Below, piece by piece: positions 1 through 64,000 of a stretch of 64,000 nucleotides of DNA. This DNA comes from Branchiostoma lanceolatum (Eukaryota; Chordata; Leptocardii; Amphioxiformes; Branchiostomatidae), in NCBI RefSeq assembly GCF_035083965.1, contig NC_089726.1:13397501-13461500 (forward strand). Direction: 5' to 3'. Position 1 is the stretch's first letter. Each line of letters begins with the position of its first letter. The notes under the pieces were generated by a model. That model was not told the DNA's origin. It was given only the letters and a program-made list of their open reading frames with translations, and did not search any database. The position numbers and the translations under genes are program-made.

Positions 1-2487
1 TAGGGGGCGCTTCTAGAGTCCCGCAAGCTTTGGGAGAGCTGGAGATTACAAAAGCATTCTGCCTGAAGGCTGCTGCTGAGATGTAGACGAATCAAGTGTA
101 CAGGATCATTTATTTTGTCACGAATTGCAAAAGAAATAGGAGTCAAATTGATCCATCATTTACCAAAATGGATCTCCTTCAAATTTTTGTAACAAGAGCT
201 CATTAAAAATGAATTAATTAACAATGTTACAATGACAGCCTTTGACATAATAAAGTTGACCCTAAGGAAAGGGAGGAAATGTCGAAGTCTGCTGCTGGTT
301 AACTTTGAGGTAGAATCTTGTGGAAATAAACCCCTGATGTTCCTCCCATGTACATGTACATGATTTGTGGCTCTACCAGTGACCCTTAACCATGTGGTTA
401 ATGCTGTGCATGACCCAGTGCTGTGTGTACAGTGGAGGAGTGTTATGTTTTCTGGCAAGTAGACATTTTCTGGGTCAGGAGATGACAAAGTGGGTCTGAT
501 TTGTTCAACAGCTCTAATCAGGCAGGGCCTATTATAACTGTACCAATCAAATGGTTTTATGCAACTAAGGGTTGAATACTTTGCAGCAATTATCTTTGAT
601 GAAGCCTGCCTATTTGTAATAGGCATCTGAGTATCAAATCTGGCGTCAGACTAGAAAACATTGTGAACTGTAACATGGAAGACAAGCAATTGAAGCATAC
701 GATTTTTATGAGAAATGTTTCTTCCTAATACATATATGGGAAGACAATTAAAGGATCTGTTTTTAAAAGCAGTTAGCTTTGTATAGGCTGCCACGGGAAA
801 GCTCTATGTAGAATAATGTAATAGCTAAAAAAATGCAATGCCCCTTTGAAAATAAGTAACACTACAGGTATTAATCAATAAGAGAGGGGTGATGCAACTA
901 GAAGTGTGCGGGTCAACTGTTAAGGCTCTCCTTGCTCTACTTCAAGTCAGCAGCCTACTTCTCTCTGGTTAACACACAGTTTTCTCATAAACATTTCGAC
1001 CATGTATTCATAGATTTCATGGCAGTCCCAGTGAAAAACCTTACCATTTTTTCTGGCTTCTTATACCTACTGCTTTTCAAAAGGGTGCCACCTGAACAGT
1101 GATGATCACAATGATTTTAGCTTTGGTGGTCATTGATTAAAGGATTTATACTTAATAATTATGCCCCAAAATTTTATTTGTGCTTCCTGTTTCCAATAAC
1201 TTTTTTTTCAAATGAAAGTTGTTAAGGTACCCACAAACATATGGTACAAATAACATTTAATTATGGTGGTAATACCAAGGACATTATTCAGAGATAATGT
1301 CCTCTGTTATCCCAAGAATGGCCTCCATATTTTTAAGGATGTTGATATTCGATTCTGTTCTTGTTAGTCCACAAATAAGACCAGGTAGCCAGGGACGTAT
1401 TAGAGACGAGTCTTTCTCCTCCAGACAAATTTGGGAGGGAATGTTGTAGTGCTCAGCTGGGACCTGACCTAATCAGCTCAGCCCCAGGAATTGCTCATCC
1501 AGGCCCATTGTGTGTAATAGACAGATTGATGCTATGCTGGCCTATATAGCCACACAAAATGACCACCACAGGCTTTAATAAAGCTTTAAACCTTCCAGTT
1601 TCAAGACTGATTAATTATGGGTCCTTGGGGATCTGTAGTTTCATTAGTTTTTATGATGGGTCATTCCTAAATTTTTTCAATAAACTTACAGTGTAAAGTG
1701 TGGCAGAATTTCATATTCAAGATAGAGAAGGAGGTGCAAATGCAAGAAAATATAACAACATGATGTTGTGCCTAAATTTGAATACAGAACAATCAGGTAG
1801 GTAAACATTTCCAATTACATTTCTGCATGCTGGCTTTATGAATAAAAGGTCACTACTGCATTAAATATACAACAGATTTTGCCTGGACCCAGTCCAGGAG
1901 ATTGCTGGAAGGATGGATCATGGCATTCTTTCCACCCGTTACCATTTCATATTCCTTGTCTATTTAGTACTCCTCTTTCCTAATTGATGTTTTTTTGTAC
2001 TTTTAATTATGTGCATTTGTCATATATGTATGATTTAACCTCCATTTGTGCTCATTGCCTCTGCTGGACAAGATTTTGCAGTAGAATTGTTGATTAAAGG
2101 GAACCATTCAACCAATCAGTTGAATTGTTCAGGCCAAAGGACAGAAGGGATAAAATTTGCCCCGCTGGATGTGTCTCTCTTGATTACTAATTACAAGAGG
2201 AAATCCGTGGAACGAGCCGTCAGGCTCCCATCTTAATGAAATCAACACAGAATTTCCCAATGTTTGCCCCCCCAGTTTTGCCTAATTTGCCATAATGGAA
2301 TTCTGCAACCTGCCGGGTTTCCAGCTGAAAATAGATTTAGCTGCTCAATGAGAGGAAAGGTCCAGGTGAAATTGCCCTGGTCCAGGTAAAATGGCATGTG
2401 CCTGTTGTGATTTGCCGTAATGTGTATGATTTTTGTCCCATCTGTGTAAGTCCTTCTTGTCAGTAAATCCTCAACATACATGTATTG

Positions 2488-2624
2488 TAATCTCCAAGCA
2501 GATCTATAGGTTGCTAAGACCGTATCAAACTGGCAGAGGAGGTACGTTTTGCAACCGATTGCTATACAAGCTCCTTCTTCCAGTTGGATAGTCTTTGCAA
2601 TCCATTGGACCTGCTTGGAGACTA
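2488..2624. mobile_element. Palindromic MITE with 9-bp target duplication
   Basis: The ends are inverted copies starting TAATCTCCAAGCAGATC, and much of the 137-bp body is also palindromic. Perfect 9-bp direct repeats CATGTATTG flank it at 2479-2487 and 2625-2633. A 9-bp duplication is typical of Mutator-like transposons; the superfamily call is inference. The same terminal sequence recurs at 57070 and, altered, near 27368 and 34545. Confidence 0.8.
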
Positions 2625-5600
2625 CATGTATTGTACTATTTTTTTGACGGGGTCAACTATTTGTGCATATGTATTTGCCATATTTTTCCCCTTAAATTCA
2701 GTGAAATTAATTCTAATCATGATCCGTTCAGAAAGTTGACATTCAAGCAATATTCTGGTGATGACAGCCTATCAAACATGACAATTCCAAGCTGGCAGAT
2801 GTAGATGCAGTCAACCATCTTCAGAACATGATGTTTAACTGTGAAGCATTCAATGTTGTTAACAAGCAGGGTCACTCTCTGGATATTGATCTCGGCCAAA
2901 CTGGTACCTTTATTTTTAGACCTGAAAGGATTCTCAATATATACTGTCTAGCTTTTCATGATAATTTAATGTGTCAATCAGATGTACTACACTTTGTACT
3001 TGAGACAGGAATGAGGAGCATTTATCAAGTTTGGTAAGATGACTTCACAACTCTGGTAACAAAGAAATGTTACTTCACAATACTTCGTGTTGTGACTATG
3101 AGACATTGTTGCACCTTAGGAAGCCAAGAATAGAGTTACCAGATATAACATTTCAATGCTGATAAGTAACTCTTTATAGGAGACTAAAAAAATAAGAGAA
3201 AAATACCGCTCTCTCCAGTAACATTTTCCCATATTTCTCCCACTCCACAGCTTCATCAAATATTTCTTTTAATGTAACATCCGACAAACAGGATCTTTGA
3301 TTTTTCATCCCTTTACTAGTTTGTACCAGACTCCACGGGTAGATGGGATAGTGGGAATTGGCTACATACTAGACTGAATAATTTGCCAGAGTTGGTTTCT
3401 AATTGGTAACTTTCTGGCCATGCAGCTAACTCCTCTAGCAAATCATTCAGTCTATTTGGCCAATTTTGCCTCTATTCCAGGCAGCTACCAAGGAGTTAAG
3501 CCTTTACAACCATTTCTGTTCACTCCACTATCTTCTTGAATAAAAACAACTCTTCTGAAAAGAGGGACACTGTGCCTACTGTATAGAATATTCACACATC
3601 AAGGACTGGAGAAATACATGACTCACTAACATAATTAATGTTTGTGGGGATAACTAGGCACATCACTGGACTACAGTGTACTTTCAATTCCATTAACTTA
3701 ATGGATCTTAACTTTTCTAGACACAGTGAAATAATGCCAGGACACGTAGGTGTATTACAATCAGAATTTGTATCAAGAGGGTGACACAAGAGGCAACTGC
3801 ACACTTCCTACTATCATCTCTGTAATTGCTGACTCAGACTCTCCACAATGAAATGCAGGAAATCTCAAGTCACTTCTGATCAATTTACCACCATAACACA
3901 TCAATCAAGGAACAAAGATCATGTCTCAAGATGTCTGGTTTGATGAAAAGCTTAGTATATATGTCATTTTTGTAACTGGGTTGATGGAAGAAGTGATGTC
4001 ATTTTTAACAATGTGACTCTCAACTCGGTTGTTTGTTTATAACTTGTTCCAGTCATTGCCTGTATGTTATGCAGGAAGTGGGCTTAAAAAAGAAAGTTGT
4101 TTTTAAAAAAACAAAAACAAATTTGCAATGGGAAACAGCAAGCCTGTTTGGTAATCAAGAAAGTTGTTTGAGTCATAGAATGGTAAAGAGCTTCAGTAAA
4201 TAGATATCTCCTCACCAGTCACCAGTGGAGAGTTGTGTTATTCATAAGTGACTTCCATCATGTAGTCTGGGAAAGGCTGTGGCCATGAAGGGCAAAACAC
4301 ATGCCCATTATATAAGGTAATATAAATCAGGAATTCCTCTTCCATGAAATCCTTTTGCAGAACACTTAACATTCCTCTTTGCTGGCTGATTGGCTTTTTA
4401 CATTCCTCCAAATCATACTTCCTGCTTTGGTGCAACATAGAAAGGTTGGGAGTCTCACACATAAGCTTAGTGTCACTTATATCTACTGTTGTTTTCCTAA
4501 GATAACACCTGTTGTTCAACATCATATTCAGATACTGGAAATATCAGCTCTGTTGACGTCTTCTGCACAGCATGCACAGTTTCACAATCAATGGCACCAC
4601 AATTAGTTATAATCCTCAACCTGTAATGTACCTGCATGTCAATCTACTTGACTATGACTTTCTCCCCATGAAGGCATTCTGATAAGATTTACAATTATCT
4701 ATGACTGCCAAAGTGTAGGGCAAATTAACTGTATGTATGTAAAATTAACATGTATGTTTTCAAAGCACTTGTACCTGTCGTAGTGATGGTTGTGATGATG
4801 AATGACTAAAGCACCTTGTAGTAAGGGAGCTGAGTAACACTGCATTGAGCATCTTACAACAGGCTGCCCTATAGAAATGGTCTGGAATTTGGCAACAATG
4901 CAGCAAATCACTTTGAAATTGCAAGGCAGTTCATGCCATGCTATCTTTTTTAAGTACAATCGTCTGCACTTCTGGTCACAGATAAGACTTTCAAGTATTG
5001 AGTTTTCATGAGGCAGATTTCTCCGCAAACCATCATCCTGTCAAAAACTTCTCCTGTGCAAACACCACAAGTCTAAATGTTTTTTGCAGTATGTAAGTCA
5101 GTGCTTTAAGTCTCTTAAACTTTGAGCAAAAAATACAATTTAACCTGGGCAATGAAGAACTATAAAAGACAAGGTATAAACAACTTTATTGTAATTTGTA
5201 GAAAGTACATAGATGAACAATTAAAACATTCAAAACCAGTCTCTTGTCATCAAAATTGAATATCATCATAACTATCCACAGTACTAGATTTTTCTTTCCT
5301 TCTTTGACGTTAATACAGATCCATAATCAAACCAGTCATATCCATAGTTAGAGATTGATGAGCACTTAAATCCATGTGACAGGATATTTGAAAAATGCAC
5401 CACCTCTTTTACTGTCCAATCTTCTAGTTTTGGGGGAAACAGACTAAAATAAAGATGCATTCATATCTCCATAAAATCAATTTAATGTATATTTAGGAAT
5501 TTGAAAGGCAAAAACTATGAGCTCATGTTTGAATGGAAACAATAGGGCTGTCATGATAAAGGCTGTGGAACTCTGATACTGGTTCCTGCCTCATTCCTCC

Positions 5601-6407
5601 ATCCCCTCTTCTTTAATAATTCTATGTATCACATTTGCAAAGTCCTAGTGGGCTACTTCATGTACTAACATGTCTTCTTTCCAGTAGTGACCCTGGTGGT
5701 ATCTATACTTCATGATGTTTATTTTGCATTCATTGGCTTGAAAAAGGTTTCACTCAGTCTGAGTGTAGTGAAAACATTTTGTTATCATCTTCATCCTGGC
5801 ATCAACTCGCACAGATCTGTCACAATACATTATACCAACCCTGTGCATTTCCTTCTGATATGATATTTAGTAGGATAGCCTGACCAGACTGAAGGAAGTC
5901 TGACAGTGAAAATGTAGACTGACAAATCCTCCAGACAGCAAACCCACAAAAATTGTTCAGCCACTTACATACTATTAGGCATTGTCTATAAGACAGAGTC
6001 ATGTCACCCAACAGGCTTATCCTTTCTAGCATTATGTTTTTGCCTTGATCTCCTATTACATGTACATGCATAGGGGGGCAATTTTATTACGATGTATCAC
6101 TCCAAATTGAAAGCCTTGATGATTGAACATTTTGTATGCATGCCTTCACCTGCAACCTGTTCAATCATGTTAGATGGTCTGTGCATTTGATTGCACATAG
6201 ACAACTGTAGTATGTATGACAGCAGCCACACAGAGATCAGCAAAAACCTCACCAATCTCACTGGCTCAAGTGCCTCCCCACACCATGCAGGGATGTCACG
6301 TAATTCCTGTGCCTTCACTTATCAGATGGGTTGGGACAGAGGAGACCAATTTACTACGACAGTTAAGCTATAGTACCAAGCTGTTTTTCCATAAATTGGT
6401 TCTTTTT

Positions 6408-6441
6408 ACACACACACACACACACATACACACACACACTT
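6408..6441. repeat. (CA)n microsatellite
   Basis: Interrupted CA dinucleotide tract. A frame across it reads HTHTHTHI-type peptide, which is an artefact. Confidence 0.9.
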
Positions 6442-9375
6442 ACATACAATTGCAAAGGTTTCACACGCGCCAGTTCACAGCTGTTTTAAGACTTGTATTA
6501 CACGTACTACCAAAACGATATTCACAAATACAGAGAAATGTAAGGCATACGCCTGTAGTTTATATCCATCACATATCATGGCAGCTTGGAGCTCTTGTTA
6601 ACGAGACATTGAAATAAACTGGAATAAAACAAAACAGTTGATCAGCTTTTTTCATAGCTCACTGTTAGATGTTTTGATGTTCTGCACTGCTGTTACGCCG
6701 AAAAAGAAAGATGTCCTAAATCCCATGATGAAGGTACACAGAGGCCCATACTAAAGGGGCACCAGCCACAGAGATCTGTCTTGCCTTTCTCTCTCCTCAG
6801 AAAACATACTGGCTGCACAGGGTACAAAATAGAAGATTGCTGCTAGCTTTTTTTTTACAACCTACTCTGGATAACCTGTTTCTAAACCCATGGTAGTTTA
6901 GTTAGCAACTAGGGAGGTGTGCCGAGCTCTATATTATTCTGTTTTTGTCTTTCAAGTTAGATCAGGCTCTCTGATTTTTGGTGATTATACAAAAAACGTG
7001 ACCAACTAGTGAGCAAATTCAAAAGAATATTGAGGAACCAAATTTTAAACAGTTCGTATGGTCTTCAGAAATGTCCATTTCACACCCTGTTACATCATTA
7101 CAAACTGGGTTGTTGCTGACTCAAGCACCAGATTCATCACAGAGTTCCATGAAAATATTTTCCTATCAGCTTTCCTTATTCTATTACCCCTCTGTTTGTC
7201 CAGTATCTGTATATCAATGCATCGGTATGAATTATCTATCTGAAAAACAGCACATTACAAACCTCAGAGGTAGCCATCATTCTATTAACATCTTGAGGTA
7301 CAAACTGTCTGATTGGTTAAAAAATATATTCTTTCTCCACCTTGACCAATCATATATCTCCTTCAGTATCCATTGACGTATGGCATCATATTGCATTCAA
7401 TTGTCAGTATATGAAGATTATACATATATATGTCAGAGTTGTCTGTATCAAATATCTACACATAACGTTTAAACTATAGAAATGTCATTTGAAACAAACC
7501 ATAAAAGGTAAACATATAACCTTACTATATCTACCAAAGCTAAGCACATCTCTTAGAAGTTGTACATGAGCCATTGTTTTAACTACTATACTTCACAGGT
7601 ACTGGCACAAAGAACACTTGAAATCAGGTGTTTCTTACAAACCGAATGGTTCATCCACAGTAGCACACATACTATACTGACTATGCCTTATACTAGTATT
7701 TAACCGTCATGGCTGTCTTCATGACTCATCCACCAATATTTTCAATTCTTTCAACAGTATGGTAAAGTATTGTCAACACTTGTGTCATCCTTTTGGTATC
7801 ACAGTGTATCAACTAAGCCCTTCCATATTAGTACTGACAACATGGATGTGGTGATATCTAATTTTTGTTAACTTTGTGTGGGCCCTCTACTTTGGGGACA
7901 CTAGCCTCAAAAGTTGTGTCCATGTTTTGATTAAAAAGAAATCACAAATTAGTTGAGAAATCATCAGAAAGCCCTCAGGTTACGTGTCCAACTGGTTTGT
8001 CACCCCCACTGCTTATCACCGACCACAAAGAGACATGAATGTTTTTCTGGGCCATCCTCACAGCATACATATTACCATAATATGACCTTTTGTTCCTCTG
8101 ATGATCTTATTCAATCAACACACTTCCCTCTATCCCACACCTATGGGTTATGCCCCTTTCATTTCCGTCCTCTTTTTACTTGTGTGTCTGAGGTATCCTT
8201 CAACAATCACCACTCTAATGTATCAGTGTACCAGTAGAAATATAGTGCACTAAGGCACCTATAGAGTGATAATGGTTGAATACATAGCCCTCAGTGAGTA
8301 AGCTTTCATGGCACAGCCAGCCAGTTCTTCATGTTATAAAGAATTCTAGCCTGTGTTACTGATCACGGACCATTGGTACATCAGATTCTGTAAAACCATT
8401 AATAACAGAATACATGTACTACTAGTCTGAATAATTTGTATAAGACCACCTGACCACAACACTGTTTGTTTTGTTTCATTTGTGAGAGATCTTTCAGAAA
8501 AATAGGTACCTTACGGTACCAAACACATTCACAACTGTGACAGGACACAGAGGTAGGGGATATGGTATGGCAGCCAAAGGCAGTACTTAAAGGTGAAGAA
8601 GATGTAAGAATTCTGTAGGAACAAAATAAATTTTGTACTGCAAGCTACAGGGACTGTCGTGCTGGAATCACATTGCATTCTGTGTATTTTTTATCATTTA
8701 AAATCACGAGTTAAAGTTACATTTTTCATTAAACAATAGCCTATTTTACCTGTCACTGTACCACACAAAATAAGGAATGTAACCTCAAGAAACAATACGA
8801 ACAAGAGATACTATCAACAGATACACAGAAATAGCAGTAAGAGACTCTCCACTACAATAGAGTATCAACTACATATAGTATACTATATAACTATATCACC
8901 ATCCTGGTTCATTACAAATGAGCAATCACCTTTTATCATATTCAACAGTTCTCTCACACTTTCTCTACACTATTTTCATTACCATATCTTTTTTGACTGC
9001 ATACATCCCCCTACAACTTCTTTAAAAACTCCAAACTCTTCCTACTCAAGAGAGCAAACCATATAAGAGACAACATGTCTTGGCAGTGGATGCATTAATA
9101 CTGCTCCCGAGGAATGGGGATCACAAAGCCTTTGACAATTACAACCTTCCCTCCTACGTAGTAAGAACGTCCATTCCTCTCCTCCACCTTCATGTTTAAA
9201 GTTGGCTGCCAGTCAGTCTTCTTCCATGTATTGTCTGTGTTTTCTACAGCTCACAGTACAGTTCTAACCATCGGTCCTGTAGTCTGTTTTCTTTGTAGGA
9301 AAGTGGTGAAAAAGTAGCCGGAAGTGGTTATCATCCATCCAACATGTCTGTGGTAGCACCAGCTGACAGATCTCT

Positions 9376-9456
9376 TTACTCCGTCTCCTCACCCTCCGCT
9401 GACTCCTCCTCCTGAGTGGCTGCTGCTGCCTCCGCCCCCTCAGCTTCAGCCTCCTT
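9376..9456 (-). CDS. HMGA2-like: HMGA exon 5 (acidic tail and stop)
   Basis: 26 codons plus TAA, after acceptor TTTCAATATAG. It codes KEAEAEGAEAAAATQ followed by EEESAEGEETE. The acidic C-terminus is the hallmark of HMGA proteins, and the ESAE core resembles the end of HMGA2. Confidence 0.85.
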   Translation of the reverse strand, partial: KEAEAEGAEAAAATQEEESAEGEETE

Positions 9457-12400
9457 CTATATTGAAACACACAGATAGATGTTCTATCAGTATCCCTGTA
9501 ACTGTTCAGTGTGTTTAACCTTTCTGATTTGCAACATTTCGACAATACATGCAATTAAGCCTTTCTTTAAAGCTGAAAATACTTTTAATCATGATCTTTT
9601 CATGATCATTTCAAGCAAGCCGGCCAAGGTGACAGAGAAGACTTTCATTTTCACACAGTAGGTTGCAGTTGATCCGAAGCAAACACCGCAAAAGCCTTCA
9701 TGTGATTCTTAGAAAGAAATTGTTTGCATGTGGTAAGGCATTCCTCGCTAACATACAAGAATGTAATGTAATCAGCTCACCTTTGGTTGTGCTGCAGGCT
9801 GCAAGAGACACAAGAAAAGAACATCAATTTTTTAAAATAAGTTACAGCAAGCATGATATGATGCAATGATTTAAACAGAAATGTCTAAGAGAACATGTTG
9901 TGTATACTACACTGCATAGTCATCAATACCAAACAAATCATACTGCTTGCTGGCAGGTTTTACTCGTGTTGATGCATAATCTAATCAGATTTTAAATATG
10001 ACATGAGATCACAAACTCAATCACCTATGAAGACATGCAACACACGTAGCACCATGGATGGTTATCTTCATTTTCTGCTCATCCATAGGGAGTGATTGTT
10101 TTATACATTGCACAACTAGATTAAATCAAGGCATATATTTCATCCACCTATGGCAGGTACCTCTAGTTGATCTCAAATTATTTAAAATAAACTGTATCCT
10201 CCTCTTATATACTCTCAACCTCTACAACATATACAGACTTCCTATACCCATTCCCCTGATGTACAGGTTGAAGATCTCTATAACTCTCCCTATAACCTCC
10301 TTGAATGAGCCTTCACATTTACGTCATAGAAGGGGGGAAATCAGTCCAAGTAACTAATGTTAGAGTTAGAGAGACTGGATTATAACCTATGCAGCTAGAG
10401 AAGGTATACGGAAGAGTTCAGGAGATCCCTGAACATAGTCTCTAACTGAGACAAATAACCAAATGAAAGATTCCATATTGGTTCCTGTTTTTTCCTGGCT
10501 CAATTTGAAAAAAAGTTTGATTTCGATTGGCTTTCCCTTGTACCAGGATTCCTCAAAGTATCTTGCATTTGATTATACAAGAGAGCTTGGTTGTAATGCA
10601 TCCATATTTGTGCACCCATATTAATGTGCCCATTGCTTCCCCATGTATGTACCAGACCACTCATGATGGAGTAGCCATTAGCAGCAGACAAGTGTGGAGA
10701 GTCAATAGCAGTCTACTGCCAGTACAGGCGTGCAAGATACATACATCAGCAGCTTCACAAGAATAAGAAAAGGGCTCTCTTTTTGCAACAAAAATCAGAA
10801 TCGTATGCACTCAGCAGTATCCATGGAATGGTACTAAAATTGTAGTATCCTCATTTTCTGTACAGAATTGTAATTGTTCTCAGCAAAAGGTTTTCAACAT
10901 TAAAGTAGATTAACCTTTTCACACTCTCAAACACAGCAGAGTGAATTTGATTGCTTGATTGCAGACCTTGCGCTCCCATGTTACAGTCTATTTTTAAAGT
11001 GCAGCACATGTCAGGAGTTTGTCCACACCATTTGTCACTTCGACCTTGTTGGCAGGCTTATGTGGAGCTAAATTTTCTGTTTGATCCTTCAGCTTATGGA
11101 CTGACATTGTAACATAACGTTATCATCTGGAAAGAACTGGATTGATAAGTACTGTGTCTAATGTTATGATCTCTATAGTTTGAGAACACCTGTCATGTGG
11201 TAGTTGATTGAGCATGAACATGAACAGAGAATCCCTCCACTTTAGAAGATGATGATGAGACAATCTTTCTATAATATTCAAGAACCCCTTATTGTATGGT
11301 TTAATGAATGAAATTGTAATTCAGACCAAACTGCATGTTTACTCTGGACCCTATTTAGGCTACTGCAGGTGAATGCTGTTTGCATATTCCTCCCAGTTTA
11401 GTCCTTTGCAATGCTGACTGTATAGGACCCCTTTACAAGACATCAATTGTATACTCAGCACCAGAAGAAAATATTTGACAAGCTCATTACTATGAAGACA
11501 TGTTATTTACCAACTCTCAAAAAAACTAGTATTCACCTGTCATTTCAATATTCATATCAAAGCACATTTTGATATTTTTCTATTTTGATGATATACCAAA
11601 GTAAACAGGCTATGTTGTGATAACACTCTGACATTACAAATCTGACATTTACAGAAAACAGCATTTACAGTATATATGGGTATGACGTATCACAACAGTT
11701 TCTAGACATTTTCAGACCTTGATTCTGAAAAGAGAAGTGCCACATGTCCAGCAATATGTTATTTTGGTCAAGAAACGTTTGTGTTAACCGTACCATCGTG
11801 AGCTCGCCGCTATCTCTACGGTGCTAAGAGTGCTTCCACCCGCCCAGTTTAGACATGCCGGGGAACTTAGCGCTGGAAAATTTACCAGTCTATCATCAAT
11901 GCTCAAAATTGCCTGCTTGATAAGTCAATCAAGCTTTCAAAGCTTTCAATCCTTTTCTCCAAAACCCTTCTTACAACCATACCATTTTTCAAAAGAAAGG
12001 AATTTGAATGTCACAGACTCCAATGAATCTTTGTATATTTGACATTTAATTCCTTGTATTCTACAGACCGTAAAATTCCTATTTACGTACGCACCCCTCC
12101 TAACGTACGCACCCCTGATTTGGTTACGATTGCGGGCCTGACTCAGTGAGTTGAAACGTTCAGGAGAAAAACCCTCCTAACGTACGCACCCCCTCTCCAG
12201 TATTTCGGTGAATAGTTAAAGAGGTTGACATGAATGATCATCCTTCCGATGATGTTAACCAACTTAAAGGGTTACCAGTCTTCTCGCCAGGTTTTTTCAC
12301 AGCATCGGGGCATGCAGGGGCTCGGGGGCTGCCTGAAGCCCCCGACGGGGTCCAGGGGCAGAGCCCCGGTGGGGGGAAGCTCTTGCATTTTAGGCTATTG

Positions 12401-15400
12401 AGAAGGCTTTTTTTCAGTTTTGAGGGTACCGGTCATATTTATGATAATCGTGGCAGTCAATCAACTTCTCCACATGACCTTGACATACAATATTTCTAGT
12501 GAAAGACAACTTGAAACTCAGAAACAACAATATCAATAGTTTATTTAGCTACTCAACAATATCAATAGTCGATACCAGTTTTCCTTTTTTGGGCTGTGTC
12601 TGGCTGTCCTAAGTCGAAGCGCAACAATCGTCGCTGTCAGAAGTTCTCTTCGGTGCGAAATAGGAAACGATATTCCTGGTATACTACGCTTCAACGCAGG
12701 CATGTTTCCAGAAAAATCGCCGCCGAGGGAAGTCGGCGGCGAAAGTCCTAATACGAAAGTCCCTTGCCGCGGCATTTAAAGAACATTGGCCCGTCTAAGA
12801 AATCGCGTCACCCCCCTCCCCCAAATATATACGCCGCCAGCCCGTTCCAGGAAGCCAAACCGCTGTTCTGCGTCTTACAGATAACGTGGAACTTCCGTCT
12901 AATAAAAACTTTGTACAAGCATCGCTGTGGGAAAGTTCAGGGAACGTAACATCGCCATAGATCCAACTCGCGCGTTTTCCCACAAAGTTGCCGCTGATTT
13001 GACAGTCGGCAGCCTTTGATGACAGTCGCGACCATGGCGACGTCGGCGGCAGAAAGTCTACTAAAAGAAAAGCCGGCGGTTTGTGGGCGGTGCCACAAAT
13101 TTGCAGTATCCGAATAGACCCCTTTCCAAATACCGCGGCCATTTTGAATCCAGGGCGAGCGCACGTGGTTCGAGCGCGGGAAAAGTAAACACACGGTAAG
13201 ACCAAGCCAGCGGTAAGGCGTCCCCAATAGAAACCAGCGTTGAGTCATCTTCGGCGGCGAGATGTTCTCCTCCTCGGTGAAATCCATCGATACATTTGCA
13301 TGGCACAAGTAGATGATATTGTTGTGGACACTTGGACTCGATATCGGCCAGTAAAATTGTGAATTTCTGCTACTTTTCCACAGTTCCTGCCGGGATGTTG
13401 AACGCGCGCTACAGTGATAGAATGCTAAATATGTTTACAACGCGTGCTTGTAGTTTCCCTAATATTAATAGTAATAATGTTAGCTTAAGTCGAGAAAAAT
13501 CCCACAAAACATACACTTTTCGGGCTGGGATCCTTGTAGCTACTTATATAGAAATATACATAATTCTACCGGTTGTCACCGTAATTTTGGTCGATGCCAA
13601 CTTCGCCTGGGATAACGCGCGTTGAGAGAGGGTCGTGTGTTCTGTCTAGCCTTTCTTTCTTTTCTGTCTAACTTTTCTTTTCTTTCTTGTTACATCGCCC
13701 CGCATGGCGATATTTCCACTGAATGCAATGCCACAAAAAAAAGACGTGTAGGCTTGAGCTTAAGGTCATTTTTGTTTAGTCTCTACCAGACTAACCGCGC
13801 CGGCTACGGAGAGAACATTTGTCGGGGGACTTTGGCAATGGAGGGTTGCAATATTGGACCCCATCTCCATAGCCGACCCCCCTAATACATTTGACTCTAT
13901 TTGGCCAATTGCTACTATTTTCCCAGCAACCCGTGGAGACTGGTAGAGTCTAATTCTTGTTAGGAATTTAGCAGAATTATGCGGCTTCTTTTGACGAGTT
14001 TTCTGAAATATCAAAACCTAAAGAACGTGAGTGAAGATGGAGTTTTCACTTTGCGCCGTAATATCTTAATTTCCGTCGGATGATATTACAGAAACATGAA
14101 AATATAGGCTTGAGGGCTTTGCGAGTATAGAACTTTGACGGAACTTCGGTGGCTCCTTTGACTTTGACGATATTTTAGTGCCAAGATTAGTTTGATGAAG
14201 TTCGTGAGTGAAGCAGGGGGCGTGTTTTCTTTGTAGCGTTTCATTACATCACTTTTCGCGGAAATATTTTAGATTTCCACAGGATGAAACCCCACAAAAA
14301 AAGGAAAAATATCGGCCTGAGGTCCTTCAGTCCTCAAGTTAATATTATTCAACCTTTTTTGGGTTCCATCCGGTCAACAGATATCTGAAATATTGCCGCG
14401 CAAAATGATTTAAAGAAACGTCAGATACAGTGGAAAACACACCTTCACTCACGTACTTGTAGTCCTCAAGACTAAATTCTTGGAATCCAAAAAGATCGTC
14501 TAAAAGCCGCCGGAATGTTGCCAAATTTGTACCCAAAAGGACATTGAACTCAAGCCAATTTTTTTTTTGTGGGATTGCATTCAGCGGAAATGTCAGATAT
14601 TGCTGAGCGAAGTCGATGTAACGCTGCACAGAAAACACGACCCTCCCTCAAACTAACGTAATTTCAAGATGATGTTGGCATTGTCACGAGAACCAAAAGG
14701 CTCAAGAGTCATACCTAAACGTAGCTACAAGGATCCCAGCCCGAAAAGTGTATGTTTTGTGGGATTTTTCTCGACTTAAGCTAACATTATTAGGGAAACT
14801 ACAAGCACGCGGTGTAAACATATTTAGCATTCTATCACTGTAGCGCGCGTTCAACATCCCGGCAGGAACTGTGGAAAAGTAGCAGAAATTCACAATTTTA
14901 TTGGCCGATATCGAGTCCAAGTGTCCACAACAATATCATCTACTTGTGCCATGCAAATGTATCGATGGATTTCACCGAGGAGGAGAACATCTCGCCGCCG
15001 AAGATGACTCAACGCTGGTTTCTATTGGGGACGCCTTACCGCTGGCTTGGTCTTACCGTGTGTTTACTTTTCCCGCGCTCGAACCACGTGCGCTCGCCCT
15101 GGATTCAAAATGGCCGCGGTATTTGGAAAGGGGTCTATTGTCCAATCATGGCGAAGCTTATAAATAAGTTGAAACTTTATCTTCCTCTCTTTGTAAAAAT
15201 GAATTTTCTGTGCATTAATTCGCTGTTATGGGTGGGAAAATGACGTCACCTTGCTCTAGAAATTTGTCAGAAATACAGTTAAGAATTAATTCTATTCCCG
15301 CGCTGACAGAGAAAGGAATCTTTTACAAAGAACAGCTTCTGAGTTGGTCAACTGCACTGAACTGCGGACTGTTAACTTCCGAATAAGGAGATTCCCCGGG

Positions 15401-18400
15401 AATCTGATACATTTACGGCTGTTCTAATAGTCGGGAACCGCCCCGCAGATTGTGCACAAGGAGACCTACTCGGCTATTGTTTACGTTTTCGCGCGATGCT
15501 GCCAGCGGCACACAAGCCGCAATGGAATTTTCCCGGGTGGGAGGGGCGGCGAGACAAGATCGGAGCGGTAGGGCGGGGTGCACGTGCTAATTTAGTAATT
15601 GGCACCTCCCTTGGAGCTGATAGCTGGATGGCTTCCTGCGAAACAGCGGAGGCGCATGCCTTTGTATTTTTACTACGGTATTTTTGTCTTTTTTTTGCCG
15701 CTACGCTGGGTGAAAAACAGCATAGCGGGTGATTTACAGCGTCGGTTTGTCGGCCCACAGCGTAGCGGCCCGCTATGTTCAACTTACTGAGAAAATGTTT
15801 CTGGGTAGAAAATATCAAACAATTTAGATATATGTATTATTTATTATTTATTACTGATTGATTGTGTGGTAGCATTCCACACTTCATTTTCATGAAGATG
15901 TACCGTACTCTCATGCTGATATGCAATTTTTCCGAGGAAGAACCCCTCCTAACGTACGCACCCTGACTTTAGCGTCAGCCTGGAGCACATGCTTGCAACT
16001 TGAAAAGTTTAAAAAGTGCGTACGTAAATAGGAATTTTACGGTAATACATGTCCTTCTTGATCAAATTTCTCAAATCCAGAGGCTTCAGATACAATCAAT
16101 ACCTTACAGATCTGTCAGGCTGGTAAAATATATACCGTCACTCATTTCCTTTCCTCTGTTCAGCATCCAGAGGGACTAACAGTGTACATATCATGCTAAA
16201 TAAGACAATCTGATCGATAAATAGATCTGTCTAACCAAAAACGTATTTTGGAATTTTAGTAATCATTTTGCTCACCATCTCTGGTGTGAACTCGTCATAA
16301 CCATAAACGGTAATCCTCCTGTAGGCTGTCATCAAGCAGCTGAATTCATCCCACAAATATCACTTTGTGTCCATCAATTTCAGCCATATTGTGCTCAGTG
16401 ACATGTAAAACCTGTGGAGGCAGTACGGTGAGAGCAGTATTGGCAGGGCGACTTATGCCGCTTTAAAAGCATTTCTATGAGGCAGCCGCTCCTGTCAATA
16501 TGGCCAATTAGAGGACTTGAAAGCCTACTAGCTGGATGGCATGAATTCCTCACCAGCTATACCATTCATAATTCCAGAAATATGGTTTCCATGTTTAAAG
16601 GTTAACCCTGGCTAGAAATTGATGGTAAGAGGATTAAAAACAGAACTATATAAAGCAGGCATCCCTGAGTCTCGAGAGGTATATCCATATGTTGGGTATA
16701 CATAAAAATGAGCCAGCTAAAAATCGAAATCCATCAATAAAGTGACAGATTTATCATTCTTAACGGATCATTTGAAAGGCTATGCTCTCCAATATGTGTC
16801 GTATATATTGTATTTCTATCTGATATGCTTCAAATTTATTGCAGGTTATATGCCATACAAAGCATAAACATGTATATAAACTTCACTTCATGACGATGAT
16901 GAAACTTCACATAATGTTACACAGTAAGCGTACATAAGGGTCTAAAATATGACTGCTCCTATAAGCAGATACTGGATAATGGTAATTTGAGTGTCTACAA
17001 AGGCTTCTCACAAAGGAAAGACAAAATTATGGGGAAAATGGAAGACTGGAGCGCTGGTATTTCAGTGACCTTGTCCTTGTACTGTCCCAGCCGGTCATGC
17101 CCCATGGCACTGGAATGGAAGGAAACCAGATCTCTCCAGGGTCCCTGTTTACATTCTGCCACAAGAAGGCTCAGGTTTTCCTTCGCTCTTCCTGCCTTCA
17201 ACAAGCCTTCCCGGGCTGAAAGATGTCTCCTGATTAAACACTTCACCAAAAGTTCCTGCATCCTTTCCTACAGGGGCCGCTGGTGCTGGAGGAAACTGCG
17301 TGGTGATTTTGAACTTGGCGCTCGCCCCTCCCACTTCCCTCGGCACTTCCCACAACACTGACTTTGCCTTCCTGCTGTAACCCCGGCCCACCATATGGTT
17401 TCTAACACAGAAAACCAACAGTGTTCTCCAACATGACAGGATGACCCACCCCAACATGCTGACAAATCTAGAGGCCAGCACTGTCCTACATATTTGCCTT
17501 GATTTATTGGTGAAACATCCTTGAATTTCTCACATTCTGGCACTGAGGCCCCTCTGGAGAGCGGGGAACAAAGCCAGGAGTGTTGTTCCCTTCCCAAGAG
17601 TCACCCTGGAGATCAGCAGAGAAAAGGACTTGGGCAGCCTCAGAGGAACCAACTCCACTCTGCTCCTCCTTCTTATTAAGGGCGCCTGACCCATGAAATA
17701 CTTGAAGAAATTCCACACTTGTGCAAGAATGTGCCGATACTTTACATTAATCCTTTCCCATACTCTGATTGGGGTTGCACCATGGTAGAGGACAGTTGTA
17801 CCTGTAGGCTTGGGTCAACAAAGGGGGACTAGGGTTTGCACTCAGCATGTAGGGCTCCCTGCCCCTGGCACGTGAATGCCCACTGCACAGGTCCCAGGGT
17901 CAATGAAAGGACTAGCTCAAGCATCTGGTTTGGGTAACAAGAGCCCAAGCAAACACATTGAGGTAATACTAAGCTGTTTTTGCTGCAATGCACACATTCC
18001 AGGGCTCATTTCCATGTAGTGATTCTATTCGGGACAGGTAAGTCCCACACAGGGCCACCTTTCACCCTTACAGGGCCCCTTAAATTGGCCACCAGATTTG
18101 AGCTTATTAAGCTTTCCATGATTTATTACCACTAAGTGTTACCTTTTCTTCCCACCGCACCTGCTGCTCCTCTTGATCTTCTTGATTGCACAAAAGCTTG
18201 GACCACATTTCTGCCATTTAATAGAATTAACCTCTAATTTAAGCACATTGGTTTTAGATATTGTTATATTGATTTACGAAATCAAAGAGCTCAAAGTGGA
18301 CAGCACTTCTACAAAGTACATGGCATGTCAGGTCTGCAAGGTTTGTTGTACCTAGCCCTACAACTAAGGAAGCCATTTTTAAAGGGCCATCCTGTGCTGC

Positions 18401-21400
18401 AGCCATTTTTAAAGGGCCAGTATTAACCAGCTGATAAGGGGCTCCACGGGGGTATGGCTTAACTACAAACCAGATCATGGTTGACTCTGTTTAAGGAGCC
18501 ATTTATTCAGCTAAGGTAAATACAGGACATACCCACAGTTTAAATCTCCTAGTCTTTAAGTTGAACCGACCACAGATTTAAATGTCTGCATTTGAATGCC
18601 TATAATCACTGGTGGCCTCCCGTAGTACTGTAGGTCAAACAGGGCAAATATTTTAGAAAATGACATGCCTAGAGGGGAAATCTGTGCAATCCTTGTCTAC
18701 TGGGAGCAGTGGACATTTGGCTTCTCTCATACTGGCCGTGGTAATAATGAAGAATAACTGATTGAGAAGGCTTGCCTTGCTGAAGTCACCGGCTGTGGTC
18801 CTCACTTTCTACTGGCTTAAGCCTTTAAGCTTCGGAAACTGAGTAACATTAGAAGTTACTGTAACTGGCTACAACAAGGCTCCAGCTCAAAGGAACCACA
18901 AGGCCAATCAGCATTAGAAGCATATCTCTAGCCCGTGACATTTAGAGCAGATACCCATACAGACTCAAAGTAAAGAACACACACCGCAGGCAGTGTTAGA
19001 TTGCTTCCTATGTTAGAAAGTAACAACAAAGGTAACACCCACTGCTATGTTTAACAAGGAGGGAGCAAGAATCTTCACAATGTTTAAAACCACAGGTATG
19101 TGCAATGATGGGATCAAGAATGGCATTCACTGCCTTGGAGCGCAGATGCCTTACAGGCATCATACCTAGTGTCTGACTCACAAGGAACCATGCCATACTA
19201 CCAGCAAGTGTATATCGTCAGCCAGAACAAGTATCTTTAAAACCTTCCCCTTTCAAAACTGAGGTAGCTTGCACAGTAGTTTACATGACAAATTCTTGGC
19301 TAATTTGGGCCCATCTTCTGGCTGTCCCTGGCTTGCCCGCACAAGTGAAAAACCCCAGGACTGTGGGTTAATTGAAACATCGAACTGGAAATTAAAAATT
19401 AGGACTAACAGCCCCCAAATTTGTCACTCCAGACACGGATGAAATTTGTCACTTCTGACATGGATTCTCCCCATCTTTTCATCACTGCTTGTCAAAAATT
19501 TTTCCGTTCACATTTCATTTTCTCATCAGCAAATCCAAAAATCGAGGCACAACTTTTCTTCAATTGTATGTGGAAGCAATGGATGGGGTAGAATGATATG
19601 ATTATCAACAGGCTAACATCTAAACGTTTCAATTCTCACTTTCAATTTTTGTGTTATAACATAGTTTGATGGACATACATGACCCATGTATGTTTATTCC
19701 CATCAGAAAAAGGTGAATTATGTAAAATACAGCTCTGTAGAGGATCTCGTTATTTGTTTAGTTACCAACTTGCAAGAAAGTTGGTTTTGAGGTGCTGTAA
19801 TTTTGCAACATTATCGGGAACAATGCCTACTGTCAAAACTCATTTGAGTACAGCAGAGTAGATTCGTTACTGATGTTTCCAATATGGGATATCATAGACT
19901 ACTGGCCTGCCCAGGAATCATTCCTTGGTATTCACTGTACTTAAACCATCTGTAAACTCTTCTTCTACTCATGAAAATGTAACTCTTATTTCGATCACAG
20001 AAGAAAATAGATGTGTACAGGACCAGTATCATTGAGCATACATGCACAACTTGACCAGTCCAACTCAGCATACATGGAATACTTGTGTGCCCAGCCCTGC
20101 ACCAATGCTAATCCTATTAGCCATGCTCACTACACATCTTGGAACAATAATTTCTTGACCTCCCAGTTTCCATCCCAATTTTTGTGTGCTTTTCTTCTGC
20201 TGTCCTTGGTAGTGTCCTAACATTCCTGTTTCACACTTCTATACAAGAATAACAGCATAATAGGTATGTGAGCAGGTCCTGACCATAAGAGCAAAAGAGC
20301 ATTTATTTGACCGCGTAGTGGGAACTATCCATAGTAATCAACAAAAAAGACCACTGTATGACCTTAGGAAGAATACTGCAGTAGCTTTAGGTGTCATTTG
20401 TAATGCTAAATATAGCAAAAGGGTAACAGAACTGTGTGTGATAGGGTCAGTGGTGGAATTGGGAGGCCCTGCAAGCCGCAATATTTCTGCTACAAGCAAT
20501 TGCCCCATACCCAAACAATGACGACATTCCACCCAACTCGGCTGACCCTGGGCAGTTCAAGCAGTGGCCAGGGAATTGCATTTGGCCAAGGAGGTACACC
20601 TAGGGGGAAGTATAGCCCTTAAATTTCTGTAAAAGCAATAATTGTCATTTTTGCTACATGCACTTTCTAGTAAGGCTGGTTCAATCTTGAACTGTATTTA
20701 GCACAAGGATATTCTTGGTTTGTTTAGGCACTCACATCCCTTTCTCATTCAACAGGGCCCTTTCTAGGCCCCTAGAAGAAGTAGCATATGCTGATAGGGT
20801 CACCTAGTGTACATAAAACGTCCACTATTACCGTGAACTATCGAGACATTCTTGTCCAGGCCATTTTCATTGCACATCAACAATGTAAGATCAAGGAAGG
20901 GGTTTCTGTTTCCACAAAGTGAAAAATGGTTCACATAACATAACATAACATAACATAGTAAGTTCACTCAGTGGATTTCACGAAACCCTTCATACACAAA
21001 CATACTTAGTAAGTTAGTTTATAGAAAATAATACTTTTCCAAGGTATGTAGTGTAACAGTGGGGTTTCTGCACGGGTTCCAATCCTGTGAGCCAGGACTC
21101 AGGAGAACGTGCTACTTGCCCATTGTGTTTCAAGAGTATGCATCACATTTGCCTATGCTGTAGTTTAACTGTCTGTTTGCAATATTCAAAAACCATAGAC
21201 ATCTTGAACTGTGGACTGCCATTTGTAGAACAAAAAATGTAGAATACAGGACACAAGACTCAAATGCAGAAAAATATCTATATCTCTATCAAGGCCATCG
21301 TAAATAAAAAATCTAGCTGATTTTTCCTTACACTCCAACAGCTAGGTACCAAAAAGTAGCTCATCATAGCTAACCTTGACATACTGTAAACCGTCACAAG

Positions 21401-24400
21401 AAGCGGCCATAAAGCCGAATGTCAGTTTCTAAACAACGATTATTCTTTATAAATGTACCACATTTTTTCTTTACGAACGGAGAACATTTGTATGTCATTT
21501 CAGCAAGAGTTTTGATAATTGAAAATGGGCTGAACCTTTTCATCTTACGTCCCTTCTATGCTACAAAGATGTTTATTTTTGGTCCCGTTTTTCTGCACCT
21601 CTAGAACCTTGATCCTGCATGCCTCTTTCCCCAACATCATCATGCCTTTCCTCAGAATAAGAAAACCAACAATTTTTTCAGACATTAAAATCATAAAGGA
21701 CATACTGTATAGGTTAAAAGTGCTAAATCCTTACACCTGCAGACAACGGTTTACAGAGGTTGTGTTTGTTCTGTATATCTAGAGGGGCCAAAAATTGACA
21801 GTAAAGCATTTCTGAGTTATTTGCCCTACAATGAAATGCCTGAAGTGCCGGAAATTTTTTTCTCTCTCCCCTGGAGGCAAAAGTAGTAAAAAGGCTCTTT
21901 AACCTACACCTAATCAGTCCCAACACATTTGTAATGGCTACCACACTTCTGAAGACACACTGGACAACTGAAAGAGCCAAGCCTTGATGCTTACTGTGTC
22001 AATTTTAGTAAGACTGTTGATTCAAGTTAAAGGGACAAAAAAGTCTGTCACATTCCTTCCACGTGCATGCCTGTCAGCTGACTGCACTTTATTGCCGACG
22101 GGGAAAAACAACAACAACTGTAGGTGTAAAAGGTATTTGAAGATAAAAGCAAACTATTTTGTCTTGGCTGTTTGCGCCACCCACTCTGATAATTGTGGAC
22201 TTAGGATTCCTTTGTGTAGCGGCTGGAAAAACAAGTGCGGAAGAAGTGTATCCACCCCCAGAAGGTCTCACATGACCCCCCCCCCCCCGCCTCCGCCCAC
22301 GTCGCTCACCCCACCCCCCTAGTCTTGTGACCATGACTCACACATCAACACCTCCCTCCCCTCCATCACACAGACTTACTGCGCAGTTTGCAGCCCTCCT
22401 GTCCCTGCTGACCCCCCTTTCCACAGGTCAAAGGTGAACACATGTTAACCTGCCAGCAATAGTATTCTTGACAGACTTGTTTCCTCATAAACAAAAGTAG
22501 GAAAGCTCATGCTTACCCATTTGCGTGGCCTGCCTCTGGGTTTCTTCGGCTCCTGTCAGGCACAACAGACAAAACAGCACAGGTAAGTTGTGAGGTAACA
22601 TTAAACACAGCATTAGATGCGCTTTGCACAAGCAACGGCAGGTCCTTTTGAAGTGACAACTCTCTGAAGCACTTTCCGCCTACCCCTAAAGCAAACTGGA
22701 CGGCTCTGTTTGCTTGTCTCCTTACAGTCATTTATGAAAATGAAGCTTATCCAAGCGATCAGCAGTGATGATTTAACTAGTACATGCTGGTGGACAGGAC
22801 ACCTTTAGATAGAGCCATTTAAACCCACAGAATGCTTGAATTGTCGGGTCAAATATGTACATAAAACAGTGGACAAAGGCCCGGACAAACTGCCATTAGT
22901 CTAAGGTAATGTCTTTTGTTGCTGATAAACCAATGGGATGGTTATTCATTGCCAACCAAAGTCCAGAAACGGAGGGAACTGATGGATAGAATCAAATGAG
23001 CTGTTTCCGAAAGCTGTGGCCACAACCAGCCCTAATGACTGGCTGCAAATCCCATAAGAAAACATTTGCATTCTTCTGATTTTAGCCCTTCACAAGCTAT
23101 TGCACATTTAAACAATGGGGAGTGATGTGAGCAGGCATTCTGTGCACAAAACAGTTGTTAATACTGCTAAATGCCAAAAGATACACAAACCTTAGCTTGC
23201 TGTCTACAAATGTAGGCTAACAGCTAGCAACGTTTTCTATGTGCCTGGTGTTGGAATACGGACATCAATGAAGATGGTAGGGTTGTGTGTATATTTTAAG
23301 TTTGGTATACAATCGTAACACCTCATCATCTGTATTGAATGACTAACATAAAAGGAATTGATAAGTCACAATACACCATGGGCAGTATAGCGCGACCAGG
23401 AATGTTGTCTAAATATTTGGGTATTTTACACTGCGTTCAGATTATCACCTCATCTGAGGCTACCGATTTTCCACAGCGGGACGATTTCTGTGCGGTACAG
23501 CTTCTCTGTGTGTTCTACTGACAATATTATTATCACATCTGAACGCAGGTAGGTTTTCCGACACGTTTATACAGGCTAGGGTTAAAGCGTAATGAATTGT
23601 TTCCGAACAGAGCCAGACGAACAGAGTCGGCTCCGTCAATTCATAGCATACCTCGGATCATATCACCGGTACAAACCGCTTTGGGGCGTCCTTCAAATTA
23701 CCGAAAGAAAGAGAGATTCGAAACGACTTCCTAGCATACTTCTATACACATTTCTGTCCACATTTCAAAACAATTAATACTGTTAGATACAAGAGTTGCG
23801 ACGGATTTGGGAGAAAATGGGCGATACATTTTCTACCGCGAAAGCGCACCCGGCCCGGTATAGAACACTATCCAGCCGCCTTTAAACCGTAAAACGTTTT
23901 GTTTTCACTGGAAATATTACACTTCTTTAAGTGCAAACAACATCACAGAAGGACTGGATAATGCTATTTAAAGACGACATGTCCGGAATGAAGTAGATTT
24001 AACAGATAACGCGAGGCTTGGAACGACACTAGATCTACATCGGGAGGCAGTCATGGCGGCAAAGCGCCTTAGGTCGTCTGCTAGCAGACGACATGAAACT
24101 CCCGCGCAAAATGTACCTCCAAGGGCTAAATCTCGCAAAGTTAAAGATCGTGAAATAAGTCAGGAACTGTAAGGCTTTGGATGGTCAGAAACAATGACAG
24201 TGTCCCTGCACGTCTTCTGTGCACAGGGGCAGTGGCTAAAATGCATTTGCTTATCAGTGGTCAAGCCGATTATAGCCAGGAAGCGCAAAACACACAGCTC
24301 AAACCTCACCTCATAACCAATGCAGCCTGTCGGGCCGCTCTTCATTCCCCTGAAATCCGTTCTTTACCCTTTAAAAATGTGTGAATTTTTCATAGATTTC

Positions 24401-24819
24401 TTACGGTGGGGGCCTTATGAGTCTGTCCAGATTGTCACAGCGAAAATCACAGTCACAGCGGGAAGGGGTAACGATCAAGGGATATGTAACCGAGCAATGC
24501 AAACCTTCTGCGCTCGCTTGGAAGGGTTCTTATTCTTGCTACCGGGTGGTCTTCCCCGCGGCCTCTTCACTACCGGACCTTCGGGAGGCTAAAAAATCGG
24601 GAAATACAGACAAACCGCTGTCAGAATTGCACAGAAATCATGACAATATAACCACAGAAACCGCAGAGCAAGACTCGGAAATGGGTACTCAGCTTGTGTA
24701 CACACTTTACTTTCCGGATTTTTTCTCGGCCTGCCGCGACCTCTCTTCACGGGCTGCGGCGCTGCCTCCTCCGAAGTCCCGGGCTGGCCCTCGCCCGCCT
24801 CCCGCTTCGCTTGGCTCAT
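9376..24819 (-). CDS. HMGA2-like: HMGA2-type high mobility group AT-hook protein (5 exons, 110 aa)
   Basis: Chromatin architectural protein that binds the minor groove of AT-rich DNA in the nucleus. The exons on the minus strand are 24819-24706, 24588-24505, 22552-22517, 9798-9781 and 9456-9376. All junctions are GT/AG and phase 0. The protein begins MSQAKREAGEGQPGTS and has AT-hook 1 (KRGRGRPRKN, about residues 25-34), AT-hook 2 (KRPRGRPPGSKNK, 46-58) and AT-hook 3 (KKPRGRPRKW, 69-78). A PAAQPK linker follows, then an acidic tail ending EEESAEGEETE. Length and order match vertebrate HMGA2 (109 aa), which also has five coding exons with the tail separate from the hooks. I chose the ATG at 24819 because MSQ aligns with the HMGA2 start; the frame is open further upstream. 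Vertebrate HMGA1 is the alternative, but hook 3 with RKW and the linker exon favour HMGA2. It may simply be the single chordate pro-ortholog. Confidence 0.9.
9781..9798 (-). CDS. HMGA2-like: HMGA microexon 4 (18 bases)
   Basis: Codes PAAQPK between acceptor TCTCTTGCAG and donor GTGAGC. It is phase 0 at both ends, so the frame survives whether it is included or skipped. By position it corresponds to the short exon 4 of vertebrate HMGA2, the PQQ-rich linker before the acidic tail. It is small enough that automatic gene finders will usually miss it. Confidence 0.75.
12276..15783. mobile_element. 3.5-kb insertion nested in the TIR element
   Basis: Present in the 12-kb copy and absent from the 36.9-kb copy, with TTAC on both sides (12272-12275, 15784-15787) as a possible 4-bp target duplication. 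It is more GC-rich than its surroundings. Near its left end is a GC-rich hairpin (12315-12375), and near its right end an inverted motif around GCATAGCGGG/CCCGCTATG. It contains the large inverted repeat described separately. The open frames inside it run in mirror-image pairs over the arms and show no domain. Confidence 0.65.
13113..15139. repeat. Large inverted repeat, about 420-430-bp arms
   Basis: The left arm 13113-13543 and right arm 14721-15139 are near-identical reverse complements. The main difference is a 12-base indel in a TAATATTAATAG stretch. The spacer (13544-14720) holds degenerate repeats of roughly 200 bp with shared CACAAAAAAA and GGCTTGAG motifs, some inverted relative to others. 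Frames of 81-123 residues appear twice, once per arm, on opposite strands. Confidence 0.85.
18371..18419. repeat. Short direct duplication
   Basis: GCCATTTTTAAAGGGCCA occurs twice, separated by about 13 bases. No function is apparent. Confidence 0.7.
20933..20955. repeat. (ACATA)n tandem repeat
   Basis: Four to five perfect pentamers inside HMGA intron 3. Confidence 0.85.
22517..22552 (-). CDS. HMGA2-like: HMGA exon 3 (third AT-hook)
   Basis: A 36-base exon coding EPKKPRGRPRKW, bounded by acceptor CTGACAG and donor GTAAGC. The same peptide stretch sits at the end of exon 3 of vertebrate HMGA2, just before its very large third intron. Confidence 0.9.
24505..24819 (-). CDS. HMGA2-like: HMGA exons 1 and 2 (AT-hooks 1 and 2)
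   Basis: Exon 1 is 24819-24706 (38 codons) and exon 2 is 24588-24505 (28 codons), separated by a 117-bp intron with acceptor TTTTTTAG. The exon 1 donor that keeps the frame is GTGTGT at 24705. A better-looking donor, GTAAAGT, lies 5 bases upstream at 24710, but its use shifts the frame and stops after 16 further codons, before hook 2. Confidence 0.85.
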
Positions 24820-25241
24820 TTTCTCCGCCTCAAAGTTGGGTCCGTTCGGTTGCACTGGGTCCACGGCAGGGAAGGGTAGATCCTCTCTCGCCTCGTCCGC
24901 GAAAGGGTCAAACACTTCGCCGCCAAAGTCAAAACCCGAAATTTTTGCTGTCGCTCACGGGAACCGCCGAGGTTGACGAAAACGCGCCCCGGACTTGTCG
25001 TCGGGAACGGGAAAACCCTCCTCTCGCCAACGGCAACTTCTCTAGGACTGGCAACTCCCGAAAATGCACGTGGATACCGACCCGGTGAGTAATCGAGCGA
25101 ATATTCCGAAGGTATAGCCGTGGGTGGATAAACCTACATGAGTGCTGGCACAACAGCCATGGGGGATCATGGGGGCCTCAGGAAAACACATTCAAAATAA
25201 TAACAATAAAATAGCGCCCCCGAATGAGATAAAATTATGCT

Positions 25242-25290
25242 CACGTGAGGGGATGTGACGGGCCCAGAAGGAACCGGGCCCTCTCATTGG
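25242..25290 (-). promoter_or_regulatory. Candidate HMGA promoter elements (E-box and CCAAT box)
   Basis: A palindromic TCACGTGA E-box (25241-25248) and a CCAAT box on the minus strand (25286-25290) lie about 420-470 bases upstream of the HMGA ATG, in a CpG-rich stretch. They fit a promoter but short motifs are common by chance. Confidence 0.3.
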
Positions 25291-26859
25291 TCAGTCTCGG
25301 GAAAAGTCTGACAGCGACGCCTGCGCACATAACGAGTGCTTAGCCCCTTGTCGATTCCAACCCTTTGATTCCGCCGCTGAATGACATCTGCTTATATCGA
25401 TTACATTTTAAAGCAGAGGCAAGGAGGCTCATCACGACGAAGCACTCAGAAGATCTTGGCATCCATTCGAGAACCATTGGAGACGATTTCAATCGAATCA
25501 TCCACAAATTGCTTGTTTCCAAACTGCTATTTCTGTCAACCTATGAAGTTGTACACCTAGAGTCGCAATGTCTTTGAAAGAGAAATTATAAGCACAGTTT
25601 CCAAGTTATGAAAACTGGTCAATTTGTCAAAGTGACATCCATACTCATCATGGTGCGATGTTGGGACCGCCCAAGTATTAGACCCGCCCACTCGTACACC
25701 CAGCAGACCTACTGGCGACCAGAAACATTCTGGACGTCTAGACTTGTTATACGCCCTGCCATTTGTCAATTTCGGGGGATTACCTCCCTGGTGGACCAAT
25801 CGTGTGGTGTTTTTCTCAACATGTAACTCTACTAGTATCACACGGATAGAATTTGGGGACCACCTACCCCCAGATGAGCGATAATTCATTTGCAGTTATG
25901 TTCGTAAGGAGTTTTTAATTACCTCCCAAGTTGCTTACCATGTGTGTTCAACAAGGTGATCGGATTCCTTGAATAATAAAGTAATGGTCGAGCCCCCTGT
26001 CTTATAAAAATGTATCTAAAAGTCCATTGCTCAATTCTGTTCGTCCGACAGGCGGCCGCCGCCTCCCTTGCTTTTTCGTCATTCCCAGCGCGAACATGGC
26101 TGTCCTGTAGCGGCGGTGTGCAGTCTGTGTAATACACAATTCACTAAAGACTAATCCTGGGATTACGCAATTTCACCATTCACCCTATCGACACAGGGCA
26201 CTTCCATCATCCGGGCTTTTCCCATATAGCGGTAATACAACACTACCTGCTGCCGCTGCGATATTTCCAAGATTACTCACATCGCCCTTTAATACCGCGC
26301 CCTACGTTTTAAACCGTAACATTTCCCGAAAATCAAAAACAGCTTGTGGTTTAAGCGACATAGCTGGAATGCCAGGTCTTTGTCCCAATGATGTAGCTTG
26401 AAAATTGAAGCGCTGTTTTTGAGCAGGTCTTTTCCACGGAGACTGAGCAACCGACACCTTATACGCCGGTCTACATTCACCCAGCCTTTCTGACCACTCT
26501 GCCCAGTTATTAACTTTCATTCTTTGCGCCTCTCCTCTTGGCATTTCTTTGTATATATTACATTCTACCCTGTTTTCTAAGGTTACAGGGAGGAATTCTC
26601 AGTGTAAAGCCAATTGACTGACACTTGACCCCAGACAAAGCAAGGCGAGGTCTAAGTACGCCGGAGGATCAGCCTTTAACCCAGCCATTCATACCACGAT
26701 GTAGACCGACCACTGTACAGTTCTGAGTTGTCCGAAATTTTCTCGTGGATTCCTTTTCGGTCATTACTGTAAAACTGCTGAATGTTTTATAATAAGCAAC
26801 AAGTCGAAGTTCTCTACCTCTATCCCCTAAGAAGAAGCAACCGATACCTTTACACACTC

Positions 26860-26960
26860 ACACATGTACAGTTTCGCACGTACGTACATACACGCACACG
26901 CACACTTGCACACAGTGACACAAACACGCACACGTACTGACACAGACACAGACACACGCA
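26860..26960. repeat. CA-rich simple repeat
   Basis: Degenerate CACA, ACACG and GACACA motifs. Confidence 0.8.
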
Positions 26961-27367
26961 TTGCTCTGTAGCATACAAAATGTTATGAAATAGCTAAATA
27001 ACGTTATATGGATTGCTATATAAGATAAGATGGCATCACAAACCTTAAAAAAAGTAGTTTGTATGTGGGAAAGAAAATGATACAGATAGACTCTTGTCCA
27101 TAGTTTATCACCTTTTAGGTCACGGCAACATGTGTACTGTCTTTATTATAATAGACATAATTCAGTATTTAGAGAGGGAGTGGTTTATGGACTTACTATG
27201 ACACTTAATCAAGCCAGGGACAGGACAGTAAGAATTGGGTTTCTACAGCTTCATGCAGGCCCGTTTCAAGAAGAAATTTCCAAGAAGAGATGCCATACGA
27301 GATTTTTGTTCTGGTTCTGATGGTCACTTGAGACTTCCCTGAGGACCGTCTCATCATTACGCATACG

Positions 27368-27462
27368 CAATCTCCAAGCAGATGTACGACTTCGGCTTTC
27401 ACCACCTTGGCGCAAATAGACGTACAAAACAAGCCGAAACTATGCATTTGCTTGGAGATCAA
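27368..27462. mobile_element. Short palindromic element related to the 2488/57070 family
   Basis: Inverted ends AATCTCCAAGCAGATGTA and its diverged complement close a roughly 95-bp hairpin. The terminal motif is shared with 2488 and 57070. I see no clear target duplication, so it is an older or truncated copy. Confidence 0.65.
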
Positions 27463-27795
27463 CCAATCAGAGCGCAGTGTTTCCCCAAGCTGTACATGTA
27501 AAGGCGACTTCGATGATTTGACCGAGCTTGCGTTTTTCCAGCATTGTAAAAAAAATTAGATGCAGGACAGTGAGCCAAGTTGATGAACTGCACGAGACCA
27601 TGAGTCTATGAGCACATGACCGAGATTAAAGGCTTGGCCCGACTAAACAGAAACCAGGAAGCGAAACAAACGCCCACACAACCGTAAATGCTGTCAAAAC
27701 GTGAAGCCTGTGCGGAGACCACAACAGAGGCTGCAAGGCGAGCAGAAAGCCGACACGCGGCGGTCAAAAGCGACCTGGTACCCCCTTCTATTGTG

Positions 27796-27815
27796 CCCCC
27801 CCCCCCCCCCCCCCC
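27796..27815. repeat. Poly-C run
   Basis: About 20 uninterrupted C. Assembly length here may be unreliable. Confidence 0.9.
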
Positions 27816-30800
27816 ATCTATTTCATGTTGCAAAGTTGGCAAACCGATACTTTCCGTCAGCGCACTTGCAGAGCAGTCCTTGGCGAGTCCGCCAGAGGTT
27901 GGACAGGGTGCAAGGTTATGGTCTTTATTTAGCAGGGACAGTGCAGACGAAGGTCAGATTGTGACCTTTTCCAGCCTCCCCTCACATTTGGCCTGTATGT
28001 CCATTCCCGACCCACATACGCGAGGTCCCGTCGAGAATGTCACATCTCTGTCGGGATCAAACCCGCCGGAGCTGCTGATCATGAGTCACCCACACTCATC
28101 GTTGACATGGAGCCAAGAGGCAAGTGCAGGGCCAACTACAGGGGCGTTGTTTAGAACCGGTCTCTCAAATCCTGGTAGGATTGAAACATAAATACACCTT
28201 CACGACGGAAACTTGCAGGTGATTGCGATCACGAGTTTGAACGATTGCGCAATGAAAGGTAAACTCTTTGAAATGTGAGCTCTCCTCGCGTAGGCGTCGG
28301 CGAGGTGCCTAAGACCCCAGTCACGCATGTAATAACGTTTCCCCTCGCGCCAACGTCTTCTTCTAGACTCCTTGACAACGTGACATATGATAGAACATAA
28401 GACGGTGTGCTAGGATTTCAACCTTGCCCTTTCTCAGTACAACGACTGATTGGTGCAAGTCTACAGCATGTAAACGGCGCAGATGAGGAACCTTCCTGAC
28501 GACAACCCAACCCGTCTTTAGGAGATCGTACGCGTATTGCTTCAAACGCAAAATAAAAGCTGATACATCTCGTCGGCAGGACTGTGCGGAGACGTACATA
28601 GGGTAAACCATATTCGGATCATACGTAACGTTAGAGGCTCTAGGCAAAGGACATAGAAATAATGCCTCGAGGCTTGGGGCATGCAGTGCTGTCCGTCGAA
28701 GTTTAGCAAGGCTGTGGTATACTCTGCACTTTAGTGTACATGGCACACTGTAGGCTGATAGTGTAACTAAATACCTGTTTCTCGTCAGCGTGAACTTGAA
28801 TTTCCTGTATGTTCTGTTTACGTCCGGAAATTCCTTTTAGCTACCAGACGTATGCGAAATATTCGCGTTGATTTGTGTTCCGTGTAGGAGCCAGAAGAAA
28901 AGCAATGCTCAGTGACGCTGCAACCAGGCAGTGAACGGGTCTGCCTTGAGCTGAATAAAAGGGCGCCCTTCAAAATATTCATCTGCAATCTACAATGTAG
29001 TTCTATGATGGCCGATTATAAGTGTTCCATCACAACTTGCATATCATATGAATAATCCTTTATGAAAACATAACTACTCTTTGTAAATAAACAACTTCAT
29101 ATCATATGTGCCCTGATTGCAATTGGTCCCACAGTCGCCATATGTCGTTCGTCGTCTTCGTTCAGTTCTCTAATAGTTTTATGCCTTTTCTTTGATGTCT
29201 TTGATATTTCTACATCATGTCAATCATACATGCAATAAACCTGAGTGAAGACAACTAGTTGGCTTTTTAAAAATGGCACCGGCTTGGTGTGTAAGACTTT
29301 TTTCTCTCCGCCGTAACACCTTGTGTTGTACCCCTAGCATTTAGGAACAGGACAAGTGCATATTTTACATTTTAGGCGAATTTTCTAGAGTGGAATGTTG
29401 AGGCAAGTTAACCCTGTAGTAAGTTTTCCTCACTTTCTTTGTTTCGCGTCCACTTTTCGTACACGGTTACATGTGGTTTTCCGTCTACATTCCGCCGAAC
29501 ATGACTTGCTTCACATCAAGGCAATAGCTGTCTTGACATATTGGCAAAGGGTTATTTGAGTAGAAAGAAGTAGACATTTGCGGTTTTTGCGCCTGCATTC
29601 TTGTGCTGTCTCCTGACGCCAGTGCGAATAGTTTGAAAACCTCCGTAGCAAGAAGTGCAGAACTAGGACACTGGCTGACTGTTTGGGGAGTGACGGCTGA
29701 GTCATCAGGGAAGGGGGGAGGTGTCAAGTGAGGACGGGTGGGTGGGTGTGGATGGGCGTGTTCCTTACTTGAACTTGACCCTCCCTCCGTGCTGATATGT
29801 GTCCAGTCCTCTTCTCCTGTTGACCCTGATCGTGACACCACCTGTTTCCCTCGCGGGAAGACGAGGGAACGAGGTTGAATGACAAGGGAACGAGAACAGA
29901 TCTGTTCTGTCTGACGCGAAAGGCGGAATCTGCCATCATCAGCGTGTCCAGGGGGTTGTTGAGAACTTGCACTTTCCAAGAAAAGGTTGATGCGGAAGAT
30001 TGTGACCTTCTTATCATATGCCCCGTTTTCTTTCCATAGGCCCCAATCGACCTCTGCTTGGAGAGTAGAGAACTTGCTCCACCTATTCATCTTCATGACC
30101 AGGCCAACTTTATAACGCGCCTTAGTGGGGAAGTACAAGACGGCTAAAGCTTCCCTTCCGGTATATCCCTATTTTTCTTTACTCCATACTTACTACTTAT
30201 CCTTTGTCTAAAGCCATGAAGCATCAATGTCAAAACATTTTTTAAAAACAGTGCATAGTGCCGAATTTGCATGTTGCCCTCTGCTATGATTCTAGACAGA
30301 GGAGTCTTTTAGCAGTTCAGGATTTCCTCACTACTGCACTGTGACCCGTTGGAAGACCTTGACACACTGAACCCCAGGGGAAATGACCTAGACCCCGGCC
30401 CAGGATGGATGTAAACAGACGACGTCACAGTGTTTCATGGCTGCAGCCACACACATACACACACACAGAGGATCACATAGGCCCTACAACCAGGCCCTAC
30501 AACATGGCGGTTTGGTATAAGTGACTAAATCCTTTGGGTGACAGAAGTTAGATTGCTACAGACTAGAGGAGTGGGTGTGTCATCTGCTCTGTGGACCTGT
30601 TAGACAGTGCCATTGCATTGGGCTTGCTGAGATATGTGCACAGTCATTTGAAATAACAAACTGGAGGTTTGTTTACAAACAAACACAGCATCCCGATGAT
30701 GTTGTCGCTGCTTTGACCACAAACGCGATTGACTAGCTTGTTATGTCGTTGTCTAGTGCAAGTTGACGCACTGTTGTTGTTGTCATTCACCTTTTTTCTC

Positions 30801-33800
30801 CCGACTTTCCCAAGACAGTGAAGTGACCTGTGCTCCGCATCCCATGCCCCCGATGTCGCATAAGACCCTGTCGACGACGGCAGCCTGGTATAATGGTTCT
30901 CCACGCCATGAGAACCAGACTTGTTGAGAGAAACAGGGCCAAGAGGGCAGGTAGAAGAATGGGCCACCAAGCCTCCCGCTCTGACCCCAGTTTCATGCTC
31001 GGTCTACAGTGACTGGAACATATACCTTTCAATTTAATGAATTTGTTATGCATGATAGTCAACTTTTGTTATAATAAACTAGTCACACAAGACTCGGAAA
31101 CGTTGCATTGAAAGCCCAGGCCGCCGCTGTGTTACAATACACGGGACCTCATGCGTTTCCCAACAAACACGGTGAGTTTGGGCCTAATTCTGGGCACCGG
31201 CATGTCTGTTTGCTGCCAAGTGGCGTTAAAAAGAGCGAGGGAAAGCTGCAGATCGGGTAATGAGGCCATCAGGTGGGTGTGCTGGGCATCTTGTTGTCAT
31301 GGTAACTGTGAGGTGACACAAAGATGACGTGCGGAGAAAAGGGACATGGCTGGATCAGGCCTGGAGTTCTTACTGAATGCCTGGCGACGGTGGGAAAGGG
31401 CAGATGCGAGCGAACTTGACTCATCGGGATGTGAAGAACAGGACAACAGCGGCGGACGCGGGTCTGGGATGACTCTTTTCTGTCCATCGATGACAGGTCG
31501 GGCGGGAGCTGCCATGGATAATTGCCCAAAGCGTTTCAAAGCATCGCGGGATCCTTTTCTTGCCAACCACCCTTGAAATCTCGTCCGTATCGCGGCTTCC
31601 GTTCGGGGGAATGGAGAAGCGTGGAGGCGCCCGGCTTTGCAGGGCTCAACAACAAATGGACTGGACGGATGAGTGAGGGTCCTTTCACGGGCCGGGCTGC
31701 TTCAAAGGCTGCCCCCGCGTGACACCTGACGCACTCGCTTCCGTTACCTGTCAGTCCCGCTGACAGGCCGTTTTTGCTATCAAACATGCGCCCCTGCAGG
31801 CGACGTCTCCCGGGGATGGCAGGGGGTTGTCAGGTCGTCGCGAGTCGAGGACAGCCTGGAGAAGGGCCCGGGGCAACTGTTTTACACAGAGGACATTGCT
31901 CAACATCAATGTTCACCTCTGGCTTGTTGGGCACGTGTGACCGGAATGGCAAAAATCGTCCCATGCCATTTCCTAAGCAAAGGTCAGCCCGTGGTCATGA
32001 TTGAGACTGAGGCCATGAACTACGTGAGCGCTGTGCATGTGGCGGTGTTCAGGGTCCTGGGGGCGTGGGGACACCAGCTCTGTGTCGGAGGGTCGTCTTT
32101 TGTAGCCACACTGTTTGGAAGACGCTCGGTTCTCTGCTGATGCTGATGTGCACCGGAACCGAAGGGTGAGCAACCGAGGGTACTTCTCCGACTCTGTAGA
32201 AAATTTCCGAAAGTGACAAATGATGAAGCGAAATGACACACTAACTAAACAAAAATCCTCTATACAATGTCCCATGTTGTATTATCCAAAAGCCAAGGTC
32301 TATATCTTACTACATTTTGCCATGCTGCTGTAACTAGTATCCCCCATTTGTGTGTAATAATAATCAGCGTCATTGTCAGCTTCAATGACCAATGATGGAG
32401 CTACGTCGGCTACAAAAGATCCATCTCTATTCATGGAGTCTTTTCAGAATCCTGGCAAATCCGCATCACCTATCCGCCCCGGGGATCCTGTAGACTGTGC
32501 CACACACATGCGGGGTCCTGTCCCCGGGGGTCACGGGACAAGATGGGCATGACGGAGGGGAAGCAACGGAGGATGCGCTCCTACCAGAGACAATCGTGTT
32601 GACACGAGCAGTGGCTCCCAGGAGGCTCCGGGCCTCGGCTGTCTCAGAAGCCCTTCCGTAAAGTAAAGCATCTCCCGTAGAAAAACTAACAAAACGTCCT
32701 TTGGAGGTGAACGAGAATCAGAGTAACAACGAGAAGGCGCTGTTCATTGGTGATAATGCATTGGACCAATTTGAATGAACAGTCACAGTGAAGTTATACA
32801 AAATATAGGTGAGCTTGAGCACAAAGCTATGCCGAAGTTGATGTATTAGAGAAAAAACATCGTTCCGAGAGCGCAAACCTCTGGAAATTTGAAGCTGCAG
32901 TTTGAAAGGAGGCTGCGAGGGAACCGAAATCAAATAAATTTTTCTTGGGCTAGACAACATACCCGGTGCAAACAGACATCACAAGAGTCCACTTATAACT
33001 TTTTAAGATTAGTTATCGTGAAAATGAACAGACTAACGCAGCTGAAACCATAACCTTCTTTATGGCGGTATAATCAAGGCCGTCGTTGTTTTCCCCCAAC
33101 ACCACCAGAGATAGGATCAGATAGGCCCTGTAGCAGCCGTGTATGACTCCTCAGCTTGTAAGTAACAGCGTGCTGGGTGTTTATGAGGGTTGATAGCTTC
33201 CATACAAACGCTGCCCGCACGTTTGGCAAACGTTGACACAGACTAATTGCGGTTCGAAGTGCCATTTGGGGAGAGAACTTGTGTGATAAGTTTATCGAGC
33301 TGACGACGTTACCTTCGTAGAGCCACGGCGTCCGCAAGCTCCCGACCAAAATAGCGCAAACTTTCTTATCGTGGAGGTGCGAAGTACAACTTCAATTAAG
33401 ATACCGCGGGGGTGTTAAGCAAACGTCAAGAACCTGGCGGAGCTGGGCACGGCATTTTTCCCACGGCGACGCTCAGCCAGAGGTGCGCGGCGTCCTGGGG
33501 TCCGTGATCTGCAAGCAGACCACGAGCTGCCGCGGCGCCGCACGTCCCGATAGTTCAAAGCCAACGTCGCCGTCAAGTGTTCGCGTTCTGTGTGTCGGCC
33601 GTGTTGGAGAGGTCAGACGTGATTGGACGGCACTGCGGGGGTGGAATATCCGACCACAAGCCACGATAGCTCATCTTAAATTAGTGAAAACGTCAGCGAG
33701 TTGCCGATGTAAACAAGGTACAGAGTCCAACGGTTGGCGGCAATTACCGACCTGCAAAACAGCGGAAAGCGACGCAAACTTTCGGACGTTACCTGCCAGG

Positions 33801-34319
33801 CAACAGGTGTGCGTGGGACAAACAGCGTTGTCCATCACCACACCTGCTTACACGTAGGCACCTCAACAATAGGCCAGGCAGCACGGGAATTAGTCTTCAA
33901 ACGCTCAAGTGTCGTATATAATCCACCTTGGACAGGAGATCAAATCCGCCCGCGAACAGCAAATAAGTATTTTACAGCGTAGGAGTAGGGTTTAAGCGGT
34001 GTCGTTTCCGACACCAAAAATCCATCGGAATGTTAAATTTCAGTTAGAAGTCGTAAAACGCGTGAATTACGCTCAAGTAGGACAGTGAAGATATATTACC
34101 CGGTAGATTGTATTGTGTTACGAGTTAGAAGGTCACGAGAGGAAGTGGATGTCAAGAAGAAAAGATTAGATGATGGTTGTGATTAAGTACATAAGAAGAA
34201 ATGATAACGGCCAATCTATGTTTGCTGTTCTCAAGGGCGCCGCTAGAAGGTCAACAACAAGGTCAAGAAGGGAGTCGGGCGACTATGCATAATAAGTTGT
34301 CGGAAAGATCAGAAAAATC

Positions 34320-34333
34320 GGGGGGGGGGGGGA
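34320..34333. repeat. Poly-G run
   Basis: About 14 uninterrupted G; length may be unreliable. Confidence 0.9.
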
Positions 34334-34544
34334 TTGTCGCCCTGTGGCACGAAGGGCAGCAACACGATTTCCCCAGCAAAACCATATCTGGCCCCGATAT
34401 GTTGAAAAACGCGAATCAGCGCTCCCAAAAAAATAAACGCCGGCGCCGCCCAGAAGGCATGCAAATGAGGCTAAGAAAGCTGATGTTCTGGTATTGTAAT
34501 AAATAATAAAACAACTCTTGAAATACTACCTATCCTCCAAATCC

Positions 34545-34700
34545 TACTCTTCGAGCATGCAGAGGTTCGGCTCCGGCTGATTTTTTACGTGATTTTAGGT
34601 GTTTTTGTCGGACTTTCGATAGTTTTGTCCCATTTCTTTTTGTCGCCAAGCTAAAATCACGTCAAAAACCAGCCGGAGTCGAACCTCTGCTTGGAGAGTC
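34545..34700. mobile_element. Palindromic MITE with 9-bp target duplication (one mismatch)
   Basis: The arms contain GCAGAGGTTCGGCTCCGGCT and its complement, with outer ends resembling TACTCTCCAAGCAGAG. The 9-bp flanks are TCCAAATCC (34536-34544) and TCCAGATCC (34701-34709). A single arm of the same family lies near 37521-37550. Confidence 0.75.
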
Positions 34701-36006
34701 TCCAGATCCGCCGTACCTGCCGCCAAGCCACGTAGTCAACGGAACGTGTTTCGAGAAAGTAGTCTTCTACTTTCTCTCGCGGAAGGAAAAATTAATGCTT
34801 AGAACTTTCGACGTGGCGTAGCGGCTGTCGTCTACTACGATGAAAGATGTTCCAAACTGCATTAGTATGTGCCTGCCTCCGACTACGAGGTTTGATTTTA
34901 CAATGTAATTCGGGCGTAAAGAAAGAGTAACACTTCAAATGCGAAAAACAATAAGATGTCACGTCAAATAAAATGAAAAATAAGTTAAAAAATATATATA
35001 AACGCTAAATGAAGACTAGATCATTGTAATTGCAACTTGAACTCGAACACCTTCGAATTCAGTGAGGCCGAAATCACATAATTATTTGCTTTGACATCAG
35101 ATTCTACCATGTCATTTTTTCACCATGCCCGTAGGTTTGCATTGAACAATCAAAGACCACCGAAGTAATACCTGAGAATGAGTGTGGAGTTCAGGGTGTT
35201 GGTAAAGTAAAGGAGGAAGTGCACAGAAGAGACAAAACTAGCCGAGTCCCTGTTATTCTTGTTCAAGACAAGAGTCCGCAATCTGTCCTAATTTCCACAA
35301 CCCTGCCATGTAAATGACGTCGCCAAGTTCAACTGAGGACATTGCTGGCGGGGTGACCGCACGTTTGGCGCCCTGCCAGCGGGTAGCCAGCGGGTCCGGG
35401 CAGGTGGAACTCCTCCACAAGGGGGCGCGCGGCATGGCGGAACAGCGGGCGATTCCATTGGAGAAAGGAAATTTCCTACATCGTTTTGCCTTCGTCAGGA
35501 AAGTTATGTTTTCAAGTTCGTGTTTGGGAACAACATAACTCAAATAGTCATGGATGAATCTTTTTGATGTTTGGTATGTTGTTAGGGGTTGACAAAAGGC
35601 TACTATATACTAGTAGTACTGCAGCAGAACTTCCAGTTTTGATATCTTTCTAAATTCATAATACTAAAAAAGTCAAATAAACGCACAACAACCACCAAAC
35701 AAACTGCCTTCAAACATAGAAATATTTTATTGCCATGATGCCATTACACACACAGCAAAAATATCTGCGTCCCTATTTCCTTTTATTTTTCAGCGCACAT
35801 CCAACAACTTTGTCTATTTGCTCTGCAAAACCATTGGAAATTGTATCTCTCTTGGCAACAATACTTCATGGCAATTCTAGTGCTGGCAACCTGCAGACAT
35901 AACTACAAATATCAACATAAATGTTTTGGTTTATCAGTTAATTATACATTTTCAAATTCATTAAAAAAATCTACAGTGCATATCAATATGTATTCTAGAA
36001 CTTTTA

Positions 36007-36170
36007 TAGCCTCCGTTGCAGACTCCTTCCGGCTGTTTTCATTTTCTAAGTTCCAGTTTTACTATTTCATTTTTTTCTTGTTGTTGGCCAGGAATTAGAA
36101 AAAAATGTAATAGTGTAAAAACAATAACTTGAAAAAGAAAACAGCCGGGAGGAGTCTGCATCGGAGGCTA
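36007..36170. mobile_element. Palindromic MITE with perfect 9-bp target duplication
   Basis: The ends are TAGCCTCCGTTGCAGACTCC and its near-complement, followed by a CGGCTGTTTTC arm. The 164-bp element is flanked by GAACTTTTA at 35998-36006 and 36171-36179. Confidence 0.8.
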
Positions 36171-36920
36171 GAACTTTTACACCTTACAATCCAAATTTGG
36201 ATTGTCATCTAAAAGATAAAAATATCCTTAAGTACATGTCCTCATGTAAAATCTAAAATAATGCTGGGAATATGATACATTTTGTAGAACAAAGTGATAC
36301 ACACCCTGGGTACCATGCTTGCAGTCTACACTGACTCCCAGAGACTTCTCAAAGCCCAATAAGTGGGAATAGGTGTAGACTATGGGGCCGGTACCGAGGC
36401 TGACAGATGAAACTACTGAACAATTATCAGTATGGATGAAATCTACTTTGTGTGCCATTTTATCCCAGATGTAACCAATGATTTTCCTCTTCATACACTC
36501 TATTTCCTATTACTGTACTTCTTGTAGGAATGTAAAAAAAACAGCAGCTGATAAACATTTCTACTTACTTGTCCACATGTTTCTTGAAATAATTTGTTTT
36601 TCAAAGAGACTGACAGCTAAGGCTATGTATAGACAGCAAACTTTCGATCAACTCCTGCCTGTAAACACTATCCAACCAAAATGACCAGATATTTCAAACT
36701 TTTCCTCCTGTACTTCATTTTGTTGTTGAAAACTCAATGCAACCTCATGCATATCAAAATAAATGGCTTGCTTTACTGGAATGATCATAATCTGAATCCA
36801 AAAGCTATGTACAGTACTTGTACATGTCTTGTGCATTTCATTTATATGGGAGTGCTTTATCTGTGTTATAGATGCTTGCAGTCTTTGATACACATAATAT
36901 TCTCTATCAATATGGCTTGT

Positions 36921-37380
36921 ACCGTAAAATTCCTATTTACGTACGCACCCCTCCTAACATACGCACCCCCGATTTGGGGACGATTGCGGGCCTGACTCAG
37001 TGAGTTAAAACGTTCAGGGGAAAAACCCTCCTAACGTACGCAACCCCTCTCCAGCATTTCGGTGGATAGTTAAGAGGTTGACATGATCATCCTTCCGATG
37101 ATGTTTACCGACTTAAAGGGTTACTGAGAAAATGTTTCTGGGTAGAAAATATCAAACAATTTAACTAGATGTATTATTTATTCTTTATTACTGATTGATT
37201 GTGTGGTAGCATTCCACACTTCATTTGCATGAAGATGTACCATACTCTCATGCTGATATGCGATTTTTCCGAGGAAGAACCCCTCCTAACGTACGCACCC
37301 CGACTTTGGTGTTGGCCTGGAGCACCTGCTTGCAACTTGAAAAGTTTTAAAAGTGCGTACGTAAATAGGGATTTTACGGT
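36921..37380. mobile_element. 460-bp short copy of the ACCGTAAAAT TIR element
   Basis: Has the same 28-bp TIRs (one mismatch between ends) and the same left and right subterminal sequence as the element at 12067-16043, but without the 3.5-kb middle. It serves as the uninterrupted reference for that nested insertion. TA flanks both sides if the termini are CCG/CGG. Confidence 0.85.
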
Positions 37381-37520
37381 AAAATGAGTTAACATTTAAG
37401 GCAATGTTGGGCAAGGTGAAAGGAAAAGGGACTTTGCGCCAGAGCTTTGTAGCGGAAGAAATAAAAGGTTCTTGACGATGTCTTGACCACTGCACTCTGT
37501 GCACTGGACATAAAGAGTAC

Positions 37521-37550
37521 TCTCCGAGCAGAGGTTCGGCACCATCTTGT
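37521..37550. mobile_element. Half-copy of the 34545-family MITE
   Basis: CTCTCCGAGCAGAGGTTCGG matches one arm of the element at 34545-34700. The partner arm is not evident, so this is a remnant. Confidence 0.55.
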
Positions 37551-38542
37551 TGTTGATATCTTTTTTGGCGTTTTCATCAGGCTTTCTGTTTTTCAGGTTT
37601 TCATCTTGTCAGCCAGCCAAACCTATGCTATAGTTACAGTCAGCAGAGTTGGATCGTCATGATCAGCTTGTCTGTCACTGACGGAAGCACCAAGAGTATC
37701 CTTTGTGTTCTGCATACTTTTCTGCATGATTGTACGCAGCTCTTTACTACCAATACACAGAGTGCAATGTGTCCTGGGGGGTAGGGGTGGGTGTTGTGCT
37801 TGCTCTCCAAGATATCATTATAACTTCAACATGGCTGAAATAAATCTATCTTTGAGATTATATGTACCGATTCCAATACACCATAGGCTTGAAGGATGTG
37901 CATTGGTGCATTACAGCTTAATTTGCCTATCAGCCCTTTGTAAGAAATTTATGTCCAAAGCCATCACGCTATCTATCTTCTGTTTGTTACATGGCATCTC
38001 CAATTCAAACAATTTGTTGTGTGTTCATTTGAAAAAGTCGAGGACATGTTGATTTTGCAGGGTCATAGTTAAAATCATATCAAGATGCATTTCAAAGGAC
38101 CCTTCAATATAGTTGAGAAAGTTTAAAATCATTCCAAATATCTACAGTACTTTCTGCATCTTCATTTTGACAGTACCTGTATCTCATACTTTCAGACTGC
38201 AATCTCTGAAGAAATACATAATTCCAATTTGAATCCTTGTTTTCATTTTGACTTACCTATTAATTTGACTTCTTGCACACACTGACCCCAAAATTACACG
38301 TTTGAGTATTAAACATGAATAGCCATTCCTTTTATCTGTGTTGTCAGTCACTGGCCAACCACAATGAATTGATTGTTTGTAATTACCAAACCAAAATCAA
38401 TTTTGCAATGGAACAATCCTTCAGGAAGCATTTGATTACTTAGAAAGGCAGCCATGATTTGGTACACTTTGGTACACATGTAGAGCCCTGTATAGTCCAG
38501 TACAGTACGACTACCCCCCTCCCCCCAAACAGACATCTTTCC

Positions 38543-41500
38543 TCACAGCTCTGACTTGGGTTCTTCCTTCTTGGAGGAGGTCTTGGGGTCGAACTTGAGG
38601 GATGCAGAGTTGATACAGTAGCGCTGGCCGGTGGGCTTGGGACCGTCGTCAAACACATGGCCGAGATGAGCTCCACACTGGAGAACGACAGGACAAAAAC
38701 GTGTTTGCAACTTGTAGATATGGACACACAATTATATCTACTAGCAATATATGAACACAAACTCGAACTCTGCAAGAATGGTCTGTAGAGCCAAATTTAG
38801 GTTATTGAACTCGCTGTGGGGCAAAGGGACAGTTAGTCTGTTTGCCAGACTATTTCCAGGTCCTAAACAGGCCTAAGCTCTTAGACTCAAGAAACAACTA
38901 GAGCAAGCTGCTAGGGGGCCCAAACCTACACCACTTCTTTATTACATCATAAGCTATCTGCCACCCAAAAATCAAGACCTTAGCACGTCCAGTTCAAAAT
39001 ATACAAAAGTAGATAACTTCAGCAAGGGTTAAGGCAAAGGTTAGCCTGTTTTTAGGCAGCTTTACTACTATGAGGAAGTAAACACCTCAGCAAGGCTGCC
39101 TGCAGAGCTTGGCGATAATGCAGATGTATACCTGCAACTGCGGAATGTTGGCCAGTCAGTCCCCTGCAGCAGTTACAGCAAAAACATAGCCTGGATACCA
39201 GACTTGTTTGGTGGTTTATTCATTCTATACTGACCTGTAGATTGGACTTCAGTTGTACAGGTGTGATATGCAAGCTAATGAAGAATAGCAAATACTACCG
39301 GAATGATACTTCCAAATCCTAGGCTATGGTCAAGGCAAATGAAAGGGCAGCTGTTGTAAGACACATCCATGCACATGTAATACTTTTTTGAGAAACGTAA
39401 AAAATAGAGGGTACAAGGTGCAATGAGGACTCAAAAGAGACATTTTCTTCTGACTGAGTCTGAAGATTATACCAAGGGAAAGTTTTGGCACTGTAGACAA
39501 CTCGTGCTAGCCAGCTATGTTCACTATGTTAGAGTGACAAGTGTCACCCAGAGGGTCATCACAGGTGAATCTGCTCAGATGTTATCACTTCAATAGACAG
39601 TAGGAGATTCCCCCACAATGTCATAAATCATATTGTCATTAGGGTAAGGTGATAGCAGGCTTTGAAGTCCCAGTTGTTGCATGGCTGACTGGGTCCAGGT
39701 AAACCAAACCTGGCTCCTGTTTCACCTCAGCTAAGCACTCCTCTCAATCATGCTGATTATTCCAAGGCCACACATTCATCCAAAGGCTCGATTTATTCCA
39801 CAAACACCTTAATGTGATTTGGTGTTTGTATAAGCATCTTAATGACAATACCCCAGGAATGGCTAACGCGCCATGCATTGGTCAATGTCAACTCTTACAG
39901 TAAGTAGGCGTATGTGGTCCAGGGGTCGTGTGGCCACATAAAGGCTGCTGCAACACTTTCCACTTCTAGTAAGACCTCAGCTGTCTATTGCTTGTGTGGT
40001 TGATAATGTGATAAGGTATGTTTCTGGTGGGATTATGCTATTGCTGTGCAACAGTACAACAAGATTATTGAGGAAAATGTCTTTTCCTTGAGGCAATACT
40101 TACAGCCAAACACAAAATATATCCTACAGCCAAAAATTGATTATCTCATTAGTATAAAAATGTACTAACGTTCCAGCTGTCACAAGAATATTGACAGAAG
40201 AATTACCGGGATGATCTCACATAAGGTTTATAACTTTTATATTTGCAAGGCACAAGTTTAATTTTCACATCGACTTCACAAAAAGCGCCCTACAGGCCGA
40301 TTTGAGTTTCTCATGAATAAACAAATGTTCAAACAAACAACGAAACGCTCCTCTACCCTAGACTGAACTGTGCTGGGGGAGTCCATACCTGTCTGGTCTT
40401 ACCTTTAAAGTGTGTTAACATTCTTGCTTGCTGAACACAGAACGTGCTGTCAAAACATCCCATCATGCAGCGCTAGAAATAGCCCTCCCGGAACATGAAA
40501 GCAAACTGATAACAACAAATATGGCAGGAAGGGTCTGGGCCAAGGGGGGTCCTTAATCAAATTGACACCACTCCTTTAGTGGGATTTTGGCGGATAAAAT
40601 CTATTTATGTCTATAATCTAATTTACGAGGCAGGGGTGGAGTACAGTGAGGCTTTCTGTGCCCCGGGTATGCTGAAGAGGCATACATGCACATGTATGTA
40701 AAAATCAAACACTGTGTTCCAGTACTGTTACTCAGGTATTTTAGTATGTTAGTGGACAGTTAACCAACAATGGCCACATGCCTGAAAAAAGTAAAAACTT
40801 CTTTGAGTGTTGTAGAAGTTCCCATTAATCATGACTGTGCTCTAACTGTGTGATGTCCCTAACATTTGCAGCCCACAGGACCAGAACCTACCTACTCACC
40901 TAGTTGAGGTATAGCAGTAGAAACGAATTTCGTACCTTTGAACAAGTCGTCTCCGTCCTGACCATGCCGAAGGAGCTGTCCTCCGTCATCGTCACCGCTG
41001 CCTCGTCGATCTGATCGTAGAAGGACGGCCAGCCTGGGAAGTAGAGCGATGAGAATGCTGTGATTAGTAATTATCTCTGTGACTAGAGAATGTCACCATA
41101 ACCACATGAACTGTCCTGTCTTTAACTCCAGTCAAATAACCTCATAACCACACAGGATGTTGTGAATACCACAAATGGCACATGTATTACTGATTGTACA
41201 CAACCACAGCAACCACAGGCTGACCATCTGAAATTTTGCTGCCAATCTAACCATCCCAGCATCATGGGTTGCATAAAACTTGGGCACTCACGGTACTGGT
41301 CTCACCTCAGAGTAGATGCCATTGCATTTTTAATTTCATGGAAAATCTACCAATACCTGTAGTACCATTCCAAAAATTTCCAACAAACATATCCCAAACT
41401 CCAAGTCATCTTCTGTCCACTAGCATTGGCAGAAAATAACAGTATAACAGACCTTCATGATGGTCGACTTTTAAAAGGTTCTCATTACTTTGTATCTGAG

Positions 41501-44500
41501 CTAAGTAAAGGATTTCCCTTGGACAAGAAGCTTTGGAACCTGAGAATCTTATACGTTATACTTATTCTGGCCAGACTACACCTAGTCTGGCCAGAGATCT
41601 CCCAAATGTTTGATATCTAAGTTATAAGATATCTAATTCTTTTCAGCAGGCTCCTTTACAGTAGCCTGGCCAGTGGGTGCCATCCAATTACTACCAGGGC
41701 TCCTACACTCACTTCCCTGAAAAAACGTTTTCTCTCGGGTAGTGTAGGAGCCCCAGTAGTAATCAGATGGCACCCAGGCTACCTTTACAGAACAGCCACT
41801 GTGAATGGGCTGGTAGTCTTAAGATCCACCCATTCACAGTCCAAATGAACAAGCCATGGGAACAGCCCTTTGTAGAGTAATACACTGTTCATGGCTCTTC
41901 ATTTGATGTAGAACAACAAGGAGGGAGATACTGCTACTGTTGTGTCTCAACACAAGTCTTCCCACAAAATTTGTGGACCTTGCTTGCATGGTCATTTAGT
42001 CGTCTTCCTATCTAAGCTGTGGAAGAATGGCTGTGCCGGGAGCTCACTGTTAGCCAGTCGTGTACATCTCCATGTGAAAGCCTGCGACGACCCGCAGATA
42101 ACGTAGCAATGGTGGGAAAAGTAAGGTGGTACTGTTGCCGACGGTGTGCCCCAGACACCGACACAACATGGGTCCTCCGACAACAATACATCCACATTTC
42201 AATAACAGCAGCCTTTCAGAACATAATCATTTTCTCATTACAGGGGTAGCCTGGGAGTGACAGAGCTCAGGCATGGTCCTCACAGTCTACACAACATCAA
42301 AGGACATTTCTGCCATTTTATGTTAGGTTTAAAGTGGTGGTCCAAGTCAGGAGTGAGTAAGCGGAGGAGAACATAAACACTGTTGGCAGTAGCTACAGAA
42401 ATGTAGATTTGAGAGGATGATACAGCACCAAAATACAATGTCTGTCATTTGCTAGTCAAAACTAGAATGAAAACAATGCTAATTGTGAAAAGGACAAGAC
42501 AAGAGATCACAAACCAGACTGTTTACAGACTGGGTGGTCCCATGAATCATGTTTGTGGCATTGGGATGGTTCTACATGCCCCTGCATACTTACAATGACC
42601 TTCTATTCAAAGGTACTAACATGTCTTATTACCTCTCGCCTCAGGCAGGGAGACTATGTTTTCAAAGTTGGTTTTGTGTGTGTATGTTTGTTTGTTTGCG
42701 TGTGTGTTTGTGTGTGTGTGCGTGTGTGTATGTTTGTATGTGTGTGTGTGTGTGCGTGCGTGTATATGTGTGTGTATGCATGTGGTGTGTGTGTGTATGT
42801 GTATATCATGTATGCCTGTGTGTGTGTGTGTGTGTGTGTGCGTGCAAGTATATGTCATTATGTGTGCATGCATGTGCCCTTACATGTAAGTATGTATGTG
42901 TATATCATGTATGCCTGTATGTGTGTTTGTGTGCATTTAGATAGCTAAAGAAATCATAACTAAATTTTCATGATTCAATATTGGTTTTGTCCCAAAGCAG
43001 TATGGGTAAGGGCCTGCTGCCTTTATATAGACGGTGGGTGATTTCCAATACTTCTGTGTGCGAATAAGCCTTGGCCTGTAGTCTTTAAGGTTTCTATATA
43101 CAACATTAATTTAGTGTATGTCTACAAAAACTGAAGATTTTAGTCAGAACGAAGAACAACCAACCAAAAACAGGACATGCATTGGAGTATGCAAACACTT
43201 CACTTGCTAATCACCTCAATATGCTCCATAATGCCACCTTGCCCTTTCATGTCAAGACCATTAGTTAACCAGCAGACAAAGATCACCTGTGCAAACTACT
43301 TGACATAACAAAGAAAGTAATCTAACACTGACATGTAGGTCAACTTCAAAAGAAAGGCTAAAAGTACAGTCAAACCTGCCTATAGCGGTCACTCAAGGGA
43401 CTGGCCAAAATCGACCGCTATGGACAGGTGGCCGCTCTATAGAAACGGTTGATTTTGACCACGAGCAATAAGTGGCACACTGAGAAACATTTATTCACAT
43501 ACTATACATGTACTGTGTACAGTCAAACTTGGTCTACCGACCACTTCCACAAGACGACGATCGCCGCCAGATGACTGCTTTCGGTCGGTCCCGATTTTTT
43601 CACAAGCATATTATTTAAGTCCAAGTCGATCCATCGATCCGCCCCCAAACCGGAGCACATGTGACAAAAATGTTGCCGAAGACAACCGTGTCAATTTCAA
43701 TTGCGCGGTGACATCATTTTATCGGCAAAAAATTGCGGAATATCACGGTAAGATCAGCCTGTTTGGGTTGGATTCGGCGGGGGAAAAACAAAATGGCTCC
43801 TGAGGTCATAGGGTCATTAGGATAGTCTACTGTAATGTAGGTGTGGGGTATGATTTTACTCTACATTGGATAGTACAATATGTAAACTTATTTCGTCAAA
43901 GAAGTTCTTTGAATAAAGAGAACAGATAAATAAAGAATTGATGACTTTGTAACCTTTTTTAGAGGATAAAAGGCGTCTGTATTATTTTTAACAAACTGCT
44001 CGCCCATGCTACTACTAGTGAAGTAACCCAAGTAAACAAAGCGTTGGCAACATGTTTCTGGCGTCTTAGCGGTTTTGGAAATTCAAAACCCTCACCAGGG
44101 GCATAATAAAACCATAGACAACATTTTCATGGGTAACACTGATATAAAAAAAGTATAATGACAATATTTTTCTGCCGAAATTTGAAAGAAATCTTGCGGC
44201 GACCATGCGCCGGGACCGTTATCGGCAGTGTTTCCAGACCCGCGGGACCGAAAACCGTGTGGCCGCGACCGCGTTGGACAGTGACCGCTATAGACGAATT
44301 CTTAATGCTTACGTCAATGGGGAAAATCAAAGGGACCGACAAAAAGTGACCACTATGGGCAGGTGGCCGCTATGCAAAGGTGACCGCTAATACAGGTTTG
44401 ACTGTAGTTTATTGCATAGATTAAGAAGCATTGTCAACTTGATTTAACTGCATGACAAAATTAAGAAGTTAAACTTAAAGAATACATCTTCCACACAAAA

Positions 44501-47500
44501 TCTAAACAAGCCCATACATAAAACTGGAATGCTGTTGATCAATAGTTTCATTCATCCAAAATGTATCCTTCAATGGCCACAACCTAACCTTGGCAGCAAT
44601 CCTTTGTAGTCAATTTGACATGAATTTCAAGGACTTCTTGTTGAAACTTCACATCTTTCCTGGCATTAAAACTAATTTCTCACTACTCTCTACCTGACCC
44701 TAAGTAATTTTATGAAAGACTGCAATAATTTTATCATAACTTACCACATCCAGCGTCAAACTTTGTCTCCGATCTGTAAAATAAAGATGACAAGATTCAG
44801 AAACTTACGGGAAGAGCTGCTGCCATTTTTACAACCAAGACATGAAACACCTTGCCACCTTTGACTCCTGTAATAAAGAACAAATCATTGTGCCCCAGGG
44901 AAAACGTCAAAGCAGCCCAGACAACATTTTCCAGCTAATGTTTAAACAAAGATCTATAGGGGTCAACAAAGTTGTGCACAAGTCCGTACATCTGTCATTC
45001 CAACATGAGGTGGCTTTTGGCCTGATCTCTGCAAGGCAATTTCTACAGAGCATGATTGTTAATAGAGAAATATTGCAGCAAAACATAAGGTATTTGTCAC
45101 CGAAGCTTCATATGACAACATGGTTTCCCCTATATAACACAAAACATTCAATATTGACCTCAGTGCAATGCTGCAGGATACAATAGCAGAGATACAGACT
45201 TCTTTATAAGGTGCATTTACTTGATCAAAGATAATCATGAACCAGGAGTGTCTTACTTGAAGAGTTGGGCTCCACAGACCACACACTGGTACATTCCTGG
45301 CCTTGTCTCATCATTTAACTCCCCTGTAAAAGGTCTGCAGGAGAGATAAACACATGTTGTTAAACACTGCTTTAGTCTGAAACATATTGATGTTGTATCA
45401 CTAAAACTACAATTGTGTTGTCTTCTACACATGGATTTTTTTGTATTCCCCCATTTCTTATTAATCAAGACAATTTTTGCTACAGATAAAGCTTGAGAAA
45501 AATAAAGGACAGATAAAACTTGAGAAAGATAAAGGAGCTAGGTGATTTTGAGGTGCTGCTGAATTATTAAGATAATGAGGACAGGCTTTAGACTGCAGAA
45601 ATGGTATCAAACATATATCAAACATGACTTGAGTCTGCCCTACAGTTTTAGATGTTGGTGGTGGTGATCAAAGAGTTAGGCGGAATTGCACCATATGGAC
45701 ACCACTTTTACAGCTTGGCATGTTACACTGTTAGTCAGGAATTTGTTTTCTTGCATCAATCTGACGAGTTAGGCAATTTTGATTCTCGTAGGCTAGGACA
45801 GAACAATCAAACAATTAATACATTCTATGTCTTATAAGATAACAACTAGTTTATCCCAAAGGAAAGTATTTCTTCTCACACCCCACTGTCACATGCACCA
45901 ATATACAGATCAATGTTGTATAGAGATTGAAGATACAATCAGGATAAAGTTGAGGTCCTTTACCTCTCTGTGCCCTTCTCCTGGGTGACCTCATACTGGA
46001 TTGGCGTCAACTTCTTCTTTAATTCCTCTTTGTCAAAGCTCATCTTGCAGTTCCCCAGCTGCTTACAAGTTCCTAAAAACATACAAGAAGAATTGGTAAG
46101 AACACTTTTGTCACATCAACAACCACTTTGTAAAAAAAATTCTGAAGTTGAACCATAGTGACCAATGCTAATTACTATAGCCAATGTACAACATCACATG
46201 TTATCATGATGATGTATAAATGTATGTGGTAAAAATTATGCTGAAGAAATAAACAAGTCCACACCTTCAGACTACAATTGGACCTCAACAACTGATCAAA
46301 TGAAAAGGCCTATGGCCGCCTTGCCTGCAGTCTGACAAGGAGTCTAATAATCAACAAGAGTTGGTCTAAGTGTACTGCCAATAGAAACACATACTACAGG
46401 AAACCAGTAAAAACAGCAGACATTTGACCCTGACTTCTCTGAGCTGAGGTCATTGTAAATAAAGGACAGGCTGGCCATATGGTGTCAGAACAAGTTTGCC
46501 CTTGGTAAGAGGAAAATTCCTTCCTGACCTAAACATATGTTCCTTCAGGGTGTTTCTCAGTTGTTTACCATTCCTGGCATACCACTTTGATATCTTGTGT
46601 CCGACACAATACATACTGATACTTGATCTACTAACACTCTATAATAAACTAAAATACCAGCTGCAATATCACCAGTCAGATTCCTAAGTTGAAATTTCAG
46701 TACATGGAATCAAAGAGACATACAAACACTTGACAGAATTTTCTTTGAGTTTGACACCGGTTTCTTGACTTTCTAATGACTGTAGGTCATGGTATGTGAT
46801 ATTGGATCCTTGATTACATGTGTAGAATCTAAACAGACATTGGCACCCACTCTTCATGTTATATTATCCAGTGGAAATCAGCTATTTGGAAAGTATTAAC
46901 ATTCCAAATTCAACTCATCACATACCTGAGCTCTGTGTGCTTGATGTGATGACTAAGAACTTATCACTGTGACCTTGATGATTAACTAAAAGTGAGTCAA
47001 CCTGAGAAGTTCTTCTGAGTCACAAGTGGACTTAGTCCAGGGAGCCCAACCAGCAGCTCTGATTTAATACAAAACAAGCAGGTCTACCATTGTTCTCTAC
47101 AAGTCTCTCATCATCATCTCTAGGTTTTATTATACTAAACATATCCGATAATTACTGATGTAGTCTGCCATCTTACTTTGCATGACAAGGCTAAATTGAT
47201 TTCAGGAATGTTGTAAGACAAGATGTGCGAACAAATGATAATGTCATTGGTTACCAATGGTCTCAATTTAAGCTAACAAAATCCAATTATGATGCCATCT
47301 GGTAAATTACAACAATCCTCATAAAATGTTGTAGTATTACTTCTAACAAGTCTGTCTTAACATTTTCACAACATTCTGTATATATTTCTTGTTTGGCGTA
47401 ATCCGATATGAAATGCAGATGATCTAAATACATTGTAGATACGAAATTCACTATGACAGGTGGCATCTAACTGTTTCTGACAGCAATTCTTCTCTTCCAA

Positions 47501-49026
47501 CCATAACAGCATTTTGGTTGCATCAAAATGAGCATCTGACTATTGATTCATGGATTCTTCTCCCAATATCTAATTACGCTGGCAGGATGGATCATTAAGT
47601 TTGCAGTATTTGCTCTGTTCATGTTTGGCTTCATGCATCTGTTAAGACAGCGCCTGTAGGCAAATCTGTAGTTTTAATTATTTTCTGCTGCTGCTGCTGC
47701 TTCTAGTAATTATAATACATATAGTCATTAAATATCAATTTATATTTGTTAGACTGTGAATACAGGAATGAATTCCAGACATCAGGTACAGTATTTTGAA
47801 AGTTTTTCATCCAATGCCAATGTAATTACACTCCATATGGTGCAATCATGACAATGTTTTATACCAACTATATTGTCAGTTCCTGTTTATACTATGAAGC
47901 TCCACCACAAAACCAGATGATGAACAATGGCAACAACACACATACAAACACCACTGGAATACTAAAAATGGGAAATCTAGATTGCAGTTATCAAAATATA
48001 CTGTTAGAACTGCACATTATAAATCTTTATGACTCGTTGGGTACTACTCAGAGCTCAGTACATTTGTATAACTTTAAGTATTTACCATGAAAATGATGAA
48101 ATATTAACAAATCACACCGACTAAATTTCTAGTTCATGTCCACATCTCTCAACTCAATAACTGTCTCATAGAGTTCGTTTTTTCTACAAAATCTTTGGAT
48201 AAGACCTCATTCGAACAATTTGCTCAGTCACTCTTTTATCCTCATGCCTCTTTGTCCAGTCAATTCATTCCTTTCACAGATATTAGAACCACATGCCACA
48301 ACAGCCTAACTGAAAAGATACACACCGAAAGTGGTTGCGCCAAGATAGACATGGCCTTGCTGCCAAGACTTCTCAAGTATTCTTGGCCTGGCATAGCATG
48401 CAATCCTCGCCACGCAGACTAGACTCCTTAAAGTAAACATTCTTCCCTACCAGTCTGCGTTCCTGCACGAAGATGCCCGGGGGAGATGATGATGAGGAAA
48501 AGATCAAAACTGGGTGATTTCACAACACCTTATGTAAGGAAAACATTTGTAACACATACTTCTGATGACAAAGCCTCTACTTCCGGGTTGTTGGCCATCC
48601 CTCCTCCCGCCCCTTCTCGCGTTAACTACGGCTTCCTCGAGACAGGGAAGTCTCCACATTTGGCACCCCGTTTGCCCTGATGCGCACTATGCGCTCCAGA
48701 CTCCCAGTAAGAGTCAACCTTGCCAAATATATCGCCAGGTTTGGTGGAATTTATTTACGTAGGCACACACGCAGTACTCCTATATTTGGGGTGGCCTCAT
48801 TACCCAGAAAAAAATGTAGAAGGACTCTTGAAGTCTCCGGTGCGTAAAACATGACCCAGGCACAAAACACACACATAAATCTTCAACGAACTGATAACAA
48901 AACTACTTTCCCACCTTCTTGTAGTTGAACCGACGCGGAAACCTGCGCGAAAGGGAAGGAAAACAGATAGAAAAGCAACGTCACCCAAGAGAAAACGCTA
49001 GAAACTTTCGAAAATGCCGGCCACAT
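38543..49026 (-). CDS. MSRB3: Methionine-R-sulfoxide reductase B3 (6 exons, 186 aa)
   Basis: Reduces protein methionine-R-sulfoxide. Coding exons on the minus strand are 49026-48915, 46072-45964, 45334-45257, 44773-44745, 41033-40936 and 38677-38543, with closing phases. The N-terminus ([10 protein letters not shown] onward) has a hydrophobic [10 protein letters not shown] core, a likely signal peptide. The next part, [10 protein letters not shown], aligns with the CRDKKNCK segment specific to MSRB3A. The SelR domain has zinc-binding CVVC and CSKC pairs and the catalytic Cys in GQRYCINSA (Cys, not selenocysteine). It also has a Cys in GCGWPSF, the resolving position that is Ser in human MSRB3. 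The C-terminus is KSEL, like the KAEL of human MSRB3A, so ER lumen retention is expected. The ATG at 49026 is the one that gives a signal peptide in frame with exon 2. Confidence 0.93.
38678..40935 (-). other. MSRB3 intron 5
   Basis: 2.3 kb, AT-rich, with no gene or clear repeat recognised. Confidence 0.7.
41662..41781. mobile_element. Palindromic MITE with perfect 9-bp target duplication
   Basis: The ends are TAGCCTGG and CCAGGCTA. The arms include CCAATTACTACCAGGGCTCC and its complement. Direct repeats CCTTTACAG flank it at 41653-41661 and 41782-41790. It lies in MSRB3 intron 4. A shorter relative sits at 52754-52832 in HEMK1. Confidence 0.8.
42673..42932. repeat. Long (TG)n-rich microsatellite
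   Basis: About 260 bases of TG with TATG, TGCG and TGTT variants, in MSRB3 intron 4. Frames of 77-131 residues rich in Cys/Val (plus) or His/Thr (minus) across it are artefacts. Confidence 0.95.
43365..44406. mobile_element. 1.04-kb DNA transposon with TIRs, TA-flanked
   Basis: Begins TACAGTCAAACCTGCCTATA and ends with TACAGGTTTGACTGTA. It has repeated CCGCTATGG and GGTGGCCGCTAT motifs inside both ends. If the termini are CAGTC/GACTG, TA lies on both sides, as for Tc1/mariner-like elements. A second TACAGTCAAAC at 43518-43528 suggests an internal or nested terminus. No transposase frame is visible. Confidence 0.75.
47684..47702. repeat. (CTG)n microsatellite
   Basis: Five CTG units within MSRB3 intron 1. 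Confidence 0.85.
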
Positions 49027-49050
49027 CCGGGTTCTTTACCGGAAACCGAG

Positions 49051-49288
49051 CGGTCCGTGTATTTACCGAAATACACGAAATACAAGATGAGTAAAATCTG
49101 CCGGAATACAATATAATTTAATGAGTAGGTTGCTAAATTTTGGCATAAATACATTCTTCCATCATGCCGATATATAGCAACCTGTGATGTTTACTCATCA
49201 AATCATACTTTATTTCGATTAATTTCACCCATCTTCATGTGTATTTCGGTGGTGTATTTCGTGTATTTTTGGTAAATACACGGACCCA
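49051..49288. mobile_element. Palindromic element with 8-bp target duplication in the MSRB3/SDHAF1 promoter region
   Basis: The ends share GGTCCGTGTATTTACC in inverted orientation, and GTGTATTTCG motifs repeat inside. The central part is a second palindrome around TAGGTTGC and GCAACCT. AAACCGAG flanks it at 49043-49050 and 49289-49296. An 8-bp duplication is typical of hAT elements; the class is inference. Its left end is 25 bases upstream of the MSRB3 ATG. Confidence 0.8.
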
Positions 49289-49400
49289 AAACCGAGGTCA
49301 TAGCGCTTGCGCAGAGCTATATAATGTGGAATCCTGGGATGTATTAGGAGGTCATTGATCCGAGAAAGGTCATACAAGTTCTCCCAGAGGTGCACATGTT
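49289..49400 (+). promoter_or_regulatory. Candidate promoter for SDHAF1/HEMK1
   Basis: A TATATAAT box at 49319-49326 lies just after a GCGCTTGCGCAG stretch that resembles a weak NRF-1 site, a factor known to drive mitochondrial genes. The divergent MSRB3 start is less than 300 bases away, so the region may act in both directions. The start site is not shown by the sequence. Confidence 0.4.
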
Positions 49401-49776
49401 GGACAGGTAACTAGCAAATTACGGTACAACTTCATACATGGTACATGGACCTGGATCTCCTAAGTAATATAATTTGATAGTGGCTAGCACAACAGAACAA
49501 CAGCACAACAGCTTCATCTCTCCAATAACCTTCTATACATCATTTGCGAAAGCTGCAAAACCTTGTTACTGTCACTTTGACCCACCACTTGGAATATGTT
49601 TTAAGGTGTACAAATTAACATTGTACAATAACATGATCATTGTGCGCATGTTAAGAGTATCTATTGTTTTACCAATTTTTTCTCTAATCCTATGGATGAT
49701 TAAATTAATTTGTGTTTTTACTTCAGCTCCACATCCTCTACTTGAACTTGAAGATGAGGATACAGCCTATGTTGCC

Positions 49777-50019
49777 ATGGCAGCAAGAAGAAGCCAACTA
49801 CAGAAGCAAGTTCTAAATCTTTACAAGCAGTTCCTCCTTCTCTCTAAGGACAAGCCTGGTCTAGCCAATCACGTCAGAGCCGAATTCAAGAAGAATGCTC
49901 AGCTTCCGAAGAGCGACGTTTTGCGTATTGAATTCCTGATCCGCAGAGGCTCACGACAACTGCAAACGTTAAGGACAACGAGCGTACAACAGGTTGGATC
50001 TTTTGAGAAAGGCACCTGA
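49777..50019 (+). CDS. SDHAF1: Succinate dehydrogenase assembly factor 1 (80 aa)
   Basis: Mitochondrial LYR-family chaperone that helps deliver iron-sulfur clusters to SDHB during complex II assembly. The protein begins MAARRSQLQKQVLNLYKQFL, so the LYR motif is LYK here. It continues with KPGLANHVRAEFKKNAQLPK and SDVLRIEFLIRRGSRQLQ, the signature of SDHAF1, and a GSF near the end. The coding part is one exon after an acceptor TTACTTCAG at 49726, so a 5' untranslated exon is likely upstream. The ATG has a strong context (GCCATGG). An earlier ATG at 49754 is in another frame and opens a 20-codon overlapping frame that could lower translation. It is shorter than human SDHAF1 (115 aa), mainly at the C-terminus. 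Confidence 0.92.
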   Translation: MAARRSQLQKQVLNLYKQFLLLSKDKPGLANHVRAEFKKNAQLPKSDVLRIEFLIRRGSRQLQTLRTTSVQQVGSFEKGT

Positions 50020-50081
50020 ACACTTGGGACAAACAAAACTAATGCTGTAATTCTGTGGTTTCGTTACAAAGTTACCAAACC

Positions 50082-53000
50082 ATGAGGCATCTCTTGCAGA
50101 GAGCTCTGCAGAGTAGAACATTCTACTGGAATGGACTTTCAAACCTCAGGACTTGTACACAAGGATTCAGACTATATAGCAAATTGGACCAGTTTTGCTA
50201 CCCTGTAAGTCTAAAGGGGCAGTATTGTCTGAACAAAAGAGATTTTCGTAGTGGATATTTTCAGTCAGCAAATTGTTCTCTATCAAGATCATGCTACAGA
50301 AAGGTAACCACAAGTCAGGATTTAAAGAGTGAGAATGAAGAGGTGTTGAAGGATGCTCCTGAAGACTGTCCTGTCTTGGAGGCAGTTTCCTACTGGACCA
50401 GGGAGTTTGAAAGAGCAGGGGTACCTGAACCTGATGCATCAGCGGAGTACATAGCAGCACATGTACTGGGGTATAAATCAGTAAGTTGGTACTTTTTGTT
50501 TTAAATTATACTGGTTTAATTACACTACATTAAATTTTAAAGATCATTGAGTTGCAATATGCCACTATAATGACTATAAACGATATGCCCATCTTCATAC
50601 AAAGGAGTCCAAATCATTCTAAGACACAGTAACTGTAGTTGTAGAAGAATGCACTGACACCCTGTATGTATGAATACTGTTACATGTTAGTAAAAGAAAT
50701 GCATAACTTCTTTGTCCATGTCAAAGACCCATACCCATGTTTTAATTCCTCACGCTCCTGTCCAGTTCAGCCTCATCAGTCCACTTGTACGGAACCTGAC
50801 AGCAGAGGAAAAGACCAAAGTGTGGAAGCTTTGTGAGAAAAGAATGAATCGGTAAACATGCCTGTTTTTGGCTCGACCATTCAAAGCCTGTCATCAGCAA
50901 TATATATTTAACACAGGGCTGTCTCCAGGACTCATCCCTCCGTCCCAGGATGGAAATTCGCTTGTCTGGACGGAAAAAAATGTCACCCTGTCCGTCCCAA
51001 AAGTTGGAACTTTTTGACATAAGATTGATGAAAATGCATTTTTGTAGGCTTAAAATTACAGATTCTACAATGAAAATTAAAACATTGGATCTCAAACAAT
51101 GGGTGGGACGGAAAAAAATTTAAAACTGGGGACAGCTCTGATTTAATATTAAAAATGCTGCTGTTTTTTCTTTTGATAGACATTAGCAATTTAGTGTAAA
51201 TCTGACATTACATATTGGCTATTTTATCATATACACATGTATACAAGACTGTGAGACTATTTGTATTATTTTAGCTGCATTTATCATAAACACAAGATGA
51301 AAGTGCTACATGACGATAGTTCCCTCCGTTCCTTACAGTATGCCCATACAGTACATACTTGGTGAGTGGGACTTCAGGGACCTCAACCTTGTCATGAGAC
51401 CTCCAGTCTTTATTCCCAGGCCTGAGACAGAGGTAGATGTTAACCCCACAGTAATTGTGTTGTTGACACCACATTTTCACACTCTGTTGCTTCCAAGTGG
51501 CAATAAATCTGTATTTGTTCCATGTGGAGGTACATGTAACACTGTGCAAAATGTAACGGTTGCAGATGATTCTTGTCTCCTGCAGAATCTTAATTGCGAT
51601 ACAATGTACAGTTGATGATCAAACTCTTCCTGTTTCCCCATCTGTGCCAGGAGCTTGTAGAACACCTGTGGTTGTACCTGCAGGAGGACCTGACCAGGGA
51701 GGAGGAGGACCTGGATGTCCTGGAGGTGGGCTGTGGGAGTGGAGCCATCTCCCTGTCTCTACTGCAGGAGTTCCCACAGGTACAGGGCTTACTGGAATTT
51801 GTGGCAGTTATCTTTATCTTAGCAAGCCACACTGTCCTTACCTCAGGATTTACATTCCAGTTAATAGCAATATTATTAGGGATGTAACTAAGGCTCAACT
51901 GGTAGCAACCTCACAGTTGACCTCCTGGTTCCAATGAATTGCTAACTGTGAGACCCCGCTTCAATCCTGGGTCAGGACATCTCTGCTGGAGCAGCAAACG
52001 TCTTTCAGAAGTGATGTAAAATGGGGGTCCTGTTTTCAAGAAGGACTCAGTGCTAGCAACACCTCCCTGTAAAGATACCCTGCTACTGAAACAGCAAGGA
52101 AACTTGCTGCCCTCTGTGCCACTAGGTACTAAAACGGTCTGATCTAACCAACAAACAAATAACTATCTGGTTGTGTCTGCAATACTTTTATCAACTATAA
52201 ATTATCTTGTTTCAGGCATGTTGTACTGCTGTTGATGTGACAAAAGAAGCTGTGGAACTCACTCAGCACAATGCTGAAAGGTAAAATTGCAACATTTTTT
52301 TGGTCAATAACGAAAGCTGTATTGACATCAATTTTGGGCAAAAGTGCTTTGAAGCTGATTGTATTTTTTCTACAATGTACAGGTTGGGACTTGGTGACAG
52401 GCTTGATGTAAAACAAATGCAGTTCAACACTTCAGGTAAATGTTTCACAAATTCTCTTAAATAGTTGTTGATATTGTTAGAAATAACATTTTGGAGGCTA
52501 TTTTTGTTCTCTTTTAGGCCACATTATTGTCTTAAGTCCTAACAGTTTATCTTGTCATCTTTTTCTAGCTGATTTGGGGACTAAATTTGATGTGATAGTC
52601 AGCAACCCTCCCTACATCTGGACACAGGATATGGAAACCTTGGAACAGGAAATAGTGGGGTAAGATGTTAAAATGCTGTTGTTAGGCTACACCTTTTCCT
52701 ATGACATTTCTTCTAATGCTAATTGTATATAATAAACTGAAGCATCGGCCAACTAGCCTGGGTGGAATCCAATTTACCCTCGGGGGAGCAAGTACAGGAG
52801 CCCCAGTAGTAAATTGGATGGCAGTCAGGCTATGGGCCAAGTTTTATCATTGATAATTTGTACTTATGTCTTCCCAAGGTATGAGAATCACTGTGCACTC
52901 CATGGTGGAACAGATGGAATGGGGCTGATAAGGGACATCATACATATAGGACACAGGCTACTCAAACCTGGGGGGTGAGTTGAGATGTTCTGTCTAACAT

Positions 53001-53552
53001 TTTATGCAATAGCGAAGTCCACATGTAGACATGTGTCCTTACTACTCATTTGTGTGCAAGAGTACATTTTGAGTCATTCATGACATGACAACAGTAGATG
53101 GAAATGAATGACTGGAAGCAATTTGCTGTTTCATATGCAGATCTATTTGGCTGGAAGTTGATCCTCGTCATCCAGACATGATACAAACCTACCTCAACAA
53201 CCACCTGCAGTACCAGCTACAGCTGACAGGAGTCTACCAGGACTTCAATAACAGGTAAAAAGCAACTTGTATTTCACTTTGTTTGACAGTTTCTTCAAAG
53301 TCACACAATAAAGCAATCAATGTTGCTGTATGTATTTAAAAACTGAAACAATCGCTAAAATAGATACTTTTCTTGTTCAATAGTCTTATTTATTTTTTCC
53401 TTATGCTGAAGACGTTGACCATTTTGCTCAGAATTACATTACTTTGATATGTAAAAGAGTAGGTATGTTATAGAAGTCTAGCAGATCTTATAGATCTTAC
53501 AAATGTCTTTTTTTTCAGACCCAGATTTTGCTGCTTGGAGCTAAGAGAGTGA
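50082..53552 (+). CDS. HEMK1: HemK-type release factor glutamine methyltransferase (10 exons, 386 aa)
   Basis: Methylates the GGQ glutamine of mitochondrial peptide-chain release factors, using S-adenosylmethionine. Exons are 50082-50480, 50766-50851, 51339-51432, 51651-51779, 52216-52280, 52383-52435, 52569-52659, 52879-52974, 53141-53254 and 53519-53552, all GT/AG with closing phases. The N-terminal 80 or so residues are rich in Arg/Ser/Leu, which fits a mitochondrial transit peptide. A helical domain (about 105-165) precedes MPIQYILGEWDF and FIPRPETE, the SAM motif DVLEVGCGSGAISL (about 215-228) and the catalytic SNPPYIW (about 287-293). It ends with a short exon, PRFCCLELRE. The start codon lies 62 bases after the SDHAF1 stop. 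Longer than human HEMK1 (338 aa) because of the leader. Confidence 0.93.
52754..52832. mobile_element. Short palindromic element in HEMK1 intron 7
   Basis: Runs from TAGCCTGG to CAGGCTA with AGGAGCCCCAGTAGTAA inside, shared with the element at 41662-41781. Flanks TCGGCCAAC and TGGGCCAAG agree at 7 of 9 positions, so it is a diverged insertion of the same family. Confidence 0.65.
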
Positions 53553-54357
53553 TTGACAGATCTACAGGTCACATATACATGAATAAAGGCTTTTGGGTCA
53601 CAATGATATACAACGATTATGCACATGTACAGTTATAAGAAAAATCTTATTTTGCGTTGGAATGATATTTAGAGACACATGTATAATTTCACCTCAGAGG
53701 TGCAATCTGTTGAGCAATTGAAGTAACAATAAGACACTTAGATTCCTGAGATCCAAGTGGATAAAAAGGCAACTTCAATTGTACATCTCATAGTAGTTAT
53801 TCTTTGCTGCAAAATCACATTGAAACATTTAACTACAACAGCATCAAGGGCTAATTACCAGAATTGTAGTACAGAGGTTACATTACAGCACATCACTTCA
53901 TTTTTTCTCAGAAAATTTTTAAGCAGGTAAGTAATATGACATGCTTCTTAGTTCTTACACAAAAATTTGAAGTGTACAATATATAAACATATCTATGGCA
54001 TTGATGCTGAGTGTGTGTTTTTGAATGTTACAAAGAGAATTGTAGAACGTAATGACAGGTTTTGATTTTAACATCCCAGTCCAGTGGATTGAGCAATTAC
54101 TTATGGCCATAGTTCCATTTGTGAAACTAAACCTTCATTTTGACAAACTAATGTCAACAAACAGATACCCTCGTCAGCTGCAATAAGTCATTGACTGATC
54201 TTATATTCAGGACAAAAGGCACATAGTTGGTATAGATGCCATGCTGTATCCTGGTCTAATTTTGTCATTACCAGCTGGCCTTGTGTTGCAAATTCAAGAT
54301 TAACACTAGATATCGTAACAAAAAGAATTGATTCTAAAATGTTCAACCCCTTGGCTC
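53553..54357. other. Convergent intergenic region HEMK1 / CRADD-like
   Basis: About 800 AT-rich bases between two stop codons on opposite strands. It must hold both 3' untranslated regions. No other feature is seen. Confidence 0.7.
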
Positions 54358-56470
54358 TTATAAAAGAAACTTGTACACATCTTCACCTATGCTAACTTCA
54401 TGCATACTGTGAATCAGGTTTCCTACTGTGGCCTTTCTTCCCTGTTTTTCTTTCCATTTACACAGCATGTCAAATATCTGTGCATGTACATTGTTCTTAT
54501 TGTCCTCTTTGAATTTGTAGAGTTCGGACTTTTTGAAGTCCAGTTCTATGGCCAGTTTTTCCCACTCAGCACCAAGTTTGTCGGCTAACTTGTTCAGTTC
54601 CTTCTCTGTCAGGATCTCCTTCACCCTTGGGGAGTCCTGTAGGTTCATCCTCGCCATTTTGTCCTCTAGCACATCCTCTGTGGGGAACAGGAGACAGCAA
54701 CAGTTTACACATTGTTAGATGGAAAATGTGAGCAATGGATTTGTTTTTGTAAGGGGGATGCTACATCGTCATGGTTACCAGTGGTTCCAGAAATTTTGTC
54801 TGATTTCAGCCACATACATGCAGCTATACACACATCATCAGCAACACCATCTGCTGGTGATACCAGTAGTGCTTTTTTTTTTTCAAAAGGTTTTTGGGAC
54901 CTACACTAAAATACCATTCATGTTTCTACACATTTCTATCAACCCTCTGAAAGGACATTGTACTCGATATATTTCAAAAATTTCAATTATAGTTATGCTT
55001 TTTCTTTTTCAATAGGTGGTACTGTACATCCGTGTGACTGTGTACATAGGGATCCATTTGTCATCAAGAGCATTACCAAGCCACAAATCATGTCTCTGTG
55101 GATCAGTATGATTTAGAAGTGAAGTCTAGAAATACTTGTCACACCTTGACACTGTACAGCTGTAGTTGTTCCCCCTCTCCTCTGGTCTTGCTCCAGTAGA
55201 TCTTTACTCAGCCAGTCATAGAGTTCCTCCAAGGACTTACAGAACATCTACATGTACATAGAACCAACATCACTGCCAAGTTTACAACGCCCTAGTACAC
55301 TTTAGGAAACAAGCATTTTCAATTAGTGTTTCAAAAACTGAAGACATTTCACATCAAAATATCACATACTCCTTGCTTCCATACATTGTATGTAAGACTG
55401 TGCCATAAGACCTGTAATTGAACAGTTTCTGCCTCTCCTCATCCCTTCCATTTTGAAGCATAGTTCAGTCTGCCTCCTCCTGAACTTTCAAATGGAACAG
55501 CTAGCCCATTTCATCCAAGAAAGAGTAATGGGATTGAGCTGTAATTTTCTTAAGTAACCTCATTACATAGCATAAGTTTTGATTTCTTTCTTTGCTTCTG
55601 TATAACCCAGACAATACATCCAAAAAAAGATACATTTTGTACATACCATCCCTTAGGTGGCCAGTTTAATTCAAACACTATAATTACCAGACATATCATC
55701 ATTTAAGTTTTCGTATGTCAGAAAAGCCAAATCTACTCAAACAAAAGTTAAAGATGACCATGAAGTTGATCCGTACCATGAACGCCTTAGGTCCCCTGGT
55801 CACCAGTGTGTCCAGCAGCTGCTCTACCCGGCCATGACTGGTTTTCTCTGCCATGATTTCCTCCACCATGGTGTCGGTCAGAACGTCCTCCTGAAAGATA
55901 GAATGTAACAATAGTTAAATAATGGCAACTTCAAGGATTTGGCAGGTTTTGTATCATAATAATACAATGGTTACTCATGTATGTAAAAGCATACATACTT
56001 ATAAAGGAAAGGCATAATAGCAACCATAACAACTCTGTTTATATTTTAAATGTCTTTTGGGCTAAATAGACGAGATATACAAAGTTGGAAATGCCCATAT
56101 GTTCAGAATAAGTCGACCAGACAATTAAGTGTATTCACAGAATTGTAAGCTTGTGAATTGTAAAATGAAAAGTAATATTAATAGCTTTAAAAGGTGTTGA
56201 GAAAAAATGATATCAACATGCAGAATATCCAATCTTACTATGTGTGCAGCTACTATTGATATCACACTGCTATGATACTTTCTGCGTGCCCTGTCACCAG
56301 TCCCGGATCCCTTCAGTAAGAAATGGCAGATTGGATTAATTGATTAAGGACCATGTGCCTCCTGACCAATGGCTGACCTGTATGAGAAAGTTGGTGATGT
56401 GCTGCACTTTGACGTTCTTCACCAGCTTCACCCGGTTCCTCCTCAGGATGTCCCGATGTCTCTGCTCCAT
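54358..56470 (-). CDS. CRADD-like: CARD + death-domain adaptor, CRADD/RAIDD type (4 exons, 209 aa)
   Basis: Adaptor that in vertebrates links a death-domain partner (PIDD) to a CARD caspase (caspase-2). Exons on the minus strand are 56470-56378, 55890-55777, 55247-55145 and 54677-54358, with closing phases. Residues 1-90 form the CARD: MEQRHRDILRRN, then LIQEDVLTDTMVEEI, LLDTLVTRGPKAF and the tryptophan-containing LEELYDWLSKDL. A linker of about 35 residues follows. The death domain (about 124-209) reads LTEKELNKLADKLGAEWEKL, SELYKFKEDN and MLCKWKEKQGRKATVGNLI. Domain order and length match human CRADD (199 aa), including RGPKAF. Orthology rather than a lineage-specific paralogue is not proven, since a similar CARD+DD gene lies at 62.8-64.0 kb. 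Confidence 0.88.
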
Positions 56471-57069
56471 CTTCAACAACACATGCACATGAATATTGTC
56501 ACATTCAATCCTTAGTAGTTTAGGGTTTACCATGCTATCGCGTCAAACAAACCAGGTATTTGATGTCCTTGTTCAAACCTCAATTCAAAGAAGAGCGTTT
56601 GCTGGGTCACACAAATAAAACTGAAACCATAGTGTAACCCTTGATACTTATCAACTGCCATCATACCAGAACAACAATCTCGTATGTCATGTAGGTTGAA
56701 ATTTCGTCTGCATCGTCCATAACGTTTTCAGTTTTGTTTACTGTCAACGATCGAGCTGTGGACCAAATCGAAGGAAACAACATTTTCAATACCTTGATTT
56801 TATAACTTTTCTGTGCAGCCTTCCTACCACCGTGGTCTCAGCAACGGTAAGAAAATGTCGAAAATCTCAGGGATATCACGTAAAGGACTATATATTTAAC
56901 AGAAACTGGCAAATACATGCCGTGAACTTCGTCTCCTGGTGGCGGCCAAACCCGGAAGTAAGAAAGTGAGTGCGGGCGGGATAGTTCCCGTCATGCTCAG
57001 CGCGAGGTGCACCTGCTACAATCAAATATCTGCCAGCCCATCATTTACATGGACACGGTAGGGCAAGCG

Positions 57070-57207
57070 TAATCTCCAAGCAGATCTAAACGGTTGCAAA
57101 TACCGTATCCAACTGGCAAAATGGGTTTTTGTTGCTTGGGTTGCAATAAAAACTCATTTTGCCAGTTGGATATGGTCTTTACAACCGTTAGATCTGCTTG
57201 GAGATTA
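57070..57207. mobile_element. Near-perfect palindromic MITE with 9-bp target duplication
   Basis: 138 bp, almost fully palindromic, with ends TAATCTCCAAGCAGATCTAA and its complement. Perfect 9-bp flanks GGGCAAGCG lie at 57061-57069 and 57208-57216. The arms are closely matched and the flanks intact, which suggests a recent insertion. Confidence 0.85.
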
Positions 57208-58011
57208 GGGCAAGCGGGAGTAACCCGTTGAAGGGTTTGATACAAATATACAGTGCATGCATAATGTCATGTGTTTGTCACAGCAAAATAGACTCTGCTA
57301 GCATAGCTTATGCTACATAACTGTTAACTACAGCGCTTTAAAACATGATTATACATGGCAATTAATGTCACAATCGCTACTTGTATTAATTAGAGTAATA
57401 GCCTGAGGGCGATTGTACAGTGAAGGTAAACACTAGCGCTGTTTTGTGTGACAAGCCGGCAGAGTTTTCTCCTATAGAATTGCCACTTCCAATAGTTACT
57501 TACAGTGTTCCACAGGGGCACTACGAATTATGCTGTATTTCTGGGTTCAACCATGTGGGTTTAACCAAACGAGAGTTGATTGCTGACACGTGCGTGTAAG
57601 CAAATGTATGAATAAAATATATGTGTTAAGCTCTGCTCATCACGCCTCCAGCCCTGAAGAAGTTTGTGGAAGATAAGTCTCTAGGTTCTAAAATGAAATA
57701 AGCGCTAAGCCGTTAACATATTTTAGAGACCCAATGTATGTCTGCTTGGTTGCTTGCTAGGTAGAGCTCACAGATAATGCAAGACTCTGAATGCCTGCTC
57801 CTCAGTCTGACGTCCTTCATTCAGAACACAAATTTATAAGTATGCAGCAAATGAATTGTCGTAGAATTATGGCAAATAAGACATGCACATAATACTTTCT
57901 ATCTGGTATCGCCTCTTTTGAAGAGTACATTTTTAACTAGTACGTCCAGTTGAAGCTGATCAACTGTACACTGATGTTTTCTCTCGAACATGTGTGTTAC
58001 GTCTGTGTATT

Positions 58012-58075
58012 GGGTATAGCTGGTGTGTTACACTGAAGTACGGTTATACCGGCGGATGTATAGAAACAAATACAG
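58012..58075. repeat. Dispersed repeat related to the insertion at 62857-62973
   Basis: Shares AGCTGGTGTGTTAC, CGGTTATACCGGC and an ATAGAxACAxATACAG tail with the complement of the insertion in the second CARD-DD gene, in the same order. It is a diverged partial copy. Confidence 0.6.
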
Positions 58076-58979
58076 ATGTGCATTTCGTGACGTTTTACAC
58101 ATGAAATTGGAAGAAATCAGTCTGACAATCAAAAGCCATTATCGTCCGGGGCTGAGATTGCATTCTATTCATACGTTACATCATGTAATGGAGAACCTGA
58201 TTTGGCTATATAACATTCAAATTGTGAAGGTAAACAACCAGAAAACAGGGTATTGTGACTTCTTTTGTTACGTTGTACAACATATTACCAAATGTGAAAT
58301 AACGATCCGTATAAATGATATTGCTTGGCAAAAGTATGCATGCAGCTACTGTGGCGCTATAGAAGCATATAAACTGACTCACACGGAGTTTCTCTATACT
58401 GTATCATGTCTGTCCATTGCCTCTTTTAAAAGCCTTTTTCAGTATTCATATATACAAGACAATTTTTGACAGTTCTACAATTGTAGTAGCCTGAGTGTCA
58501 TCCTGTCTCAGTTCCAGGCTCTACCTTCACATTTGTACCACACAGTTATCACAAAATACAGCGATACAAAATGTATTTCTGTTACCAATAACAACTCACA
58601 CTTCGTTACATCATTCTGATCTGTAATCAATTACATTGTTTCATTTCACTCATGACATTGTCAACTCTTGATGTGTAAATCTTATCATTTCAGGGACGCC
58701 AATCCCATACAATAATACAACAAGCTGAATTAAAAGTCTCAAATAGTTCCCTTTCCACCAAATTTACATGTCCATATCCATGTGTGCAGAGGATCGCACA
58801 CAACGTCGAGAAACACAAAGACGACATGTCCACGTCACCTAAAAACCCACCGAGGCGTTTGCTTCCTATTTTTGTTTTGCATCCCCAACAAGTGATTGCT
58901 TATCCAAAGAAGCTTCATGACATAATCAGTATGAATTAGTTTTTTAAAACTAGTGAATCTTCGCTTGCAGGGGTTCTGT

Positions 58980-61664
58980 TCAACTTCCGAATATCTCACT
59001 GAATACGTCGACGTCACTGGAAAGTTTTAGTCTAGCATTCTGTTTGACACTGGACAGTAGAACCCCCATTTCCACAATGCTTAGCTGGTTGCTATAGGGA
59101 CGGAACCCACAAGTGTGCAAGAGGACAGCATTACCATGTTTGGAAAAGGCTGGAGAGCCAGAGGAGCCCTCAAACATGACGGAGGTCTGGTAGCTCTCCA
59201 TGTTAGGGCGCTCCGTGGGCCATTTCTGTGGTTTATCTGGAGGCCCTAGCAGTGTAAGAGCCTTGCTTGTAACATCATCAACACCTACCACTGCACAGAA
59301 GTCCACTCTTTTCCTACCTCCATCTGGATGTCCAACAATCACTACGATATCTTCGTTACCAACACCTGCAGCTATCTTGGTACCCAGGGGACGTACGCTT
59401 TCTGTTTGCATAGTTTGAGAAACTGCTCTGTCATCAGTGTGGCATATTTCAACAATAGCATAGTCTAATGTATCATCGCAGACGACAGAGATATCAGGTT
59501 TGAATGTGAAGGTCAGCCTCTTTGCACCTGTAATGTTGAAATGGACAAGGAACCTTTGTGGGTCAGTAACCTGGCCGCAGCTTTTATTTGCCTCTGCCCA
59601 AACATGATTAGCGGTTATCACATGTCTGGGACCAATCAAGAACCCAGAACCACAACCGTTAGGATGTTCTATCAAACAGACTGATTTCATGCTGTCATTG
59701 ATTGCAGAAAAACCTTCATAATCAATACTGTAGTTAATGGAACTAGAAAAGTTCTCCACACGCTTCTTCAGCGGCGCCTCCCACTCCTTGAGCTTCAGTA
59801 CCCGGTCCTCTTCTTTCCTGCCACCGCTTGGGTCAGGGGTGAAGTCGACACCAGGATGCGTCTTCTGCACGATGACTGATGCTTCCTTCAACAGCAGAGT
59901 CAGCCTGGAAGGGCGCATAAGGACACTGTTGGTGTTTAAAAAAGTCAGAGCTACTATGTTTAAATTGCATTAACAACTAACAACAAGTAGTGGAAAATAA
60001 CAAGTAGTAGAAAATTCTTCATGAAAAGTTAGCGCCTCAGCAGACTATCGAAGGTACAACCTAGTGACATCCAAGGTTAACTGTGGGTTGCACAGTGTTG
60101 CTGTGTTGTCACACTTACTTAGGTACTGTTTAAAAACATAATGGGCAACTGTCCTACCTTGGATCAAGTGATGTTCGTGCCGTCGATTCAGGTTCGACAG
60201 CCGGCACCAATCCAGTTTCTAGTGAAATAGGAAATAGACTGATGTTGGACATTTTCAACCTCTACCTTGATTACTTGCTTCTCGAATAGTTTTCGTGTTT
60301 TATGTTTCTCTCTCTATTTGTCTCTATATTTTGAACGTCGTCGTCGTCCAAAGAAACTTAACCCACATTGTGATGCATTCATTTCTTGCCAGAACATCGC
60401 TTGTAATGAGAGCTTTGAAAATAGTTTTGGATAGTTGGATTTGAGCTAAACTAAGTTATTTCTTAAGTTTCTTACCTGACTGCTTTGGGGGCAGTAAAAT
60501 TTTGGATGTGTCCTCGTCAATCCCAAATTCACGGAGCTTCTTAACAAGGTTCGTAACGGTGGCGCCTGTTCCAGCCTTCGCTTTCCACATCACCAGCATG
60601 GCGAAGATTTGGGACCACACGCTGTGGGTGTGTTGTGCCTTGCACCTGAACACCTCCGCTTTCGTCAATCCCAGAAATATGGCTAGGTTTTCCCAGTCCG
60701 CACCTACAGTTGAAATACAATCGTATGTTGTTTCATACGACACTATCACAGTATCACTAAAGTTAGAGAATCAGTTGTGACTAAAGATAATTTTTTGTAT
60801 TATGATTTAACAACATTCCGTGCTAATCGTTCATCTCTTTACTACCGACAATTTTGCCCAACCGTTAAAACTAATCCCCCCACTTCTACTTTTTAGGCAA
60901 TATTATCAATACCAACCTAACTTAGCAGCCAGGTTGTTGAGTTGCTTCTCTGTCACACGATCTGAGAGAGTCATCTTTGCGACATCTTGAGATAGTTGAT
61001 GTGCCACTGTTTGTCATAAAAACAAACAAATGAAACGATGATCATGAATGCGTGGCACTGGATACAGACCCTTTGTAAACTATTGGTGTAACTTCTGCAC
61101 ATTAAATTCTGAGGGGAAACGACTTTTACATAAACGAAAAACAATACTAGTCCTGAGAAGAAATAGCAGGGACAACCTCTAAGGGACCAGAGGCCAGGGG
61201 GAGCATAAACAGCCAGCTGAAAGACATAACTCTGTAAATATAAAATCTGGATGACATGAACGAAAGAGCAGTCGAAGTCCCACCTGTTATCAATTGGGTG
61301 TGTTATGGTTAAGATCAAAGTCAAACTCTTTGCCTGATACTAATGTAGCGTAACCTCCCAGCCCCAATGGGGCCCCAGAGAAATAGACTTAGATAACCTT
61401 GTCATATGTAAATAAATATGTATATATATATATATCATGTGTCGGAAAACGTTTGGAAGACGTATCAAAGATGTTTTGTTTCGAAACAATTTGCGTAATT
61501 TTACTATGTTTTGCACCAGACATTTTACTTTGTCTGCAGGTGCCAGCCCACACACTGTTTACCTAAGCTTATTAGGCACACGGGCCAAGCTTCGCGGCAA
61601 CAAAAGTGAAACCAAATTCTAACGCCTAATTGTTACATTATTCAACATTCAGCAGTTACTTACT
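58980..61664 (-). CDS. Death domain fused to a chymotrypsin-fold serine protease (434 aa)
   Basis: Minus-strand exons are 61664 and upstream (untranslated except the final A of the start codon), 61006-60917, 60703-60476, 60218-60158 and 59904-58980; all phases close. The start ATG is split: A from exon 1, TG from exon 2, giving MAHQLSQDVAKMTLSD. A death domain spans about 18-100 (VTEKQLNNLAAKLGADWENL, MLVMWKAKAGTGATVTNLV). After a linker, the protease (about 195-425) has His227 in HVITANHVW, Asp274 in DDTLDYAIVEI and Ser375 in FEGSSGSPAF, preceded by CGSGFLIGP. The layout resembles trypsin-like proteases of the HtrA/Trypsin_2 group. There is no signal peptide or membrane segment, so it should act in the cytosol. 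I know no vertebrate gene with this fusion. Substrate unknown; recruitment by the neighbouring CARD-DD adaptors is inference. Confidence 0.87.
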
Positions 61665-62776
61665 TTTGCTTCTCAATGTTTCCTAGCTCTTCGTTGGACT
61701 TCCTTCGGAAATGTTTTGCTATAGTGGCTATAGCGTGACTTTCTATACTGAAGGGGACAGGACTGTAAGATGAATAATGTCCCGCCCAACAAGGAAGTTG
61801 TTGATGTGTACACCTGGTTTACCCCCAAAAAATGTAAGCAGCTTTTCCGGTTCCTCCTTCATCAAAATCTAGTAATCCTAGCACGGCTGCTGGTGATTTC
61901 TCCTAACGTTAAACGTTGGATAACAGCGGTTCAAGCAGGTAGATTCTTCTCGAATACTCTCCAGAAGAAAGTCTGCACGGCTTTCAATGGGGCAACTGTC
62001 TGAGACACCTGCCTAGCCGAGCCTATTCTAACAATAAGCAAGCCTACCATTGGTCGACAGTTTAGAGTAAATAGCTACGCTAGCCAATCATGGAGCCGAT
62101 TACATTGAGTTGTGCAACAGGTGGAGTTGACCTCTGAGGTCAAGGTACCTTTTTGTACTGGGGAGTCAAATGGAATTAGATAGCGTCACTCCGTGTAACT
62201 ACATGTATGCACGCAACCAAAGTGTTGCGGGGTTTGAAATAACTGCACAGTCAATACCATGGGGACTATGGGGTAAAATGCATGCAAAACTTCTTTCAGC
62301 TCCTGTGTTTTATGACTAACACAGTGGAAACTTCACGATCTTATAATGTACTGAGCAGAATCGAAAACAACTTCTATTGTTTAAGTTCCGTTTATTGATA
62401 TATCATTCAACTACACAAATCATTTTGCCTCATTTTGAGAAAGACAGCATTCCCAATCTGGCTGGAAATGTATCATCTACAGATATATCAAGACATATCC
62501 GGTAGTGTAAATATCACAAAGGGTTACGTGGAAAGGTGCTTGTACATTTAGTTTTACTTTGCTTTGTTTTTGTTTTGCTTTATGTTCTATCAATATGAAA
62601 TTAAATTGCATAGGGCACCAGGCTACTGACTATTAGTTGAAAAAAATGTATATGAAAAACCACCACCATCAGAATATATGACTGTGTACAAGATCATAAT
62701 TGGACTTCAGGCACTTATCCACCCGATACTATGCCCTGATCGCAACTTTGACTCCTCTTAACAATATTTGTTTATT
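61665..62776. other. Intergenic region upstream of the DD-protease
   Basis: Should hold the rest of the DD-protease 5' untranslated exon (61664 upward to an unknown point), its promoter, and the 3' untranslated region of the second CARD-DD gene (an AATAAA lies directly after that stop on the minus strand). No gene is seen otherwise. Confidence 0.6.
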
Positions 62777-64000
62777 TCACAATAGATCTAATTTTTCTTG
62801 TTCGATGCCGTAGTCTTCAAGCTTGTCCACTAGCTCCCTCACAGTTGCGTTCGTCCCTGTATCTGTATCTGTATCTATATAGCCGGTATAACCGCCATCA
62901 GGCGTAACACACCAGCTTCGCAGGCACGCGGCGCGCAGCAGCTGGTCATATTACACCAAACGGTCTGTTACACCTAGTCTTGTCCCTTGTCTGGCTTTCC
63001 AAGAGATTAACATGGAGAAGGCCCGAGACCTCATACTGAAGGGGTTTTCTGCCTTGAACCTGTCCACTTCAGCCATCTTCATGTCCAGGTGTATGGCCAG
63101 ATCTTCCCACTCTAAACCTGGACATAGATGAGAAAGTCTATTGTAAATGTGCAGACGTCATTCACAAATGTTATTTGTCCATCAGATTAACCGCTGCCGT
63201 CCCTTCTACCGAGACTTGAAATCTAACTAGCATTTGGTACACCAACGAGTAGGAATCATGATTTGCTGAGATCAAGGACATATATAATGTCCTTGCTGAG
63301 ATATGGTAACAAAGCGAATAAACATTCTCCTGCAATATTTAGGATATAGTCAAGCGGATCCAAAGCATGAAGGAAACTGAGCAGAAAGGTTTTGGTAGCA
63401 TTCTCAGTAAAAGTTACTAAAGCAGAGCAACTTTCACTTGTATCTAGTTTACCATAAGTATACACTCAGGTCATGTAGTTTCTACTGACCCAACTTTCCA
63501 GCCAAGACGTTCAGCTGTTTCTCAGTGACCCGCTTGTTGGCGACTTCAGGAGGGACGAACATGTGCTCAGTACACCGGGTAAGGTGCATGGTCTGCACGG
63601 TACGTGTATCATCTTCTTCAGGGTCGCTTGTTTGTTGCAAGGACGACCTTGTTTCTTGTAGGGGATACCGTGCATCATTTGGAGTGATGTATACGTCATT
63701 CCCTGGGCTTCTTTGTTTCCGAAAGCACTCTTCTTCCTTTTTCAGATCGTCATACAGCCATGGATACGGGTCTTCCAGCGACTCCAAAAACACACGGAAG
63801 GCACTGGAGCCCCGGGAAACAAGGATGCTCAACAGTTTTTCCACTTGCATCTTGGTCCCTGGTTGTGCTCTTACCAGCTCCAGGTCGTTAAAGTCTAGGA
63901 TATCCTCCTGTATCAAGTGATCCATGACATCGTCCGGCCTAAGGTCCCTGGTGAGCTCTTTGTACTTCCTTTTCAGGATTTTCCTATGCCTCTCCTCCAT
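62777..64000 (-). CDS. Second CARD + death-domain adaptor (3 exons if repeat is spliced, 244 aa)
   Basis: Minus-strand exons are 64000-63490, 63117-62974 and 62856-62777. The ATG is the last codon of the window and matches the CRADD-like gene (MEERHRKILKRK against MEQRHRDILRRN). The CARD covers about 1-88 (LIQEDILDFNDLELV, LLSILVSRGSSAF, YPWLYDDLKKE). The linker (about 90-150) is Ser/Asp/Thr-rich. The death domain starts VTEKQLNVLAGKLG and continues LEWEDLAIHLDMKMAEVD and SWKARQGT. There the genomic frame meets a TAA, but the rest (NATVRELVDKLEDYGIEQEK, then LDLL and stop) resumes after a 117-bp repeat. Removing that repeat with its own GT and AG ends restores the frame and adds RLGT. If it is not spliced, the protein loses the last helices of the death domain. 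Confidence 0.8.
62857..62973 (-). repeat. 117-bp repeat insertion that can act as an intron
   Basis: Lies inside the death-domain coding sequence. On the minus strand it starts GTGTAACAG and ends with ATACAGATACAG, so it has GT and AG ends. GGGAC occurs at both junctions (GGGACAAGA before, GGGACGAAC after), a possible imperfect target duplication. A related sequence lies at 58012-58075. It contains a GATACA microsatellite and in-frame stops. Confidence 0.65.

What the first reader, a model, noticed from the sequence alone, without database searches (positions are those of the whole stretch)
58980..61664. A death-domain serine protease with no familiar vertebrate counterpart
The rebuilt 434-residue protein joins an N-terminal death domain to a chymotrypsin-fold protease with His227, Asp274 and Ser375 all in proper motifs (ANHVW, DDTLDYAI, GSSGSP) and no secretion signal. 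Known death-domain signalling ends in caspases, kinases or NF-kB adaptors. A DD-targeted cytosolic serine protease would be a separate effector type. Seen: domains, triad, splice phases. Inferred: cytosolic action and recruitment by adaptors.
Basis: partly seen in the sequence, partly recalled or inferred. Interest (0 to 1): 0.85.

Follow-up and report, generated by a model that had tools for sequence, protein, structure and literature searches.

The report
Death-domain FAM111-like serine protease
A gene in what looks like a lancelet genome appears to join a cell-death signalling module to a protein-cutting enzyme related to human FAM111A and to bacterial antiviral proteases, which would link that enzyme group to animal death-domain signalling.

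Summary
On the minus strand at 61006-58980 lies a four-exon coding region (434 aa if a weak first junction is accepted, else 423) with a Death domain (Pfam 9.7e-13) and a chymotrypsin-fold protease with His227, Asp274, Ser375. One transcript is likely from splice scores but not shown.

Best mechanism: DD assembly brings protease domains together and activates them by dimerisation, as reported for FAM111A and a bacterial defence trypsin. This is inferred.

A 2022 review already lists a lancelet FAM111A-like protein without UBL domains; my searches showed no account of a death-domain fusion. New variant of a known kind.

The parts
60917..61006 (-). Exon 2: start of coding region (split ATG at 61664/61006-61005, or Met12 at 60974) and first helix of the Death domain
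   Evidence: donor TAG|GTTGGT weak, but position and phase match gene B
60476..60703 (-). Exon 3: most of the Death domain (DD spans aa 20-93)
   Evidence: Pfam Death 9.7e-13; CRADD/RAIDD best PDB hit, 5.8e-15 for the whole protein and 1e-10 for this exon alone; ends in donor CAG|GTAAGA, fraction of GTs as good printed as 0.000
60158..60218 (-). Exon 4: 61-nt linker exon (ETGLVPAVEPESTARTSLDPR), phase 1 in, phase 2 out
   Evidence: best of 29 frame-keeping GT-AG candidates of 20-250 nt: 7.8 bits, next 0.7
58980..59904 (-). Exon 5: linker and FAM111-like serine protease domain, stop at 58982-58980
   Evidence: Trypsin_2 2.6e-12; FAM111A only protease hit in PDB sequences, 2e-8; AF2 model pLDDT 75.8, FAM111A top fold match
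59604..59606 (-). Catalytic His227 codon (TANHVW)
   Evidence: invariant column in A4; pairs with FAM111A His385
59463..59465 (-). Catalytic Asp274 codon (LDYAI)
   Evidence: invariant column in A4; pairs with FAM111A Asp439
59160..59162 (-). Catalytic Ser375 codon (GSSGSP)
   Evidence: invariant column in A4; pairs with FAM111A Ser541
61664..61741 (-). Candidate 5' exon that would give a split start codon; its upstream limit is arbitrary
   Evidence: donor AAA|GTAAGT good, matching acceptor poor: doubtful
54358..56470 (-). Gene A: CRADD-like CARD-DD gene (exons about 56470-56378, 55890-55777, 55247-55145, 54677-54358; joined by eye)
   Evidence: sequence view; best PDB hits CRADD DD 3.6e-11 and RAIDD CARD 8e-11; DD identical to the query DD at 42 of 84
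62780..64000 (-). Gene B: CRADD-like CARD-DD gene, reaching the window edge; its last DD part is interrupted by a stretch with a stop
   Evidence: best PDB hits RAIDD CARD 3.1e-9 and CRADD DD 4.2e-8; DD part identical at 35 of 60; DD intron G|GT after KLG at the same place and phase as E2/E3

Best explanation
The gene encodes an intracellular serine protease of the FAM111-like group whose N-terminal targeting part is a CRADD-like Death domain, where vertebrate FAM111A/B carry two ubiquitin-like domains. It probably arose in a tandem cluster of CARD-DD (CRADD-like) adaptor genes, when a DD unit became joined to a FAM111-like protease exon. Proposed working: a DD platform (PIDD-like ring or CRADD-like adaptor) gathers several copies, and the tethered protease domains dimerise. 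The oxyanion hole then becomes ordered, as reported for FAM111A, and the enzyme cuts itself or substrates, perhaps after bulky hydrophobic residues, as an initiator protease of a death or immune response. Shown here: both domains, triad, modelled fold, likeness to FAM111A, gene cluster. Inferred: single transcript, family descent, DD partners, dimer activation, specificity, immune role.
Against: No RNA evidence. The first junction is weak, and an in-frame ATG (59918) just upstream of exon 5 could start a stand-alone protease. By raw score four of 80 prokaryotic trypsins (153, 145, 142, 141) are closer to the amphioxus domain than FAM111A (136), and in a joint alignment it is 46 of 186 identical to FAM111A, no better than to prokaryotic rows. 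Foldseek's target-normalised TM-score is no higher for FAM111A (0.62-0.72) than for DegS (up to 0.75). Phe538 of the FAM111A pocket pairs with Phe371 in one alignment and with Glu372 in another. FAM111A Val347, Lys348 and Val351 correspond by counting to Phe192, Ser193 and Asn196, so dimer contacts are not plainly conserved. FAM111A autocleavage does not need dimerisation (abstract). No DD partner was tested. Gene B may be broken.
Confidence: 0.5

Rival explanations
1. Two genes: a short DD-only gene ending by read-through of exon 3 (stop after GKKLKK), and a separate, essentially intronless FAM111-like protease starting at the ATG at 59918.
For: In-frame ATG and open frame upstream of exon 5; the first junction is weak; the sections read of the FAM111 review name no domain besides Trypsin_2 for the lancelet protein.
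Against: Exon 3 ends in a donor that almost no other GT of the strand equals; a frame-keeping linker exon scores 7.8 against 0.7 for the next of 29; the exon 5 acceptor is in the best 4.1% of AGs. No AATAAA or ATTAAA lies between exon 3 and exon 5, but none lies within about 1.2 kb after exon 5 either, so this is weak.
Confidence: 0.16
2. A DD-protease fusion whose protease is not a FAM111 orthologue but a separate animal acquisition of a bacterial defence-type trypsin (nuclease- or EAD-linked kind), with the same proposed activation by assembly.
For: Four of 80 prokaryotic rows outscore FAM111A; plasmid hits include nuclease-trypsin and EAD1-trypsin proteins; PADLOC LmuA 1e-6.
Against: FAM111A's best match is the amphioxus domain; best fold match FAM111A; Glu405 and the GHPxGxxKx[VI]DxCAV stretch are shared with FAM111A; tree SH-aLRT 96 for the pair, with long branches. 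The prokaryotic rows were picked with a profile that contained the amphioxus sequence, which favours them.
Confidence: 0.14
3. A DD-FAM111 fusion that acts as a nuclear stress or replication protease like FAM111A, with the DD as a docking module and no role in death or immunity.
For: FAM111A works at replication forks (PMC9798293, section 4 and passages); DDs also occur in THOC1 and ankyrins (rows); CRADD's partner PIDD answers DNA damage (recalled).
Against: The DD scores best with CRADD, far above THOC1 and ankyrins, and sits among CARD-DD genes. The review places the replication-targeting PIP box only in mammals.
Confidence: 0.12
4. A decaying or chance gene fusion without function, one of many shuffled DD genes in a lancelet genome.
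For: Death was the most over-represented domain among dispensable genes in two lancelet species (PMC12373286 passage); neighbouring gene B looks interrupted.
Against: Open frame of 423-434 codons, intact triad, good splice sites at the fusion.
Confidence: 0.08

Closest known systems
Vertebrate FAM111A/FAM111B serine proteases
   Same: Protease domain: only PDB protease hit by sequence, top fold match, triad, His556 and Glu573 equivalents, GHPxGxxKx[VI]DxCAV stretch.
   Different: No UBL domains found by Pfam; a Death domain instead; dimer-helix residues only partly alike; overall identity (46 of 186) no higher than to prokaryotic trypsins. PIP box not tested.
Lancelet and coral FAM111A-like proteins of the 2022 review (A0A6P4ZC58, A0A7D9LSX1)
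   Same: FAM111-type protease without UBLs in a lancelet (PMC9798293, section 10).
   Different: The sections read do not mention a Death domain; I could not fetch those sequences, so whether A0A6P4ZC58 is an orthologue of this gene is open.
CRADD/RAIDD adaptor (CARD-DD)
   Same: Death domain, best hit by a wide margin; same gene cluster as two CARD-DD genes.
   Different: No CARD match in this gene or just upstream; carries a protease instead.
Bacterial EAD-, CARD- or nuclease-linked immune trypsins (NucA-trypsin, LypA of CARD-NLR type, LmuA, Avs1, Hachiman proteases)
   Same: Same broad protease group: plasmid hits include nuclease-trypsin and EAD1-trypsin proteins; PADLOC LmuA 1e-6 and RT-Protease_XI 1.8e-5; some prokaryotic rows outscore FAM111A; the same layout of assembly domain plus trypsin.
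   Different: About 22-30% identity; the eukaryotic DD is not shown to descend from the bacterial adaptor domains; partner genes such as a nuclease were not looked for in the animal genome.
Initiator caspases
   Same: Proposed logic: death-fold assembly, then proximity-induced dimerisation of a protease (recalled for caspases).
   Different: Chymotrypsin-fold serine protease, not a cysteine protease; analogy only.

Membership tests
FAM111 serine proteases | Trypsin_2 protease domain with intact His-Asp-Ser triad | tested here: met
   Pfam; triad pairs with FAM111A His385, Asp439, Ser541
FAM111 serine proteases | Closer to FAM111A than to other solved proteases | tested here: met
FAM111 serine proteases | Closer to FAM111A than to prokaryotic defence trypsins | tested here: inconclusive
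   FAM111A ranks 5th for the amphioxus domain against 80 prokaryotic rows; the amphioxus domain ranks 1st for FAM111A. Tree of 51 rows pairs them, SH-aLRT 96, unrooted, both on long branches
FAM111 serine proteases | Two N-terminal UBL domains (vertebrate members) | tested here: not met
   No UBL in Pfam; the review says its two invertebrate members lack them, so this bars vertebrate-type membership, not the wider family
FAM111 serine proteases | Dimerisation through the alpha1 helix (Val347, Lys348, Val351) | tested here: inconclusive
   Helix modelled at aa 189-199, fold alignment starts at FAM111A 342; residues F192, S193, N196 by counting
CRADD/RAIDD | CRADD-type Death domain | tested here: met
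   Best hit 5.8e-15; exon 3 alone 1e-10, next molecule 0.024
CRADD/RAIDD | N-terminal CARD | tested here: not met
   No CARD in Pfam; tblastn of the two neighbour CARDs gives no stretch between 61.0 and 62.8 kb at E up to 5
Bacterial conflict-system trypsins (EAD/CARD/nuclease-linked) | Sequence relation of the protease domain | tested here: inconclusive
   Related, but with a bacterial-only profile FAM111A scores no better than Spl proteases, so the group's limits are unclear
Secreted S1A trypsins | Signal peptide and classical Trypsin domain | tested here: not met
   No hydrophobic N-terminus; Pfam Trypsin below its cut-off (17.8 against 20.6 bits)

The most novel reading that the evidence does not exclude
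This is an animal death-fold/trypsin initiator protease: a serine-protease counterpart of initiator caspases that plugs into CRADD/PIDD-type platforms. It keeps, or has remade, the layout of bacterial CARD- and EAD-linked immune trypsins. FAM111A, today a replication and antiviral protease, would then come from an ancestral assembly-activated immune effector whose recruiting module was swapped between death fold and UBL.
Probability: 0.3. Interest if true: 0.85.

Novelty: new variant of a known kind. Interest (0 to 1): 0.62.

Why it matters
FAM111A is a disease gene (Kenny-Caffey syndrome) and a viral restriction factor whose original role is unsettled; the 2022 review suggests that restriction could have been its first main function. 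A relative wired to a CRADD-type Death domain gives a direct prediction: assembly of the N-terminal module switches the protease on. It would also be a protease other than a caspase joined to an animal Death domain, of which my paper searches (listings and passages only) showed no other, and it would match bacterial systems in which a death-fold or adaptor domain is joined to a trypsin.

Tried and rejected
Single-sequence AF2 of exon 5 failed (pLDDT 36.1) and was not used; the alignment-based model replaced it. The N-terminal half of the protease alone finds no FAM111A in the PDB: the sequence signal sits in the C-terminal half. Scans of viral and prokaryotic contigs with the single protein gave no relative; phages none; PHROGs and NCBIfam only weak rows. 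BFVD fold matches are trypsin-like and polyprotein proteases of many viruses, none followed up.

The simple pairwise alignment (55 of 180 identical) puts FAM111A's catalytic His opposite His220 instead of His227, so its N-terminal part is misaligned; the joint alignment (46 of 186) sets it right. On this check I lowered confidence in the best explanation from 0.6 to 0.5 and added the bacterial-acquisition rival.

The 80 prokaryotic loci were chosen by one motif (80 kept of 184 confirmed, of 395 stretches), so counts on them are biased. A relation of this DD to bacterial bDLD3 was not seen; only the two neighbour DD exons gave weak rows (0.022 and 0.11).

Full report
OBSERVATION. Exons 61006-60917, 60703-60476, 60218-60158 and 59904-58980 join in one open frame. 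With the base at 61664 as the first letter of a split ATG the product has 434 residues; from Met12 (60974) it has 423. Pfam finds Death (aa 20-93, 9.7e-13) and Trypsin_2 (aa 212-387, 2.6e-12), both above their curated cut-offs; the general Trypsin model stays below its own. His227, Asp274 and Ser375 are correct, and their columns are invariant in an alignment with 80 prokaryotic relatives. No signal-like or membrane-like stretch is present.

IS IT ONE GENE? There is no RNA. Indirect evidence: scored with a splice matrix recalled from memory, the donor after the DD exon is matched by almost no other GT on the strand (fraction 0.000 as printed), the exon 5 acceptor by 4.1% of AGs, and the exon 4 acceptor and donor by 2.5% and 0.8%. 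Splicing exon 3 straight to the exon 5 acceptor would break the frame; in-frame acceptors further inside exon 5 score at most 0.1 bits. The weak places are donor 2 (8.5% of GTs as good) and acceptor 1 (29% of AGs as good). Donor 2 is backed by homology, because neighbour B has the same DD intron after KLG in the same phase. Acceptor 1 has no such support, so the start codon is uncertain. An in-frame ATG at 59918 leaves a separate protease gene possible.

LIMIT OF THE FAMILY CLAIM. In a joint alignment of 82 rows identity to FAM111A is 46 of 186, no better than to prokaryotic rows. The prokaryotic rows were selected with a profile that included the amphioxus sequence. A quick tree (amphioxus, FAM111A, 49 of the 80 prokaryotic rows; 31 left out) pairs the two (SH-aLRT 96), but both have very long branches and it is unrooted. 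So 'FAM111-like' is the best reading, and common descent with FAM111 to the exclusion of bacterial defence trypsins is not settled.

POCKET AND DIMER HELIX. PMC10920703 (abstract and passages) reports that FAM111A needs dimerisation through helix alpha1 (Val347, Val351, Lys348) for protease activity, though not for autocleavage, and has chymotrypsin-like specificity with an S1 pocket lined by Phe538, His556 and Glu573 among others. His556 and Glu573 pair with His390 and Glu405; the nine bacterial rows of A1 have Asn at the latter place. Phe538 pairs with Phe371 or Glu372. Counting from Val202/Val357, the dimer positions are Phe192, Ser193 and Asn196. Specificity may be shared; the dimer contacts are undecided.

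THE DEATH DOMAIN AND ITS NEIGHBOURS. CRADD/RAIDD is the best PDB match of the whole protein (5.8e-15) and of exon 3 alone (1e-10; next molecule 0.024). The gene lies between two genes on the same strand that each encode a CARD and a DD, both closest to RAIDD/CRADD: gene A at 56470-54358 (3.6e-11 DD, 8e-11 CARD) and gene B at 64000-62780 (3.1e-9 CARD, 4.2e-8 DD). The query DD is identical to A's at 42 of 84, to the compared part of B's at 35 of 60, and to human CRADD's at 28 of 75 positions. No CARD match lies upstream of the protease gene. The simplest history is tandem duplication of a CRADD-like gene and capture of a protease exon (inference).

PROKARYOTIC RELATIVES. Among plasmids, 37 records match the protease, none over 80% of the query. 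Of the 20 listed, 10 are labelled DNA/RNA non-specific endonuclease, one EAD1-containing protein, two trypsin-like or serine protease, one hypothetical protein, and six have no feature or no annotation. One Nostoc hit is an EAD1-trypsin beside MoxR, VWA and further EAD1 genes, a layout like that described by Kaur et al. (PMC7159879, PMC8195603, passages). PADLOC gives LmuA 1e-6, RT-Protease_XI 1.8e-5 and Avs1b 9.6e-4. Of 74 prokaryotic ORFs scanned (of 80; the residue cap kept out six), 74 have Trypsin_2, 28 Endonuclease_NS, 14 Endonuclease_1 and 4 EAD8 (overlaps not checked). All 74 match RT-Protease_XI and 22 LmuA. These loci were picked by one motif, so the counts describe that set only. 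Against a special link of FAM111A to defence trypsins: a bacterial-only profile scores FAM111A (2.1e-13) no better than secreted Spl proteases.

HOW IT MOST LIKELY WORKS. Death domains build helical rings and filaments (established knowledge, recalled). FAM111A needs dimerisation for substrate cleavage (PMC10920703). In bacteria a defence protease became toxic when its partner domain was replaced by a dimerising zipper (PMC12799240, passage), and a trypsin-like protease with a CARD-like domain works with an NLR-like partner (LypA; PMC13236601, passages). I therefore expect DD assembly, perhaps through gene A's product or a PIDD-like protein, to bring protease domains together and switch them on. 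Every step after 'DD plus FAM111-like protease' is inference.

NOVELTY. The review PMC9798293 (outline, passages, sections 4, 10, 11, 13) already lists a Branchiostoma belcheri FAM111A-like protein without UBLs, so a lancelet FAM111 is not new. Searches for FAM111 with Branchiostoma (1 paper, that review), FAM111A with death domain and evolution (2 papers), FAM111 with invertebrate terms (2 papers), FAM111 with phage and trypsin terms (18 papers, 12 listed), and death domain with trypsin or amphioxus terms (5, 3 and 75 papers, of which 4, 3 and 20 listed) showed no title, abstract start or passage that describes a Death-domain FAM111 protein; the listed papers were not read through. FAM111 does not occur in the held texts of PMC8195603, PMC7159879, PMC12799240 or PMC13236601, nor trypsin in three lancelet papers (PMC2575513, PMC6526094, PMC12373286). 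Subscription papers and protein databases were not searchable, so an automatic annotation of this architecture may well exist.

Noticed in passing
window 62840-62990: The last Death-domain exon of gene B is interrupted by a stretch with an in-frame stop between two similar GGGAC sequences: a small insertion or an unusual intron.
   Followed up: partly
window 13113-13471 and 14781-15139: Inverted repeat with 359-nt arms, 99% complementary, 1309 nt apart; ORFs in the two arms share most of their sequence. Perhaps a mobile element or recent inverted duplication.
   Followed up: partly
window 57089-57189: 47-nt inverted repeat with a 7-nt loop (89% complementary) between gene A and the protease gene; perhaps a small hairpin element.
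   Followed up: no
window 49468-50504: Two adjacent plus-strand ORFs match LYR-family (Complex1_LYR 1.1e-7) and PrmC N-terminal (3.1e-5) domains: probable mitochondrial assembly factor and HemK/PrmC-like methyltransferase genes.
   Followed up: partly
L007 (Pseudorhodobacter turbinis plasmid), ORF 1385-4162: A defence-type trypsin lies in one long ORF between an SGNH-hydrolase-like region and an endonuclease/exonuclease/phosphatase-like region (names from reading the translation, not scanned).
   Followed up: no
L002, L025, L069, L079, L084: Short cyanobacterial and Chloroflexi proteins with an N-terminal region and a C-terminal trypsin: likely adaptor-protease pairs, closest in layout to the DD-protease. 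L002 is annotated as EAD1; 4 of 74 scanned ORFs have EAD8 (which four was not listed; L002 and L084 were not in that scan).
   Followed up: partly
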